Shown one piece after another: positions 1-64,000 of a stretch of DNA of 64,000 nt. The stretch is from Pseudomonas sp. MH9.2. GTDB taxonomy: Bacteria > Pseudomonadota > Gammaproteobacteria > Pseudomonadales > Pseudomonadaceae. The stretch is from assembly GCF_034353875.1 (NCBI RefSeq), contig NZ_CP133784.1, positions 4,740,501-4,804,500 of the forward strand. The letters run 5' to 3'. Both the position numbers and the translations under genes were made by a program. Positions within the stretch are counted from its first letter, which is position 1; each line of letters opens with the position of its first letter. Under the pieces are notes generated by a model. It did no database searches and had not been told where the DNA came from. It was given only the letters and a program-made list of their open reading frames with translations.

Positions 1-1441
1 TAAACAAATAGGTCAGGTTGTACTTTTTTTGCAGTGAGCGCAGTAGCTCCACCACTTGGCGCTGAACGGTCCGGTCGAGCGCCGAGGTGGGCTCGTCCAG
101 CACAATCAGCGCCGGTTTTAACACTAATGCCCGGGCAATGGCGATTCTCTGCCGTTGCCCGCCGGAAAATTCGTGAGGGTAGCGGTACCGGGTTTCCGGG
201 TCCAGGCCTACCTCCTTGAGCGCTTCGATGATGGCGAGTTCCTGTTCAGCCTCTGTGCCCATGCCATGGATACGCAGGCCCTCACCCACAATTTCGCCTA
301 CGCACATGCGGGGGCTCAGGCTGCCGAAAGGGTCCTGAAACACCACCTGCATTTGCCGACGCAGCGGACGAATCTCCTTTTGCGTCAGGCAGTCTAGCGT
401 TTTGCCTTGAAACCGTATGGCGCCCTTGCTACCTATCAGCCGAAGAATCGCCAGACCCAGCGTCGATTTGCCCGAGCCGCTTTCACCGACAATCCCCAAG
501 GTATGCCCTTGGGGCAGGCTGAAGGTGATGCCATCGACTGCTTTGACATGATCGACGGTTTTTTTGAACAGGCCTTTCTTGATCGGAAACCACACCCGCA
601 AGTCATCGACTTCGAGCAGCGGCGCGCCAGCAACGTTGTCCACCGGGCCGCCACTGGGCTCGGCACCCAGCAATTCTTGTGTGTACGGATGCTGAGGTGA
701 ACGGAACAGCTCCTCACATGACGCTTGTTCGACGATGCGACCGTGCTGCATGACACATACCCGATGCGCAATTCTCCGGACCAGGTTCAGATCGTGGCTG
801 ATCAGGAGCAGCGCCATGCCCAGTCGGGCCTGCAGTTCGGTGAGCAATTTGAGAATTTTCAGCTGTACCGTCACGTCGAGTGCGGTGGTCGGTTCGTCGG
901 CGATCAGCAGCTCAGGCTCGTTGGCCAGGGCCATGGCGATCATCACGCGCTGTCGCTGGCCGCCTGAGAGCTCGTGTGGCAGAGCTTTGAGTCGTTTCTC
1001 GGGCTCGGTTATACCCACCAGCTCAAGCAGCTCCAGTGTGCGCAGGGTGGCCTCCTTGCCCTGCAAGCCTTTATGCAGACCGAGGACTTCATTGATTTGC
1101 TTCTCAATGGACTGCAGCGGGTTAAGTGAGGTCATCGGCTCCTGGAAAACCATGGCGATCCGGTTGCCACGGATCGCGCGCAACCTTTTTTCGCTCAGCG
1201 TCAGCAGGTCGTGCCCGGCGTAGTAGATGGTCCCGCTGGGATGGCGCGCCAGCGGGTAGGGCAGCAGGCGCAGAAACGAGTGCGCGATGACTGATTTGCC
1301 AGAACCGCTTTCGCCGACCAGCGCCAGGGTTTCGCCCCGGCGGATATCGAAGCTGATGCCTTCGACCACGCGATGGACCTGCTCGCCGGTAACGAACTCG
1401 ACGGCGAGATCGCGGACTTCGATCAAATTGTCCTTGTTCAT
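1..1441 (-). CDS. nppD: Peptide ABC transporter ATPase NppD/YejF (partial, C-terminus beyond window)
   Basis: Cytoplasmic ATPase that powers the Npp/Yej oligopeptide importer. In P. aeruginosa this system takes up peptidyl-nucleoside antibiotics and peptides (family knowledge). The protein starts at ATG 1441 (MNKDNLIEVRDLAV); a nearer-upstream ATG at 1446 runs straight into a stop. Two nucleotide-binding domains are visible: Walker A GESGSGKS at residues 43-50 with an LSGGQ signature, then a second GESGSGKST with SGGQRQR and LDEPTSALD. The frame is still open at base 1, so about 50 residues are missing compared with the usual ~535. It begins only 1 base after the permease stop, as the last gene of a five-gene operon. 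Confidence 0.93.
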   Translation of the reverse strand, partial: MNKDNLIEVRDLAVEFVTGEQVHRVVEGISFDIRRGETLALVGESGSGKSVIAHSFLRLLPYPLARHPSGTIYYAGHDLLTLSEKRLRAIRGNRIAMVFQEPMTSLNPLQSIEKQINEVLGLHKGLQGKEATLRTLELLELVGITEPEKRLKALPHELSGGQRQRVMIAMALANEPELLIADEPTTALDVTVQLKILKLLTELQARLGMALLLISHDLNLVRRIAHRVCVMQHGRIVEQASCEELFRSPQHPYTQELLGAEPSGGPVDNVAGAPLLEVDDLRVWFPIKKGLFKKTVDHVKAVDGITFSLPQGHTLGIVGESGSGKSTLGLAILRLIGSKGAIRFQGKTLDCLTQKEIRPLRRQMQVVFQDPFGSLSPRMCVGEIVGEGLRIHGMGTEAEQELAIIEALKEVGLDPETRYRYPHEFSGGQRQRIAIARALVLKPALIVLDEPTSALDRTVQRQVVELLRSLQKKYNLTYLF

Positions 1442-1442
1442 C

Positions 1443-2462
1443 TCATTTCCTTGGGTCGAAAGCGTCGCGGGCGGATTCGCCAATGAACACGAGAAGGCTG
1501 AGCATCAGGGCCAGCACGGCAAAGGCGCTGATCCCAAGCCAAGGGGCCTGGAGGTTGGATTTGCCTTGGGCCACCAATTCACCCAGCGACGGGGAGCCTG
1601 CTGGCAAGCCGAAACCGAGGAAGTCCAGGGCGGTCAGGGTGCCGATAGCGCCCGTGAGAATGAACGGCATGAAGGTCATGGTCGAGACCATGGCGTTGGG
1701 CAGGATGTGGCGGTACATGATCGCCCCGTTTTGCATGCCCAGGGCCCGTGCGGCGCGCACATATTCCAGGTTGCGCCCCCGCAAGAACTCGGCGCGTACC
1801 ACGTCCACCAGGCTCATCCATGAAAACAGCAGCATGATGCCCAGCAGCCACCAGAAATTAGGCTGGACGAAGCTGGCCAGAATGATCAGCAGGTACAACA
1901 CCGGCAGCCCGGACCAGACTTCCAGGAAACGTTGCCCCAGCAGATCCACCCAACCACCATAAAAACCCTGCAGGGCGCCCGCGATGACGCCAATGATCGA
2001 ACTGAGTACGGTCAAGGTCAGTGCAAACAGCACGGAAATGCGGAAGCCATAGATGACCCGTGCCAACACATCGCGGCCCTGATCGTCGGTGCCGAAGTAG
2101 TTCTCCCGCGACGGCGGGCCAGGGGCCGGGACTTTCAGGTCGTAATTGATGCTCTGGTAGCTGTAGGGGATCGGTGCCCACAGGGTCCAGCCGTCCTTCG
2201 CTGCCAGCAGTTCCTTGATGTAGGGGCTTTTGTAATTGGCTTCCAGCGGAAATTCGCCGCCGAAGACCGTTTCGGGATAGCGCTTGAATACCGGGAAATA
2301 CCACTCGCCGTCATAGTGCACGGCCAGCGGCTTGTCGTTGGCGATCAGTTCGGCGCCCAGGCTCAGGCCGAACAGAACCAGGAACAACCACAGTGACCAC
2401 CATCCGCGCTTGTTGGCCTTGAAGCGCTCGAAGCGTCGGCGATTGAGAGGGGAGAGGGTCAT
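1443..2462 (-). CDS. nppC: Peptide ABC transporter permease NppC/YejE
   Basis: Inner-membrane permease of the DppC type, 339 residues, pairing with NppB. The N-terminal transmembrane helix follows a basic segment (RRRFERFKANKRGWW). The permease domain shows the entry FGTDDQGRDVLARVIYGFR, several membrane helices, and the cytoplasmic EAA loop (EYVRAARALGMQNGAIMYRH) that docks the ATPase. I place the start at ATG 2462 (MTLSPLNRRRF), 1 base after the nppB stop. A longer reading up to 2522 only adds residues overlapping nppB and is not needed. Confidence 0.93.
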   Translation of the reverse strand: MTLSPLNRRRFERFKANKRGWWSLWLFLVLFGLSLGAELIANDKPLAVHYDGEWYFPVFKRYPETVFGGEFPLEANYKSPYIKELLAAKDGWTLWAPIPYSYQSINYDLKVPAPGPPSRENYFGTDDQGRDVLARVIYGFRISVLFALTLTVLSSIIGVIAGALQGFYGGWVDLLGQRFLEVWSGLPVLYLLIILASFVQPNFWWLLGIMLLFSWMSLVDVVRAEFLRGRNLEYVRAARALGMQNGAIMYRHILPNAMVSTMTFMPFILTGAIGTLTALDFLGFGLPAGSPSLGELVAQGKSNLQAPWLGISAFAVLALMLSLLVFIGESARDAFDPRK

Positions 2463-2463
2463 G

Positions 2464-3537
2464 TCAATTCTCCCTGCTTTCGAAGTCGATACGTGGATCG
2501 ACCAGCGTATACGTGATGTCACCGATCAATTTCACCACCAGCCCGAGCAGGGTAAAAAGAAACAAAGTACCGAAGACCACCGGATAGTCGCGGTTGATGG
2601 CCGCCTCGAAACTCATCAAGCCCAAGCCGTCGAGGGAGAAGATCACTTCCACCAGCAGCGAGCCGGTGAAGAAGATGCTGATAAAGGCCGAAGGGAACCC
2701 CGCGATCACCAACAGCATGGCGTTACGAAACACATGGCCGTACAGCACACGATGCTGGCTCAGGCCCTTGGCTTTGGCGGTGATGACGTACTGCTTGCCG
2801 ATCTCGTCGAGAAAGCTGTTTTTGGTCAGCAGGGTCATGGTCGCGAAGTTGCCGATCACCAGTGCGGTGACGGGCAACGTCAGGTGCCAGAAGTAATCGA
2901 ACACTTTACCGCCCCAGCTCAGCTCGGAGAAGTTGTTCGAGGTCAGGCCGCGCAAGGGGAACCAGTCGAAATAGCTACCGCCAGCGAACACCACGATCAG
3001 CAGGATGGCAAACAGAAAGGCCGGAATGGCGTACCCGACGATGATCGCCGAGCTGGTCCAGACATCGAAGTGGCTACCGTGACGTGTCGCCTTGGCAATC
3101 CCCAGCGGGATCGATACCAGGTACATGATTAAGGTGCTCCACAGTCCAAGGGAAATGGACACCGGCATCTTCTCGATAATCAGATCGATCACTTTGGCAT
3201 CGCGGAAAAAACTGTCGCCAAAATCCAGCGTGGCGTAGTTCTTGATCATGATCCACAGGCGTTCGGGTGCTGACTTGTCGAAGCCATACAGGTGCTCGAT
3301 TTCCTTCACCAGCGCTGGATCAAGCCCTTGCGCACCGCGATAACTGGAGCCTGCCACCGACACCTCTGCGCCACCGCCCGCAATGCGACTGGTTGCGCCA
3401 TCGAAGCCCTCGATCTTGGCGATCATCTGCTCCACCGGACCGCCGGGCGCTGCCTGGATGATCACGAAATTGATCAGCAAAATGCCGAACAACGTCGGAA
3501 TGATCAGCAGCAAACGCCGAAAAATATAAGCCAGCAT
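2464..3537 (-). CDS. nppB: Peptide ABC transporter permease NppB/YejB
   Basis: Inner-membrane permease of the DppB type, 357 residues. It starts with a membrane anchor ([19 protein letters not shown]), typical of the family. A periplasmic segment of ~100 residues follows, then the permease core with EAA loop [20 protein letters not shown]. It forms the translocation channel with NppC. It starts 1 base after the upstream binding-protein stop, so it is translated as part of the same operon. Confidence 0.93.
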
Positions 3538-3538
3538 C

Positions 3539-5392
3539 TTATTGCTCCACGCTCGCCGGCTCGGCTTGCTCAGGGGGTTGTGCAGGGTTGGCCGGTTTGG
3601 CGTCGGGTTTTATCCACCAGGTCGAGGTAGCGACGTCGAACAGCGGTGTCACCTTGGGATGACCGATATGGTCCCAGTACGCCACACGCCAGGTTTTGAT
3701 GTGCCAGTTGGGGATCACGTAGTAGCCCCAAAGCAGCACACGGTCCAGCGCACGGGCGTGGGTGATCAGGCTTTGCCGCGAGTCGGCATCGATCAGTCCG
3801 TCGACCAGGCTATCGATGGCCGGGTCTTTGAGTCCGATGAAATTGCGGCTGCCCGGCTTCTCGGCGCTGGAGGAGTGCCAATACTCGCGTTGTTCGTTGC
3901 CCGGTGAACTGGATTGCGGAAAGCCGCTGACAATCAGGTCGAAGTCACGCGAACGCAGGCGGTTTACGTATTGCGAGACGTCGACCCGACGCAGCACCAG
4001 ATCGATGCCGAGGTCGCTGAGGTTGCGCTTGAAAGGCAGCAGGATGCGTTCGAATTCGGTCTGCGCCAACAAGAACTCGAGGGTCACTGGCTTGCCTTGG
4101 GCGTCGACCATCTTGTCGCCGACGATCCTCCAGCCGGCCTCTTGCAGCAGCTGAAAGGCTTTACGCTGTTGTGGGCGAATCATGCCGCTGGCATCGGTGA
4201 CCGGCAGCTTGAACTCGTCAGTGAACACCCGGTCAGGAATGGTGCCGCGCAACGGCTCGAGTACGGCCAGTTCGTCTTTACTCGGCAAGCCGCTGGAGGC
4301 CATGTCCGAATTATCGAAGTAGCTTTTGGTCCGGGTGTAGGCGCCATTGAACAGTTGCTTGTTGGTCCACTGGAAATCCAGCAGCAGGTTCAATGCTTCA
4401 CGCACCCGCACGTCTTGAAATATCGGACGCCGCAGGTTGAAGACAAACCCCTGCATGCCGGTAGGGTTGCCGTTGGGGATTTCTTCCTTGATCAACCGAC
4501 CGGCGTTGACGGCAGGCGTGTTGTAAGCCGTGGCCCAGTTCTTGGCGCTGGTTTCGAGCCAATAATCGAATTGCCCGGCTTTGAGTGCTTCAAGGGCAAC
4601 GGTATTGTCTCGATAGTAATCGATGGACAGGGTGTCGAAGTTGTAAAAACCACGGTTAACCGGCAGGTCTTTGCCCCAGTAGTCCTTGACCCGTTCGTAA
4701 CGGATCGAGCGCCCGGCTTTGACTTCGGCCACCTTGTACGGGCCGCTGCCTAACGGGATTTCCAGATTGCCTTTGGCGAAGTCGCGATTTTCCCACCAGT
4801 GCTTGGGCAGGACCGGCAGTTGGCCGAGGATCAGTGGCAACTCGCGGTTGTTGCTGCTTTTGAACTTGAACAGCACGCGCAGAGGGTCTTCGGCGATGAC
4901 CTGATCAACGTCTGCATAGTAGCCGCGATACATCGGGGCACCGTTCTTGATCAGGGTCTGGAAGCTGAATACCACGTCTTCGGCACGGATGGGGTGACCA
5001 TCGTGGAAGTGGGCTTCGGGGCGCAAATAGAAGCGCACCCAGCTATTGTCCGGCGCTTTTTCGATTTTGCCGGCAATCAGGCCGTATTCGGTAAAGGGCT
5101 CATCCAGACTATGGCGGGTCAGGGTGTCGTAAATCATGCCGATGTCGTCAGCTGGCACGCCTTTATTGATAAAGGGGTTGAGGCTGTCGAAACTGCCAAA
5201 GCCGGCCTGACGAAAGCTGCCGCCCTTGGGGGCGTCCTGATTGACGTAATCGAAATGTTTGAAATTGGCGGGGTATTTCGGCGCCTCGTTGTACAGGGTC
5301 ACTGCGTGTTCGGGGGCGGCCAGGGCTATGCAGGCCACGCCCATCAGCAACATGCCGCTGGCCCGCATCAGCAGGGAGCGCATAGCAATCAT
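3539..5392 (-). CDS. nppA2: Periplasmic peptide-binding protein NppA2 (YejA-like)
   Basis: Extracellular solute-binding protein family 5, 617 residues. It captures peptides in the periplasm and delivers them to NppBC. The start ATG 5392 overlaps the nppA1 stop by 4 bases (ATGA); an internal ATG at 5383 is an alternative. The signal peptide [22 protein letters not shown] is followed by the mature sequence [13 protein letters not shown]. Conserved family blocks include [15 protein letters not shown] and [20 protein letters not shown]. The frame stays open for ~99 codons upstream of 5392, but that part overlaps nppA1 out of frame and is not coding. The C-terminus is a short Pro/Ala/Glu-rich tail. 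Tandem binding proteins are the normal state of the Npp system. Confidence 0.9.
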
Positions 5393-7215
5393 TGGGTTTT
5401 CTCCGAAGGCTTGAGCCACCACGCACGCAAACCCAGAGTGTAGGTTGGGGTGGTGACCTGGGCGAACCGGTTGCGGTACGCCAGGCGATGATAATCGAGG
5501 TACCAGTTTGGGATGCAGTACTGCTGCCAAAGCAACACCCGGTCCAAGGCACGGGCTGCGGCGATTTGTTCGTCGCGTGATTGTGCCGCCAGCAATTGAT
5601 CGAGCAGGCTGTCGACCACCGGGCTGGATACGCCTGCGTAATTCTTGCTGCCTTTGATTCCAGCCTGACTGGAGTGAAAGTACTGCCATTGCTCAAGACC
5701 GGGGCTGAGGCTCTGGTTCAAGGTCATCAAGATCATATCGAAATCGAACTGGTCCAGGCGCTGCTTGTATTGGGCGCGATCTACCGTCCGTAAGCGAGCG
5801 TCGATCCCGAGGCGAGAGAGGTCCTCAATGTAAGGCTGCAGAATCCGCTCAAGGTTGGGATTGACCAGCAATATTTCGAAGCGCAAGGGCTGCCCGTTGC
5901 GATTGAGTAACCGCTGATCCGACAACTTCCAGCCCGCTTCGGCAAACAGCCCGAGCGCTTTGCGCAGGGTTTCCCGGGGAATATCACCCCCCTCGGTTTT
6001 AGACACACTAAACGGCTGGGTGAACAGGTTCGGCGGCAACTGATCACGCCAGGGCGACAGCATCAGCCACTCGTGACCTGACGGCAGGCCGGTGGCTGAG
6101 AACTCGCTGTTAGGGTAGTAGCTCGCCGAGCGGGTGTAGGCGTCACTGAATAGCGCGCGATTGGTCCACTCGAAATTGAACATCAGCCCCAGCGCTTCGC
6201 GCACCTTGACGTCCGAGAAGGTGCCGCGCCGGGAGTTCATGAACAGCCCTTGGGTCTGGGTTGGAATCTTGTGCGGGATCTGCGCTTTGATCACGTCGCC
6301 ACGGGCGATCGCCGGAAAGTTGTATCCGTTGGACCAGTTTTTGGCCTGATGCTCGATGTAGATGTCGAACTCACCAGCCTTGAATGCTTCGAATGCCACA
6401 TCGCTGTCGCGGTAGAACTCCACGTTGACCCGATCGAAGTTGTACTTGCCACGGTTCACCGCCAGATCTTTGCCCCACCAGTCCTTGACCCGCTCAAACA
6501 CCAGTTGCCGTCCGGGTTGCACCTTGGTAATCCGGTAAGGACCACTGCCCACGGGTGGTTCGAAGGTGGTGGCTTTGAAATCGCGATCTTTCCAGTAGTG
6601 CTGCGGCAATACCGGCAGTTCGCCGAGACGCAGGATGAGCAAGGGGTTGCCGGCACGCTTGAAGACGAAGCGGATGCGATGGCGACCAAGAATGTCGACC
6701 CGCTGCACTTCCTGCAGGGCAGTGCGGTATTGCGGATGACCTTCCTTGAGCAGTAACCGATAGGAGAACGCAACGTCATACGCGGTGATTGGTTTGCCAT
6801 CATGGAAACGCGCCTGCGGGCGCAGGTTGAAGACCACCCAACTGCGGTCTTCGCTGTATTCGACGGTTTGCGCGATCAGGCCGTAGCTGGAGGTCGGCTC
6901 ATCACCGGACGGGTCGTACTGACCGGTGCCGACCATCAACGGTTCGTTGAGCTCGTTGACCCCGTATTGCAGAAAATTTGGCGTCGAAATCGGACTGCTG
7001 CCCTTGAACGTGTAAGGGTTGAGCGTATCGAAAGTGCCAAATGCCATCATCCGCAAGGTACCGCCTTTCGGCGCCTCGGGATTGACCCAGTCGAAATGGG
7101 TAAAGCTGGCTGGGTACTTGAGCACACCGAACTGCGCGTAACCATGGCTTTCGCTGATGGTTGCGCCTGCGGAAAAGCTCAAGACCAAGGTGAATAACAG
7201 GAGGAGGCGTATCAA
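5389..7215 (-). CDS. nppA1: Periplasmic peptide-binding protein NppA1 (YejA-like)
   Basis: First gene of the importer operon, 608 residues, a paralogue of NppA2 with the same blocks (DWVNPEAPKGGTLRMMAFGT; GSGPYRITKVQPGRQLVFER). The signal peptide MIRLLLLFTLVLSFSAGA runs to about residue 18. The apparent start codon is TTG at 7215; no in-frame ATG gives a better signal peptide, so translation initiation may be weak. Homologues have this same N-terminus. It sits ~140 bases downstream of mltD on the same strand, with a terminator in between, so the operon promoter should lie in 7216-7280. Confidence 0.88.
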   Translation of the reverse strand: MIRLLLLFTLVLSFSAGATISESHGYAQFGVLKYPASFTHFDWVNPEAPKGGTLRMMAFGTFDTLNPYTFKGSSPISTPNFLQYGVNELNEPLMVGTGQYDPSGDEPTSSYGLIAQTVEYSEDRSWVVFNLRPQARFHDGKPITAYDVAFSYRLLLKEGHPQYRTALQEVQRVDILGRHRIRFVFKRAGNPLLILRLGELPVLPQHYWKDRDFKATTFEPPVGSGPYRITKVQPGRQLVFERVKDWWGKDLAVNRGKYNFDRVNVEFYRDSDVAFEAFKAGEFDIYIEHQAKNWSNGYNFPAIARGDVIKAQIPHKIPTQTQGLFMNSRRGTFSDVKVREALGLMFNFEWTNRALFSDAYTRSASYYPNSEFSATGLPSGHEWLMLSPWRDQLPPNLFTQPFSVSKTEGGDIPRETLRKALGLFAEAGWKLSDQRLLNRNGQPLRFEILLVNPNLERILQPYIEDLSRLGIDARLRTVDRAQYKQRLDQFDFDMILMTLNQSLSPGLEQWQYFHSSQAGIKGSKNYAGVSSPVVDSLLDQLLAAQSRDEQIAAARALDRVLLWQQYCIPNWYLDYHRLAYRNRFAQVTTPTYTLGLRAWWLKPSEKTQ

Positions 7216-7280
7216 GTCAGAGATTCGATCCAGGAGGCTTGGGCTTCTTGGTCGGTACAGTAACAGCTTGTATCCGTTGG

Positions 7281-7304
7281 AAAAAGGCCACCTCCAGGGT
7301 GGCC
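7281..7304 (-). terminator. Rho-independent terminator of mltD
   Basis: A GGCCACC/GGTGGCC stem (7286-7292 with 7298-7304) has a 5-base loop. On the minus strand it is followed by a T run (complement of 7281-7285). It lies ~50 bases past the mltD stop and separates mltD from nppA1. Confidence 0.75.
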
Positions 7305-7353
7305 CTTTGCTGTGTATCCCGTCTGGTTATTCAGGGGTGCAAGCCAGTGGATC

Positions 7354-8787
7354 TCAAGGGGCCTGATACACGGTCAGGGTCTGGCCTGGTTTGAGGGCAT
7401 GGCCGCTACGTGGGTTCAAGCGTTGGAGATGCTCCATCTCGACGTTGAAACGTTTGGCCACCATGTACATCGAATCGCCTTTGCGTATCGTGTACTGGGT
7501 CGACTTCTTGTCGCTGCTTTTGCCTTTGCTTTTGCCTTTACCCTTGGGGCTGATCATGTCCTGCATGACCAGGGTCTGCCCGACTTTCAGGTTTCGCCCG
7601 GACAGTTGGTTCCAGTGCTGCAGGTCTTTGACCTCAACTTTGTTGGCTTTGGCGATGGCTACCAGGTTATCGCCCTTTTTCACCCTGTAGTTGCGGCTTC
7701 GCGTGGGTTTGTCGCGGCTGGCCAGCGTGTCGCCAGTGCGCACGCGGTATTGTTGCCAGCCCGCCAGTTCCTGAGGTTTCATGTTCGACAGGCTGGCGGT
7801 CAGCAACTGTGCCTTGGCGGTTGGCACCAGCAAATGCTGTGGACCGTCGACGGTCATGCGTTTCTTGAACGCCGGGTTAAGCTGGAAAAGCTCGTCTTCG
7901 TCGATATCCGCCATGGCGGCGACCTTTGACAGGTCCATGCGCTGGTTGAGTTCAACGACTTGGAAGTAGGGCTGGTTGGCAATCGGATTGAGGTTGACGC
8001 CGTAGGCTTCCGGTGCGAGCACCACTTGGGACAGTGCGAGGAACTTGGGCACGTAATCCTGAGTTTCCTGCGGCAGTGGCAGGTTCCAGTAATCAGTGGG
8101 CAGGCCAAGTTTCTGGTTGCGTTCGATGGCCCGGCTGACGGTACCTTCGCCAGCGTTATAGGCAGCAAGCGCCAAAAGCCAGTCACCGTTGAACATATCG
8201 TGCAGGCGTGTCAGGTAGTCCAGGGCGGCGATGGTCGAGGCGGTAATGTCGCGGCGGCCGTCGTAAAAGCTGGTCTGACGAAGGTTGAAGTAACGCCCGG
8301 TCGATGGAATGAACTGCCACAGGCCTACCGCGTCGCTGCGTGAATAGGCCAAGGGGTTGTAGGCGCTTTCGATTACCGGAAGCAAGGCCAGTTCCAGCGG
8401 CATGTTGCGTTCTTCGAGGCGCTCTACGATGTAATGCATGTAGAGGCTGCCGCGTTCGCCAGCGTTTTCCAGAAAGGATGGATTGTTGGCGAACCATAGA
8501 CGTTGTTGATCGATACGTGGGTTCTGACCGTTGCCTTCTTGCAACTGGAAGCCCTGACGCATCCGCTCCCAGACATCCTGAGGTACTAGTGGGGTCGGTT
8601 TGTCACTGAGAAAAATCGGTTTTTGCTTGATGCCGGCGGCGAGATTCGGCGCGTGATGGGTACTGACAGAGTCGATTTGGCTGGTGGTCTGACAGCCGGC
8701 CAGCGTAGCGCTCAGGGCCACGGCGATAGCCTGGACCAGTCGGGTCAATGCGTCTGAATTGATGACTTTGCGTATGGATGACGACAT
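7354..8787 (-). CDS. mltD: Membrane-bound lytic murein transglycosylase D
   Basis: Outer-membrane lipoprotein that cleaves the glycan strands of peptidoglycan, releasing 1,6-anhydromuropeptides. It has 477 residues. The lipobox ends in LSATLAGC, with Cys32 as the lipidated residue. An SLT catalytic domain lies at about residues 110-230, with the family motif PVIESAYNP (catalytic Glu) and SDAVGLWQFIPSTGRYF. The C-terminus carries three LysM-type repeats that bind peptidoglycan: one begins QYRVRTGDTL but is short, and two are full (YRVKKGDNLVAIA; YTIRKGDSMYMVA). Between the last two is a Lys/Gly/Ser linker. The neighbour order with gloB and the npp operon is conserved in Pseudomonas. Confidence 0.95.
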   Translation of the reverse strand: MSSSIRKVINSDALTRLVQAIAVALSATLAGCQTTSQIDSVSTHHAPNLAAGIKQKPIFLSDKPTPLVPQDVWERMRQGFQLQEGNGQNPRIDQQRLWFANNPSFLENAGERGSLYMHYIVERLEERNMPLELALLPVIESAYNPLAYSRSDAVGLWQFIPSTGRYFNLRQTSFYDGRRDITASTIAALDYLTRLHDMFNGDWLLALAAYNAGEGTVSRAIERNQKLGLPTDYWNLPLPQETQDYVPKFLALSQVVLAPEAYGVNLNPIANQPYFQVVELNQRMDLSKVAAMADIDEDELFQLNPAFKKRMTVDGPQHLLVPTAKAQLLTASLSNMKPQELAGWQQYRVRTGDTLASRDKPTRSRNYRVKKGDNLVAIAKANKVEVKDLQHWNQLSGRNLKVGQTLVMQDMISPKGKGKSKGKSSDKKSTQYTIRKGDSMYMVAKRFNVEMEHLQRLNPRSGHALKPGQTLTVYQAP

Positions 8788-8886
8788 TGGCTGGGGGGTA
8801 GTTCCAGGCGAAAATGTCGGGCGATTCTAGGAACCAGCCAGCCAACGGTCAACCTTTCAGAATTTCTATGCTGATCAAGACGGTGC

Positions 8887-9666
8887 TTAGAACTTATCTT
8901 TCCAAGCACGCAAGCTAGCAAAAATAGCACTTGGCGACTGATTGTCCGTGCCAGTCCGTTCGTCTGCTTTTTCTTTAACGGATCTTTCATGGGTCCGAAT
9001 GAATGGGTTAGTGCGTCGTTCCAGCGCTAAATTTGAAGGTAGGCTGATCCGGTTTTCGCTGCGCCATTGGCTCACTTGGGCGAAGCGTTCGGCGATGTCG
9101 CAATTACCCGGTTCTACCGCTTGGGCGAAGCGCAGATTGCTCAGGGTGTACTCATGTGTGCAATACACCAGTGTGCTGTCCGGCAGCGCCGCCAGACGGC
9201 TCAATGACTGATGCATTTGCTCGGGTGTGCCTTCAAACAGTCGGCCACAACCTGCCGCGAACAGCGTGTCGCCGCAAAACAGTAACGGTGCGGTCGGGTC
9301 GTCGTGGTAGAAGGCGATATGGCCCAGGGTATGACCGGGCACAGCGTACACAGCAAAGGTCAGGCCGAGTACGCTGATCTGGTCGTTGTCGTTGAGCGCG
9401 ACATCTCGCGCCGGGATGTTTTCGGCCGCAGGACCCAGTACCCGGGCACCAGTGGCTTTTTTCAGTTGCTCGACGCCGCCCACATGATCGAAATGGTGGT
9501 GGGTGACCAGAATGTCGCTGAGCTGCCAACCCGGATGCTGTTCCAGCCAGGCCAGAACCGGTGCAGCATCGCCAGGATCGACCACCGCACAGCACCGGCT
9601 GGCAGTGTTTTGTAACAACCAAATGTAGTTGTCAGTGAAAGCGGGCAGGGCATCAATCTGTATCAT
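8887..9666 (-). CDS. gloB: Hydroxyacylglutathione hydrolase (glyoxalase II)
   Basis: Cytoplasmic metallo-beta-lactamase-fold enzyme that hydrolyses S-lactoylglutathione to D-lactate and glutathione, the second step of methylglyoxal detoxification. It has 259 residues. The dinuclear metal motif THHHFDH is at residues 55-61, followed by further ligands in [11 protein letters not shown] and FCGDTLF. The glutathione-binding C-terminal part ends in NPFIR and a charged tail. It is divergent from the methyltransferase gene at 9749, with 82 bases between them for both promoters. Confidence 0.95.
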
Positions 9667-9748
9667 GGCGCAGTTCGCTAAGCGGGAAACAATGGTGCAT
9701 CTTAGGGTCTATAGAGGTTCTACGCGAGTGCCCTCATGGAGAACAGAA

Positions 9749-10507
9749 ATGACTGATAAAGCTTTCGCCCAGGCTGATTCTGAATGGCTTGCGCTGATCA
9801 GCTCAGCCCGTGAGTGGTTGTCCGGACCGGTAGGGCAACTGCTGCTGGAGGAGGAGCGGCGGGTGCTCGAAGATGAGCTGGGCCGTTTTTTTGGCGGCTA
9901 CCTGGTGCATTACGGCCCTTCTGCCGAAGCGCCGCCAGCGGCTAAACAGGTCCAGCGTAACGTACGTCTGGGTGCACCTTTGCCCGGCGTGGAAATCGTC
10001 TGTGAAGAACAGGCCTGGCCCCTGAGCGAGCACGCCGCCGACGTTGTGGTCATGCAGCATGGTCTGGATTTCTGTCTGTCGCCTCACGGTTTGCTGCGTG
10101 AAGCGGCCAGCAGTGTGCGCCCCGGTGGACATCTTTTGATTATCGGGATCAACCCGTGGAGCGCCTGGGGGCTGCGGCATGTTTTCGCTCATGATGCCCT
10201 GCGCAAGGCCCGCTGCATTTCGCCGTCGCGGGTGGTGGACTGGTTGAACCTGCTGGGCTTTGCGCTGGAGAAACGACGCTTCGGGTGCTATCGTCCGCCG
10301 CTTGCTTCAGCGGCCTGGCAAGCACGACTGGCCGGGCTGGAACGCCTCGGCGACGGTTGGCAAAGTCCCGGCGGCGGCTTCTACTTACTGGTTGCACGCA
10401 AGATCGTGGTCGGTCTGCGTCCTGTGCGTCAGGTGCGGCGTGAGACCATGGGCAAACTGCTGCCATTGCCGATGGCCAAGGTCAATCGGCGCAATCCGCA
10501 GCCGTAA
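9749..10507 (+). CDS. Class I SAM-dependent methyltransferase (PA1814-like)
   Basis: A 252-residue protein of the Methyltransf_11 type; the substrate is not known. Recognisable parts are the segment with DVVVMQHGLDFCLSPHGLLR and the post-motif RPGGHLLIIGINPWSAWGLR. The classical glycine-rich SAM motif I is weak. I chose ATG 9749 (MTDKAFAQADSEW); it follows AGAACAG and removes an upstream extension that would run into the gloB promoter. The position between gloB and rnhA is conserved in pseudomonads. Confidence 0.8.
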   Translation: MTDKAFAQADSEWLALISSAREWLSGPVGQLLLEEERRVLEDELGRFFGGYLVHYGPSAEAPPAAKQVQRNVRLGAPLPGVEIVCEEQAWPLSEHAADVVVMQHGLDFCLSPHGLLREAASSVRPGGHLLIIGINPWSAWGLRHVFAHDALRKARCISPSRVVDWLNLLGFALEKRRFGCYRPPLASAAWQARLAGLERLGDGWQSPGGGFYLLVARKIVVGLRPVRQVRRETMGKLLPLPMAKVNRRNPQP

Positions 10508-10578
10508 AGCGTTACGCAAGACAAGCCGGTTGATGGTTTGTCGATGAAAGTTCGGTGGAAAGCTCGATGGAAGGTTTG

Positions 10579-11046
10579 ATGGAAACGGTTGTAGTGAGCG
10601 AAAGCGTTGAAATATTCACCGACGGCGCCTGTAAAGGTAATCCTGGCCCTGGCGGTTGGGGCGCCTTGTTGGTATGCAAGGGGGTCGAAAAAGAACTGTG
10701 GGGTGGCGAGGCCAATACCACCAACAATCGGATGGAGCTGACCGCGGCCATTCGTGGTCTTGAAGAACTCAAACGGCACTGCAACGTACTGGTTGTTACC
10801 GACTCCGAATATGTCATGAAGGGCATGAAGGAGTGGCTGGTCAACTGGAAGAAACGCGGCTGGAAAACCGCGGCTAAACAACCGGTGAAAAATGCCGACT
10901 TGTGGCAGTTGCTCGATGAGCAAGTCAATCGCCATACCGTGACCTGGAAGTGGGTACGTGGGCACACCGGCCATGACGGCAACGAGCGCGCCGATCAGTT
11001 GGCCAACCGCGGTGTAGAGGAAGTGAGAGGCATCAAACATGCGTAG
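10579..11046 (+). CDS. rnhA: Ribonuclease HI
   Basis: Degrades the RNA strand of RNA-DNA hybrids, for example R-loops and primers. The catalytic acidic residues are all present: [15 protein letters not shown] (first Asp), NRMELTAAI (Glu), TDSEYV (Asp) and [12 protein letters not shown] (Asp). The start is uncertain. ATG 10579 has GGAAGG 6-11 bases upstream. GTG 10594 would give VSESVEIF, close to the usual family N-terminus. An ATG at 10555 is also in frame. The end overlaps the dnaQ start by 8 bases, so the two are translationally coupled. Confidence 0.93.
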
Positions 11047-11797
11047 TGTCGTACTCGATACCGAAACCACCGGTATGCCCGTTACCGATGGCCACCGGGT
11101 CATCGAGATCGGTTGCGTGGAGTTGATCGGCCGCCGCCTGACCGGGCGGCATTTCCACGTGTACCTGCAACCGGATCGCGAGAGTGATGAGGGCGCCATT
11201 GGGGTCCACGGCATCACCAACGAGTTTCTGGTGGGCAAGCCGCGCTTCAATGAGGTCTCGGAAGAGTTTTTCGAGTTCATCAAGGGCGCGCAGCTGATCA
11301 TCCACAACGCAGCGTTCGACGTCGGCTTCATTAACAACGAATTCGCCCTGATGGGGCAGCGTGACAAGGCTGATATTACTCAGCATTGCACCATCCTCGA
11401 CACCTTGGCGATGGCCCGGGAGCGTCATCCTGGCCAGCGCAACAGCCTTGATGCACTGTGTAAGCGTTACGGTGTCGACAACTCCGGCCGTGAATTGCAC
11501 GGCGCTTTACTCGATGCCGAGATTCTTGCCGACGTTTATCTGACCATGACCGGCGGGCAGACCAGTCTGTCTCTGGCAGGCAATGCGACCGATGGCAACG
11601 GCTCGGGAGAAGGATCGGGCAACACGGCCAGTGAAATTCGCCGCTTGCCAGCGGATCGGCAACCGGCGCGGGTGATCCGGGCCAGCGACAGCGAAATGGC
11701 TGAGCACGACGTGCGCATGGCGGCAATCGCGAAATCTGCCGGTGCGCCAGCGTTGTGGGTGCAGTTGCAAGAGGCTCAAGCGCAAACTCCCCAGTAA
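11039..11797 (+). CDS. dnaQ: DNA polymerase III epsilon subunit (proofreading exonuclease)
   Basis: 3'-5' proofreading exonuclease of the replicative polymerase core, 252 residues. Exo I is LDTETTG (residues 6-12), Exo II is [16 protein letters not shown] and Exo III is [14 protein letters not shown], all intact DEDDh signatures. The C-terminal third contains a Gly/Ser-rich linker ([15 protein letters not shown]) before the segment expected to bind the alpha subunit. It is paired with rnhA as in most gammaproteobacteria. Confidence 0.95.
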
Positions 11798-11825
11798 ACT
11801 CATTTTCAGATAGCGCAGTGGTGTC

Positions 11826-12380
11826 ATGACTCAGGAAAACCCGGCACTGTCCATTCGAGTCGCGGATGAGTGCTTCGAGGATTACATCCTCAACAGCGAG
11901 TTCACCTTCACCGTCAGCGGCTATGCGTTGGCGCAGGTTGGTCAGCGTGTCGACTCCTGGGAAATCGACCCCGTCGAGCCTTATCGCAAGAATTACGGGA
12001 TCGATTCCCAAGAGTTTTGCCATTATCGGGACGCTGCTGGCAGCACGGTACTGGTGGCCTGGCTAGGCGAGCGGGCAGTGGGCCATGTGGTGCTCAGCAC
12101 TCACTGGAATGGCTTTGCCCATGTGGACGAGCTGGCTGTGGACGCTTCGGCGCGTCGCCAGGGGGTGGCGAGGTCACTGCTGGATGTTGCGCAGTTCTGG
12201 AGCCGCAAGCACCGCCTGCCGGGCCTTATGCTTGAAACTCAAAACAATAATCTGGCAGCCTGCAAGCTCTACGAGCGTTGCGGTTTTGTGATGGGTGGCA
12301 TCGATCACATGCTGTATCGGGCTATCGACCCTGAAACACGGGAAGCCGCGATTTTCTGGTACTTGGTGTTTGAAGACTAA
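11826..12380 (+). CDS. GNAT-family N-acetyltransferase
   Basis: A 184-residue acetyltransferase, substrate unknown. The acetyl-CoA-binding motif A is VDELAVDASARRQGVARSLL, followed by QNNNLAACKLYERCGFVMGG, the typical C-terminal GNAT segment. It lies 28 bases after dnaQ on the same strand and may be co-transcribed. The N-terminal half (ADECFEDYILNSEFTFTV) has no feature I recognise beyond the fold. Confidence 0.85.
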   Translation: MTQENPALSIRVADECFEDYILNSEFTFTVSGYALAQVGQRVDSWEIDPVEPYRKNYGIDSQEFCHYRDAAGSTVLVAWLGERAVGHVVLSTHWNGFAHVDELAVDASARRQGVARSLLDVAQFWSRKHRLPGLMLETQNNNLAACKLYERCGFVMGGIDHMLYRAIDPETREAAIFWYLVFED

Positions 12381-12581
12381 CGTCAGAAGTTACTGAACGT
12401 TATTCTTGGGGCGTGCGGGGAGGGGGTAGCGATTTGGATTTACAGAAAGCGCAAGCGCGGCAATTTAATTATGTCCAAAAACGGACCTGAATCGCCGCTT
12501 GCGGCCACGTCAGTGCGGGGCGTTAAAACGGCGCACAGGTAACCTGACGATTCAGCACAGTTAACGATGCACGCTCCCGGA

Positions 12582-12794
12582 TCAGGGAGTGCGGGTCATT
12601 TTTACGCCGGACTGAAGCAACTCGAAGTCATCTCCGCCCAAATGATTGACTCGATCGCCAATGGCCAGACGGTAGGTCGAAACAGGCTCCGTGCCGCTGG
12701 CCGCATCGGGCTGTGATTCCTGGAATTCATGCACCGAGTAGACGCGGCCTTCCGCATCTCTTGCATGAAAATGTCGGACGAGAACTGAAGCCAT
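12582..12794 (-). CDS. Small conserved hypothetical protein, 70 residues
   Basis: I recognise no function. The sequence starts MASVLVRHFHARDAEGRVY and contains HEFQESQPD and VNHLGGDDFELLQSGVKM, resembling small uncharacterised proteins common in Pseudomonas. There is no signal peptide or membrane helix. AGAGGT lies ~11 bases before the ATG. It stands alone between two intergenic gaps. Confidence 0.6.
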   Translation of the reverse strand: MASVLVRHFHARDAEGRVYSVHEFQESQPDAASGTEPVSTYRLAIGDRVNHLGGDDFELLQSGVKMTRTP

Positions 12795-13110
12795 TTGCTT
12801 TGTAACCTCTGGAGATAACCGCTCATTTGCGCTGACATGCTAACACCACGCGCTGACAATCGATGCCCGCTTGTAAGGTAAGTCTGAACGAATTGATTCA
12901 GCTGCTACACCTATATTTGTCAGACCGCTGTTTTGCAGGCTAGTTTTCCAGTGCTGAAAAAATAGTCTGAGCCGTTGGTACTGCGGGTAGCAAGTGGCTG
13001 TGCGTGGCGTTTTCAACAGTTCAATCGTAATGGTCGGACCCGAAAACCAGACTAAATAGGTGACTTCATCTATAACTTACACCTCCATTAATCAGTGAGC
13101 GGAAATCTTC
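12795..13110. other. Intergenic region, 316 bases
   Basis: Divergent spacer between the 70-residue protein and the flavin reductase. It must hold both promoters. I see no gene, repeat or strong hairpin in it. Confidence 0.5.
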
Positions 13111-13671
13111 ATGAGCCAGGTCTATACGATCGCTGTTGTTGTTGGCAGTCTGAGAAAGGACTCAATCAACCGTAAGGTCGCGCGCGCGTTGGTGGCGTTG
13201 GCACCCAGCAGCCTAAAGCTGAATATCGTCGAAATTGGCGATTTGCCCCTCTATAACGAAGATATCGATAGTGACTCTCCTCCGGCCGCTTACACGGCCT
13301 TTCGCCAGCAAATCAGCGCAGCCGATGGCGTGCTGTTCGTCACCCCGGAATATAACCGTTCGGTACCGGGTGTCCTGAAAAACGCCATCGACGTGGGTTC
13401 GCGTCCGTATGGCAAAAGTGCCTGGGACGGCAAGCCAGGCGCAGTAGTCAGTGCCTCGCCGGGTGCCATTGGCGGTTTTGGCGCCAACCATCATTTGCGT
13501 CAATCGCTGGTTTTTCTTAACGTACCGTGCATGCAGCAGCCGGAAGCCTACCTGGGCAACGCGGGGACTTTTTTCGATGCCGCCGGTACGGTGTCCGAGC
13601 AAACCAAGCCCTTCCTGCAAACGTTCATGAACGCGTTTGCGGCCTGGGTTGAGCAGCATAAGAAGGTTTAA
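13111..13671 (+). CDS. NADPH-dependent FMN reductase (ChrR/azoreductase-like)
   Basis: A 186-residue flavodoxin-fold quinone/chromate reductase. Two conserved blocks are visible: the phosphate-binding GSLRKDSINRKVARAL near the N-terminus, and PEYNRSVPGVLKNAIDVGSRP (about residues 80-100), which packs on the flavin. Members use NAD(P)H to reduce quinones, azo compounds or chromate and protect against oxidative stress. It is monocistronic; a large hairpin follows the stop. Confidence 0.88.
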   Translation: MSQVYTIAVVVGSLRKDSINRKVARALVALAPSSLKLNIVEIGDLPLYNEDIDSDSPPAAYTAFRQQISAADGVLFVTPEYNRSVPGVLKNAIDVGSRPYGKSAWDGKPGAVVSASPGAIGGFGANHHLRQSLVFLNVPCMQQPEAYLGNAGTFFDAAGTVSEQTKPFLQTFMNAFAAWVEQHKKV

Positions 13672-13692
13672 CGCCTAAAGGCGGTGCGTCAG

Positions 13693-13726
13693 CGCCTGCC
13701 TTGCATTATGTAACGCAGGGCAGGCG
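13693..13726 (+). terminator. Hairpin after the flavin reductase gene
   Basis: Arms CGCCTGCC (13693-13700) and GGCAGGCG (13719-13726) can pair, with a few extra pairs inside. There is no clear T run after it, so terminator function is only probable. Confidence 0.45.
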
Positions 13727-13815
13727 AGGTAATTCGGTAAGTTTCTCTTTCACGTTCAACCACCGTCGCGGAATTCGTTCGGCGGGGTGGTTTTCAGCGC
13801 AAAAGGAAACTTGCC

Positions 13816-16800
13816 ATGACATCCCCCTCCCGCCCGTACTTCCATACCGAATCGCTCAAAGAAAGATTTTCCCGCGACGTGACGGACGCCGTCCTCGCCG
13901 AACGTATAGACGAGGACGAAGCGCGCTGGTTGCGAACGCTGGTGGGTCCCTCTGCTCTGGACGGGACGGTGATACCACCGCGGCTGGACCGCGTGATCAA
14001 AACCGGTGGTCTGCCCACTGACGTTGAACTGGCTGCGGCCGTGTTAATCAGCTACCCATCGAGCGACACCACCGTTTACCTGAGTACCCTGCTGTATGGC
14101 CTGGAGCGATTCGATGATAGGGAACAACTGCTGGTCAAATTGCTAAAGCGTTTCGGATCGCAAACAAGTGACGTGCCGGCGTTCGAAAATCAATTGATCG
14201 ATGAGCCGTTGTTTGAGTTTCGGATGCTCAAGATCATCGATCACCAAGTACAAGAACTCGTTGAGCTGGCCCAGCATTTTGAGCAAACACCCTCATTGCA
14301 ATCGATACTGAAATACGGCTTGGAAGGGCAGATCAAGACCGCAATACCCGAGACGTCAATCGATCCTTCGACGCACATTCTGCAGATCATCCAGTCAACA
14401 ACGCGGTCGTCGATGAAAGACGTCACGGCCGTCCAGTCGCTCGTGGATGAGGCACTGGACGAGTACATCGACCGGGAATTGCCGCAAGGCGCTGAGCACC
14501 GCTTTCTGGGGCCGTCGGGTACGACCCTTGACTCACTGGAGGCGCAACCTCAACGACAAGCACTGTCTGATACGGTCAAGGAACTGAAAACGTCTTTTGA
14601 TAATCGACTGGGTCATTTTTGGTGGTCTCCGGTAGGTCATGGCCAGACGCGTCGTGAATACGTTGCCGCTGCGTTGTCCGAATGCTTCCGACAGGCGCTG
14701 CTGGCACGCAGGCACGATGCTAAGCTCGACGCTCATGAGTTTCGACGAGTCAGCTCACTGTTAGATCCGTCTCTTGAGCAATGGGGCGATGGTGGTCAGG
14801 TTCGCCTCAGGAAGCTCACACTGTCTCTTGATCATCGAGATCCGTCGGAGCTGGCGGGCGTATTTCTGGTGGAGTGGATTGTGCCGTCGCTGTCGGAACT
14901 GCTGCTTTACTCAGTGGGAAAGGGACTGCGTTCGTTTCGAAATCGAAGGGAATTGAGCGATCACTTCTCCACAGGCGAAGGACGCACAGAACTCCTTCAC
15001 TACCTGTCGCTGGATGATCACGCTCGGGTGCGCACGGCGGCCAGGTTGCAGTTGGCGTTTGAAAACATCGACCGGCCCTTGTTTCTGGATCGAGTCGACT
15101 CGGTCATCGCCTTGCAGAACCGCAATCTGGCTTTCGTTATCGATCAGCCTCGCAGAGACCGCGATCTGGCAGCCGTCATGATTGACGATGCGTTGGATAT
15201 TCGTCATCTGATTGACCATCGCCTGTCGCGGCTGGGTGGCGGTGGTCGATGGCGTGATGTACCGGGCACGTTCGGTGAAGCATGGCGCCTGACACCTTCG
15301 ATCCCACTGGCACTCCCACCTGCCAAGGCCGTGGCGGCCACGCTCAGTCCATCCTGGCTAGAGCGGATGCAGACGCTTGATGATGCATCCCGGCTTATCT
15401 GGAAAGCGCACCCGGGTATCGAATCCTGCGCCCGCGATGTGCTGAACAGGCAGTTGGCCATCCTGTGTGATGGCCGTCTGGATGCGAAGGATGTTCACGT
15501 GCAGCTCATTGAGGCATTGCCTGTCGAGGTGCTGAGAAACACGGCAGAAGCCCGAGCTGGCGCAGTCAGTCCGACAATGCCCCCAGTCGATCTGATCACC
15601 CTGCTGCTCGACCGGGTGAGCGGTCATCGAGTAGTCGATGTGCACGTCGACAATCAGATTATCCTTGCTCCGGCAACGATTGCGCAGACAGACCCCAGCA
15701 CACTGCTGACGCCTGCGTTGGTCAATCATCTGCTGAAATACGCGCATGCCCAGTTTCCCGCAGCGCTGGCACGTCAGACCAGGCGGTTCCACACGCATGC
15801 TCTGCGTCAGGTCAACTCCCGATTGGACCCTCGGGCGTTGTCGTGCGAGATAACGGCAGCACTGCTTCGCCTGGAGCTGAACCTGAAGGGACGTCTGGAC
15901 GACCTCGATCAGCCAGCGCAGGTCATGCTTGAGCAAGTACTGGATTACCCTGTGCGTAGTCTGCGCCGGGTATTTGGCGACGCTATCGTCGAAGTCTGCG
16001 CCCTGTCGTGCACCTATGACGAGAAGCGCCCATCGGTGCAGATGACCAACCTTTTCATGCTGCATCAACCCTCACTCGCCCCCACGGGTGTAGTGCTCTG
16101 GTCTTCATTGTTGGGTGTACGACGATTCGACTCACTTGTTGGTCTCAAGCGGTTATTGATTGCGAAGCTGGCGAACACTCATCACCGCGAGCAATGGTTG
16201 GATCTTTTTCCCGAGCCTGAAAAGTGCATGATCCGCAAACACCTGGAGCAACCCGATGGCAATCTATTGTCTATCGATACTATTCCGCTGAATGAGCATT
16301 TCATTGAGCAGTTGCAACGGGTCGAGCAGGACCGGCAATGCAAGGCTGTCGAGCACGCGGTTCAACTCGCAACGGACTGCCGTCTAGAGACGAAACTGTT
16401 CAGCAACCTCGTGACCGCTGCCCAGGCCAATGACCAGATGGATGCAGCACTGGATGCGATGTCAGGGGCCATTCAGAGTGCCCTGTTCGAAGCGCAAATG
16501 CCGGCCTGGTTAAAAAAAGCCTCGATTGACGACTTGCAGAGCTATGCCGACGTACTCAAGCGTTACTTTCGGGTCGGTGATCCGATCAATGATTTTCTAT
16601 TCGGCATTCCGTATCTAAAGGCGTACGCCCGCGAAAAAATACTCGACCAGCTGAGTATCGACTTCCCCGGCCAGTCATTTGACCCGGACACCTTGCGAAT
16701 AACCCTTACGCGATACGTTGGAGCCCCGGTGGGCACGGGACAGACGCCTTCTTTTTTGCCCGCAGTGACCGATGTCAACACCGAAACATTGACCGAATAC

Positions 16801-19083
16801 TCGCTTAATCATTTTTCGACGATCCAGGGGGCGAGCCTGGCGGTGAGTTCTGCTGAAGAGAGCCTGGCTACCGTTCTGTTGACGCCCGCCTACCTGAGTG
16901 GGTTGATCCACACGTTGGATGTGGGAGCACATTATCAAAAACTGCTGACGCAAAAGCTGGACAGCAGTCATTCAGACTACAGCCTTCGCAGACGTTTATT
17001 TTTCAAGCAGTTGCCAGCGCTGATGATCGAAACTGCTGTTCAGAAAAAGCTTGAAGGGCAGCTCAGTGCCAGCGCCTACGATTACATAGAGGGCCTCATG
17101 GAGATGCCCGATAGTCTTGCCCGGCAAACTGTACATGAAGAGGACATTATCCTGTGTCCGCTTCGACTGATCGCGCAGGCGGGCGCCATGGCGGACAGTG
17201 TGCCCGGCTTTTACGTCATAGGCCCAAAGGACCCATCTCAGGGGCCGGTGATCCTTTATTCGATTTTTAACCAGAATTTTTGCTTCAAGGAGTACGCCGA
17301 CAACGCCAGCCTGCTGCAGGACATACGTACATCAAGCAGCCTGCAAACTCAGCTCATGCAGCGTGTCACGCCCGACGTGCAAACGCGTTATGGCCATCAC
17401 AGCTTCCTTCTGCCTCCGGTGTGGAGTACCGAGTTCTATACGGATTTCCCAATGTTTTCATTGGGGCCTATCACCCTGGACAGCGAACCTGTTGAGGGCA
17501 ATGTTTTGCAGTATCTGTTCCGTGATGCCGTTAGCGTATTCAAGGAAATAGCGAAAACGCAGACAGTCACTACTGCCCAGGCTGATTGGGAGTCGCTCAC
17601 GTACCTGATGACGCTTCAGGCCGAGCAAGTCCTTATTTTTCTGCCCGGCGATCTCGGCCTGATGGCTGCTGGCTGGCAAGGGCTATCGTTGTTTCACTCA
17701 TCAGCCACCTCGGCCGCCAGTCGACACTGGGGCGAGGCAGTGTCGGAGTTTACCGCTGCTTTGGCCATTTTTGTGTCGGCCAAACATTCAGCCTTGAAGG
17801 CGCTGGAGGTCGACGATTCAGCCTCTGAGGTGCTGAGTGACCTTGACGCGCCGCTGGGATTCTCTTGGCGAAATGCCCAATTGCCCCCAGACGTAAAAGT
17901 CCGTTTGCAGGCGTTCGAAGTGTCCGATATCGCATTGAGCGATTTGATGAAAGATGAGCTGTACAACCTTTACCAGGCGCCCTTGACGCTGAAAAAGTAT
18001 GCGGCTGTCGCTGGCAAGGTCTATCAGGTACAGATGCAGGATGAGGGGGCCTGGCACATTGTCAGTGGTGACAATGTCGGGCCGAACCTGAAACTCAATG
18101 ACCATCAGCAATGGGAACTCAATGTGCGTTGGGGGTTGAGGGGGGGAGGCGGGCTTCTTACTCGGCCTAAATCTCCTGATGCTTTAACCCCGAGTGAGAT
18201 CGACGCAGCGGTCAATCATGAGTTCGACGTTCTGGCCAGTGGAATGCCTGCGATACGTCTGGGGTATCGAGACCACGCGCGCAGGATTGGTCGCGCCCAT
18301 CTGCAAACCAAACGCTATATCGAGACCTGCCTGGAAAATCTGAACGTGCGAACGCCCGCTGCACCGCTCAATGCACAGGTCAACACAATCATTGGTGAGT
18401 TCTTCGGTGTACAGACGCCGAGTGCCGGACTTGTCGATGCAATCAAAAAGTCGACAACGGGCTTGTTCAACGCCGTGATGGATGCCTCGTTGGCACCTTA
18501 TTCTTCACCCCGTTTTGTCTTGGGGGTGAATCGGGCAGGGTACGAAACCACTGTCGCGTTCACGCTAAAAGCTGATCCACTCCAGCGTATCTACCTGAGC
18601 GAGCAGTTTTTTAAAGCGTCGAAATATCACCTCAAGCCTTCAGCCGTTGGCAGCGCGGGTTTCAATCTGAGGTCCCACTATCGAGCGGCTGCACTCATCC
18701 ACGAACTGTCTCACCTGAGCAATGACACGCACGACATCGCTTACCTGGAGGCCACGGCCCCTTTCCTCGATTTGTTGGCCATCGATACGCCGGACCAGAT
18801 TCGGATCAAATCCGATCTGGAGGAGTTGCATCACCGCTATCTTTCGCATCGGACCCCCATCAGTCAGCTGTTCAAGCACTTTAAAAATGGCCAGTGGCAA
18901 GACATCAATGATGAAGGGGAGGGTAAGCAATTCGTTCTGAACATCACCGGACAGACAACCCTGGCAGACGCTCGCCCGGTTTTTCTGGCCGATGCTGAAA
19001 AACGCAGCGAAATCATCCTGGGAAATGCTGACTCTTTGGGCCTTCTCGTCACGTTGTTGGGGCGCCAACGCTTCGCCGCTTGA
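13816..19083 (+). CDS. Large dermonecrotic-toxin-like (DUF6543-type) protein with C-terminal HExxH domain
   Basis: A 1755-residue protein without a signal peptide. The overall pattern matches large Pseudomonas proteins annotated as dermonecrotic toxin of unknown function. Blocks I recognise from that family are GDLGLMAAGWQGLSLFHS, YAAVAGKVYQVQMQDEGAW and QQWELNVRWGLRGGG. The C-terminal ~200 residues hold HELSH at residues 1629-1633, then SNDTHDIAY with Asp1640. This HExxH...TxDxxY arrangement resembles aspzincin (M35-like) zinc proteases, where His, His and Asp bind zinc; here the spacing is compact (7 residues from His1633 to Asp1640). The C-terminus has GNADSLGLLVTLLGRQ. It is probably delivered to other cells; the route is not visible. 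It is monocistronic. Confidence 0.8.
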   Translation: MTSPSRPYFHTESLKERFSRDVTDAVLAERIDEDEARWLRTLVGPSALDGTVIPPRLDRVIKTGGLPTDVELAAAVLISYPSSDTTVYLSTLLYGLERFDDREQLLVKLLKRFGSQTSDVPAFENQLIDEPLFEFRMLKIIDHQVQELVELAQHFEQTPSLQSILKYGLEGQIKTAIPETSIDPSTHILQIIQSTTRSSMKDVTAVQSLVDEALDEYIDRELPQGAEHRFLGPSGTTLDSLEAQPQRQALSDTVKELKTSFDNRLGHFWWSPVGHGQTRREYVAAALSECFRQALLARRHDAKLDAHEFRRVSSLLDPSLEQWGDGGQVRLRKLTLSLDHRDPSELAGVFLVEWIVPSLSELLLYSVGKGLRSFRNRRELSDHFSTGEGRTELLHYLSLDDHARVRTAARLQLAFENIDRPLFLDRVDSVIALQNRNLAFVIDQPRRDRDLAAVMIDDALDIRHLIDHRLSRLGGGGRWRDVPGTFGEAWRLTPSIPLALPPAKAVAATLSPSWLERMQTLDDASRLIWKAHPGIESCARDVLNRQLAILCDGRLDAKDVHVQLIEALPVEVLRNTAEARAGAVSPTMPPVDLITLLLDRVSGHRVVDVHVDNQIILAPATIAQTDPSTLLTPALVNHLLKYAHAQFPAALARQTRRFHTHALRQVNSRLDPRALSCEITAALLRLELNLKGRLDDLDQPAQVMLEQVLDYPVRSLRRVFGDAIVEVCALSCTYDEKRPSVQMTNLFMLHQPSLAPTGVVLWSSLLGVRRFDSLVGLKRLLIAKLANTHHREQWLDLFPEPEKCMIRKHLEQPDGNLLSIDTIPLNEHFIEQLQRVEQDRQCKAVEHAVQLATDCRLETKLFSNLVTAAQANDQMDAALDAMSGAIQSALFEAQMPAWLKKASIDDLQSYADVLKRYFRVGDPINDFLFGIPYLKAYAREKILDQLSIDFPGQSFDPDTLRITLTRYVGAPVGTGQTPSFLPAVTDVNTETLTEYSLNHFSTIQGASLAVSSAEESLATVLLTPAYLSGLIHTLDVGAHYQKLLTQKLDSSHSDYSLRRRLFFKQLPALMIETAVQKKLEGQLSASAYDYIEGLMEMPDSLARQTVHEEDIILCPLRLIAQAGAMADSVPGFYVIGPKDPSQGPVILYSIFNQNFCFKEYADNASLLQDIRTSSSLQTQLMQRVTPDVQTRYGHHSFLLPPVWSTEFYTDFPMFSLGPITLDSEPVEGNVLQYLFRDAVSVFKEIAKTQTVTTAQADWESLTYLMTLQAEQVLIFLPGDLGLMAAGWQGLSLFHSSATSAASRHWGEAVSEFTAALAIFVSAKHSALKALEVDDSASEVLSDLDAPLGFSWRNAQLPPDVKVRLQAFEVSDIALSDLMKDELYNLYQAPLTLKKYAAVAGKVYQVQMQDEGAWHIVSGDNVGPNLKLNDHQQWELNVRWGLRGGGGLLTRPKSPDALTPSEIDAAVNHEFDVLASGMPAIRLGYRDHARRIGRAHLQTKRYIETCLENLNVRTPAAPLNAQVNTIIGEFFGVQTPSAGLVDAIKKSTTGLFNAVMDASLAPYSSPRFVLGVNRAGYETTVAFTLKADPLQRIYLSEQFFKASKYHLKPSAVGSAGFNLRSHYRAAALIHELSHLSNDTHDIAYLEATAPFLDLLAIDTPDQIRIKSDLEELHHRYLSHRTPISQLFKHFKNGQWQDINDEGEGKQFVLNITGQTTLADARPVFLADAEKRSEIILGNADSLGLLVTLLGRQRFAA

Positions 19084-19115
19084 CTCGCTTGTCGGGTGCA
19101 TCGAGGCTGCATTGA

Positions 19116-19141
19116 AAAAGAGCCGCTTTTTAAAGCGGCTC
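19116..19141 (-). terminator. Bidirectional terminator between toxin gene and acyl-CoA operon
   Basis: A 10-bp perfect stem, GAGCCGCTTT (19120-19129) with AAAGCGGCTC (19132-19141), has a TT loop. On the minus strand it is followed by TTTTTC, so it best serves the acyl-CoA dehydrogenase operon. It may also stop the toxin transcript from the other side. Confidence 0.75.
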
Positions 19142-19164
19142 GTCTTAGCTCTTATACCGGCGAA

Positions 19165-20316
19165 TCAAATCGTGTAGTGCCGCAACTCACGGGCGATGAC
19201 CAGGCGCTGGATTTCACTGGAACCTTCGTAGATCTGGGTGATCCGTGCATCCCGGTAATAACGCTCCACCGGGTAGTCTTCCAGGTAGCCATAGCCGCCA
19301 TGGATCTGCATCGCCTTGGAGCAGACTTTCTCAGCCATTTCCGACGCGAACAGCTTGGCTTGTGACGCTTCCGACAAGCAGGGTTTGCCCGCGCTGCGCA
19401 GGCGCGCCGCGTGGAGGATCAGCAGGCGTGCAGCGTTGAGTTGGGTGTGCATGTCGGCGAGCATATTCGAGACGCTTTGGTGCTCGATGATCGGCTTGTC
19501 GAACTGCACCCGCTCACGTGCATACGCCAATGCGGCTTCGAACGCGGCGCGGGCGATGCCCAGTGCCTGTGCGGCAATGCCGATGCGTCCGCCTTCAAGG
19601 TTGGACAGGGCAATGGCCAGGCCCTTGCCACGCTCACCCAGCAGATTGGCGGCGGGAACGCGGCAATTGCTCAAGGTCACGGCGCAGGTGTCTGATGCGC
19701 GAATGCCCATCTTGTGTTCGGTACGGTCTACCACGAAGCCCGCAGTGTCGGTTGGTACCAGAAACGCCGACAGGCCTTTCTTGCCCAATTCGGGATCGGT
19801 CACGGCGAAAACAATGGCCAGTTTGGCGCGTTTGCCGTTGCTGACGAACTGCTTGGCGCCATTGATGACCCATTCGTCGCCCTGCAACTCAGCACGGGTC
19901 CGCAGGTTGTGTGCTTCGGAGCCCGCCTGAGGCTCGGTCAGGGCAAAGCAGCCGATGGCCTGACCGCTTGCCAGCTCGGCCAGCCACGTCTGCTTTTGCG
20001 CCTCGGTGCCGCAGTTGAGCACCGGGCCACAGCCCACCGAGTTGTGAATACTCATGAGCGCACCTGTCGCGCCATCGCCTGCGGAAATCTCTTCCACGGC
20101 CAGGGCGTAGGCGACGTAATCGACATAAGTGCCGCCCCATTCTTCCGGGACCACCATGCCCAACAGGCCCAGTTCGCCCATTTTGGCGACCAGGGCGTCA
20201 TCGATCCAGCCGGCTTTTTCCCATGCCTGGGCATAGGGTGCGATTTCATTACGGGCGAAGTCGCGCGCCATGTCGCGAATCATTACCTGTTCTTCTGTCA
20301 GTTCGAGGTCGTGCAT
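19165..20316 (-). CDS. Acyl-CoA dehydrogenase (isobutyryl-CoA type)
   Basis: FAD enzyme of 383 residues that introduces the alpha-beta double bond into a short or branched acyl-CoA and passes electrons to ETF. Visible features are [20 protein letters not shown] in the FAD/substrate middle domain and, at the C-terminus, [20 protein letters not shown] followed by the [12 protein letters not shown] segment with the catalytic Glu region. The neighbour 3 bases upstream is a 3-hydroxyisobutyryl-CoA-hydrolase-like gene, so I infer isobutyryl-CoA (valine breakdown) as substrate. Confidence 0.9.
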
Positions 20317-20319
20317 GGC

Positions 20320-21399
20320 TTAGCCCTCATGGCCGTTAAAGAAGCTTTGGACATGCTCGGCACTGAGCGCCTGCACGGTGGGTGGGTTCCACTGTGGATT
20401 TTTATCTTTGTCGACAATCAGTGCGCGGACCCCTTCGATCAGGTCGCCGCGCTTGAACCACTGGCGATCGAGGTGCAGCTCCAGAGCGAAGCAGGCTTCA
20501 AGTGGTAAATGGCGACCTCGACGCAGCATTTCCAGGGTGACCGACATCGCCAGCGGCGAGCGACTTTCCATCAAGGCAGCCGTACTCATCGCCCAGTCGT
20601 GGCTGTTAGCCACGGTGACTTCACGCAGTTGTTCGATGATGCTCTGCACGTTCGGCTGGCTGAAGAAATGGTCGATGACCGGACGCAGTTTTTCCAGCGG
20701 GGCATCGGGCAATTGCTGCACGGCGTTTTTTGCCAGCAGGTTTTGTAAATCCTTCAGTGCGTTGTCATTCCACAGCAGGCTGTCCAGTTGCTGGTCCAAC
20801 TGCGGTAAAACTTCGCTGTTCAGGTACCAGTCGGCCAACCCGCAATACAGTGCGTCCGCCGCACGAATCTGTACGCCGGTGACGCCAAGGTAAACCCCCA
20901 GCTCGCCCTGTACCCGCGACAGGAAATAACTGCCGCCCACGTCCGGGAAGTAGCCGATGGCGACTTCCGGCATGGCCAGTCGGCTGCGTTCGGTGACCAC
21001 CCGCAACTCGGCGCCTTGAGCCAGGCCCATTCCGCCGCCAAGCACATAGCCATCCATCAGCGCCAACACGGGTTTACGGTAGCGGTGGATGGCCAGGTCT
21101 AGGGCGTACTCCTCGACGAAAAAGTCCAGATGCACAGTCAGGCCATTTTTGTGGCTGTCGTACAACGAACGGATATCGCCACCGGCGCAGAAGGCCTTGT
21201 CGCCGCTGCCGCGTAAGACCACGGCGTACACCTCATCGTCCTGAGCCCAGGCATCGAGCTGTTTTTGCAGGATGCGGACCATGTCCAGGGAGAGGGCATT
21301 CAAGCCAGCGGGGCGGTTGAGGGTCAAATGGCCGATATGGTTACGCACCGTGGCGAGTACAGCGTTGCCAGTTCCAACGGGTAATTCCTGGGCAGTCAT
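20320..21399 (-). CDS. Enoyl-CoA hydratase/isomerase family, 3-hydroxyisobutyryl-CoA hydrolase-like
   Basis: Crotonase-fold enzyme of 359 residues, longer than ordinary hydratases (~260) and matching the hydrolase subgroup. Oxyanion-hole and active-site blocks are KAFCAGGDIRSLYDSHKNG and GYVLGGGMGLAQGAELRVV, then MPEVAIGYFPDVGGSYFLSR with the hydrolase-type Glu/Asp. It would release 3-hydroxyisobutyrate from its CoA ester in valine degradation. It is the first gene of a two-gene unit with the acyl-CoA dehydrogenase. Confidence 0.88.
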   Translation of the reverse strand: MTAQELPVGTGNAVLATVRNHIGHLTLNRPAGLNALSLDMVRILQKQLDAWAQDDEVYAVVLRGSGDKAFCAGGDIRSLYDSHKNGLTVHLDFFVEEYALDLAIHRYRKPVLALMDGYVLGGGMGLAQGAELRVVTERSRLAMPEVAIGYFPDVGGSYFLSRVQGELGVYLGVTGVQIRAADALYCGLADWYLNSEVLPQLDQQLDSLLWNDNALKDLQNLLAKNAVQQLPDAPLEKLRPVIDHFFSQPNVQSIIEQLREVTVANSHDWAMSTAALMESRSPLAMSVTLEMLRRGRHLPLEACFALELHLDRQWFKRGDLIEGVRALIVDKDKNPQWNPPTVQALSAEHVQSFFNGHEG

Positions 21400-21555
21400 G
21401 GCTATCTCCCTGCTGCTTTATTGTTCTGCTTCTCATCTGGTGCGAGAAATGACCCACGGATGCTACCAGTGCAAATTTGCAAATGACAATCGAGAATACT
21501 GCAGTGCGGTTGGGCATTTTTGCATGGGCCAAAGAGAGGACATGCCAAATAGGCC

Positions 21556-23703
21556 TCAAGCCTTCAAACTGAACAGCGCCACTTGGGGGGCTTCGCTCAC
21601 CCAGAAAGCACTCACCGACCAGTTGGCGTCCGCCGCAAGCGCGGTGAATGATTCGATGCTGAACTTGTGTGAATTCTCGGTGTGCAGGCGTTCGCCAGCG
21701 TTGAAGTGGAACGTGTGTCCAGCGACCTTGACTACATGTTCGCGGCGGCTCACCAAATGCATTTCCATGCGCTCCTCGGTTTCGTTCCACAGCGCCAGAT
21801 GGTCGAAGGCCTCGACGTTGAAGTCGCCGTCGAGTTCGCGGTTGATACGGGTCAACAGATTCTTGTTGAAACGCGCGGTGACACCGTCGGCATCGTCGTA
21901 AGCGGCCACCAGAATGTCGGCCTCTTTGAGCAGATCCACTCCAACGATGAAATGTGCCTGATCGCCCAACAAGGTCCGGGCTGAACGCAGAAACTTCACG
22001 GCTTGATCGTGAGTGAAGTTACCAATGGTCGAGCCGGGGAAAAATCCCACACAGGTGTGCCCGGCTACCTCGGTCGGCAATTGCAGGGCGCGGCTGAAAT
22101 CGTCAATCTGAGGCACGATGTTCAAGTGCGGGTAGCGTTTCCTCAGTCGTACGGCGGCCTTCTTTAATGCGTTGGCGCTGATGTCGATCGGTACATACAG
22201 CGCAAGCTGCGGCGCTGCATCGAGCAACAGACGGGTTTTTTCGCAGGCGCCACTGCCGAACTCCACCAGCGCTGCACCGTCTGGAATGGTACTGGCAAGC
22301 TGTTGGGCCACGTGAGTCAACAGGGCGGTTTCAGCGCGGGTCGGGTAGTACTCGGCGGTCTCGCAAATGGCCTCGAACAGCTCGGAGCCAGCAGCGTCAT
22401 AGAAATACTTGGGCGACAGACTTTTCACCGACGCCGACAACCCGGCAATCACGTCGCGGGCGAACTCGCTGTCGTGGCTGTTCACTGCGCCAGGCTGGCG
22501 GGCATCACGGGCCAGGCGCAGGCCGGAAAACATCCAGCGCTTTTCCGGGTGGAAAAAGTTGCGGTAGGTCGTGCGGGTGTGGCCAGGGGCGGTGACACTG
22601 GCCCCGCCGCGAAGGACCATCAGGTTGATCATGAATTTGCCGTTGTACTCGCCCACCGCGCCAGCAGCCGGACGAAACCCCGGGTAGGCGCTGTAGGCAC
22701 TTTGCGTCCATTGCCAGGCGACGTCATCCACCTGCTCCAGCAGTCCGGCCTCTGCGGCAGCTTCCCATTCGGCCTCTGTTGGCAGTCGCGCATCAGCCCA
22801 GTGGGCAAAGGCGGCCGCTTCGTAATAGCTGATGTTGATCACTGGCGCTGTCGGGTCAATGGCTTCCAGCCCGCGCAAGGTCAGCTGGCGCCAGCCGGGC
22901 GCGTCGTATTGCCAATAAAGTGGGGCATTCCAGCCATGTTCCTGGACCGCGGCCCAGCCGTCCGATAGCCATAGCCCGGCTTGGGTATAGCCACCGTCCG
23001 CCATGAACGCCAGCCATTCGCCGTTGGTCACCAGGCGGTCGCTGATTTCGAACGGTTGCAGGTAGGTGGTGTGTCGGGGGCCTTCATTGTCAAAGGCAAA
23101 GCCTTGGCCCTTGTGGCCGATTTCCGTCAGTCCCCCCTTGAGCGGCTTGAACCGGCCGCGCCGCCCGGGAAGGTCTTTGGGCCAACGTGGGTCATAGGCC
23201 GGCTTGAGCGAGGAGGTGCTGAACAGGTGCAAGATGTCCATCAGCAACAACTCTTGATGTTGTTCCTCATGGGCCAGACCCAGCTCAAGCAAATCGGCAG
23301 TGGCCGTGGTTATGTCTGCCTCAAGCAGCGTGCGCATGTGTTCGTCCACATGCTTGCGGTAGTCCAGTACTCTGTCCACGCTCGGACGTGTCATCAGCCC
23401 GCGCTGCGGTCGGGGATGACGCGGGCCGACGGCTTCGTAATACGAGTTGAACAGGTAACCGAATGCCGGATCGAAAGGGCGGTAGTCGACAACGTTCTCG
23501 GCCAGCAGAAACGTTTCAAAGAACCACGTGGTATGCGCCATGTGCCATTTTGTCGGGCTTGCGTCAGGCATTGACTGAACGACCATGTCCTCGGCACTCA
23601 GTGGTGCGATCAGGTTCTCGGTCCTGCGTCGAATAGACAGATAGCGCTTGAGACGTGCGTTACCGGTGGGAATATTACGTCGCTCGCTTGAGGTGCTGAT
23701 CAT
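21556..23703 (-). CDS. egtB-egtD: Fused ergothioneine biosynthesis protein EgtB-EgtD
   Basis: One 715-residue frame joins two enzymes that are normally separate. Residues ~20-400 are EgtB, the iron-dependent sulfoxide synthase. It has WHMAH with His57, the iron motif HEEQHQE (145-151), and the sulfatase-modifying-factor fold ending RNFFHPEKRWMFSGLRLARD. Residues ~413-715 are EgtD, the histidine N-alpha-trimethyltransferase, with SPKYFYDAAGSELFEAI and SAM motif VEFGSGACEKT (480-490). The linker is only ~12 residues. I chose ATG 23703 because GAGAGGA lies 5 bases upstream; ATG 23727 is less likely. No egtC or egtE homologue is adjacent. The product would be hercynine and its sulfoxide conjugate, precursors of ergothioneine. 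Confidence 0.88.
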   Translation of the reverse strand: MISTSSERRNIPTGNARLKRYLSIRRRTENLIAPLSAEDMVVQSMPDASPTKWHMAHTTWFFETFLLAENVVDYRPFDPAFGYLFNSYYEAVGPRHPRPQRGLMTRPSVDRVLDYRKHVDEHMRTLLEADITTATADLLELGLAHEEQHQELLLMDILHLFSTSSLKPAYDPRWPKDLPGRRGRFKPLKGGLTEIGHKGQGFAFDNEGPRHTTYLQPFEISDRLVTNGEWLAFMADGGYTQAGLWLSDGWAAVQEHGWNAPLYWQYDAPGWRQLTLRGLEAIDPTAPVINISYYEAAAFAHWADARLPTEAEWEAAAEAGLLEQVDDVAWQWTQSAYSAYPGFRPAAGAVGEYNGKFMINLMVLRGGASVTAPGHTRTTYRNFFHPEKRWMFSGLRLARDARQPGAVNSHDSEFARDVIAGLSASVKSLSPKYFYDAAGSELFEAICETAEYYPTRAETALLTHVAQQLASTIPDGAALVEFGSGACEKTRLLLDAAPQLALYVPIDISANALKKAAVRLRKRYPHLNIVPQIDDFSRALQLPTEVAGHTCVGFFPGSTIGNFTHDQAVKFLRSARTLLGDQAHFIVGVDLLKEADILVAAYDDADGVTARFNKNLLTRINRELDGDFNVEAFDHLALWNETEERMEMHLVSRREHVVKVAGHTFHFNAGERLHTENSHKFSIESFTALAADANWSVSAFWVSEAPQVALFSLKA

Positions 23704-24031
23704 CAGGTCCTCTCTTCGGCAGTTCAATGGCTGGTACGTTGTTCAGCCCTGTACACCTTAGGCTTTGAAGGTCACCCTGACAGGGGTAATAACTGTGATG
23801 TGCAGTGCGCGCGTAATGTTCAAACCGAATGTCGGATCGCGGAATATAAAAGGCTGCCGGGTATTCCTGTCCGCTTGAAATCAGCGAGTCCAAGGCTCGT
23901 TTCAATCGGTTTCACCCAACGCTGGCAAGAACTCCTGTCCTACGGTTTACTACGCCTTGACCGCGCGCTTTACTGATCTGGACTCGCTCGGTTCATGAAC
24001 ATTTGAGGAGATACTCCATCAGGTCCACTCG
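23704..24031. other. Divergent intergenic region, 328 bases
   Basis: Holds the promoters of the egtB-egtD gene (minus) and the MFS/HlyD pair (plus). I see no further gene or clear operator. Confidence 0.5.
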
Positions 24032-25699
24032 ATGAACGAGTACACCCCTCGCCATTGGGCGCCCCACGAGCGCCCGGTACTGCCTGGCTCCCCGTCCACG
24101 CCGTTGCACTCGACGGGCAAACGTTGGGCGTTTGCAATCGTCGGTGTGATCGTTGCGTTGACCGGCGGTCTGGGTAATGCACTGGTGGTTGCCAATCTAC
24201 CGTACCTGCAAGGCGCTCTGGGTGCGACGACTGCGGAAATTGCCTGGCTGCCCGCCGCGTATGTCATGACCAACGTGTCGATGAACCTGCTGTTGGTGAA
24301 GTTTCGCCAGCAGTTTGGCTTGCGTGCATTCACTGAAGTATTTTTGGTGTTGTATGCGCTGGTGACGTTCGCGCACCTGTTCGTCAACGACCTGGGGTCG
24401 GCGGTGGCCGTGCGTGCGGCCCACGGTATGGTCGGCGCGGCACTCAGTTCGTTGGGGCTGTACTACATGATCCAGGCCTTCCCGCAGAAATGGCGAATGA
24501 AGGCGCTGGTCCTTGGCCTGGGCACTTCGCAGCTGGCGATTCCTCTGGCGCGACTGGTGTCCGAAGACCTGTTGCAAATCGCCGAATGGCGCGGCCTTTA
24601 TCTCTTTGAACTGGGCATGGCGTTGCTCTCGCTGGGCTGCGTGCTCCTGCTGAAACTGCCCCCGGGCGACCGGTTCAAGGCGTTTGAAACACTCGACTTT
24701 CTCACCTTCGGCCTGCTCGCCAGCGGCTTTGCCTTATTGTGCGCCGTGCTGTCGTTGGGACGGATTGACTGGTGGCTTGAGGCGCCATGGATCGGTATCG
24801 CCTCGGCTGCATCGATCGCCCTGGTCTTTGCTGGCTTGGCGATCGAACATAACCGCACCAACCCCTTGCTGATCACTCGCTGGCTGGGCAGCGGCCGAAT
24901 CCTTCGTCTGGGTTTGGCCGTGATGTTGATTCGTATCGTGTTGTCGGAACAGTCCATCGGCGCGGTGGGCTTTTTGCAAGTGTTGAACATGAGCAGCCAG
25001 CAGATGCACAGCCTGTATCTGGTGATGTTGCTGGGCAGCGTGGTGGGGCTGGCGGCCAGTGCGCTGACCATCGATCCGCAGCACCTGTTCAAACCGGTGA
25101 TCATTTCGCTGGCGACAATGGCCGTGGGTGCCTGGATGGACAGCAGCTCGACCAATCTGACCCGGCCCGAGAACATGTACCTGAGCCAGTTTCTGCTGGC
25201 CTTCGGGGGTACCTTTTTCCTCGGTCCGACCCTGGTACAGGGGATGAGCGGGGTGATTGGCAACCCGCGTAATCTGGTGAGCTTTTCGGTGTTGTTCGGT
25301 ATCACCCAAAGCCTTGGCGGGCTGATCGGGTCGGCGGCGTTGGGCACGCTGCAGGTTGTGCGCGAGAAATTTCACTCCAGTCACATCGTCGAACACCTGA
25401 CGTTGATCAATGCCCAGGTGCAATCGAGCCTGCAAATCGCCAGTGGCAGTTATGCCTCCGCCATTGCCGACCCGTCGCTGCGTACCAACCAGGGGATTCG
25501 CACCCTTGCAGCGGCGGCGACCCGAGAGGCAAATGTTCTCGCCTACAACGATGTATTCATGATGATCGCGCTGATCGCGGTGCTGACCCTTATCTGGATT
25601 TTCCTGCGCAGTCTCTGGCTGAAGATGACCACCGAAAAAATTGCTCCTGCCCCGACAACGACGTCCTCCGACCCCTCCAGTGGCGCTGAACTTTCATGA
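24032..25699 (+). CDS. MFS multidrug transporter, DHA2 (14-TM) family, EmrB-like
   Basis: A 555-residue inner-membrane proton antiporter. It has about 14 hydrophobic segments, starting at AFAIVGVIVALTGGLGNALV, with the typical early motif EIAWLPAAYVMTNVSMNLL. A long periplasmic loop (about residues 440-500) lies before the last helix. The C-terminal tail is Thr/Ser/Pro-rich. It overlaps the HlyD gene by 4 bases, so the two form an EmrAB-like tripartite exporter. No outer-membrane factor is encoded beside them. Substrate unknown. Confidence 0.88.
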   Translation: MNEYTPRHWAPHERPVLPGSPSTPLHSTGKRWAFAIVGVIVALTGGLGNALVVANLPYLQGALGATTAEIAWLPAAYVMTNVSMNLLLVKFRQQFGLRAFTEVFLVLYALVTFAHLFVNDLGSAVAVRAAHGMVGAALSSLGLYYMIQAFPQKWRMKALVLGLGTSQLAIPLARLVSEDLLQIAEWRGLYLFELGMALLSLGCVLLLKLPPGDRFKAFETLDFLTFGLLASGFALLCAVLSLGRIDWWLEAPWIGIASAASIALVFAGLAIEHNRTNPLLITRWLGSGRILRLGLAVMLIRIVLSEQSIGAVGFLQVLNMSSQQMHSLYLVMLLGSVVGLAASALTIDPQHLFKPVIISLATMAVGAWMDSSSTNLTRPENMYLSQFLLAFGGTFFLGPTLVQGMSGVIGNPRNLVSFSVLFGITQSLGGLIGSAALGTLQVVREKFHSSHIVEHLTLINAQVQSSLQIASGSYASAIADPSLRTNQGIRTLAAAATREANVLAYNDVFMMIALIAVLTLIWIFLRSLWLKMTTEKIAPAPTTTSSDPSSGAELS

Positions 25700-26892
25700 C
25701 TGAGCCCAATACTCCGGCAAACGCCACACCAGCGGCCTCTTCAGGCCCACCGCCGGCGCCCGTCACGGAACCGCCGAGTACTCAGCCGCGTCCGTTGCGG
25801 GTACGGATTTTCTCTTCATTGATATTTGGCTCGATTGCGCTCATCGGCATATTGATCGTGCTTTACGCCTGGCAACTACCGCCGTTCAGCAGTGCCATCG
25901 AGAGTACGGAAAACGCGTTGGTCAGGGGGCAGGTGACGATCATCGGGCCTCAGCTCAGCGGGTATGTGTATGAGGTGCCCGTGCAGGACTTCCAGTTCGT
26001 CAAGGCCGGCGATGTGTTGGTGCGTCTCGATGATCGGATCTACAAGCAGCACCTGGATCAGGCGCTGGCCCAACTGGCGGTGCAGAAAGCGGCGCTGGCC
26101 AACAACCTGCAGCAGCGTCGCAGTGCCGAAGCGACCATCCTCCTGCGAAAGGCCGCGCTGGCCAACACTATTGCCCAGGGCCGCAAGACCGCCGCTGATT
26201 TGCGCCGTAACGAGGATTTGGTCGCCGATGGCTCAGTGTCCAGGCGCGACCTGGACCTGAGCCGCGCAGACAATGCCCAAGCTGTCGCCGCCGTCGCCGA
26301 GGCGCAAGCTTCGCTGGAGATTTCCCGCCAGGATCTGCAAACCGTGATCGTCAATCGTGGCTCGCTGGAAGCGTCGGTGGCCAATGCCGAGGCCGCCATC
26401 GAACTGGCGCGTATCGACCTGTCCAACACGCGGGTTACAGCCCCGCGTGATGGTCAGTTGGGGCAGATCGGCGTGCGGTTGGGCGCTTACGTCAATTCGG
26501 GGGCGCAACTGATGGCGCTGGTGCCGGATCGGCTGTGGATCATCGCCAATATGAAAGAAACCCAGATGGCCAACGTACGTCTCGGTCAGCCGGTAACCTT
26601 CAGCGTCGACGCCCTCGACCATCAGAAGATGCAGGGCAGGGTACAGCGAATCTCGCCCGCCGCTGGCTCGGAGTTCAGCCTGCTACCCGCGGACAATGCC
26701 ACGGGGAACTTCGTCAAGATTGCCCAGCGGATACCGGTGCGGATCGTCGTTGACCCCGATCAACCCCAGGCCAAACGCTTGCGACCGGGGATGTCAGTGG
26801 TGGTGAGCATCGACACCCGCCAGAGCGGCGAAGTACCGCCTGATCAGGTTGATGACGATTCAGCCCCGGAACGAGCCGATCAACGCCGCTGA
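25696..26892 (+). CDS. HlyD-family membrane fusion protein, EmrA-like
   Basis: Periplasmic adaptor of 398 residues linking the MFS pump to an outer-membrane channel. A Pro-rich cytoplasmic N-terminus (~35 residues) precedes one membrane helix (IFGSIALIGILIVLYAW). The biotinyl-lipoyl half-motif VTIIGPQLSGYVYEVPVQDF follows, then a coiled-coil hairpin rich in Ala/Gln/Leu (about residues 110-225). The returning half-motif is TRVTAPRDGQLGQIGVRLGAYV. Translation is coupled to the pump gene by a 4-base overlap. Confidence 0.9.
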   Translation: MTEPNTPANATPAASSGPPPAPVTEPPSTQPRPLRVRIFSSLIFGSIALIGILIVLYAWQLPPFSSAIESTENALVRGQVTIIGPQLSGYVYEVPVQDFQFVKAGDVLVRLDDRIYKQHLDQALAQLAVQKAALANNLQQRRSAEATILLRKAALANTIAQGRKTAADLRRNEDLVADGSVSRRDLDLSRADNAQAVAAVAEAQASLEISRQDLQTVIVNRGSLEASVANAEAAIELARIDLSNTRVTAPRDGQLGQIGVRLGAYVNSGAQLMALVPDRLWIIANMKETQMANVRLGQPVTFSVDALDHQKMQGRVQRISPAAGSEFSLLPADNATGNFVKIAQRIPVRIVVDPDQPQAKRLRPGMSVVVSIDTRQSGEVPPDQVDDDSAPERADQRR

Positions 26893-26937
26893 GTGAACGG
26901 CTCTTGGCGCGAGCCGTGCACTGAATGCTTGCGCGCT

Positions 26938-27957
26938 TCAGTAGTCGTCGCGTTTGCGAAAGGCCCAGCGACCCGCGAGCAGGGTGAACGTTGCGACCAA
27001 CGCCACCAGTACCCAAAAGCCTTCGGGGTCAGTGGCCAGTGGAATGCCGCCGACGTTCATCCCGAAGAAGCCGGCGATGATATTGATCGGCAGCGCCAGC
27101 ACGGTGACCACGGTCAAGGTGAACAGGGTGCGGCTGCTCTGCTCGTTGAGCTTGGCGGCGATTTCTTCCTGCAGCAGCTTGATCCTCTCGCCCAGTGCGG
27201 TGAGGTCGCTGATCACCAGTGCGGATTCATCGGTGGATTTACGCAGCTCTTGCACGTCTTCTTTCTGGAACCAGGCCGGTGGGCGGTTGAGCAGGCGCAA
27301 CAGGGACCGGGGTTCCAGGGCCAATAGCCGATGCAGGCGCACCAGCACCCGGCGCATGGCACCCAGGTCTGCGCGGTTATCGCTCAGGCGTGAAGACAAC
27401 AGTTGGTCTTCGATTTGATCGACGCTGACCGTGGTTTTCCTCACAATCTGTTCGAGGACTTCGCCTTGATCGCGCAGCAAATGCACGAGAAGCTCCAGCG
27501 GCGAGCGGAAAAACTCCCCGCGTTTTACCGAGTGACGCAGCCTGTCTACCGAATGCAGAGGCTGCAAGCGGACGCTGATCATCATGTGGCTGCGGGTGCA
27601 GACCCACAAGGTAGAGATGTCTGAAGACACCATGCCGAAGTTGAACACCACATCGTTGACCACTGCCAGTAGCGACGAGTCGATGTGTTCGATGCGTGTC
27701 GAGCGCGACCCTTCATGCAGGGCTTCGAAAAACTCTTCCGGTAGCTCCAGATGCGATTTCATCCAGCGTTGGCAGCCTGCATGGGCCAGGTTCAGGTGCA
27801 GCCAGATGAATTCTTCGGGGTCGCCCGGAGTGTGCAGGCACTCCAGGGCGGCGGCCGAATCGATTTCCCGGCCCCGCTCACCGGGGAGGAAACGAAACCC
27901 ATAGATCAAGCCGAACAAGTCTGAATCCTGATGATCGTGCACGATGCTGTTGTTCAT
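26938..27957 (-). CDS. zntB: CorA-family zinc transporter ZntB
   Basis: A 339-residue inner-membrane transporter of the CorA/MRS2 superfamily. The large cytoplasmic N-terminal domain (residues 1-~270) starts after YGFRFLPGERG. Two C-terminal membrane helices follow; the first ends in the signature GMN in IIAGFFGMNVGGIPLA. The cytoplasmic tail is short and basic (FRKRDDY). The ZntB group moves Zn2+; the direction is debated in the literature. It converges with the HlyD gene, with 45 bases between the stops. Confidence 0.9.
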   Translation of the reverse strand: MNNSIVHDHQDSDLFGLIYGFRFLPGERGREIDSAAALECLHTPGDPEEFIWLHLNLAHAGCQRWMKSHLELPEEFFEALHEGSRSTRIEHIDSSLLAVVNDVVFNFGMVSSDISTLWVCTRSHMMISVRLQPLHSVDRLRHSVKRGEFFRSPLELLVHLLRDQGEVLEQIVRKTTVSVDQIEDQLLSSRLSDNRADLGAMRRVLVRLHRLLALEPRSLLRLLNRPPAWFQKEDVQELRKSTDESALVISDLTALGERIKLLQEEIAAKLNEQSSRTLFTLTVVTVLALPINIIAGFFGMNVGGIPLATDPEGFWVLVALVATFTLLAGRWAFRKRDDY

Positions 27958-28058
27958 GGATGCTCGCTGACCTGAATACGCCTGTCAGGGACGCAGGATT
28001 GCTAAAACCGCATCATGGCAATCTGTTTTGACAGTTTTGTTACAGTTCAATCGGTGTC

Positions 28059-29678
28059 TCAGGCACTCAGCCGTGCTGTCACCTCATTCAACTGACCCGA
28101 CACGCTGTGCAGGTTACGGCTGGCCGTTTCGGTGCGTTTTACATTGTCCTGATTGGCGCTGGCGATTTGGGTAATCTCTACCAGATTGCGCGAGATATCT
28201 TCGGCGACCGAGGTTTGCTCTTCGGCCGCCGTGGCGATCTGTCGGTTCATGTCGCGGATCGCCTCGACCGCTTCGGTGATGCGATGCAGCATATGGCCTG
28301 CTTCGGTGACCTGCTCGACGCTTTCTTCGCTGCGAGACTGGCCACCCTCAATCGCTTTCACTGCGTCGAGGGCGCCAGTCTGTACGGTGTGGATGATTTG
28401 ATTGATTTCGGCAGTTGAGGCCGCGGTGCGCTGTGCCAGGCTGCGGACTTCATCGGCGACAACGGCAAACCCGCGTCCTGCATCGCCGGCGCGCGCCGCT
28501 TCAATGGCCGCGTTCAGGGCTAACAGGTTGGTCTGCTCGGCGATACCGCGAATGACTTCGAGTACTTTACCAATTCTTCCGCTGTCGGTTTCCAACTGAC
28601 GGATGACCGAGGCTGTATTGGATATCTCGCCACGCATGTGAGTAATCGCGGCAATGGTTGTCTGCATGACCTGTTCGCCTTGCTGGGCGCTGTGGTCGGC
28701 GGCGTCTGCCGCAGTGGCGGCCTGCTCTGCGTGTCGAGCCACTTCTTGCGCGGTGGCGGACATTTCGTTCATGGCCGTGGCGACCTGATCGGTGCGCTCG
28801 AACTGCTCGTTGGTGCCCTGAGCGATCAGTTGTGCAATCGCATTCAACTCACTGCTGGCGCTATCCAGGTCCGTAGCGCTGACCTTCAAACGGTTGAAGG
28901 TCTCTGCCAGAAAGTCTCGAAGCGTGTTGGCGGCCACGGCCAGACGGCCTAGCTCATCCTGACGCTCGGTGCTGACGCGGTCACCGAATTTACCTTGGCT
29001 GAGCTGGGCGACGTATTCGATCAATCGTCGAACTGGATCGATCAGATTGCGATTGACCAGCCACAGGCTCAGCAGTCCGATCAACAGCCCGGACACCAGC
29101 ATCACCGCAATACCCAGGAGAATTGTTTGGTTTGCGTCTGCGCTGATGTGCTCGGATTGTTGGCTGCCCTGCTCGCGTAATTGGGCGACCAGCTCACTCA
29201 TTTGTTCACTGGCGGGCCGATCCATGCCTTTGACTGCCGTATCACCTACAACAGGGTCGCCGTTAGAGGCTATAAATGCATCGCGGCCTTTCTGGTACGC
29301 GGTGCCCAGCACTTGATGGGCTTCGCGCAGTTTCTCGATCCGGGTTTTCAACTCGGGGGGCGTCTGGTTGGCGAGGCGCCCAAGGATGTCTTGCACCTCA
29401 CGTTGGCGCTCCTCGAATTGTCCCCAGTATTTATTCAGCTCTGCCGGTTCCTTGCCACGCAGCAGGACGTTCTTCCATTCCTGTACCTGAATTTTGAATT
29501 GGAGGTTGGCCTCATCGATCAGTTGGGATGTGTGCAACGGCCCGTCGATCAGGCCTTTGTAGTTCTGCACGCTATTGGAGAGGAAATGAAAACAGGCCAG
29601 CGCGATCAGCAGGATCGCCAACAGGCTGCCACCGAGCAACGCCAGAATCTGGGCTCTCAGCGATTTTTGCAAGAACAT
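28059..29678 (-). CDS. Methyl-accepting chemotaxis protein
   Basis: A 539-residue chemoreceptor. TM1 lies at residues ~8-32 (ILALLGGSLLAILLIALACF). A periplasmic, mostly helical sensor of ~170 residues follows. TM2 is TILLGIAVMLVSGLLIGLLS. After a HAMP domain, the signalling hairpin tip is [20 protein letters not shown]. The start is ATG 29678 (MFLQKSLRAQ); reading further upstream adds 76 codons without protein-like sequence. The ligand is unknown; the sensor looks like a four-helix-bundle type. Confidence 0.9.
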   Translation of the reverse strand: MFLQKSLRAQILALLGGSLLAILLIALACFHFLSNSVQNYKGLIDGPLHTSQLIDEANLQFKIQVQEWKNVLLRGKEPAELNKYWGQFEERQREVQDILGRLANQTPPELKTRIEKLREAHQVLGTAYQKGRDAFIASNGDPVVGDTAVKGMDRPASEQMSELVAQLREQGSQQSEHISADANQTILLGIAVMLVSGLLIGLLSLWLVNRNLIDPVRRLIEYVAQLSQGKFGDRVSTERQDELGRLAVAANTLRDFLAETFNRLKVSATDLDSASSELNAIAQLIAQGTNEQFERTDQVATAMNEMSATAQEVARHAEQAATAADAADHSAQQGEQVMQTTIAAITHMRGEISNTASVIRQLETDSGRIGKVLEVIRGIAEQTNLLALNAAIEAARAGDAGRGFAVVADEVRSLAQRTAASTAEINQIIHTVQTGALDAVKAIEGGQSRSEESVEQVTEAGHMLHRITEAVEAIRDMNRQIATAAEEQTSVAEDISRNLVEITQIASANQDNVKRTETASRNLHSVSGQLNEVTARLSA

Positions 29679-30023
29679 GGGGGGTCTCTCATGGCCAAGA
29701 AGAAGGCATTCCACGTGGGAACGGGTGCGGCAAAGACATCCCTGTTCTTCAAGGCCGGGATTGCCCCGAACTTGAAGGTCGTACCTAGAGGTCGGCGGAC
29801 GCCGGGGTTTCTTGAGCAATGCGGTTTTTCGTTCGGATGAACAGTACGCTGCGGCCAATCTCTTTCCGCCCCCGGTACGACTTTTCAAGAAAATTCGCAG
29901 CGGCAATAACTATCCTGAACCTCGCACGCCCTCCAGACCGCCAACGGAAGGCCATATTTTTCCTTCTTGTGGCGAATAAAATCTTCGTTTAAGCGATTGA
30001 TCAGCGCGGCGTGTTTACCCTGC

Positions 30024-30167
30024 TAGGGAAGGTCTGAAGTAGGCCCTTCTTTTTGCCGGAAAATCGGGCGTCAAGCGCTCAGAAATAAAGTAATTCACTG
30101 AAATATCGGAAATACCGGCTTTTTTAGATGAACCATATTTGGAAACCTTTTTCAGAGTTTCCCTAAC
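30024..30167. mobile_element. MITE-like element or IS-end remnant with terminal inverted repeats
   Basis: The left end TAGGGAAGGTCTGAAGTAGG (30024-30043) and the reverse complement of the right end TAGGGAAACTCTGAAAAAGG (plus-strand 30146-30165) match at 16 of 20 positions, facing inward ~140 bases apart. The interior has no ORF. TA dinucleotides at both outer edges could be a target duplication. A small hairpin (GAAGG...CCTTC then TTTTT, 30028-30054) lies at the left end. The family is not identified. Confidence 0.5.
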
Positions 30168-30289
30168 TCAAGCTTCCACCGGACGGGTCGCTGGCCGCGG
30201 TAGATCAGATCACGGAATTCGGAATGCTCGAAAGCATTCATAAATATGACTATAAAAAGATAAGAAAGTATTCGAAAAGAGAATAGATC

Positions 30290-30307
30290 ACTGTCATATA
30301 TGACAGT
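30290..30307. promoter_or_regulatory. Perfect 18-bp palindrome upstream of the actin gene
   Basis: ACTGTCATATATGACAGT reads the same on both strands. It lies 137-154 bases before the actin ATG and 33-50 before the possible leader ORF. This is the shape expected for a dimeric repressor or activator site. No regulator gene is adjacent. Confidence 0.5.
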
Positions 30308-30339
30308 AGACGGAAAAAACCTTATTGGAGAAACTGTAC

Positions 30340-30390
30340 GTGAGCAACGGGCAGCATGATGACGACCATGCGCTCAATCACTGGGGCTAA
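30340..30390 (+). CDS. Possible 16-codon leader ORF upstream of the actin gene
   Basis: A GTG-started ORF encodes (M)SNGQHDDDHALNHWG. GGAG lies 9 bases before the GTG, the same Shine-Dalgarno and spacing as the actin gene. An inverted repeat CGGGCAG/CTGCCCG (30348-30354 and 30408-30414) flanks most of it. It could be a leader peptide; there is no direct support. Confidence 0.25.
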   Translation: MSNGQHDDDHALNHWG

Positions 30391-30443
30391 TGCAAATATC
30401 ATTGCGACTGCCCGCTGTTATTCAATAATAGGAGCAATACATC

Positions 30444-31532
30444 ATGAGTGAAGAAGTCTGCGCGATAGTTATTGATATTGGCAGTAGCACGATGAAGGTA
30501 GGTTTCGCCGGTGACGCCAGTCCAGCGGTATTTCCCACCGTAGTAGGCAGGCCAGAATCGGCTGATGCAAACCAAAAGGCAGTGTACGTGGGTGAGGAAG
30601 CGCTAGCTAAAAAAGATACATTGAAACTTAGCTGGCCGGTAAAGTATGGCTTCATCACTGACTGGGACGATTTCGAGCTCATTCTACACCATGTATTTGA
30701 CAACGTATTAAAAGTGAAACCTGCCGAGCATGACATACTCTTGACGGAGCCGCCGCTTAACCCACGTAGTAGCCGGGAGAAAATGGTTAGAATATTATTT
30801 GAGGTATTTAATTGCCGCGCTTGTTATGTCTCGATTCAAGCGGTTTTGGCTCTGTATGCCTCAGGACGTACAACGGGGATAGTTTTGGAGGTGGGCGATA
30901 GCGTTACTCATGCTGTTCCGATTTACGAAGGCTATGCTTTACCTCACGCAGTCTTGCGGACGGACATTGGAGGGCGAAACCTGACGGCCTACCTGGTTAA
31001 AATACTATCAGAACGCAGCTACTCTTTTGCCACAACGGCAGAGTCTTCAATTGTTCAGGAGATCAAAGAAAAGCTGTGTTACGTCGCAATGGATTTTGAG
31101 GCTGAAATGGAAGGCGCAGCGACCTCCAGCAGTCTTCAGGAATCGTATGAACTGGCAGATGGCCAAGAAATCACTGTGGGTGACGAACGTTTCCGGTGCC
31201 CGGAGGTGTTGTTTAAACCTTCACTGACTGGATTCAAATTCGCAGGAATTCATGAGGTGGTTTATAACAGCATCATGAAGTGCGATGTTGATATTCGAAA
31301 AGATCTTTATAGCAATATCATTTTAACTGGCGGCTCTACAATGTTTTCGGGCATGGCTGAAAGGCTGCAAAAGGAAATCGTCGCGCTAGCACCTGCCACC
31401 ATGAAAATTAAGGTTGTTGCACCACCTGAACGTAAATACAGCGTTTGGATTGGTGGTTCTATACTCGCTTCGCTCAGCACCTTTCAAGCAATGTGGATTA
31501 CCCGTAAAGACTATGATGGAGTGGGTCCTTAA
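30444..31532 (+). CDS. Eukaryotic-type actin homologue
   Basis: A 362-residue protein aligning end to end with conventional eukaryotic actin (375 residues), with more than half of positions identical by eye. It is far closer to actin than to MreB, FtsA or ParM. Conserved blocks are [44 protein letters not shown] and [20 protein letters not shown]. The phosphate loop keeps Asp11, Gly13, Ser14 and Lys18. Gln132 equals actin Gln137 and His156 equals His161. Differences: actin Asp154 is Glu149, His73 is Tyr68, the DNase-I loop is 4 residues shorter, and the last 8 residues of actin are missing. AGGAG lies 9 bases before the ATG. Base composition and rare codons (ATA, TTA) are unlike the neighbours, indicating transfer. 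It has no secretion signal. Role unknown: cytoskeletal protein, or a host-actin mimic or effector. Confidence 0.93.
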
Positions 31533-31584
31533 ATTGTGCATAGAAAGTGCTTTTAAGTTCGAGACCCCCCCTTTTAATTAGGAG

Positions 31585-32178
31585 CATCCGGCCAGGCTGC
31601 ACTTCTACACCGACCCGGAATTGATCGGGGGTACCGAAACCCAGGCGTTTGTTAGCCATCATGACGAAATCATTCTGATTGCCGTCCGAGGAAGTTTCCC
31701 TACGGCTGGCTGCTGTTCGGTTTTGGGCTTGGACGTATGGGTGGCGAGCCTTATCGGCATCATGGGAAACAGCAGCATTTCATGCCGGTGACGTTCAGTG
31801 ATGGCGAAAAGTCTTCCATTCTCTGGGACCTCGGTTGTGAATCCATTGAGGACACTGCGATATGCAAATACGCCCGTGAGCAGTAATGCACGTAGTTTCG
31901 ATGAGGGCTCAAGTCATACAACAACCCGCCTTGCAGCAGAAAGAAGTCGCCTCAATACGACCATTGGCCGCTTGGGGAAATTGAACGCCACCAAACTAAA
32001 ACCGGCCGATGTTTATGGCAATGCTGCGCAGTCGCCAGCGTTTGAGGCGAGCCTCAAGCGCTGGAGGGCTCATAAAGAGAATAACGTCAAAGTGCAACTG
32101 GCGATGATCCCTTCGCGGCCAGACAATACTGATATCGCGGGGGTCTACCAAGAAGCTGATCGTGACCCAATGGCGTAG
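31585..32178 (+). pseudogene. Decayed 3' part of a class 3 lipase / effector-like gene
   Basis: Pieces of one protein appear in different frames. Fragment A (31585-31695) reads EHPARLHFYTDPELIGG then FVSHHDEIILIAVRGS, a class-3-lipase-like start region. Fragment B (31689-31887), another frame, reads FPYGWLLFGFGLGRMGG and HHGKQQHFMPVTFSDGE, ending at TAA. Fragment C (~31890-32178) reads RLNTTIGRLGKLNATKLK and AFEASLKRWRAHKENNVK. The catalytic serine region between A and B is lost. The 5' part is absent: the reading begins ~50 bases after the actin stop, as if the actin segment replaced it. The lipase assignment comes from memory of related Pseudomonas proteins. Confidence 0.55.
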
Positions 32179-32263
32179 TGCTTCCTCCCGTGGTAATCCG
32201 CCGCACGCTGATGAGGCTGTTCGGCGGATAGTCGGGTGTGTCCGTGACCGCTTAAGCAGTGGC

Positions 32264-33085
32264 TCACACCATCGCCAGCACCCGCTTGCGAGTGGGCGCA
32301 GGCCAGGCGCTGTCGATGGCGTGCAGGTCTTCTGCGGTCAGGGTCAATTGTGCGGCAGCAGCGTTGAGGCGTATGTGCTCGGGCTTGACGGCTTTGGGAA
32401 TCGCGATGACGCCTTTATTGCGCAGCACCCAGGCCAGGCAGATCTGCGCGGGGGTGGCGTCATGCCGGGCAGCGATGTCTTGCAGCACCGGGTTTTTCAG
32501 CAGGTGCCCGGCCTGAGCGATGGGGCAGTAGGCCATCAGCGGCATGAGGTGGATCTGCGCCCAAGGCAGTAGATCGAATTCGATGCCGCGTTGTTCGAGG
32601 TTGTAGAGCACCTGATTGGTCGCGCAGGCCGGGTTGGCCAAGTGCGCCATGTCGGTGACGTCGAAATTGGAGACGCCCCAGTCACCGATTTTGCCGGCTT
32701 CGCGCAGGCGTTCGAAGGCTTCGACGGTTTCTTCCAGTGGGTGTTGGCCGGGCCAGTGCAGCAGGTACAGGTTGATGTGTTCTGTGCCGAGGCGTCGCAA
32801 GCTTCGTTCACACGCCTCTACTATGCCGGTGCGGCTTGCGTTGTGTGGGTAAACCTTGCTCACCAGAAACACGCGGTCGCGCTGCCCGGCGATGGCCTCA
32901 CCGACCACTTCCTCGGCACCGCCTTCTGCGTACATTTCAGCGGTATCGATCAGGGTCATGCCGTGTTCGATGCCCAAACGCAACGCGGCCACTTCATGTT
33001 TTCGTTGATGCGGATCTTCGCCCATGTGCCAGGTGCCCTGGCCGATGACGGGGACGGATGCGCCAGCCAATTCGAGGGTTTGCAT
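32264..33085 (-). CDS. Aldo/keto reductase
   Basis: A 273-residue NADPH-dependent (beta/alpha)8 oxidoreductase. Family signatures are LIDTAEMYAEGGAEEVVGEA with the catalytic Asp/Tyr, INLYLLHWPGQHPLEETVEA, and the NADPH-binding KNPVLQDIAARHDATPAQ ... IAIPKAVKPEHIRLN. The substrate is unknown. It is a single gene, divergent from nothing obvious; the 3' end faces the pseudogene region. Confidence 0.88.
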   Translation of the reverse strand: MQTLELAGASVPVIGQGTWHMGEDPHQRKHEVAALRLGIEHGMTLIDTAEMYAEGGAEEVVGEAIAGQRDRVFLVSKVYPHNASRTGIVEACERSLRRLGTEHINLYLLHWPGQHPLEETVEAFERLREAGKIGDWGVSNFDVTDMAHLANPACATNQVLYNLEQRGIEFDLLPWAQIHLMPLMAYCPIAQAGHLLKNPVLQDIAARHDATPAQICLAWVLRNKGVIAIPKAVKPEHIRLNAAAAQLTLTAEDLHAIDSAWPAPTRKRVLAMV

Positions 33086-33174
33086 GTAATCTCCTACAAT
33101 CAGTGGGTGATATTTATTCTGGCAGCAGGATGACGAGCAGGTTCAAACCGGACCGGGAAAAGCGGTGATATCGG

Positions 33175-34614
33175 TCATTTATTCACCACCGCCGTACGGC
33201 CATTCTCCCAACCCCCACCTAAAGCCAAAAACAGATCGATCTGGCCCATGGCGACTTGGGTGTTAGCCGAAGCCAATTGGGCACGAACATCAGTATAGGT
33301 GCGTGTAGCCTGGAGGTCGGCAAGGAACGAGGCGCGGCCAGCCTGGAAGAAACGGTGAGTCTGATCGGCCGCTTGCCGGGCCGACTGTTCGGCGTCGGCC
33401 AGCGCCTCACGCCGCTCCAGCAAGGCGGTGTATTGCGCCAGACCGGTCTGGGCTTCGCGGATCGCGTTGAGCACCACGCCATCGAAATGCGCCAGTGCGG
33501 CTTGGGTCGAGGCTTCGGCTTCATGGATCCGCGCACGGGAGCCGTTCGATGGCACCGTCCAGCTCAGCAAGGGCCCAAAGCCCCAGCGATTAGTGGCCGG
33601 TTGGCCGAGGTTACTCAGAATACCAACGGTGCCAATGCTCGCGCCGATGCTGATGTCCGGGTACAGCGCGCCGGTGGCGACACCAATCTCTGCGGTGGCG
33701 GCTGCCAGTCGACGCTCGGCCTGACGAATATCAGGCCGGCGTTTGAGCAATGCGGCACCGTCGCCGACGGGCATGAGCTGCGCGATGTGGGGCAGTTCAG
33801 CGCATGTCGTCACGCCAGCAGGTAGTTGTGCCAGCGGTTTGGCCAGCAGCATCGACAAGCGGAACAGCCCGGCTTGACGGGCGGCGTTGTAGCGGGGCAA
33901 TTCGGCGCGCAGGGATTTGAATTGGGTTTGTGAGCGGGTGACTTGGGTTTCATCCCCGCGCCCCGCGTCGCGCAGGCGCTGGGTCATGGTCAGGCTTTGC
34001 TGTTGCAGGTCCAGCGAATGCAGGGCGATGTTCTGCTCTTCATTGGCGGCGCAGACCTGGGTGTAGGCGCGTACTACGTCGGCCACCAGGGTGATGCGCG
34101 CGGTGTCCGCTGCGGCTTGGGTCGCATCGGCACTGGCTTGTGCGCCTTCGATGCCGCGCTGCAGGGTGCCGAACAGATCGAACTGGTAAGAGGTGCTGAT
34201 GCCGATGTCGCCGACATTGGCCACGGGCACTTTATCGGCTAACAGAAAGGCTTCACCCGATTCCTGCAAGCGTTGTGCGCCCATTTTTACCCCGCTGTGG
34301 AATCCCCCCAAAGACTGGGCTTCCTCCACTTGCATTCGGGCCCGGGCCAGATTGGCGGCCGCTACCCGCAGGTCGGTGTTGGAGGCCATGGCCTGACGTA
34401 CCAGCTCATCGAGCCGAGGGTCCTGATACAGTCGCCACCAATCTGCCGGTACCGGCGCTGACATCGCATTGGCACCCTGACCCGCGATTTTGCCCTGCAA
34501 ATCCGGGCGGTTCAGTGCGGCATCCTTGGGCAGATGATAGTCCGGCCCCACCATCTGGCAGGCGGACAACAGCAAACCCAGGGCTACGGTCGCCAGACGT
34601 GCGCCTTGTTTCAT
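33175..34614 (-). CDS. Outer-membrane efflux lipoprotein (NodT/OprN-type)
   Basis: TolC-like channel of 479 residues. The lipoprotein signal is ATVALGLLLSACQMVGPDY, with Cys19 as the lipidation site. Two OEP repeats follow (roughly residues 60-250 and 265-470), including VPADWWRLYQDPRLDELV and LKRRPDIRQAERRLAAATAE, hallmark segments of NodT channels. It is the last gene of the FUSC efflux operon, overlapping the adaptor gene by 4 bases, and supplies the exit duct. Confidence 0.9.
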   Translation of the reverse strand: MKQGARLATVALGLLLSACQMVGPDYHLPKDAALNRPDLQGKIAGQGANAMSAPVPADWWRLYQDPRLDELVRQAMASNTDLRVAAANLARARMQVEEAQSLGGFHSGVKMGAQRLQESGEAFLLADKVPVANVGDIGISTSYQFDLFGTLQRGIEGAQASADATQAAADTARITLVADVVRAYTQVCAANEEQNIALHSLDLQQQSLTMTQRLRDAGRGDETQVTRSQTQFKSLRAELPRYNAARQAGLFRLSMLLAKPLAQLPAGVTTCAELPHIAQLMPVGDGAALLKRRPDIRQAERRLAAATAEIGVATGALYPDISIGASIGTVGILSNLGQPATNRWGFGPLLSWTVPSNGSRARIHEAEASTQAALAHFDGVVLNAIREAQTGLAQYTALLERREALADAEQSARQAADQTHRFFQAGRASFLADLQATRTYTDVRAQLASANTQVAMGQIDLFLALGGGWENGRTAVVNK

Positions 34615-35501
34615 TGCGCGGTCTCCCGAGGGTGAGCGTCCTCGATGATCGACACCGTCGCGGTACGCCCGGCGATCATGCGAAAGTCATCCGGCACGCT
34701 GTCGAAGGCGATTCGCACGGGAATCCGTTGTGCCAGCCGCACCCAGCTGAACGCCGGGTTGACGTTGGGTAGCAGGTTGGTGCCGCTGCTGCGATCACGG
34801 TCTTCGATAGCGGCGACGATGCTCTGCACATGACCGCGCAAGCGTGCGCTATCACCGATCACGCGGATATCCACAGCCTGGCCGATGTGGATACCAGACA
34901 GCTTGGTTTCTTCAAAGTAGCCGTCGATATGGAACGAGGTGCCGTCGACCACCGACAGAACGGCGCGGCCAGCGGTGACAAACTCCTGCGAACGCGGTGC
35001 GCGGTCGTTGAGGTAACCGTCCACCGGGCTGCGGATCACCGAGCGGTCCAGGTTCAGTTGTGCGGCATCGACCGCAACCTGTGACTCGCTCAAGGCCGAC
35101 AATGCACGCGCTTCGCGAGACTGACTTTCTTCGAGTTGTTCCTGGGCGACCAGATTGCCCAGGCCCCGGTTGCGTTTGTTTTCACGGCGGGCCTGTTCAT
35201 AGGTTTCCTGGCGTTCGGCCGCCGTCGCCTTGGCCTGACGCAGGGCCAGACGAAAGCGGTCCTGGTCGATGGTGAACAGGACTTGGCCCTTGGTCACCAC
35301 CTGGTTGTCGGTCACCTCGACCTTCTGAATCAGGCCGGAAACGTCTGGGGCAATCTGCACCACGTCGGCGCGAATACGACCGTCGCGGGTCCAGGGCGCA
35401 AACATGTAATACATCACCATGCGCCAGACCACGACAGTGGCGAAGGTCACGATAAGCAGGGTCAGGACCACTCGGCCCAATGTCAGTAAGGGTTTTTTCA
35501 T
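34611..35501 (-). CDS. HlyD-family efflux adaptor (AaeA-like)
   Basis: A 296-residue periplasmic adaptor with one N-terminal membrane helix (VVLTLLIVTFATVVVWRMV). Lipoyl-type halves are VVQIAPDVSGLIQKVEVTDN and SVIRSPVDGYLNDRAPRSQE, separated by a short coiled coil (residues ~90-140). In the Aae family this part bridges the FUSC pump and the outer-membrane channel. It overlaps by 4 bases with both flanking genes. Confidence 0.9.
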   Translation of the reverse strand: MKKPLLTLGRVVLTLLIVTFATVVVWRMVMYYMFAPWTRDGRIRADVVQIAPDVSGLIQKVEVTDNQVVTKGQVLFTIDQDRFRLALRQAKATAAERQETYEQARRENKRNRGLGNLVAQEQLEESQSREARALSALSESQVAVDAAQLNLDRSVIRSPVDGYLNDRAPRSQEFVTAGRAVLSVVDGTSFHIDGYFEETKLSGIHIGQAVDIRVIGDSARLRGHVQSIVAAIEDRDRSSGTNLLPNVNPAFSWVRLAQRIPVRIAFDSVPDDFRMIAGRTATVSIIEDAHPRETAQ

Positions 35502-35707
35502 TTCATCAGGTATCGACTGAGAGTATCCACAGCGCCGAGCAACACAGCGTATAGACCTACGTTGAACAATGCCCGGTGCCAGACCAGGCGATAGAAGTGG
35601 GCGCGTGTCAGCAGTGCGTGCACCACTAGATAAAGCAAATACGTGATGCCCATCAGTACCATCAGCGTGGGCACGATCACCCCGCTGATATCCAGATCAC
35701 CGATCAT
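35498..35707 (-). CDS. DUF1656 small membrane protein (AaeX-like)
   Basis: A 69-residue protein with two predicted membrane helices (TLMVLMGITYLLYLVVHALL and ALFNVGLYAVLLGAVDTL). DUF1656 proteins regularly sit between FUSC and HlyD genes, as aaeX does in E. coli; their role is unknown. It overlaps 4 bases at each end. Confidence 0.88.
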   Translation of the reverse strand: MIGDLDISGVIVPTLMVLMGITYLLYLVVHALLTRAHFYRLVWHRALFNVGLYAVLLGAVDTLSRYLMK

Positions 35708-37797
35708 AAAGGCGCTCCGTCGATGCCATAGGGCGGTTGTTCTTTGGCCTCACCGGTGGCCATTATTTCGACGCCAGGCAGCAGCGCCAGGCGCAGGCCA
35801 CTCAACGCATGCAGCAGGTGAGTGCGGGTTGGATCGTCGTCCATCCATTGCGCGGTCAATGAGCGCCGTGCGCGGTCCATGGTCATCAACAGACCTTTGG
35901 GCGCGGGCAAGCGTTGGCGGGCGTTGAGGCAGGCCTGAAAATAAACGCCGACCTCATCGATCACCTGCTGTAGCAGCGCTTGGGGGACTGCGTGTACCCG
36001 ATGGATATACGCCTGCAAATCCAGCAAGTTGAGGGCGACCTGCAGTTCGCGCAGGGCAACCCCGGTGTCCTGAGCGGTGATGGTCAGGCGCGGTAAATGC
36101 TGCATCAGGCGGTCGAGCATCTGCACGCCCATGCGCCGATGCTCGGCCAGTGTCGCCGGCTGGCTCAGGGTGACAATATCGTGCCAACTGAAGCGGGTCA
36201 GGCGCTTGGCGGCTAATTCAACGCCGAAGGGGCGTACCACCAGGGTCCAGACAAACGCGAATAACAGCCCCACTGGCCCCGCCAGGTTGGTGTTGACGAA
36301 GGCCAGGAAGTCGGCGTCGTAGGCGCCCTGAATGCTGATGAATGAGGACGTATTGACGATGGTCAGCAAGGTCCCCAAGTAGAAGCGGGGCTGCACGGTC
36401 AAGGTGCCGATGACGATGAAGGGGATGGCGAAGGCCAGCACCAGCATCGGGAAGTCATGCAGGTTGGGCAGCACCAGGAACAGATAGAGACTGGCGAACA
36501 GCACCGACATTGCGGTCCAGAAAAAGAAGCGATAGATCTGCGGTGCGGGGTCGTCCATGGCGGCGAAGAAGCTGCACGCCACCGCAGCCAGAATCACCGC
36601 GCTGCCGCCATCGGTCCAGCCCAACAGAATCCACAACACTGACGCGACGATGATTGCGGTGACGCTGGAAAACACCGAATACAGCATCAAGCCGCGATCA
36701 AAAAACGGCGTCAGCCGGCCCAGCCGCCAGTGCCGATAGACCGCGCGCCACGAGGACTGGTCGTCAGTGCGCAACGCATGTTGCAGGCTGCGACAGTCCT
36801 GCCACAGATCGATCCATTCGCCGAGTCGGTAGAGGGCGTTGGACAGTAGCAACTGATGCCGATCATCCAGCTGCGTCGAGCTGGGTTGCAAGCGCTCCAG
36901 ATGATCGCGTAGCGCTTGCCAATGTTCGACCGGCGCGCCCTCACGGGTGCTATGCAACCAGGCGCAGGTCTCTGCCAGCAGCGGCGCGAGGCGTTCGGCC
37001 TGTTCGGGTGTGCGTTTTTCCAGTGCCAAAAGGGCGTCGTTCAATGCATCGACAACCGGCAACAGGTGAATCATCCGTCCACGCAATTCTTTACTGTTGC
37101 GCATTGTCTGAGGGCGCGCACCTTCGTGAGGTAACTGACCGATCATCAGTTCCAGCGTATTGAAAGTAGCAACCATCGAGGTGCGAAGGCGGCCGATGTC
37201 TTCCGGGGCCAGGGTGCGCGCCAAAAATAGCTCACTGTAAGCGCTGGCGTCGGCAAACCAGTTGTCAGCCGCCCCCAGCATCACGGGCGCCAGCCGGCGC
37301 GGCCAGAACATGCCGCCCACCACGGCGGCACAGACGATCCCGAGGACAATCTCCTCAGTGCGTGACACCGCAATGTCGAACACTGTCAGCGGGTTATCCA
37401 CAACCGGAAAGGCAATCAGCGGCAGGGTGTAGCCCGCGAGCATCAGCGCGTAACTGTTGGCCGTGCGCAGGTGCAGCGAGAGGAACAGCAAGGTCCCGGT
37501 CCAGAGAGCGATCACGATGGCCAGCAAGAACGGGGTCTGCACGAACAATGGCACGAAAAAAACGGCCGCCGCCGCGCCGACAAAGGTCCCCAGCGCCCTG
37601 TAGAGCGCCTTGGAACTGGTCGGGCCAACAAAGGGACTGGAAACGATATAGACCGTGGCCATGGCCCAATAAGGCCGAGGCATTTCCATGATCAATGCGA
37701 TATACAACGCGATCATTGAGGCGGCGAAGGTACGCACGCCATAGAACCAGTCACGTGCCGGCGGTACCCCGGTAAAAAAACCGCTCAAGATGCCCAT
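35704..37797 (-). CDS. FUSC-family aromatic acid exporter (AaeB-like)
   Basis: A 697-residue inner-membrane pump. Two membrane blocks (about residues 20-170 and 370-510) flank a cytoplasmic region and a soluble C-terminus, the FUSC layout. The early helix segment ASMIALYIALIMEMPRPYWA is typical. AaeB exports p-hydroxybenzoate-type aromatic acids; the exact substrate here is inferred. The gene follows the MarR regulator with a 13-base overlap and heads the pump set. Confidence 0.9.
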   Translation of the reverse strand: MGILSGFFTGVPPARDWFYGVRTFAASMIALYIALIMEMPRPYWAMATVYIVSSPFVGPTSSKALYRALGTFVGAAAAVFFVPLFVQTPFLLAIVIALWTGTLLFLSLHLRTANSYALMLAGYTLPLIAFPVVDNPLTVFDIAVSRTEEIVLGIVCAAVVGGMFWPRRLAPVMLGAADNWFADASAYSELFLARTLAPEDIGRLRTSMVATFNTLELMIGQLPHEGARPQTMRNSKELRGRMIHLLPVVDALNDALLALEKRTPEQAERLAPLLAETCAWLHSTREGAPVEHWQALRDHLERLQPSSTQLDDRHQLLLSNALYRLGEWIDLWQDCRSLQHALRTDDQSSWRAVYRHWRLGRLTPFFDRGLMLYSVFSSVTAIIVASVLWILLGWTDGGSAVILAAVACSFFAAMDDPAPQIYRFFFWTAMSVLFASLYLFLVLPNLHDFPMLVLAFAIPFIVIGTLTVQPRFYLGTLLTIVNTSSFISIQGAYDADFLAFVNTNLAGPVGLLFAFVWTLVVRPFGVELAAKRLTRFSWHDIVTLSQPATLAEHRRMGVQMLDRLMQHLPRLTITAQDTGVALRELQVALNLLDLQAYIHRVHAVPQALLQQVIDEVGVYFQACLNARQRLPAPKGLLMTMDRARRSLTAQWMDDDPTRTHLLHALSGLRLALLPGVEIMATGEAKEQPPYGIDGAPL

Positions 37798-38237
37798 ACC
37801 GTGCTGTGATGGCCGGCATCTTCAAATGCCTTCAGCACCCGCAGGGTGGCTTCGAGATCCGCGACGTCGACATTTTTGAGCACGTCCCTGCGCAGACGAA
37901 TCAACTCATTTTCAATCGACAACGCCAGCGCGCGGCCATTCTCGGTCAGGCTCAAGGATTTGGCGCGGCGGTCTGTGGGATCTTCGGTGCGACAGACCAC
38001 GTCAGCTGCACATAATTGATCAAGCAAACGCACTAGCGATGGACTTTCCATCCCGGCGGCCTGGGCCACTGTCACTTGGCGCACGCCGTCGCCCAAGCGC
38101 AGAATCATCAACAAAGGCATCGCGCACGCTTCGGAGATGCCGTAGTCGACGAGCGTCGTGTGACAGATGCGCCGCCAGTGACGGGACGCTGCCACGATGC
38201 CGCGGCTGATGCTCATTTGGAGAATATCGAGAGTCAT
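37785..38237 (-). CDS. MarR-family transcriptional regulator
   Basis: A 150-residue winged-helix regulator. The recognition helix region is QAAGMESPSLVRLLDQLCAA and the wing is RTEDPTDRRAKSLSLTENG, both classic MarR. As first gene of the efflux operon it probably represses its own promoter, with release by an aromatic ligand (inference). The palindromes at 38273-38296, directly upstream, are candidate operators. Confidence 0.9.
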   Translation of the reverse strand: MTLDILQMSISRGIVAASRHWRRICHTTLVDYGISEACAMPLLMILRLGDGVRQVTVAQAAGMESPSLVRLLDQLCAADVVCRTEDPTDRRAKSLSLTENGRALALSIENELIRLRRDVLKNVDVADLEATLRVLKAFEDAGHHSTVWAS

Positions 38238-38791
38238 GGCGTTGCCAGTGATAATAGTTTGAAATCACATTATTAGCTTGCTAACTATAAATAGTTTGTA
38301 ACACTGTTGCAGCGCCGTCAACCGTCATCTTGCTTGTCCAGGCAATCACACATGGCTGAAGTCCGTGAGTGCCCATCTCCATGACTCTGTGACCATTCCC
38401 TTCCACACGCAAGATGCCCGATACAGAGCTTTTCACTGGCAAAAAAAGCAGTGGAGTTTGAATAGATGACTACCGTTTGTCGGTAATAAAAAACGGTATT
38501 GGGCGCCTTTATCGCGCTTTTATTCAAAAAAATGACGCAAGGTTTCGGACCTGGCGCCTTTGTTAATGCAGTCTGTGGTGAACCTTTTATTCATCCTGAT
38601 GTCGTCATCAAATGATGCCGTAATAGTGGCCTTACAGCGGATCGCCTGTTTTTTGACGTCATTAGGTCGGCGATTGAATTTCAACAATCATCGATTCAGC
38701 CGATAGCAAGGACAACACCGCTGGGTGGTTGCACACCACCTTTAACGATCCGTCCTTGCTGGTGCGCAAGCCGCACCCCTTCGAGTCTTGA
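38238..38791. other. Intergenic region, 554 bases
   Basis: Lies between the MarR gene and the alginate lyase gene, which diverge. It contains the MarR-type palindromes near its left edge. The rest is AT-richer than average. I see no gene or known RNA. An open stretch ending at the TGA just before the lyase start (38683-38791) has no start codon and no recognised similarity. Confidence 0.5.
38273..38296. promoter_or_regulatory. Overlapping palindromes, probable MarR operator
   Basis: TTAGC-TT-GCTAA (38273-38284) and AACTAT-AA-ATAGTT (38283-38296) are both perfect inverted repeats and share two bases. They lie 36-59 bases upstream of the MarR start codon, where an autoregulating MarR dimer would bind. 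Confidence 0.55.
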
Positions 38792-39460
38792 ATGATCGAT
38801 CTCGCTACCTGGAACCTCTCCGTCCCTGTCGGTCCTCCCGCCGTCACCATTGATACGCCAACACTGGTGGGTGGTTATCAGGATGGTTACTTCCGCTCGG
38901 GGGACACCTTGTTCTTTTGGGTGCCGGTAACCGGCTCCAGAACTGAAAATGCGATATATCCCCGCACCGAACTGCGCGAGACCAAGGCCGATGGCAGCGT
39001 CAGCAACTGGAAATTTCCCCAGGCAGACAACGTCCTGCGTGCCGCGCTGTTGGTCAGTCAGGTACCCTCGACGGGCAAAATCGTGATTGGTCAGATTCAT
39101 TGTTACCAAAGCGCGGAGCCGTTGCTCAAGCTCGAATACCAGTACAAGGAAAAGCTCAAGACCGGCAACATCGTTGTCAAGTTTCGACGCGCACCCGGCG
39201 TGGAGCCTGAGGTCATCATCATTGCCGAACAGGTGCCGATGAATCAGCGCTTCACCTACACCATTCACCTGACGCCCAACGGCAACCTGACCGTCAACGC
39301 ATTCGACCATGTCTGGACCGCAGCTCTGGATTCATCCTGGAGCACCCGGCTTTTGTACTTCAAGGCAGGCGTCTACGTTCAGGACAATACGGGCTACACC
39401 ACTGAAGGCGGGGCGGCGACGTTCTACAAGCTGACAATTACCCATGACAAGAAGGCTTGA
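38792..39460 (+). CDS. Polysaccharide lyase family 7 (alginate lyase)
   Basis: A 222-residue beta-jelly-roll lyase that cleaves alginate by beta-elimination. All three PL7 signatures are present: PRTELRE, GQIH and YFKAGVYVQ, carrying the catalytic Arg, Gln, His and Tyr. There is no signal peptide: the protein starts directly with MIDLATWNLSVPVG, the usual first strand of the domain. An in-frame TGA lies immediately before the ATG, so no longer form is possible. It is not near alginate synthesis genes. Confidence 0.9.
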   Translation: MIDLATWNLSVPVGPPAVTIDTPTLVGGYQDGYFRSGDTLFFWVPVTGSRTENAIYPRTELRETKADGSVSNWKFPQADNVLRAALLVSQVPSTGKIVIGQIHCYQSAEPLLKLEYQYKEKLKTGNIVVKFRRAPGVEPEVIIIAEQVPMNQRFTYTIHLTPNGNLTVNAFDHVWTAALDSSWSTRLLYFKAGVYVQDNTGYTTEGGAATFYKLTITHDKKA

Positions 39461-39466
39461 GTGGGG

Positions 39467-40870
39467 TCAAGCCGGAAAGACCAGGGTAAACCGAATCGGT
39501 GCGGCAACCGGTTGCGCGACGGTGACGCGTCCGCCATGCAGATGCATGATCGCGGCGACAATGGCCAACCCCAGACCATTGGAGTCGGAGCGTTGATGGC
39601 GTGAAGCGTCGCCGCGGTAGAAACGGTCGAACAACCGGGTCAAGGCCGCAGGCGCCAGCACCGGACCCTGATTCTCCACCTGGATCAGCCATTCGCTATC
39701 GCGCCTGTCGACGCGCACCAGAATCTCGCTGTCCGCATCGGCGTAGCGAATGGCATTGGCCACCAGATTGCTCAACGCCCGCCGCAGAAGGATCGGGTCG
39801 GCGTTCAAGGTCCCGCCGCCAGAAGTCTGGATGCGCAATTGACGCTCTTCTGCCAACCCTTCGAAATAACCGGCGACGCGCTGCAGTTCGTCTTCCAGAT
39901 TCAGTGGCTGACGTTCGAGCACGGCTTGTGCGTCATCAGCCCGGGCGAGGAACAGGATGCTCTCGACCAGTCGGGAAATCCGCTCCAACTCCTCAAGATT
40001 CGAGGCCAGCAACGCTTGGTATTCATCCACGCTGCGGGTCTGGCGCAACGCAACCTGACAATGCCCCATCAGTGAGCCGACAGGTGTGCGAATCTCATGG
40101 GCCAGGTCTGCGGAAAACTGCATCAGCCGCTGATAACCGTCGGCCAGGCGATCAAGCATGGCGTTGAAAGCGTCGCTGAGTTGATGCAGCTCCACGGGTG
40201 TGTCGTGGCTGTCCAGGCGGCTACCTCTGTGGCTGTCGAGCGTCGCCGGGGTGATGTCTGCCGCGTGTGCCGCCATTCGCCGCAACGGGCGTAAACCACG
40301 GCGCAATAACAGATAACCGAGCAGCGCGGCGATGACGAAAGCCAGGGTCATGGCCACGTAGATGCGCTGTCTGAAACTGGCGAGCATGGCCATTTCCTTG
40401 ACCATTACATGCGCGGCCAGCAGGTGCACCTCGGTGTTGCCCGACAGCGCCTGCACGGATGCGGCGCGCAAGGGCACGCCTTCCAGGCTCATCCCACTGC
40501 GCAGGTCGGTGTCGTTGAGGGCTTGATCCTGGCCGACCACCGGTACCTGTGGCAGCGGCGCGTGCGACGGATTGACCGAGATCACCGGGGGCTTGCCCGG
40601 TTCACCGATGATGAAAATGTCTTCTTCGCTGTCGAGCATGTTTTCGAACAGTTGCGGACTGCTCTCAAGTTTGTCCAGGGTCAGGTCGTAGCGCAGCAGT
40701 TTGCGAAAATGATCGAGCCGGGCCAGCACGGCATGGTCGCTGCGCTGCATCACGGTCCGTCCTATCGATACGTAAAGATACAGGCCGGCTCCAGCCACGG
40801 TGAGCATTGCCACCAGCGCGAATGCCAGCGTGGTGCGCAGGGTCAGGGATGGCGGGCGTCGGGACCGCAT
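39467..40870 (-). CDS. Two-component sensor histidine kinase (heavy-metal/HprS type)
   Basis: A 467-residue inner-membrane kinase. TM1 is [20 protein letters not shown], followed by a ~130-residue periplasmic sensor and TM2 ([20 protein letters not shown]). HAMP comes next. The phosphorylated-His box is [16 protein letters not shown], and the HATPase domain ends with [12 protein letters not shown] and [18 protein letters not shown]. It resembles the CusS/IrlS/HprS subgroup. The start overlaps the regulator's end by 28 bases. The input signal is unknown; copper or oxidant (chlorine or peroxide) are the likely ones from the family. Confidence 0.9.
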
Positions 40871-41538
40871 GGTCGCACCTCGCAGACGTAACCGATGCCG
40901 CGCACGGTATGGATGAGTTTTACCGGGTAGGGCAGGTCGATCTTGCTGCGCAGACGTTTGATCGCGACATCGACCACATTGGTGTCGCTGTCGAAGTTCA
41001 TGTCCCAGACCTCCGAGGCGATCTGTGCCCTGGACAGCACATCGCCTTCGCGGCGCAGCAGCAGATGCAACAGCGCGAATTCCTTGTTGGTCAGGACAAT
41101 CACCTGTTGTTGGCGGGTCACCCTGCGTCGCAGCAGGTCTAGCTCCAAGTCGGCGATATGGAAATGATCCGGTTCGCGGACCACGCCCCGACGCAGCACG
41201 GTGCGGATGCGCAGCAGCAACTCAGTGAAGGAAAACGGTTTTACCAGATAGTCGTCGGCGCCCAGCTCCAGGCCACGAATGCGATCCTGCAATTGATCGC
41301 GCGCAGTGAGGAACAGCACGGGCACATCCTGTTTGGCGCGCAGCACTTCGATAATCTGCCAGCCATCGATGCCTGGCAGCATCACATCGAGCACGATCAA
41401 GTCATAGCGCTGTTCGAGGGCCATGTGCAGGCCATCGGTGCCGTGTTGGGTCCAGTCGACTTTATAACCCGACTCGCCAAGGCCCTTTTTCAGGTACTCG
41501 CCGGTCTTGGTGTCGTCTTCGATGAGCAGGATGTGCAC
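40843..41538 (-). CDS. OmpR-family response regulator (CusR/HprR-like)
   Basis: A 231-residue regulator. The receiver domain (1-~115) has the phospho-acceptor Asp51 in [14 protein letters not shown]. The C-terminal winged helix has [20 protein letters not shown] and [17 protein letters not shown], ending in VRGIGYVCE. The closest subgroup is CusR/CopR/HprR. It is divergent from the exported-protein/cytochrome/molybdoenzyme operon, with two TGACA-N4-TGTCA boxes between, so it probably controls both. Confidence 0.92.
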
Positions 41539-41633
41539 CGTTGGGTCTCCATGTTCTTCACACAGGCTGGAGCGTTTCCAACGAGGAGCGTTGGGCAGGT
41601 TTGGAGTTTAACCAAGTGCCATGAGGGTGTCGG

Positions 41634-41690
41634 TGACATTTTTGTCATGCGCGATCTACCTGCGCCGAATGACAAAAATGTCATTCGGCG
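41634..41690. promoter_or_regulatory. Two CusR/HprR-type boxes in the divergent promoter
   Basis: Site 1 is TGACATTTTTGTCA (41634-41647) and site 2 is TGACAAAAATGTCA (41670-41683), exact reverse complements of each other, with centres 36 bases apart. Site 2 sits in a longer hairpin with 12-base arms CGCCGAATGACA and TGTCATTCGGCG around AAAA (41663-41690). The TGACA...TGTCA core matches the known E. coli CusR/HprR box. Confidence 0.7.
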
Positions 41691-41753
41691 GTCATGCTGC
41701 CGTGCGGGTTCCAGGGTGATGATGGCTACTAACTCACTCAACCAGGTATCGAC

Positions 41754-42359
41754 ATGAAGAATGCACTGTCCACAACGTTCGGCTTGCTTCTGCTCAGCGC
41801 CGCAGTCATGACCCAGGCCGCCGACATGCCAGTGGTCAAGCCCATGCGCGGCACTGTTGATAGCCTCCAGGCTGATACGTTGAATTTCACCAACCGTGCC
41901 GGTCAACATCAGAGCATCGGCTTGACCGACAAGACGACGATTCGCTTGATTTCAAAAACCAGCCTGGATTCGATCAAAACTGACAGCTTTATCGGTTCGG
42001 CGGCCACACCGCAGGCTGATGGCACGTTGAAAGCATTGGAAGTTACCGTGTTCGAAGCTAGCCTCAAAGGCAGCGGTGAAGGCCACTACGGTTGGGAAAA
42101 TGCCGACGGCAGTACCGGCACCATGACCAACGGCACGGTTGGTACGCTGGCAAAAACCAATGGTCGCACCTTGACCGTGCTCTATAAGGGCGGCGAAAAA
42201 CAGCTGGTCGTGCCAGAAGACGTGCCGATCGCCTACGTTCAACCTGGCGAGCGCAGCGCACTGAAAGCCGGTGCCAAGATCGTTCTGTTCCCGGCCGATG
42301 ACGGTAAATCCGCGCGCGGTATTGCCGTGGGCAAGGATGGTTTCACGCCACCGATGTAA
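41754..42359 (+). CDS. Exported protein of unknown function (DUF5666-like repeats)
   Basis: A 201-residue protein with signal peptide MKNALSTTFGLLLLSAAVMTQAA. The mature part looks like small beta-barrel units: MRGTVDSLQADTLNFTNRAG and MTNGTVGTLAKTNGRTLTVL are similar to each other and to DUF5666/OB-like domains. No enzyme motif is seen. It is the first gene of an operon with a cytochrome b and a molybdenum oxidoreductase, so a periplasmic partner role is possible. Confidence 0.75.
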   Translation: MKNALSTTFGLLLLSAAVMTQAADMPVVKPMRGTVDSLQADTLNFTNRAGQHQSIGLTDKTTIRLISKTSLDSIKTDSFIGSAATPQADGTLKALEVTVFEASLKGSGEGHYGWENADGSTGTMTNGTVGTLAKTNGRTLTVLYKGGEKQLVVPEDVPIAYVQPGERSALKAGAKIVLFPADDGKSARGIAVGKDGFTPPM

Positions 42360-42402
42360 CGCAGAGCGAGGGCGTCGGATTCAGACACCACAGGAGACCG
42401 CC

Positions 42403-43011
42403 ATGAGCACTCGACATATCCATCCCTGGCCAGTGCGGCTTACGCATTGGCTCAACGCGCTGGGCATGGTTGGCATGTTCATGAGCGGCTGGGGCATCTA
42501 CAACGCTTCACCTTTATTCTCTTTCCGCTTCCCCCGCGAGATAACTCTGGGCGGTTGGCTCGGTGGTTCCATCGCTTGGCATCTGGCAGTGATGTGGCTG
42601 CTGGTGATCAACGGCCTGGCATACGTGTTGTACGGCGTGTTCAGTCAGCACTTCAAACGCGATTTGTTACCGATTTCAGTGGACGCGGTGAGGCGTGATC
42701 TGGGGGATGCCCTGCGCTTGCGTCTGGCTCACCAACAGGGGCGCTACAACGCCGTGCAACGGTTGTCGTATTGGCTGGTGTTGGCGCTGGGCGTGCTGGT
42801 GGTCTTGTCCGGGCTGTCGATCTGGAAGCCGGTCCAGTTGCAGGTGCTGTGTAGCTTGCTGGGCGGGTACGACTTCGCTCGTTTCGTGCATTTTGGCGCC
42901 ATGGCCGGGATCGGTGCATTCGTCGTCGTCCATTTGGTGTTGGTACTGCTGGTGCCACGTACATTTGTGCCGATGATTACCGGTGGTACTCGGGAGAATT
43001 CCAATGACTGA
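42403..43011 (+). CDS. Cytochrome b561-type membrane subunit
   Basis: A 202-residue membrane protein with about four helices. Haem-binding histidines are suggested in HPWPVRLTHWLNALGMVGMF and in the last helices (FVHFGAMAGIGAFVVVHLVL). The family feeds electrons from quinol to periplasmic partners. The start ATG 42403 follows AGGAG at 8 bases; an earlier in-frame ATG at 42271 lies inside the previous gene. It overlaps the molybdoenzyme gene by 8 bases, so the two should form one complex, comparable in layout to MsrPQ. Confidence 0.88.
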   Translation: MSTRHIHPWPVRLTHWLNALGMVGMFMSGWGIYNASPLFSFRFPREITLGGWLGGSIAWHLAVMWLLVINGLAYVLYGVFSQHFKRDLLPISVDAVRRDLGDALRLRLAHQQGRYNAVQRLSYWLVLALGVLVVLSGLSIWKPVQLQVLCSLLGGYDFARFVHFGAMAGIGAFVVVHLVLVLLVPRTFVPMITGGTRENSND

Positions 43012-43771
43012 ACCCAAACAGCGGCCACCTGGTTTGCGCCTGGAACCGGCGCAGCAGACCCAATTGATCAATATTCAACGGCGCTCGTTTCTGCGCGCCG
43101 GGCTGACGATCGGTGCAATGTCGATGCTCACGGGCTGCAACCTGGAGAGTGACGATGCTGTGGATAAAACTTTGTGGGCCATGTCGCGCTGGAACGACCG
43201 GGTTCAGGCCTGGCTGTTCAGCGGTCAACGTCTGGCGCCGACCTACGATCTGGCAAAGGTCACCAGTCCGTTCCCGTTCAATGCGTTCTACCCTGAATAC
43301 AATGTGCCCGAGGTCGATCTTTCCACGTACCGTCTGGCGGTGTCCGGGTTGGTGCGTGACACGCAACCCTGGACCCTGGAAAACTTGCGCAAGCTGCCGC
43401 AACGCACCGACATCACGCGGCTGATCTGCGTCGAGGGCTGGAGCGCGATTGGCCAATGGGGCGGGGTCCCTTTGCGCACGTTTCTGGAACACATTGGCGC
43501 GGACACCACGGCAAAATTCGTCGGGTTCAAATGTGCTGACAAATACTACTCAAGCCTGGACATGCCGACCGCGCTGCATCCACAAACTTTGCTGGCGCTG
43601 GATTTCGGCCAAGTAGCACTGCCACCGGATTATGGTTATCCATTGCGTGTGCGGGTGCCGACCAAGTTGGGGTTCAAGAATCCCAAGCACATCGTCGAAC
43701 TCTTCGTGACCAATGAATACCCGGGCGGGTACTGGGAAGACCAGGGCTATAACTGGTTTAGCGGGAGTTAA
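43004..43771 (+). CDS. Tat-exported molybdopterin-dependent oxidoreductase (sulfite oxidase/MsrP fold)
   Basis: A 255-residue protein. The twin-arginine signal is RRSFLRAGLTIGAMSMLTGC; the final Cys also fits a lipobox. The oxidoreductase domain shows ITRLICVEGWSAIGQWGG, whose Cys is the probable molybdenum ligand, and FVGFKCADKYYSSLDM. The end KHIVELFVTNEYPGGYWE is typical. The start ATG 43004 has GGGAG at about 8 bases. With the cytochrome it may act as a periplasmic reductase; methionine-sulfoxide repair is suggested by the HprR-like control but not proven. Confidence 0.88.
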   Translation: MTEPKQRPPGLRLEPAQQTQLINIQRRSFLRAGLTIGAMSMLTGCNLESDDAVDKTLWAMSRWNDRVQAWLFSGQRLAPTYDLAKVTSPFPFNAFYPEYNVPEVDLSTYRLAVSGLVRDTQPWTLENLRKLPQRTDITRLICVEGWSAIGQWGGVPLRTFLEHIGADTTAKFVGFKCADKYYSSLDMPTALHPQTLLALDFGQVALPPDYGYPLRVRVPTKLGFKNPKHIVELFVTNEYPGGYWEDQGYNWFSGS

Positions 43772-43807
43772 AGCAACCGCTGCACAGTTGATCGCAGCCT
43801 TCAGGGG

Positions 43808-43844
43808 AGCAGCTTCAGGATTCCTGGATACTGAAGCTGCTTTT
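43808..43844 (+). terminator. Rho-independent terminator of the molybdoenzyme operon
   Basis: AGCAGCTTCAG (43808-43818) pairs with CTGAAGCTGCT (43831-43841), with a 12-base loop and TTTT at the end. It lies between the molybdoenzyme and the convergent imelysin gene, just before the stop of the latter. Confidence 0.75.
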
Positions 43845-43847
43845 CAC

Positions 43848-44672
43848 TCAGTTCAGACCCAGCTTGCCACGCAAGGTGGACAGGTCTTCAGCCAGGGTGT
43901 TGACCGGGCCAATCAGTGCCTTGCGGTCATTTGCACTGACTTTGTCATACGTCTCGTAGCCACCGTCTTTGGTTTTGTATTTGGCCAGGATCTTGTTGAC
44001 CGTCGCAAAGTTCTTGTCGACTTTGGCGGCAAACACCGTGTCCTGCTTTTCGATCTGCGGGCGGAACAGGTCGACGATTTTTTTGGCGCCGTCGATGTTG
44101 CCCTGGAAGTCATACAGGTCAGTGTGGCTGTAACGGTCTTCTTCACCGGAAATCTTGGTGGCAGCGACTTCTTCGAGCAGCACTGCCGCACCGCCAACCA
44201 CTTTTTCAGGTGGGAAGGTCAGGCCGGCAACGCGTGTTTGCAGGTCTTTGACATCGCCGTTGAGTTTGTCGGCCAGTTCGCCCAGGCCCTGGGTGCTGTT
44301 CTCGGAGAACAGGCTGTATTCGATGCGGTGGAAACCGGTGAAGTCTTCAGCGGTCACGCCTTTTTCGTGGTCATCAACGCGTGAATCGATGGAGGCATCC
44401 AGGTCGCTGAACAACTCGGCGATGGGCTCAACGGACTCGTAATAAACGCGAGTCGGCGCATACAGTTTTTTGGCGGTGGCCAGGTCGCCTTTTTTCACGG
44501 CATCGGTGAACTGTTGGGTGTGGCTACCCAGCTCATCAAGCTGTTCGGTGACGTAGATTTTGTAGTCCGAGATCGGTCCCACCAGGTCCAGCGGCGCTGT
44601 CGCGGCGAAGGCGGCCAAGGGAGTCTGGAGCAAGCCAAAGGTAAGCATCACAACGAGAGGCGACTTTTTCAT
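43848..44672 (-). CDS. Second imelysin-domain protein of the efe operon (EfeM/EfeO-like)
   Basis: A 274-residue periplasmic protein with signal peptide [20 protein letters not shown]. It contains only the imelysin (peptidase M75) domain, with the HxxE metal motif in [10 protein letters not shown] and conserved [19 protein letters not shown]. It lacks the cupredoxin domain of classical EfeO. The ATG 44672 has GGAAAAG upstream. It is the last gene of the operon, 29 bases after efeB. It probably binds ferrous/ferric iron or assists EfeO. Confidence 0.88.
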
Positions 44673-44701
44673 GGGACTTTTCCGGGTGAAATTAGTGTGG
44701 G

Positions 44702-46012
44702 TCAAAGCGTTTTCGTCGGTGTGGAGGCGGCAAGCAGCGACCGACCGAGGTAATCCTGATCGCCGACGACACCGGGCAACGTGAAGAAGTAGCCACCGCC
44801 AATGGGCTTCAGGTACTCCTCCAGAGGTTCGCCATTGAGGCGGGTTTGCACGGTGATAAAGCCTTTTTCCAGATCGGACTGGTAGCAGATGAACAACAGG
44901 CCCATGTCGAGCTGACCGTTCTTGCTCACGCCATTGGAGTAGTTGAACGGGCGGCGCAAAATCCGGTTGCGTTCAGTGTCGGCGGTGCGTGGGTTGGCCA
45001 TCCTGATATGTGAGTCCAGGCGAGTCTGCTTGCCGTGGGGATCGGCAGCGTAGTTCGGCACGTCGGTCTCCTGCTTGCCATCCATCGGCGCGCCGGTGGT
45101 CTTGACCCGGCCAAAGATCGCTTGCTGTTCCTGCAGTGGCGTCCGGTCCCAGCGCTCGACGAAGTTACGGATGATCCGCACTGCCTGATAGCTACCGCTG
45201 ACAGCCCATGCGGGCTCATCGCTGCGGGGTTGAACCCAGACCAGGTAGTCCATGGCTTTTTGATCGTTGGAATCGGGGTTGGCTGAACCGTCGCGGAAAC
45301 CGAGGAAGTTACGTGCACTCTCTGCGGGCTGCCCGGGTTTGACGGGGGCCTGAGCCGGCACGGTGCCTTCCTGCTTCCAGCGCACCAACAACAAGTCGGG
45401 CAGATTTTTGACGATGTCACGCAGGGCGTGAATATTGCTGTCGGGGGTGTTGGAGCAGAACTGAATGCTCAAGTCACCGTGGCAGCGGTCAGGCTCCAGC
45501 GCGTCATTAGGGAAGCCAATCATCCGGATCAGGCGCGTGGGCTTGACCGACGCCAGGCCGAAACGCTCGTCGAACAGCGACTCACCGACCGACACGGTGA
45601 TGGTCAGGTTGTCCGGCGTCACCACCGGACCGAGGATGCCCGAATCCACCGTTGGCAATTTCGGATCGACCTGCGGCACGACGCCTCCTGTCATCAGGAA
45701 CGCAATACGCTCGTTCAGCGTGCGGAACAGACGCTCCAGATCTTCGCGGTCGGCAGCCAGTACGTCGAACGATACGAGCATGCCCGCAGCCGGGCGAGGC
45801 GTGACAATGCCCGTCTGGTGACGGCCATGGAACAGGTTACGGTCCTGGGTCTTTTCGCTGTGCGGCGCTTCGGTGACTTGCGCCTGGGACGCCGCCAAAA
45901 CGTTGCTGCTCAGGCTGCTACCCGCCAATGCTGCACCCGCCGCGCCGAGTCCCAGAAGCACGCGGCGACGTTGGGCTGAAAGCGGGGCGTTGGACATATC
46001 TGAATCTTTCAT
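44702..46012 (-). CDS. efeB: Dyp-type peroxidase / deferrochelatase EfeB
   Basis: A 436-residue haem peroxidase exported by Tat: [17 protein letters not shown] is the twin-arginine signal. The Dyp signature GFRDGSANP (GxxDG) is intact, with distal Asp, and a haem-ligand His region lies near [18 protein letters not shown]. In the Efe system it oxidises ferrous iron or releases iron from haem. The start may be ATG 46012 or ATG 45997 ([11 protein letters not shown]). It is third in the efe operon. Confidence 0.93.
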
Positions 46013-46056
46013 AGTGATGAGGTCTTCGTTCTATTACGGGTCTGAAAGGACACTGC

Positions 46057-47265
46057 TTAGAGGCCCTTGAGGCCTAAGGCTGGATCGATTCCATCGAGTG
46101 CGTCGGCCAATGCTTTGGCGCTGTCTGCTATCTGTTGGCGCTGCCCATTCGCGACTTGATCGTAGGGGCGGTAGCCGCTCTCGGTTTTCAAGCTGTCGAG
46201 TTCAGCGCCAAAGGCCGTTGAAGCCGCATCGATCCTTTGCAGCAGCTCGCCAGCTGTCTTGGCCAGCAGCGGACGCAACAGGTCGATGACTTTGCGTGTA
46301 CCTTCCAGATTGGCGGCAAAACCGCTCAGGTCAGCACGGCTGTAGCGCTCTTCTTCGCCGTTGCTGCGGACTTCGGCCAGGGAGCGCATGTTGTGGGTAA
46401 TGATGCCAACCAGTTGCTCGGGGGCCATGGTTTGCGCCATCAATTGTTGCTTGAGGCCAGTGACGTCGGTTTGCAGACGCTGCACCGTCAGCGCCAGGCC
46501 ATCGACTTTGTGCTGATCGAACAAGGCGTACTCAATGCGATGGAAGCCATTGAAGCCCGGGTCTTGTTCGCGTTTTTCGTAGTAATCAGCACGAGCGTTG
46601 ATGGCGTTATCCAGATCGGCAAAGCGCTGTGCGGCAGGTGCAATCCGCTGATAGACGACTCGGGCCTGCAGGTAAGCCGCTTGTGCCTGATCCAGGTCAG
46701 CTACGTCGATGGCCTGTTGCAAGGCGGTAACGGCCTTGATCAGCGCTGAACTCTGGCTGCTCAAATAAACGCGGTATTCGGACAGTGGTCCGATAAACGC
46801 GACCATCGATGGCCGGGCCTTTGCGCTGGCGTCGGATTCAGCGGTGGGGGTCACATGCAGGGTGCCGCGTGGGTTGCTCAGCAGGCCGCAGGTGATGGTG
46901 TAGTCGCCCGGCATCAGGTTGGCATTGATCACCTGGCTCAGCCCCGGCGCGATATTTTCGCGCTCCTCGACCACCAGTACACCGTCGAGGATTTCCCACT
47001 CAACGGCACGTTCGGAGCGGTTGACGATACGAAAGGCGGTGCGTCCAGCAGGTACCGTCAACGCATTCGGCTCACAGCTGTGGGCATGAATGCTGACGAG
47101 GGTCTCGGCACTGTTATTAGCCTGGCGCTTTTGCATCGCAGCGCGGGAGGCATAGTAGAACAGCCCGCCGGCCGCGATCATGATGATCACGGAGCCGACT
47201 ACGGCCAATCGCAAGACGTTATGAGACCTGGCTTTTTCAGGAAGCCCAGAGGGAAGATTCGACAT
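46057..47265 (-). CDS. efeO: Iron uptake protein EfeO (cupredoxin plus imelysin domains)
   Basis: A 402-residue periplasmic protein. It has a membrane anchor or signal at residues ~18-40 (VLRLAVVGSVIIMIAAGGLF). The cupredoxin-like domain (~50-120) contains HAHSCEPNALTVPAGRTAFR and YTITCGLL. The imelysin domain (~130-400) carries the HxxE motif in GFHRIEYALF and EEERYSRADLSGF. It receives iron and passes it to EfeU. It starts 8 bases after the efeU stop. Confidence 0.92.
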   Translation of the reverse strand: MSNLPSGLPEKARSHNVLRLAVVGSVIIMIAAGGLFYYASRAAMQKRQANNSAETLVSIHAHSCEPNALTVPAGRTAFRIVNRSERAVEWEILDGVLVVEERENIAPGLSQVINANLMPGDYTITCGLLSNPRGTLHVTPTAESDASAKARPSMVAFIGPLSEYRVYLSSQSSALIKAVTALQQAIDVADLDQAQAAYLQARVVYQRIAPAAQRFADLDNAINARADYYEKREQDPGFNGFHRIEYALFDQHKVDGLALTVQRLQTDVTGLKQQLMAQTMAPEQLVGIITHNMRSLAEVRSNGEEERYSRADLSGFAANLEGTRKVIDLLRPLLAKTAGELLQRIDAASTAFGAELDSLKTESGYRPYDQVANGQRQQIADSAKALADALDGIDPALGLKGL

Positions 47266-47273
47266 GGGTACCC

Positions 47274-48131
47274 TTATTCGTTCGTAGCGGAAGATGATTG
47301 GCGAAGCACGGGTTTAGCCGATTGAGTCCCCGGCGCTGGCAGGAAGAACAACACCAATGCGCCGATCAGGTAGATCAGGTAGACGCTCAGGGTGCTGACG
47401 GTCGGAGAATCTTGATAACCAAACATGCCGGCCAATACCGAGCCTAATGGGCCGTCCATTGGCAGCGCTGCGCTGATGTCGAACACGACTGTTTGCAGGT
47501 GATTCCACAGTCCGGCCTCATGCAGCGCTTGCACCGACGTAGAGAGAATCCCGGCGGCGACCACCAGAATGAACAGGCCGGTCCAGCGGAAGAACATGCC
47601 CAGATTCAGGCGCATGCTGCCGCTGTAAATGGCAAACCCCACGCCGATGGCCAGGATCAGGCCGAGCAGGGCCCCCATCGGGGCTGCCGTCCCCTCACTC
47701 TGCTGGAACACCGCCAGCAGGAAAAAAACAGTCTCCAGCCCTTCACGGGCGACGGCGAAAAACACCATGGCGATCAGCGCGTAAACCTGATTTTTCGAGG
47801 TGGCAAGTGCGGCATCGAGAGAGGCGTGCAATGAGTGCTTGATGGAGCGTGCGACCTTGCGCATCCAGAACACCATCGAACTGAGAATGCCCACGGCCAC
47901 CAGGCCGATCACGCCTTCGAACAACTCCTGCTGTTTTTGCGGGAATTCGGCGCTGACCAATTCCAGGCCGCCCCCGACCAGGAGCGCCAAGGCTGCCGCG
48001 AGAAAAACACCGATCCACACGGCGGGCATCCATTCTCCGCGGCCGGTCTGTTTCAGGTAGCTGGCAATGATGCCAACGATGAGCGCGGCTTCAATCCCTT
48101 CGCGCAGCATGATCAAAAAAGGAACGAGCAT
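47274..48131 (-). CDS. efeU: Ferrous iron permease EfeU (FTR1 family)
   Basis: A 285-residue inner-membrane permease with about seven helices. Two REXXE iron-binding motifs are present: REGIEAALIVGIIASYLKQT near the N-terminus and REGLETVFFLLAVFQQ in the middle. It is the first gene of efeU-efeO-efeB-imelysin. A Fur-like box ~80-115 bases upstream indicates iron repression. Confidence 0.94.
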   Translation of the reverse strand: MLVPFLIMLREGIEAALIVGIIASYLKQTGRGEWMPAVWIGVFLAAALALLVGGGLELVSAEFPQKQQELFEGVIGLVAVGILSSMVFWMRKVARSIKHSLHASLDAALATSKNQVYALIAMVFFAVAREGLETVFFLLAVFQQSEGTAAPMGALLGLILAIGVGFAIYSGSMRLNLGMFFRWTGLFILVVAAGILSTSVQALHEAGLWNHLQTVVFDISAALPMDGPLGSVLAGMFGYQDSPTVSTLSVYLIYLIGALVLFFLPAPGTQSAKPVLRQSSSATNE

Positions 48132-48210
48132 GTGTCACCAAAATAAGAGCTGCTGGGCGTGTAACCAGATGCGCAACGGAGGCTGTTGCGCGTTTGAGAA
48201 TCTGCAACAT

Positions 48211-48245
48211 AATGATACTCATTACCGAATGAGAATATCATTTTT
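48211..48245 (-). promoter_or_regulatory. Fur box upstream of efeU
   Basis: AATGATACTCATT followed by GAATGAGAATATCATT forms overlapping Fur-type 7-1-7 repeats (consensus TGATAATnATTATCA) ~80 bases before the efeU start. It fits iron-dependent repression of the efe operon. Confidence 0.75.
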
Positions 48246-48285
48246 TTCAAATTTCGGATTTTTTGCAGGCTCGTACAGGTTAGGT

Positions 48286-49191
48286 TCAGGTCGTGGGCAG
48301 TGGGTCTGATTGATCCAGCACCGACCTCATCAGCTCTACAAACCGCTGTGGCGCCGGGCTCAGGCTTTGACCTGCGCGGGTGATAAGGCCGATTTCTCGG
48401 CTGACACCAGGGTGATCGACTGGCACACGCGCCAGATCGCCACGGCCATCGTCGGCGGACTCCGGCAGCAGGGTCATCCCCAGTCCTTGGCGGACCAAGG
48501 CCAGCACTGTCGACATATAGTTGGCTTCCAGGCCTGGTATCAGGTGCAGACCCTCTTCGGCGAACAGCTGCTCCACCCGTTCGCGCACGCTGCTGTCGCG
48601 TCCGGTGAGGATCATCGGCTGACCTGTCAGCGCCGAGAGACTTACTGATTGGCGTGATGCCAGCGGATGATCGCTTGGGATAAACAGGCACAACCGATCC
48701 ACCATCACCACCTCAAAGTCCAGGCCGTGTCCCAGCCGGGCTCGCACCCCAAGACCGAAATCGACTTCGCCATCACGCACAAGTGCGTCGATACGTTGCG
48801 CTACCACATCGCGCAGGCGTATCTCGACCCCGGGAAACTGTTCGCGAAACAGCTTCAGTACTGGAGGCAGTGCGCCTGAGCAGATCGAGGGCAGGGCCGC
48901 GATGGTCACCACACCTCGGCGTAGCGCCGCCAAATCCCGCGAGCCGGCAACAATGTTGTCCAGGTCCAATAGTAGTTTTTCCATCGGCCCCAAGGTCTTC
49001 TGCCCGGCCGCCGTGAGGCTGACCTGACGCGGACTGCGCTCGAGCAGTGTCACCCCCAGCCAGTCTTCGAGTTGTTGAATCTGCACGGTTAGCGCCGAAG
49101 GCGACAGATGCAAGGCGACTGCCGCCTTGGCAAAGCTGCCGCTATGGGCCACGGCGAGAAAGGCACGGATATGCTGAATTGAGTTCTTCAT
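48286..49191 (-). CDS. LysR-family transcriptional regulator
   Basis: A 301-residue regulator. The N-terminal winged helix is [20 protein letters not shown] ... [20 protein letters not shown]. The periplasmic-binding-like effector domain follows (about residues 90-290). ATG 49191 begins [11 protein letters not shown], the normal LysR start; the frame stays open upstream but has no family sequence. It diverges from the CitMHS operon, 112-133 bases apart, and probably activates it in response to its substrate. Confidence 0.9.
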
Positions 49192-49246
49192 TCTGTTTTT
49201 CCGAACGAGATGCGGTGAACATTTCAATTTACAAAGATTACCCCGA

Positions 49247-49266
49247 TTTTCAATACTCGTTGAAAA
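49247..49266. promoter_or_regulatory. Inverted repeat, probable LysR operator
   Basis: TTTTCAA-N6-TTGAAAA is a perfect 7-base-arm repeat in the middle of the divergent LysR/CitMHS promoter. It has the T-N11-A form expected of LysR binding sites. Confidence 0.6.
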
Positions 49267-49324
49267 CAACAACGGTTCATTCCACTGCCCCAGGCGGTCA
49301 GGAATGACACACAGGACCCTGCCC

Positions 49325-50623
49325 ATGCTCGCCACGCTCGGTGTTATCACCATCCTCTGTTTGCTCACCGCTGTAATGAGCAAACGCCTCTCGCCACTGG
49401 TTGCACTTATTGCGTTGCCGATCATTGCTGCATTGATCGGCGGCTTCGGCCTGGAAACCAGTGCCTTCATCATTACCGGCATCAAGAACGTGGCCCCGGT
49501 GGTGGGCATGTTCGTGTTCGCCATCTTGTTCTTTGGGGTGATGACGGACGCCGGGATGCTTGATCCCATCATTGATCGGATCCTGCACACGGTAGGGACG
49601 CGACCGACACGGATCGTGACCGGCACCGCGTTACTGGCGTTGTTGGTGCACCTGGATGGTTCGGGGGCGGTCACTTTTCTGGTGACTATCCCGGCCATGC
49701 TCCCTCTCTATAACCGTCTCGGCATGGACCGGCGCATCCTTGCGTGCGTCACGGCGATGGCGGCCGGGGTTAACTTCCTGCCCTGGACCGGCCCGGTGCT
49801 GCGCTCCTCGGCGGCGTTGCATGTGCCGGTATCGGACCTGTTTCAACCTCTGATTCCGGTGCAGATCGTGGGTTTGGTGTTTGTCTTCACCTGCGCCTGG
49901 CTGCTTGGTCGCCGCGAAGAGCGTCGGCTTGGCCTTGGCCTTGGCGCTGGCGTCACGGTTGATGTGGTTCCCCAGCGTACCCTCAGCGCGGAAGAAGAAG
50001 GGCTGCGTCGGCCACGGTTGTTCTGGCTCAATCTGCTGCTGACCGTGTTGGTGATGGGCGTGATGATTGCTGGCTGGGTCGACCCAGTGGTGATGTTCAT
50101 GCTCGGTACCGTATTGGCGCTGTGCATCAACTACCCAAACGTCGACGCCCAGCGGGAGCGCGTCGATGCGCACGCCAAAACGGCCTTGACCATGGCCAGC
50201 ATCCTCCTGGCAGCCGGGGTGTTCACCGGGATCATGCAGGGCAGTGGCATGCTCAAAGCGATGGCTGAAGTGGCGGTGGCACAGATCCCGGCTGGCCACG
50301 GTCATTTGATCCCGGCGGTAGTGGGCTTTCTGTCCATGCCATTGAGCCTGCTGTTCGATCCAGACTCGTTCTATTTCGGTGTGATGCCGGTGATCGCTGA
50401 AGTCGGCAAGGCGCTGGGCGTCAACCCGCTGCAGGTGGCTCAGGCCTCGTTGCTCGGCGTACATACCACCGGGTTCCCAGTCAGCCCGCTGACGCCGGCG
50501 ACCTTTCTGTTGGTCGGCCTGTGCAAGATCGAGTTGGCCGATCACCAGCGTTTCACCATCCCCTTTATGTTCGCCGCGTCGGTGTTAATGACCCTGACTG
50601 CGTTGCTCCTGGGAGTCTTCTGA
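49325..50623 (+). CDS. CitMHS-family citrate/carboxylate-metal symporter
   Basis: A 432-residue inner-membrane transporter with ~11-12 helices. It belongs to the family carrying metal-citrate complexes with protons. Recognisable parts are the N-terminus [20 protein letters not shown] and [20 protein letters not shown], and the conserved [21 protein letters not shown] prefer ATG 49325, with AGGA 8 bases upstream; ATG 49304 follows its AGGA with no spacing. It is first in an operon with two AtuA-family genes, 1 base before the next start, so the substrate may be an unusual tricarboxylate. Confidence 0.88.
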
Positions 50624-50624
50624 C

Positions 50625-51989
50625 ATGAAAACCTTACGCATTGGCTCTGGCGCCGGTTACTCGGGTGACCGCATTGAGCCGGCCGTGGAACTGGCCGAGC
50701 AGGGCGATCTGGATTATCTGGTCTTTGAATGCCTGGCCGAACGCACTATTGCTCTGGCACAGCAGGCCCGTCTGGCTGATCCAGAGGCGGGTTACGACCC
50801 TTTGCTGAGCGAGCGTATGCGCCGGGTGCTGCCTTTTGTCGGTCGTGGCATTGATGGCAATCGCCGGCGCTTGCGCCTGATCACTAACATGGGCGCCGCC
50901 AACCCAATGTCGGCCGCTCGTGAGGTCAGGCGGATCGCTGCGGAGCTGGGGTTGAACAGCCTGAAAGTCGCCGCTCTGACCGGCGATGATGTGCTCGATG
51001 CGTTGCAGGCCGATCCTTCCTTGTTACTCGACAACGGTGCAAGCCTGGGCTCGCTGGGTGAACGACTGATCTCGGCCAATGCTTATCTGGGCGCTTCAGG
51101 CATCGTCGACGCGCTGCGGGCCGACGCCGATGTGGTGATTACTGGCAGGGTTGCCGATCCATCGTTGTTCCTCGCACCGCAGTTGTTCGAGTTTGGCTGG
51201 GCTGAAGATGATTGGGCCTTGTTGGGTCGCGGCACATTGGTCGGGCATCTGCTCGAATGCGCCGGACAGATCAGCGGCGGGTACTTTGCCGATCCCGGTT
51301 ACAAGGATGTTCCTGATCTGGCGCGGCTCGGCTTCCCGCTGGCCGAGGTGGATGCTTTGGGGCAGGCAGTGATCAGCAAAGTGTCGGGCACGGGCGGCCG
51401 CATTGACACCGCCACCTGCACCGAACAACTGATCTATGAAGTGCACGACCCTGCGGCGTACCTGACGCCGGATGTCAGTGCTGATTTTTCTGCGGTCAGC
51501 TTCAGCACCGAGGGCGTTGACCGGGTGCGTATTGCAGGGGCAGACGGGCACCCAAGGCCTGAAACCTTGAAGGTGTCGGTGGGCTATCTCGATGGCTGGA
51601 TCGGCGAAGGGCAGATCGCGTATGGCGGGCCGGGGGCTGTGGCCCGGGCACAGTTGGCCCGTGAGGTTGTGCTCGAACGGTTGAAACTGACCGGCGTGAT
51701 CTACGACGAAGTGCGCGCCGAACTGATTGGCGTCGATGCACTGCACGGGGCCGGGCTAGGTTCACGTACGAGCAGCGAACCGTGGGAAGTGCGTTTGCGG
51801 GTGGCCGCGCGCTGTACTGATCGGGCCGAAGCGGTGCGAGTCGGCAATGAAGTAGAAACGTTGTACACCAACGGTCCTTGCGGCGGTGGCGGGGCAAGCA
51901 AAAGCGTTCGTCAGGTGGTGGCAGTTGCGTCGCTGTACCTGCCCCGTGATGCAGTCACCCCACGAATCCATTTGGAGGATGCCTTATGA
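50625..51989 (+). CDS. AtuA family protein (DUF1446)
   Basis: A 454-residue soluble protein of the acyclic-terpene-utilisation AtuA family. Visible family blocks are RIGSGAGYSGDRIEPAVELA at the N-terminus, LDYLVFECLAERTIALAQQA, NMGAANPMSAAREVRRIA and DVVITGRVADPSLFLAPQLF. The biochemical role of AtuA proteins is not settled. Together with CitMHS and the AtuA-related protein it probably handles a carboxylic acid. The start is coupled to the transporter stop (1-base gap). Confidence 0.88.
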   Translation: MKTLRIGSGAGYSGDRIEPAVELAEQGDLDYLVFECLAERTIALAQQARLADPEAGYDPLLSERMRRVLPFVGRGIDGNRRRLRLITNMGAANPMSAAREVRRIAAELGLNSLKVAALTGDDVLDALQADPSLLLDNGASLGSLGERLISANAYLGASGIVDALRADADVVITGRVADPSLFLAPQLFEFGWAEDDWALLGRGTLVGHLLECAGQISGGYFADPGYKDVPDLARLGFPLAEVDALGQAVISKVSGTGGRIDTATCTEQLIYEVHDPAAYLTPDVSADFSAVSFSTEGVDRVRIAGADGHPRPETLKVSVGYLDGWIGEGQIAYGGPGAVARAQLAREVVLERLKLTGVIYDEVRAELIGVDALHGAGLGSRTSSEPWEVRLRVAARCTDRAEAVRVGNEVETLYTNGPCGGGGASKSVRQVVAVASLYLPRDAVTPRIHLEDAL

Positions 51990-52303
51990 GTACCGTCAAG
52001 CTGCGAGAGTTGGCGCATTCCCGTACCGGCGACAAAGGCGACACCTCAAATATTTCGGTAATCGCCTACCGTGCCGAAGACTATCCACACCTGTGTCAGG
52101 CGCTAAGCGTCGAGCGCGTCACGGCCTGGTTTGCCGAGTTGCTCGACCCGGCGGCAGGCCCCGTTCGGCGCTATGAGTTGCCCAATGTCCATGCCCTGAA
52201 CTTCGTCCTGCCCGGCATCCTGCGCGGCGGCGTGACCCGGTCCCTGGCACTGGATGCCCATGGGAAGGCGCTAGGGGCAGCGTTGCTGGACATGGAGGTT
52301 TAG
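51986..52303 (+). CDS. AtuA-related small protein
   Basis: A 105-residue protein that matches the C-terminal domain often found after DUF1446. The start STVKLRELAHSRTGDKGDTS is the family signature, and NFVLPGILRGGVTRSLALDA the end. It overlaps atuA by 4 bases. In other bacteria these two domains can be one protein, so they likely form a complex. Confidence 0.85.
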   Translation: MSTVKLRELAHSRTGDKGDTSNISVIAYRAEDYPHLCQALSVERVTAWFAELLDPAAGPVRRYELPNVHALNFVLPGILRGGVTRSLALDAHGKALGAALLDMEV

Positions 52304-52415
52304 AGCGGCGGGTTTATCTGAGTCACAGCTCCTGCAGGGGGGGATGACTTGCATTGATGTGATCATCAGAAAATATTTTGGAATTCAGTGGGATAAAACG
52401 TTTCAGTAAATCAGT

Positions 52416-52447
52416 AATGAGAATAAGATTCGTTACCATGTAACGAA
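52416..52447 (+). promoter_or_regulatory. Fur box and adjoining inverted repeat before the TonB receptor
   Basis: AATGAGAATAAGATTCGTTA (52416-52435) matches the Fur consensus. It overlaps a second element, TTCGTTAC-CAT-GTAACGAA (52429-52447), a perfect 8-base-arm inverted repeat. Both lie 30-60 bases before the receptor start. Confidence 0.65.
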
Positions 52448-52475
52448 AGCACTATTCGAGAGTTCTGGTTTATTC

Positions 52476-54455
52476 ATGACAAAGCATCAAGCCGGTTGTT
52501 ATGTGCCCGTGTCGACAGCGGTTGCGCCTCTGTCGTATCGACTGCGCAATCTGTACACGGCGACAGTCACGCTGTGCGCCTTGAGTGCGCCGATGGCCTT
52601 TGCCGAGGAGATGCAGCTTGAGGCGGTAAACATCGATGCCAAGGCTCAATCGCTCGAAGCCGAGGAACTTGAGCGCAGCCGCACAAGCTATCAGGCACGG
52701 CGCGCCACGGTCGCTACCCGCACCGATGAGCGCCTGGTGGAGGTCCCGCAATCGGTAAATGTGGTCACCAACCGGGTCATCGAAGACCGCCAGCCGGCGA
52801 GTCTGGACGAAGCGATCAATGCCGTCAGCGGGGTCAAACAGGGCAACACCCTGGGCGGCACTCAGGACGCGATCCAGAAACGCGGTTTCGGCACCAACCG
52901 GGACAACTCGATCATGCGCGACGGCATGCAATCAGTGCAGGCGCGTAATTTCACGCCCACCACCGAGCGTATCGAGGTACTAAAAGGCCCCGCGTCGATG
53001 TTGTATGGCGTGCAGGACCCCGGTGGGATCATCAACGTGGTGACCAAAAAGCCACAGCTGGAAGCCGCTCACTCGATCTCTGCATTCGGCTCCAGCTTTG
53101 GTGGCGGAGGCGAGCAGATAGATCTCACCGGGCCATTGGGCGATAGCGGTCTGGCCTACCGGTTGATCGCCGACAAACAGAACGTCGATTACTGGCGCAA
53201 TTTCGGCAGCATCGATCAGACAGTGATTGCGCCGTCGCTGGCCTGGTATGGCGAGGACACCAAGGTCTCTATCGCCTACGAACACATGGAATATTCGGTG
53301 CCATTCGACCGAGGCACGCAGATCAATCCGAAAACCGGCAAGGTGCTCGACATCCCGCGCAATCGACGCCTGGACGAACCCTTCAACGTCACCGCCGGGC
53401 GTTCGGATTCGGTGGACCTGCGTATGGAGCATCGCCTGAACGACAGCTGGACGCTCAATACCGGTTACGGCTACAGCCGCAACTATTACAACGACAATCA
53501 ATCGCGGTTCATGTCGGCCAATAACGACACCGGTCTGGTGACCCGGCGCGCCGATGCGACCCGCGATGCGGTGCAGGCGGCCCATACCGCCACCGTCAAT
53601 ACCTTGGGCAAGTTGTACTGGGGCGATACGCTGCACGAAGTATTGATTGGCGCCGACTACATGAATAACCAGCGGGATCTGGGTGATCTGCTGCGTAACA
53701 CCGCCAGTGCCGACGTCAAGGACAGCAACGTCGTGCCGCGTGTAGGGCTGGTGTACCTGATTCAGCCTGACTGGTCGGTGTACGGCAGCTACACCGAATC
53801 GTTTCGCCCCAACACCTCGATCGCCACGCCGATTGGTGACTTGCCACCTGAAGAAGGCAAGGCTTACGAGTTTGGCACCAAGTTTGAAAATGACGCGATC
53901 ACCACTACGGTAGCGCTGTTCACGATCAACAAGAAGAACGTGCAGACCAGCGAAGCCTGCGGCACTGAAATCTGCACCCGGGTCTCCGGCGAGGTGCGGT
54001 CCCGTGGCCTTGAAGCAGACATCACCGGCCAGCTCGACGAGTTCTGGAGCATCACTGGCAGCTACGCGTACACCGACACCGAGGTGCTCAAAGACCCGAT
54101 CCTGGAAGGTGCTCCCCTGGACGGTGTGTCGAAACACACCGCGGCGGCGTACCTGACCCGAGACTTTGGCCATGTCGGTGTGGGCGACTTGCGTGCTGGA
54201 GCGGGCGCCCGTTACGCCAGCCGCTGGGGGGTGAACGATGGTGCTGGCATCGAGTATTACTTGCCGTCTTCGACCGTGGCCGATGCGTTTGTCAGCTACA
54301 AAATGAAGATTAAAGACCGTGACCTGACGCTGCAGCTCAACCTGAAAAACGTGTTCGACGAACGCTATTACGTGTCCAGCAGTGGTCTCGGTTCGCCAGC
54401 CATCGTCATTGGCGAACCTCGCCAGCTGATTGCTCGCGCCACGCTGGATTTCTGA
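52476..54455 (+). CDS. TonB-dependent siderophore receptor
   Basis: A 659-residue outer-membrane receptor. A long N-terminal region with signal sequence ends near LSAPMAFAEE (~residue 46). The plug domain (~80-190) has VPQSVNVVTNRVIEDRQPAS and ERIEVLKGPASMLYGVQDPG. A 22-strand barrel follows, ending in the terminal aromatic ATLDF. There is no N-terminal signalling (STN) domain, so it does not work through surface signalling. The Fur box upstream supports an iron role; the ligand is unknown. No siderophore synthesis genes are adjacent. Confidence 0.92.
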   Translation: MTKHQAGCYVPVSTAVAPLSYRLRNLYTATVTLCALSAPMAFAEEMQLEAVNIDAKAQSLEAEELERSRTSYQARRATVATRTDERLVEVPQSVNVVTNRVIEDRQPASLDEAINAVSGVKQGNTLGGTQDAIQKRGFGTNRDNSIMRDGMQSVQARNFTPTTERIEVLKGPASMLYGVQDPGGIINVVTKKPQLEAAHSISAFGSSFGGGGEQIDLTGPLGDSGLAYRLIADKQNVDYWRNFGSIDQTVIAPSLAWYGEDTKVSIAYEHMEYSVPFDRGTQINPKTGKVLDIPRNRRLDEPFNVTAGRSDSVDLRMEHRLNDSWTLNTGYGYSRNYYNDNQSRFMSANNDTGLVTRRADATRDAVQAAHTATVNTLGKLYWGDTLHEVLIGADYMNNQRDLGDLLRNTASADVKDSNVVPRVGLVYLIQPDWSVYGSYTESFRPNTSIATPIGDLPPEEGKAYEFGTKFENDAITTTVALFTINKKNVQTSEACGTEICTRVSGEVRSRGLEADITGQLDEFWSITGSYAYTDTEVLKDPILEGAPLDGVSKHTAAAYLTRDFGHVGVGDLRAGAGARYASRWGVNDGAGIEYYLPSSTVADAFVSYKMKIKDRDLTLQLNLKNVFDERYYVSSSGLGSPAIVIGEPRQLIARATLDF

Positions 54456-54789
54456 CCGAAGCAGCAGGCCGGCTATTCATGCAGACGGCCGTGGATCATG
54501 TCGTATATGAATTATTTTGAACGTTAAGACCGTATACGGGGATATAAATCATAAGCGAACGAGTGTTTTACGATATCCATGCTATTCATATGGGTAATTG
54601 GAAGTTTTCCGCGCCAAGCTAAATGCTTTATATATCAGTGGCTTAATCAAATTAATTGAATAATGGGAATTAAAATATATTTTTAATTCATATTCGTGCT
54701 TAAAGAGCCACTAAAACACCTTTGACAGGTTTTAATATTGGATCCAATCTGTGTTTCTAAACGGTTACATTGGCTGACGGTCAACGGGG
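54456..54789. other. AT-rich intergenic region with probable promoter of the biosynthetic operon
   Basis: A 334-base spacer, clearly AT-richer than its neighbours. It contains TTGACA (54722-54727) and, ten bases on, the perfect palindrome ATTGGATCCAAT (54737-54748), a possible operator for the cluster. No -10 box of good quality is evident. No gene is seen. Confidence 0.5.
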
Positions 54790-55521
54790 ATGGACATGCA
54801 CACTTACGGTCATGCTCAAGACATCACTCCAACCCCTTGCATTATTGACGCCTTACCTATTGAAAACCTGCCTGACCTGATCATCTTTGATTGCGACGGC
54901 GTGTTGGTCCAGAGCGAAGAAATTACCCTCAGCGTATTGGCAAAGTTATTCAATGCCCACCTGCTCGATAGACGTCCCGAGTGGCCTCCGCTGGAGATCA
55001 ACGACTGCATCCGACGTTTTAGAGGACGCAAGATCAATACGTGTCTTGATGAACTTCAGGATGAGTATTCGACCGTGCTGCCACTCTATTTTGAAACCGT
55101 GCTCAGGGAGCAGGCCTTAAGTCTCTATACAACCGATTTGCAGGCCACAGAAGGCATTATTGATCTGGTGTCGAGCCTCAATACTCGCCTGTGTGTGGCC
55201 TCTAGCGCACCGCGTTCGAAGATCGAACAGTGTTTGAAATTGACCCGCTTGTGGCCCTGGTTTGAAGGCAAGGTCTTCAGCTGTTACGACGTGGGTACCT
55301 GGAAGCCTGATCCGCTGGTTTTTCAGACAGCGTGTCTGAGCAACAGCGTCAATCCTGATCGGGCATTGGTCATAGAAGACAGCATTCCCGGTGTTCAGGC
55401 CGCGGTGGCTGCCGGGATACGGGTGTTGGGGTTCGGTCCTCCTGATCGACATCCCGAACTGAAAAAGGCGGGTGCCGTGACCTTTTCCAGAATGAATCAA
55501 CTGCATGGCTTGATGGCGTGA
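54790..55521 (+). CDS. HAD-superfamily phosphatase (beta-phosphoglucomutase-like)
   Basis: A 243-residue hydrolase. Motif I is IIFDCDGVLV with nucleophile Asp34 and Asp36. Motif II lies in SLNTRLCVASSAPRSKIEQC, motif III near VGTWKPDPLVFQTACL, and motif IV in ALVIEDSIPGVQAAVAAGI. A helical cap (~50-110) places it in subclass I. It probably dephosphorylates a sugar phosphate; in this operon it may act after the transaldolase. ATG 54796, with GGGGATGG upstream, is an alternative start. It is the first gene of the nine-gene cluster. Confidence 0.88.
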   Translation: MDMHTYGHAQDITPTPCIIDALPIENLPDLIIFDCDGVLVQSEEITLSVLAKLFNAHLLDRRPEWPPLEINDCIRRFRGRKINTCLDELQDEYSTVLPLYFETVLREQALSLYTTDLQATEGIIDLVSSLNTRLCVASSAPRSKIEQCLKLTRLWPWFEGKVFSCYDVGTWKPDPLVFQTACLSNSVNPDRALVIEDSIPGVQAAVAAGIRVLGFGPPDRHPELKKAGAVTFSRMNQLHGLMA

Positions 55522-55552
55522 ATCCATTTCGATAACGAAGGAGATCATTAGC

Positions 55553-56803
55553 ATGGACGACCGGGATTTTGTTCGCCTTCTAAAAAGTTTTAATGCCAAC
55601 TCCGAAGTGTGGTGGGACTCTTCTCCAACAGGCTACTCGGCGTTCAAACAACAGTTATTGCACCGCTATCCGACTGTTAGCGATTACATTAATGAATTGT
55701 TACCTGAGCTGTTTTCCTGCAGTCCGTCTGGGGTCAGTGGCGTGACCACTAACCCCCGGCTGGTCACCGCCGCTATTATCGACGAATCGTCAATGTGGGT
55801 GCCGCGCATTCAGGCACTGAGTCAGACACTCAGCGCCGCGCACGTTCAGGACAGGCTCTATACCGAGTTGATTGCCCAAGGTGCATCTTTGTTGAACCCG
55901 TTGTGGCAACAAACCTGGCACCGCCAGGGTTGGTTCTCGGCTCAGGTCGACGTCAATGACATTCATTGCGCCGAACGTATGGTCCAGCATGGGCTGGCGC
56001 TGACGAAAATCGCCCCCAATGTAATGATTAAGGTTCCGGGTAGTCAGGCCGGTTATGGCGCCATCGAACAACTGGTCGCGCAAGGGTGCTCAATCAACAA
56101 CACGTTTTGTTTCACCGTTTCGCAGTTTGCTGCCTGCCTGAGGGCCATTCGTCTGGGTCAGGCAGCTGCTTTGCACAACGGTACGGACGTGAGCGGCGCA
56201 CGCTACGTGATTACATTCATGATCGGCCGGTTTGGCGCCGAGTCACTCTTGGACACGCAAGCCCGTGAGCGCGGGATTGAGCTGACGCCTGTGGATAAGC
56301 GCTGGGCAGAAATAGCGATTTATCACGCTATTCAGGCCCTTTTGTTGCGGTCCAATAGCCCGGCCCGACTGTTGATCTCCAGCATCAAGGTTGACCGTAT
56401 GCCCGGCGAAATCAGTCGTTGCTGGCACCTGGAAAAAACCGGGGAGCGTGAAACCTGCTACACGCTGACGCCGGAAATTATTGAGTTTCTGGTGCAGCGC
56501 GAAAACATCGGTTGTTCGGTACAACCTTCGGCTTCGCGCGTCCCTCGCGCGGTTCTTTATAAGTTGATGAAGATCCCTTATTTCCGCGATGCTCGTTTTG
56601 AAGAGTCTATCGCTGCCCGCGATTTTGCCCATCACCCGGCATTTATCTGCGCTCATAGTGAAGCCGTTTTTGCACATCAGCGGCTGTCGGACTTCATCCA
56701 GGGGGCAAGCCAGGCGCTGCCGAGGAGCGTGCCTTTCACCGGAGCCGTGTCTCGGTCCGGACAGACCGCCGATCAGGCTGTTTTGTTGCGAGCTTCAGCA
56801 TGA
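55553..56803 (+). CDS. Transaldolase-family enzyme
   Basis: A 416-residue protein with a transaldolase core. VSGVTTNPRLV (61-71) is the substrate-binding signature. VMIKVPGSQAGYGAIEQL carries Lys160, the likely Schiff-base lysine. INNTFCFTVSQF (181-192) matches the following conserved strand. It is longer than housekeeping transaldolases (~310-330) and has a unique N-terminal ~55 residues and C-terminus. In natural-product pathways such enzymes transfer a dihydroxyacetone unit to build unusual sugars; that role is inferred here from context. It overlaps the next gene by 4 bases. Confidence 0.85.
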   Translation: MDDRDFVRLLKSFNANSEVWWDSSPTGYSAFKQQLLHRYPTVSDYINELLPELFSCSPSGVSGVTTNPRLVTAAIIDESSMWVPRIQALSQTLSAAHVQDRLYTELIAQGASLLNPLWQQTWHRQGWFSAQVDVNDIHCAERMVQHGLALTKIAPNVMIKVPGSQAGYGAIEQLVAQGCSINNTFCFTVSQFAACLRAIRLGQAAALHNGTDVSGARYVITFMIGRFGAESLLDTQARERGIELTPVDKRWAEIAIYHAIQALLLRSNSPARLLISSIKVDRMPGEISRCWHLEKTGERETCYTLTPEIIEFLVQRENIGCSVQPSASRVPRAVLYKLMKIPYFRDARFEESIAARDFAHHPAFICAHSEAVFAHQRLSDFIQGASQALPRSVPFTGAVSRSGQTADQAVLLRASA

Positions 56804-57528
56804 ACAAAATGATCGCGCTCTGGGCTCACCCTCGATCACGCTCAACTGTGCTGGAGCGTGTGTTTATCGAACGCAGGGATTTTGAAGTGTTTCACGAACC
56901 CTTTGCGCATATGGCTTTCGATGACCACTCCGCGATCCCTTCGGACAACCTCGATTGCGGGCTGCCCACAACCTATGTCGCGATCAAAGCGCTATTGCGT
57001 TCGGCACGCGAGCGCAGCCACGTCTTCCATAAAGACATGTGCTACCACTGCCTCCGTGAGCTAAAGACAGACCGGGAGTTTTTGATCGAGCAAGAGAACA
57101 TATTCATTATTCGCGAGCCGGGTCGTTCAATCCTTTCGCATTTCGCTATTTTTCCGGAGATGCCCCTCAGTGCCATTGGGCATAAAGCACTTTATGAAGT
57201 GTTCTGTGAGGTGACCAGACTCACCGGAAAAATCCCCTACGTCATCAATGCCGATGACCTGGCCCGCAACCCCGAGGCGACAGTACGCAGGTTGTGCGAG
57301 CACCTGAAAATTGAGTATTTGCCTCAGGCCCTCAACTGGAATAAGGCCTGCCCACCCCAATGGCTACCGTGGAGGCGCTGGCATGAGGACGCTGAAAACA
57401 GCACGGGGATAACCGCGACCCCGGCCTCGGACTTTGATGCTGACGCGCTAAAACGTATCCCTCGATTAATGGCGTATTACGACTATCACCGGCCGTTTTA
57501 TGAACGCATGAATCAGTTCACCCACTGA
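56800..57528 (+). CDS. PAPS-dependent sulfotransferase family protein
   Basis: A 242-residue cytoplasmic protein. The 5'-phosphosulfate loop is HPRSRSTVLER (10-20). The 3'-phosphate site is IFIIREPGRSILSHF. This layout fits sulfotransferases, in particular the subgroup annotated with branched-chain-aminotransferase-like names. The acceptor is unknown. The APS kinase in the same operon would make the PAPS donor, which supports true sulfotransfer. Translation is coupled to the transaldolase. Confidence 0.85.
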   Translation: MNKMIALWAHPRSRSTVLERVFIERRDFEVFHEPFAHMAFDDHSAIPSDNLDCGLPTTYVAIKALLRSARERSHVFHKDMCYHCLRELKTDREFLIEQENIFIIREPGRSILSHFAIFPEMPLSAIGHKALYEVFCEVTRLTGKIPYVINADDLARNPEATVRRLCEHLKIEYLPQALNWNKACPPQWLPWRRWHEDAENSTGITATPASDFDADALKRIPRLMAYYDYHRPFYERMNQFTH

Positions 57529-57538
57529 GGTAATCCTG

Positions 57539-58264
57539 ATGAAAAAGGTAGTGATCACCGGTGCCGCTAATGGCATTGGCAAAGCGACGGTCAAGGCATG
57601 CATTACCGAAGGTTTCTACGTGATTGCCGCAGACAAGGACCGGGGCGGGCTTGAGTGCCTGGCCGCGGAAGTCGGGTGTGAGCAGCTGGAGATTCAGTTC
57701 GCGGATTTTTCCAAATTCACCACGATCAAATCGTTCATTCCTGGTTTGTATAAGAAGCACACGTCGCTGTACGCGCTGATCAATAACGCGGGGCTGTATC
57801 ACGGCAAAAGTGTTTATCACTATACCGATAGCGAAATCGACGAAATCTGGACTGTCAATCTTAAAGCTCTGGTGTACCTGTCCAAAGACTTTGCAGAAGG
57901 GGAAATGGAATCCAAAGCATTTCGCAGTATCGTCAACATCACTTCGGTGGCGGGAGAGGTCGGCAGTTGTGATGCGTTATACGGTGCTACCAAAGCAGGG
58001 GTGATCGGCTTGACCAAAGCCAACGCCTGGAACTTCGCTCCTTACATCCGGGTGAATGCCGTCTCGCCGGCCCTGGTTCGCGAAACGGCAATTCACGCCA
58101 TGATCCCCGATTACCGACGAGAAGAATACGAGCGCCAAGAGGTGATCAAAGACCCGATCACTCCCGCTGGCGTGGCCGATGTGATCGTTTTTTTGCTGTC
58201 AGAAAAAAGCCGGCACCTGACCGGGAAAATCGTTGCTGTGGATAACGGCGCCTACCCTCGATAG
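57539..58264 (+). CDS. Short-chain dehydrogenase/reductase
   Basis: A 241-residue classical SDR. The cofactor motif is TGAANGIG (7-14), with Asp at the end of strand 2 (AADKD), suggesting NAD(H). NNAG is at 82-85. The catalytic Ser136, Tyr148 and Lys152 appear in NITSVAGE and LYGATKAG. The C-terminus ends with GKIVAVDNGAYPR. It would oxidise or reduce an alcohol/ketone of the cluster product. It starts 10 bases after the sulfotransferase stop. Confidence 0.9.
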   Translation: MKKVVITGAANGIGKATVKACITEGFYVIAADKDRGGLECLAAEVGCEQLEIQFADFSKFTTIKSFIPGLYKKHTSLYALINNAGLYHGKSVYHYTDSEIDEIWTVNLKALVYLSKDFAEGEMESKAFRSIVNITSVAGEVGSCDALYGATKAGVIGLTKANAWNFAPYIRVNAVSPALVRETAIHAMIPDYRREEYERQEVIKDPITPAGVADVIVFLLSEKSRHLTGKIVAVDNGAYPR

Positions 58265-58290
58265 CGAATAAAAAACAACAGGAGACGGCC

Positions 58291-59415
58291 ATGCACAGGA
58301 AAAAATTACTCATCGTCGGGGGTGGCAATTTGTGTCTGCAGATCCTGCAGATTCTGGCCCCGCGTGACACGTTTCACGTTTACGTTGCTAGCCGGAATCT
58401 GGAGAAAACCACGGGGTTGTGCAACCTGATACGTCTCGGTGCATTGCAACTGGGCGTGGTCAGTTCAATCACTCCCATCGAGATGGATCTGTGCGATATC
58501 TCCAGGACGGCCGCATCCATCGCTCAGATCAGGCCCGATATCATCGTCAACTGCGCGACCTTGCAGTCATGGCGAATAATCACCGAGCTGCCCACGCCTT
58601 TTTTCGTTGCCTTGGATCAAGCGCAGTTTGGCCCCTGGCTACCGATGCACCTCGTGCCCGCATACGACTTGATGCGTGCGGTGAAACAGTCCTGTGTCAG
58701 GTCAGTGACCATCAATGCTGCGTTTCCCGATGCGGTCAACGTCGTGCTGGACAAGGTCGGCATGGCACCCGATGTCGGCATAGGCAATGTAGCCAATCTT
58801 GTCCCGGCGATACGTTCAGCGATCGCCAAACTCGACGAGTGCACCGCGGATCAGGTCCAGGTCAAACTCATCGCACAGCATTACTTTAGTCATTACGTGC
58901 CCCGCGGTGGTTTGCCGAGTGAGGCCAACTACACGTTGTCCTACCGCATCAAGGGTGTCGACCAGACGGGGAAATTCCAGGATGCCGAGATTTTCCGGTG
59001 TGTCCGTACGGACTTTCGGCGCTTGGGAGGGGTAGCGGGACAGTTTCTGACAGCAGCCTCGGCGGTCACGGTAATCAGCAATATTCTCTCCACTGACGAA
59101 GTGGAAGCACACGCGCCCGGCCCAAACGGCCTGCCGGGTGGTTATCCAGTGAGAATTGGCCTGGGTCGGGTGCAGCTTTCACTGCCCCGCGGTGTTTCCC
59201 GGGCTGACGCCATTGAGATCAACCGAAGCTGTCAACGCCAAGACGGTATCGAATCGATAAAAGCCGACGCCAGTGTGACGTTCGAGTCGGAACAGATGGC
59301 CGTTATGGAGACGCTGCTGGGCTTCTCCATGCCCAAAATGGAACTTCACGATGCACGCCAGTGGTCCGTCGAGCTGGCACACAAATACAAAGCCTACGCT
59401 GATAGAGCCTGGTAA
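58291..59415 (+). CDS. Saccharopine dehydrogenase-like NAD(P)-binding protein
   Basis: A 374-residue protein. A Rossmann motif LLIVGGGNLCLQILQIL opens the chain. PDIIVNCATLQSW and the domain after residue ~120 resemble the saccharopine dehydrogenase group. No specific substrate motif is recognised. It could reduce an imine to form a secondary amine, which would suit a methylated amine product (inference). It is preceded by AGGAG and lies 26 bases after the SDR gene. Confidence 0.65.
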   Translation: MHRKKLLIVGGGNLCLQILQILAPRDTFHVYVASRNLEKTTGLCNLIRLGALQLGVVSSITPIEMDLCDISRTAASIAQIRPDIIVNCATLQSWRIITELPTPFFVALDQAQFGPWLPMHLVPAYDLMRAVKQSCVRSVTINAAFPDAVNVVLDKVGMAPDVGIGNVANLVPAIRSAIAKLDECTADQVQVKLIAQHYFSHYVPRGGLPSEANYTLSYRIKGVDQTGKFQDAEIFRCVRTDFRRLGGVAGQFLTAASAVTVISNILSTDEVEAHAPGPNGLPGGYPVRIGLGRVQLSLPRGVSRADAIEINRSCQRQDGIESIKADASVTFESEQMAVMETLLGFSMPKMELHDARQWSVELAHKYKAYADRAW

Positions 59416-59441
59416 CCGCCCCCCTTGAAAGGAATCAAGCC

Positions 59442-60266
59442 ATGTCCACGTTTACCGTGACAGATGATGATGCTGCCAGCACTAACGCTCCCGACGCCAA
59501 AGCCAAAGCAGGTTCCGGCGCCTATCCCGACGCCGATTATGCTCATCAATACGACGATGACTTTGTCAGTCGCTGGGACGAGTTGATCGATTGGCAAAAG
59601 CGATCCGAAGGTGAGGGCACTTTTTTCATCGATCTGCTGCGCAAGGCGGGTGCTTTCAAGGTGTTGGATGTCTCCACGGGCAGCGGTTTTCACGCGGTGC
59701 AGTTGCGCAAGGCGGGGTTTCATGTGGTGGCCTGTGACGGCAGCCCGACGATGGTCAAGCGCGCTGAAGTCAATTTTCGTCGGCATGGTTTGAGTATTCC
59801 TATTCGCCAATCCGATTGGCTGGAGCTGGACAGCGAGGTCCTGGGTAAATTCGATGCCGTGGTCTGTCTGGGTAGCTCGCTGTGTCACGTGTTCGATGAC
59901 ACGGCGCGACATCAGGTGCTTCAGCGTTTCAGAAGTCTATTGAACCCGGGTGGTTTGCTGATCATTGATCAGCGCAACTTTCAGGCTATACGGGCTGGTA
60001 AGTTCAAGACGTCTGGTCGGTATTACTACTGCGGTAAAACCGCTCATGTGAGCGTCGGCGAGGTGAACGACCATGTTTGCGAGTTCGTGTACACCTTCAG
60101 TGATAGCGCCACTTTCCGGTTGCGGGTTTACCCCATTCTTCCCCAGCAACTGAGCGATGAAATAGCGCAGGCAGCGTTCAGTCAGCCCCGATCCTACGGT
60201 GATTTCAAACCGATTTACGATGCCATGAACAGCGATTTCATTGTTCATACGGCCATCGCGCTGTAA
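59442..60266 (+). CDS. SAM-dependent N-methyltransferase (glycine/sarcosine N-methyltransferase-like)
   Basis: A 274-residue class I methyltransferase. SAM motif I is LDVSTGSG (75-82). Acidic motif II is VACDGSPTMVKRAE (97-109). Later motifs are FDAVVCLGSSLCHVF and LNPGGLLIIDQRNFQAI. The arrangement, with EGTFFIDLLRKAG just before motif I, resembles glycine and sarcosine N-methyltransferases. It likely methylates an amine of the pathway product. The N-terminal ~30 residues are Ala/Asp-rich and probably disordered. Confidence 0.82.
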   Translation: MSTFTVTDDDAASTNAPDAKAKAGSGAYPDADYAHQYDDDFVSRWDELIDWQKRSEGEGTFFIDLLRKAGAFKVLDVSTGSGFHAVQLRKAGFHVVACDGSPTMVKRAEVNFRRHGLSIPIRQSDWLELDSEVLGKFDAVVCLGSSLCHVFDDTARHQVLQRFRSLLNPGGLLIIDQRNFQAIRAGKFKTSGRYYYCGKTAHVSVGEVNDHVCEFVYTFSDSATFRLRVYPILPQQLSDEIAQAAFSQPRSYGDFKPIYDAMNSDFIVHTAIAL

Positions 60267-60313
60267 CAGGCATTCAATCGTCGGCAGAACATCAACTTCG
60301 AGAGGAAAGATCA

Positions 60314-61522
60314 ATGACAACCTACGCGATAGATGCACGGGCTCCGGGCGTCAATGGGGTCGTTCTGGCAATCGTGCTGACAGGTTTTGTCGCCAGCACT
60401 TATGGTTTTGGCGTGTACCTGTTCGCCAGTCTGGTGGTCGATATGCGCCGTGACCTGGGGTTCGGCTATACCGCCGTGGGCCTGATAACCGGGGGCGCGC
60501 AGGTAGGGTTTTTGAGCTTTTCGGTTCTGACCAGCTACCTCGGGAGATTTTTCCAGGGGTGGAAAATAAGCCTCTATTCGACCCTCGTCACAGCCCTGTC
60601 GCTATTGGGTCTGGCCATGAGCAACAACATCTGGTTGTCGGGTGCGTTGTTGATACTGCTCGGCGGCTGTTCAGCATCGGCCTATATCCCGCTGGCAGAG
60701 ATCGTGACCAAAAGCTTCTCGGCCAACAAGCGCGCGCGCGTCATGGGGCTGATTTCCAGTGGCACCAGTTACGGGGTGTTCATTAACGGTTTGCTGGTCA
60801 GCTCACTCACCTTGCAGGGTGGTTGGCGAAATATCTGGCTGACCGCTGGCCTGGTGTCCTTGGGGTTATGCGTCCTGGCTTACTTCTTACTGCGCAACAC
60901 GCCATCACCGGCCATTCCGTCGAGTAAGGAATCGGTTGTCGAGCCGAGCGATCAGGAATGGCTGAGCGGCCCCCTCTATTTGATGTGGCTGGTTGCTTTT
61001 CTCAATGGCCTGACTCTGCTGCCCTTTCAAACCTACCTGGCCCCGTTCATGCGCGAGGAACTCGGCATCTCCGCCTCCACCGCAGGCCTGGTCTGGTCGA
61101 CTATTGGAGCGGTGGGTATGGCGGCCGGCTTTCTGGTGGGCTGGATCGCTGATCGAATCGGCGCTCGTCTGGCGTTGATCCTGTGTTTCACCAGCGCCTG
61201 TGTGGCGAGCCTCTGCGTCTATCACTTCAACAGTGAGGGCTATTTTTATGTTGCCGGCTTTCTTTTTGCCCTGGCGTTCTATCCGGTTTTCGGCCTGGTG
61301 CCTACGTATATCGGCCAGATCGTGGGTGTCAGTCGTCTGACCCAAGCGTTCGGGATCGCCAATGTGCTGATTGGACTAGGCGGGGTGTGCGGCAACTTTC
61401 TGGGTGGGGTTTGCAAAGATGTACTGGGCTCGTTCGCCCCCCTTTACATGTTCATTTCAATATTTCTGTTGGTGCAACTGGTGGTGGTCGCCATGCTGCC
61501 TAACGTGCGCCAAAGCGACTGA
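60314..61522 (+). CDS. MFS transporter (probable product exporter)
   Basis: A 402-residue, 12-helix major facilitator. The first helix is VLAIVLTGFVASTYGFGVYL; a conserved loop follows helix 2 (SYLGRFFQGWKISLYS), and the repeated loop is GWIADRIGARLAL in the second half. Position inside the operon suggests export of the pathway product, possibly self-protection. It could also import a precursor. It starts 47 bases after the methyltransferase. Confidence 0.85.
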   Translation: MTTYAIDARAPGVNGVVLAIVLTGFVASTYGFGVYLFASLVVDMRRDLGFGYTAVGLITGGAQVGFLSFSVLTSYLGRFFQGWKISLYSTLVTALSLLGLAMSNNIWLSGALLILLGGCSASAYIPLAEIVTKSFSANKRARVMGLISSGTSYGVFINGLLVSSLTLQGGWRNIWLTAGLVSLGLCVLAYFLLRNTPSPAIPSSKESVVEPSDQEWLSGPLYLMWLVAFLNGLTLLPFQTYLAPFMREELGISASTAGLVWSTIGAVGMAAGFLVGWIADRIGARLALILCFTSACVASLCVYHFNSEGYFYVAGFLFALAFYPVFGLVPTYIGQIVGVSRLTQAFGIANVLIGLGGVCGNFLGGVCKDVLGSFAPLYMFISIFLLVQLVVVAMLPNVRQSD

Positions 61523-61564
61523 TCCATTACCAATGATTGGCCTCTAAACCAGGGACGGTGCTTC

Positions 61565-62176
61565 ATGAAAACTCAGTGCGTGGGCTCGACTTCGACGTTT
61601 AACTTTTTTTCTTCCACCGTTAGCGAGCCTGACATTACCGACTTCAAACAGGCCTCCGTTGTCGTGTGGTTAACCGGCTTGTCGGCTTCAGGAAAGTCGA
61701 CTATTGCCGGTGCGTTGTACAGCGTGCTGCAGTCCGCCGGTTGCCCCTCTTGCGTTCTCGACGGTGATTCGCTCAGGACCGGTCTGTGCAAAGATTTGGG
61801 ATTTACCCTGGATGACCGCGCTGAGAATATTCGTCGTGTTGCCGAAGTTGCTGCACTCATGGTCAATGCGGGATTAATGGTGATTGTGGCGCTGATCTCA
61901 CCGACCTCGGTCTCACGTCATCACGCTCGCTCGATCATTGGCAATGATCGATTCGTCGAAGTGTTTGTCGATGCGCCCTTGAGCGTGGTCGAGGCGCGGG
62001 ACCCTAAAGGGCTGTATCGCAAAGCCAGGAACGGGCAACTCCGTGACTTCACAGGGATCGACTCCCCTTATGAGGCGCCGGTATGCCCTGAACTGTATAT
62101 ACCGTCTGATTGTGTGACCGTCGAGGAGGCAGTGGATATCATCGTGTCATGGATGTGCACGCGTCTGCGGGGCTGA
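61565..62176 (+). CDS. cysC: Adenylylsulfate kinase (APS kinase)
   Basis: A 203-residue kinase that phosphorylates APS to PAPS. Walker A is GLSASGKST (38-46). [16 protein letters not shown] and [10 protein letters not shown] are the APS-binding family blocks, and [14 protein letters not shown] the lid region. It is a stand-alone copy inside the biosynthetic operon rather than fused to CysN, so it seems dedicated to the operon's sulfotransferase. The ~30-residue N-terminal extension is not family-conserved. Confidence 0.92.
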
Positions 62177-62276
62177 CCGAACCGTTCGGCATCACATTGG
62201 AACGCCCCGTCTAAAATAATTGGCAAGCCGTTTTTCTCTGTCATTATTGTTTTTTAAACAGTGACAGGAGTTCGCC

Positions 62277-62924
62277 ATGCCTCTTCGTCTTATGAGCATA
62301 CATTCGCTTCGCTTGGTGGGGGGTATGGCGGTGCTGGATTTTTTAAACAGTTGCAATGGCCGCCGACCAGGAACGTCATTGGGCGAAGTTGCCGAAAGCT
62401 TGTTGACCCTGGAGGACGTCATTTATTGGTTTCAGCATGCGAACTTGATCAGTACGGCTGAACGCGACCATCTTCTGGCATTGATCCCGGCTTCGTCTTA
62501 TCAGCAGAACAATGCTTATCAGCAGATGATCGCGTTTCGCGAACAGCTATATGGGTTATTTTTCCCTATTGCCGAGGGGCACCGGATAACTCCCGCAGCC
62601 CTTGATTCCCTTAATAAAGCCTTGGTGGATGCAGCGCCTTACCGTCAATTGGCGTTGGTGGAGGGCGCTACGACATGGGTGTGGTGTCGTAGCCACACGC
62701 TGGAAGAAGTGATAGCAAGCCTGATCGGTCGCTTGGCGGTGCAGGCAGCCTCATTATTAACATCTCCAGAGTTGGCCCGGCTCAAGCTCTGTTCAACCCT
62801 TGCCTGCGACTGGCTGTTTCTCGATACCTCGAAAAATGGTCGTCGACGCTGGTGCCAGATGAGTATCTGCGGCAGTCGAGAGAAGGCGAAAAGGGCTTCG
62901 ACCGCGTATGAGCCTGTTGAGTAG
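62277..62924 (+). CDS. CGNR zinc-finger transcriptional regulator (ABATE domain)
   Basis: A 215-residue regulator. The N-terminal stress-response/ABATE region has LVGGMAVLDFLNSC. The C-terminal finger has Cys172, Cys177, Cys193 and Cys198 in LCSTLACDWLF and WCQMSICGSREKAKR; the name-giving CGNR is CGSR here. It lies 100 bases after cysC with its own good ribosome site (ACAGGAG) and may have its own promoter. It probably controls the cluster. Confidence 0.82.
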   Translation: MPLRLMSIHSLRLVGGMAVLDFLNSCNGRRPGTSLGEVAESLLTLEDVIYWFQHANLISTAERDHLLALIPASSYQQNNAYQQMIAFREQLYGLFFPIAEGHRITPAALDSLNKALVDAAPYRQLALVEGATTWVWCRSHTLEEVIASLIGRLAVQAASLLTSPELARLKLCSTLACDWLFLDTSKNGRRRWCQMSICGSREKAKRASTAYEPVE

Positions 62925-62975
62925 GGCCATGTGGAGTGCTTGGTTTGCCTGTGAGGCGCGTGCAGCGGGTTGAGT

Positions 62976-63482
62976 TCACTCGTTGTATTTAGCCTGGAGC
63001 TGTTTCGCCATTTTCAGGTGCTCCTGCAACGTGATTAATGTCTCTTTGGCGAAGGCAGTGAGTGCTGGCGTCTGCGATGTTCTTACTTCATCTTCAAACA
63101 ACTGGATGATGGCCTCATGCGCCTTCACCTGGTTGCTGACGTAGGCGTTGTCGAACGACGCACCGCGGTACTGAAGAATCATGTTCTTGGTGCGATCCAT
63201 CAGCTCGGTTTCGCGCGCCAACGGTACCTTCAATGCTTTAGCGACGGTGGCCAGTTTCTGGTTGGCGTCGGTGTGGTCCTTAATCATCAGTTGAGCAAAG
63301 TTTTTCACATCCTCGGATTGGCTTTTTTCCAGCGCCAGTTGGCTGGTCTGGATTACTGCCATGCTTTTGGCCGAGGCATGGTCAACAAAGACCGCCGGGT
63401 AAGCCGCATAGGCAGGCGCGCAGGCCATACCGAACAACAGAGCAAAACCGGTCACTCGAAGGATAGAAGAATAGCGCTTCAT
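62976..63482 (-). CDS. DUF4142 exported protein
   Basis: A 168-residue protein with signal peptide ending at GMACAPAYA. The mature helical part has FAQLMIKDHTDANQKLATVA and EDEVRTSQTPALTAFAKETL, typical of DUF4142 (ferritin-like four-helix fold; function unknown, often stress-linked). The start is ATG 63482 (MKRYSSILRV); the longer reading adds no family sequence. It converges with the CGNR gene. Confidence 0.88.
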   Translation of the reverse strand: MKRYSSILRVTGFALLFGMACAPAYAAYPAVFVDHASAKSMAVIQTSQLALEKSQSEDVKNFAQLMIKDHTDANQKLATVAKALKVPLARETELMDRTKNMILQYRGASFDNAYVSNQVKAHEAIIQLFEDEVRTSQTPALTAFAKETLITLQEHLKMAKQLQAKYNE

Positions 63483-63669
63483 GCTTGAGTACCTCAGACG
63501 GATAAACAACAAGGCTCGGTAAGGCTAACCGATCACGCGCTATGAATGCGTGCTGCGGCGAGGTCTTGGCACCTCACAAAGGGTTTGAAGTCATGGACCC
63601 TAAAAGGTTTAACGAATGAGATAAGCAACCGATGAGCGGAGCTGTTCAGTGGTGCTGAAGCGCTTGTTT

Positions 63670-64000
63670 TCAGCGCGCCACATCCTGATGAGCAAACATC
63701 CTCACCGCATCCACGGCATGGCTTGTACCGTCGCTGATTTGCACAATGACCGAGCCGGCCTGATCCGCCAGTTCCACACCTTTGGCTGCGGTGGCCCGTG
63801 TATTGTTCATGCTGTCTATGGCCAACTGGGTTTCGCTCTGGATCACCTGAATCATGTCTGATATTTCTGCGGTGGAGCGACTGGTACGCCCTGCCAGTTG
63901 CCGGACTTCGTCGGCAACCACTGCGAATCCTCGACCCTGATCTCCAGCCCGAGCGGCTTCAATGGCTGCATTGAGGGCCAGCAAATTGGTTTGGTCGGCG
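63670..64000 (-). CDS. Methyl-accepting chemotaxis protein (partial, N-terminus beyond window)
   Basis: Only the last ~109 codons are in the window. They read [20 protein letters not shown], the signalling-hairpin tip, then [20 protein letters not shown] and a helical return strand ending [11 protein letters not shown]. The start, sensor domain and ligand cannot be seen. Confidence 0.9.

Follow-up and report, generated by a model that had tools for sequence, protein, structure and literature searches.

The locus described here lies on the chromosome of Pseudomonas sp. MH9.2, in a stretch of 64,000 nucleotides (the window; positions 4,740,501 to 4,804,500 of contig NZ_CP133784.1), and consists of an actin gene placed between a chemotaxis receptor gene and the decayed remains of a lipase gene, which are followed by an aldo/keto reductase gene (Table 1). 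The coordinates, reading frame and length given for the actin gene in an initial annotation made from the DNA alone are all exact. In a profile search, its product matches PF00022 over residues 3-361 with an E-value of 4.8e-124 and 414.5 bits (cut-off 27), and it matches PDB actins over residues 1-362 (E about 1e-162). About two-thirds of its residues are identical to animal and plant actin; its identity to those eukaryotic rows of our alignment A1 that have a named organism is 61-68%. It has the actin fold, and its predicted fold is intact. The alignment with actin is not quite over the whole length, as had been claimed: residues 1-362 all match, but four D-loop residues (44-47 in the alignment used, their exact place being alignment-dependent) and the last eight residues of actin are missing.

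Table 1. Features at and around the actin gene, in window coordinates
Feature	Position	Strand	Basis or remark
Chemotaxis receptor on the left, with HAMP and MCP signalling domains	28059..29906	-	
Perfect 18-bp palindrome	30290..30307	.	About 137 bases upstream of the actin start
Shine-Dalgarno AGGAG	30430-30434	+	Sequence; nine bases before the ATG
Actin gene, 362 codons and stop	30444..31532	+	
In-frame codons of the actin C-terminal tail, past the stop	31533..31556	+	Sequence; relatives with full-length tails
Class 3 lipase, decayed C-terminal part	31582..32178	+	Three tblastn pieces against a 717-aa Lipase_3 protein
Aldo/keto reductase on the right, running towards the lipase remnant	32264..33085	-	Synteny

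The gene is free of introns and preceded by a good Shine-Dalgarno, as annotated, and its unusual composition is equally apparent, with a GC content of 47.1% and a GC3 of 46.1% against a GC3 of 66-76% in five flanking genes. The loss of the last eight residues is due to an in-frame stop, downstream of which the frame still reads as actin tail; in the window copy these tail codons are presumably left untranslated. Copies of 370-374 residues occur in other Pseudomonas, and the closest relative (P0006) has an altered tail. The upstream palindrome is a single site in the genome when up to two mismatches are allowed. It is also found upstream of the actin gene of Pseudomonas sp. UMAB-08 (locus L005, genome G126, protein P0035), whose genome has one further site with two mismatches, and it is a possible regulator site. 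A Lux-type box, whose pattern we take to be CTG-N10-CAG, was considered as its identity and dropped because this pattern is common in the window (37 matches versus 21.5 expected). Promoter-like and terminator-like sites show no excess over chance.

Actin is a frequent contaminant, and one locus recovered in our scan of genome contigs (L011, 6243-7371 of a 'Verrucomicrobiaceae' MAG contig) has an actin split over frames, like an intron-bearing gene, that looks like eukaryotic contamination. For the window, however, eukaryotic contamination or an assembly chimera, which the initial annotation had named as what could undo its reading, is extremely improbable. The gene lacks introns and has a bacterial ribosome-binding site, the genome (G000) is a single contig of 5.58 Mb rated 100% complete, and UMAB-08 carries an actin 82% identical between the same neighbours, in flanking DNA about 95% identical on both sides. 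Contamination was rejected on the latter two grounds and, since the locus is the same in both genomes, the place of the actin gene is fixed on the chromosome in two species. Carriage by a plasmid or phage was likewise rejected, as a tblastn search with the actin against 72,556 plasmid records and 50,697 records of phages gave no match.

Within the genus, actin matches are confined to four of 398 genomes, three of them full-length (that of the window included) and one a 35-residue fragment (genome G029); among 144 relatives, the matches are the window's own genome and the same fragment. The latter (G029:C1:1626991-1627098, minus strand; 1501-1608 of locus L004) is small and separate, in a complete Pseudomonas genome, where the last 35 or so residues of an open frame, just before its stop, are near-identical to the N-terminus of eukaryotic actin. 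In protein searches the best 120 matches were scored and listed, so more bacterial copies may exist. The matches listed include four further proteins that, with that of the window, make up type A, namely P0006 (97% identical), P0024 (88%), P0034 (83%) and P0035 of UMAB-08 (82%). They also include the four proteins of a second type, B: P0122 of P. asturiensis, its relative P0123 (93%), and P0130 and P0132 (P. viridiflava P0130). Database names of the Pseudomonas actins are automatic, e.g. 'actin, cytoplasmic 2'.

The suggestion that such a protein might belong with ordinary bacterial actin-like proteins finds no support. The window actin scores under all curated cut-offs for MreB, MamK, BeeR, crenactin and syringactin, and these families were rejected. 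Syringactin (NF040575) resembles it in the C-terminal third, where the Pseudomonas proteins (eight of the nine, P0034 left out) score 115-133 bits; since the cut-off is 300 bits and the window protein reaches 115, it falls outside this family. For each of the 11 actins compared with this model the match is limited to the C-terminal part, the three from outside Pseudomonas scoring 139-145 bits. In a 71-row tree, which like the others has no rows for MreB, ParM, FtsA or archaeal actins, a starred branch (96/98) separates Arp1 and Arp2 from the conventional actins of bacteria and eukaryotes, the window actin among them.

The Pseudomonas types A and B form one clade, both in this tree (100/95) and in a 65-row tree from which six rows were dropped (99/93; both starred). 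In both trees the clade is nested among eukaryotic rows, though the branches concerned carry no star, and environmental proteins with no named organism make up 18 of the 42 rows counted as eukaryotic. A 58-row tree omits type B (four rows), Microcystis and eight others, including Arp2; besides Microcystis, six of the bacterial rows removed are long-branched or of doubtful origin. There the Pseudomonas clade leaves an unresolved fork together with environmental row P0136 (91/93). Because the placement of the clade differs among the three trees, no eukaryotic donor is named. Of the 14 loci of the scan, L014 and the frame-split L011 do not figure in the trees, and P0035 stands for L005. Placing all 27 bacterial rows in one clade is weakly rejected (p-AU 0.031), but a single bacterial clade without P0141 and L008 (Streptomyces and delta MAG rows) is not (p-AU 0.359). 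A clade of type A with ten other bacterial rows is not rejected (p 0.386) and is absent from the 58-row tree. The transfer from a eukaryote that had been proposed is supported by the identity of the protein as an actin, its fixed locus and its placement among conventional actins; the gene was likely captured from a eukaryote, directly or by way of other bacteria, by an ancestor of a small Pseudomonas clade.

The nearest bacterial kin of the Pseudomonas actin is likely that of Microcystis. In both trees that include a Microcystis actin, that of strain LEGE 91341 (L012) is sister to the Pseudomonas clade, with 86/67 in the 71-row tree and 95/89 (starred) in the 65-row tree, on a long branch whose bootstrap had not settled. 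Eukaryote-type actins already in print include those of Microcystis (PMC3254629) and Haliangium (PMC3035250). The view that they are known in very few bacteria is nevertheless too strong, since one scan of genome contigs yielded 14 loci, of which at least one is the contamination-like L011. Further eukaryote-type actins are found in Thiosymbion (a nematode ectosymbiont), Thiobius, Aureispira, a Polyangia MAG and Sessilibacter (L007, L010, L013, L015 and L016), and these keep at most 0.31 of D-loop positions. In Planktothrix (L018, 7977-8750) the actin is about 257 aa long and without most of subdomains 2 and 4, keeping 0.68 of subdomain 1 and 0.62 of subdomain 3; a profilin gene (9280-9699) follows about 530 bases after it. 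Profilin was found in three of eight other actin-bearing bacterial genomes, from Microcystis (G457), a Polyangia MAG (G458) and Planktothrix (G460), and was absent from the remaining five of the eight searched.

What the Pseudomonas actins have kept and lost is uneven (numbering is that of beta-actin, and residue counts come from 32 of the 42 eukaryotic and environmental rows, those longer than 420 aa being omitted). The window protein keeps 175 of 231 near-invariant positions. All 14 positions of the SD1/SD3 (barbed-end) cleft are retained, as are all 38 of a wider barbed-face set, picked after viewing the alignment, of which 34 are kept in UMAB-08, 26 in P. viridiflava and 22 in P. asturiensis. 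Compared with other near-invariant positions, the cleft is better kept with p 0.024 in the window protein, 0.030 in P0006 and 0.017 in P. asturiensis, versus 0.10 in P. viridiflava (11 of 13 near-invariant cleft positions kept) and 0.16 in UMAB-08. The D-loop, with its four missing residues, retains 2 of 13 positions in the window protein and one or two (0.08-0.15) in each of the nine Pseudomonas rows; among its losses are M44 and M47. Each of the two phosphate loops keeps four of seven positions, the substitutions including N12I, G15S, D154E and G158S. Q137 and H161, which presumably have a role in the ATPase of actin, are both kept in three of five type A rows (window included) and neither is kept in any of the four type B rows. 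Relative to conventional eukaryotic actin (PF00022), the window protein thus shares fold, level of identity and barbed-end cleft and differs in its shortened D-loop, phosphate loops and lost C-terminus.

These features bear on the idea that the actin works inside the bacterium, polymerizing into a filament or shell, its fast change reflecting adaptation to a cell with no actin-binding proteins. The model would be ActM of Microcystis aeruginosa PCC 7806, like the Pseudomonas protein a eukaryote-type bacterial actin acquired by horizontal transfer and changed thereafter, which is reported to make ribbon filaments and shells, the authors arguing that actin freed of its partners changes quickly (Guljamow et al. 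2012, PMC3254629). The sisterhood with Microcystis, the intact predicted fold and the retention of Q137 and H161 in the window protein all accord with this. However, a D-loop so shortened in all nine Pseudomonas rows and the loss of both Q137 and H161 throughout type B speak against it. A profilin gene, PfnM, adjoins ActM and profilin also accompanies the actin of L012, whereas there is no profilin match in the three Pseudomonas genomes searched (G000, G126 and G334). L012 moreover keeps 0.62 of D-loop positions, far from the Pseudomonas values. An internal filament is a live alternative but somewhat unlikely. BARP of Haliangium ochraceum, compared by description only, is likewise a chromosomal actin-family protein, from a different phylum (PMC3035250).

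The Pseudomonas actin also changes unusually fast. Between the window and UMAB-08, the single DNA pair on which the rate tests rest, 86 of 1086 bases differ and there is no gap, with 39, 24 and 23 differences at codon positions 1, 2 and 3. Nonsynonymous change amounts to 68.5 of 825.7 sites (8.3%) and synonymous change to 17.5 of 260.3 (6.7%), as against 38 of 966 (3.9%) in the adjoining non-coding DNA (the upstream stretch and the lipase remnant). Nonsynonymous change exceeds that of non-coding DNA (p 8.7e-5) and that of synonymous and non-coding sites taken together (p 4.8e-4), but not significantly that of synonymous sites alone (p 0.29). In this pair, then, change in the actin protein outpaces that of the adjacent non-coding DNA. 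With a dN of 0.087 and a dS of 0.074, dN/dS is about 1.2, versus dN 0.003-0.021 and dS 0.07-0.23 in six flanking genes (one partial). The patch at 30178-32262, where the non-coding difference from UMAB-08 (L005) is 3.9%, adjoins genes of which five of six have synonymous distances of 0.17-0.23; since the synonymous rate of the actin gene is below that of these five, a more recent exchange of the patch between lineages is possible.

The actin could also be a relic, a captured gene losing constraint and with no present function in this lineage. A dN/dS not significantly above 1, the premature stop in the window copy, the altered tail of P0006, the true pseudogene remnant next door and the absence of stops from 362 codons, which is not unusual for neutral change (P 0.084), would all be consistent with this. 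However, the 65 amino acids that differ, in a frame free of stops and indels, exceed the 56.3 +/- 4.2 expected when the 86 base changes are simulated as neutral (at most 65 in 98.6% of the 3000 runs), an excess that, like that over the local non-coding rate, decay alone does not yield. Open frames of at least 362 codons in the five type A proteins and of normal length in the four of type B have in addition persisted across a dN of 0.46 and a saturated dS (window versus P. asturiensis), and the Shine-Dalgarno and palindrome are common to UMAB-08. We regard a relic as a live alternative but an unlikely one.

The neighbourhood offers a further clue. The lipase remnant, three frame-broken pieces lying 49 bases past the actin stop on the same strand, is also present in UMAB-08. 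Its 126-codon frame is matched in 16 of 59 Pseudomonas genomes, that of the window included; the lipase is intact as a 714-803-codon open frame in 14 of the 15 others, the exception, G034, having frames of 380 and 312 codons only. In two genomes, G052 (L030) and G030 (L049), the intact lipase lies behind DUF4123 and VgrG genes. The succession of vgrG, DUF4123 and lipase is the customary composition of a type VI secretion cargo island. In G030, and by coordinates in no other of the 15, this island is convergent to the same reductase as in the window. Among the eight of 112 reductase loci compared, G030 has the adjoining lipase island, G022 an uninterrupted CorA-reductase-efflux order and the other six neither. 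The remnant and its intact kin in vgrG islands suggest that the actin gene lies within or beside a type VI effector locus that has decayed. Neither a vgrG nor a DUF4123 remnant was found by the actin gene, and the best adaptor match (E 0.019) falls within the chemotaxis gene, on the opposite strand. G000, G126 and G334 all have type VI sheath genes, the window genome two whole and one partial, elsewhere than the actin locus. A type III effector was considered and rejected: there is no hrp-box-like match in the window, L003, L005 or L031, and the YscC-type secretin, the sole T3SS component searched, scores below the cut-off in G000 and G126 but above it in G334. Large proteins with a ToxA_N domain (dermonecrotic toxin N-terminal) are encoded within about 12 kb of the actin in the window (13816-19083, plus strand) and in P. 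asturiensis (L031, 5962-11206, minus strand), at loci with different neighbours; with eight or nine ToxA_N matches per genome, this closeness may be chance.

Taken together, the kept fold and one binding face, the loss of filament and catalytic parts, the fast change, the absence of profilin and the effector remnant point to an exported decoy more than to a skeleton inside the cell. Between the cytoskeletal novelty and the mimic that the initial annotation had proposed, we lean tentatively towards the mimic. On this tentative reading, to which we give a probability a little short of even, the captured eukaryote-type actin would now be exported and have its target in other organisms' cells, instead of forming a skeleton in its own. 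An actin taken from a eukaryote by the ancestor of a small Pseudomonas clade would, with its barbed face intact and its D-loop crippled, have become a subunit unable to extend a normal filament. Such a subunit could tie up actin-binding proteins (of the profilin, cofilin, gelsolin or WH2 type), or it could attach to a host filament at its pointed end and halt it. Delivery into phagotrophic protists or another eukaryotic host might be by the T6SS, and rapid change could reflect a contest with the eukaryotic target. Against an exported decoy speak the lack of any export signal or secretion domain found in the window actin, the lack of an adjoining vgrG or adaptor piece, a cleft less well kept in P. 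viridiflava and a wider barbed face less well kept in two type B rows, the modest advantage of the cleft over other near-invariant positions (p 0.024 in the window protein, 0.16 in UMAB-08), the lost last eight residues, the non-significant comparison with synonymous sites alone in one DNA pair, the sister position of the Microcystis actin, and the intracellular action of the sole functionally studied kin found, Microcystis ActM (PMC3254629). A more specific form of the exported decoy seems doubtful, namely that the actin is a weapon injected into grazing protists or host cells, a monomer with a crippled D-loop in an old type VI lipase effector slot that caps filaments and soaks up actin-binding proteins, in an arms race that would show in its sequence.

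Among the papers listed in a literature search, in which subscription journals and preprints were barely covered, none was about a Pseudomonas actin as judged by title and opening of the abstract, and the main text of a 2022 review on actin mimicry by pathogens (PMC9569871) does not contain 'actin homolog', 'actin-like' or 'Pseudomonas'. If the weapon reading were true, this would be the first injected actin. More generally, actin is among the most constrained of eukaryotic proteins. An actin freed in a bacterium, its fold and one face kept and its residues changing faster than the non-coding DNA around it, makes it testable what keeps eukaryotic actin constant, and also whether bacteria use actin itself, beyond actin-modifying toxins, against eukaryotic cells.
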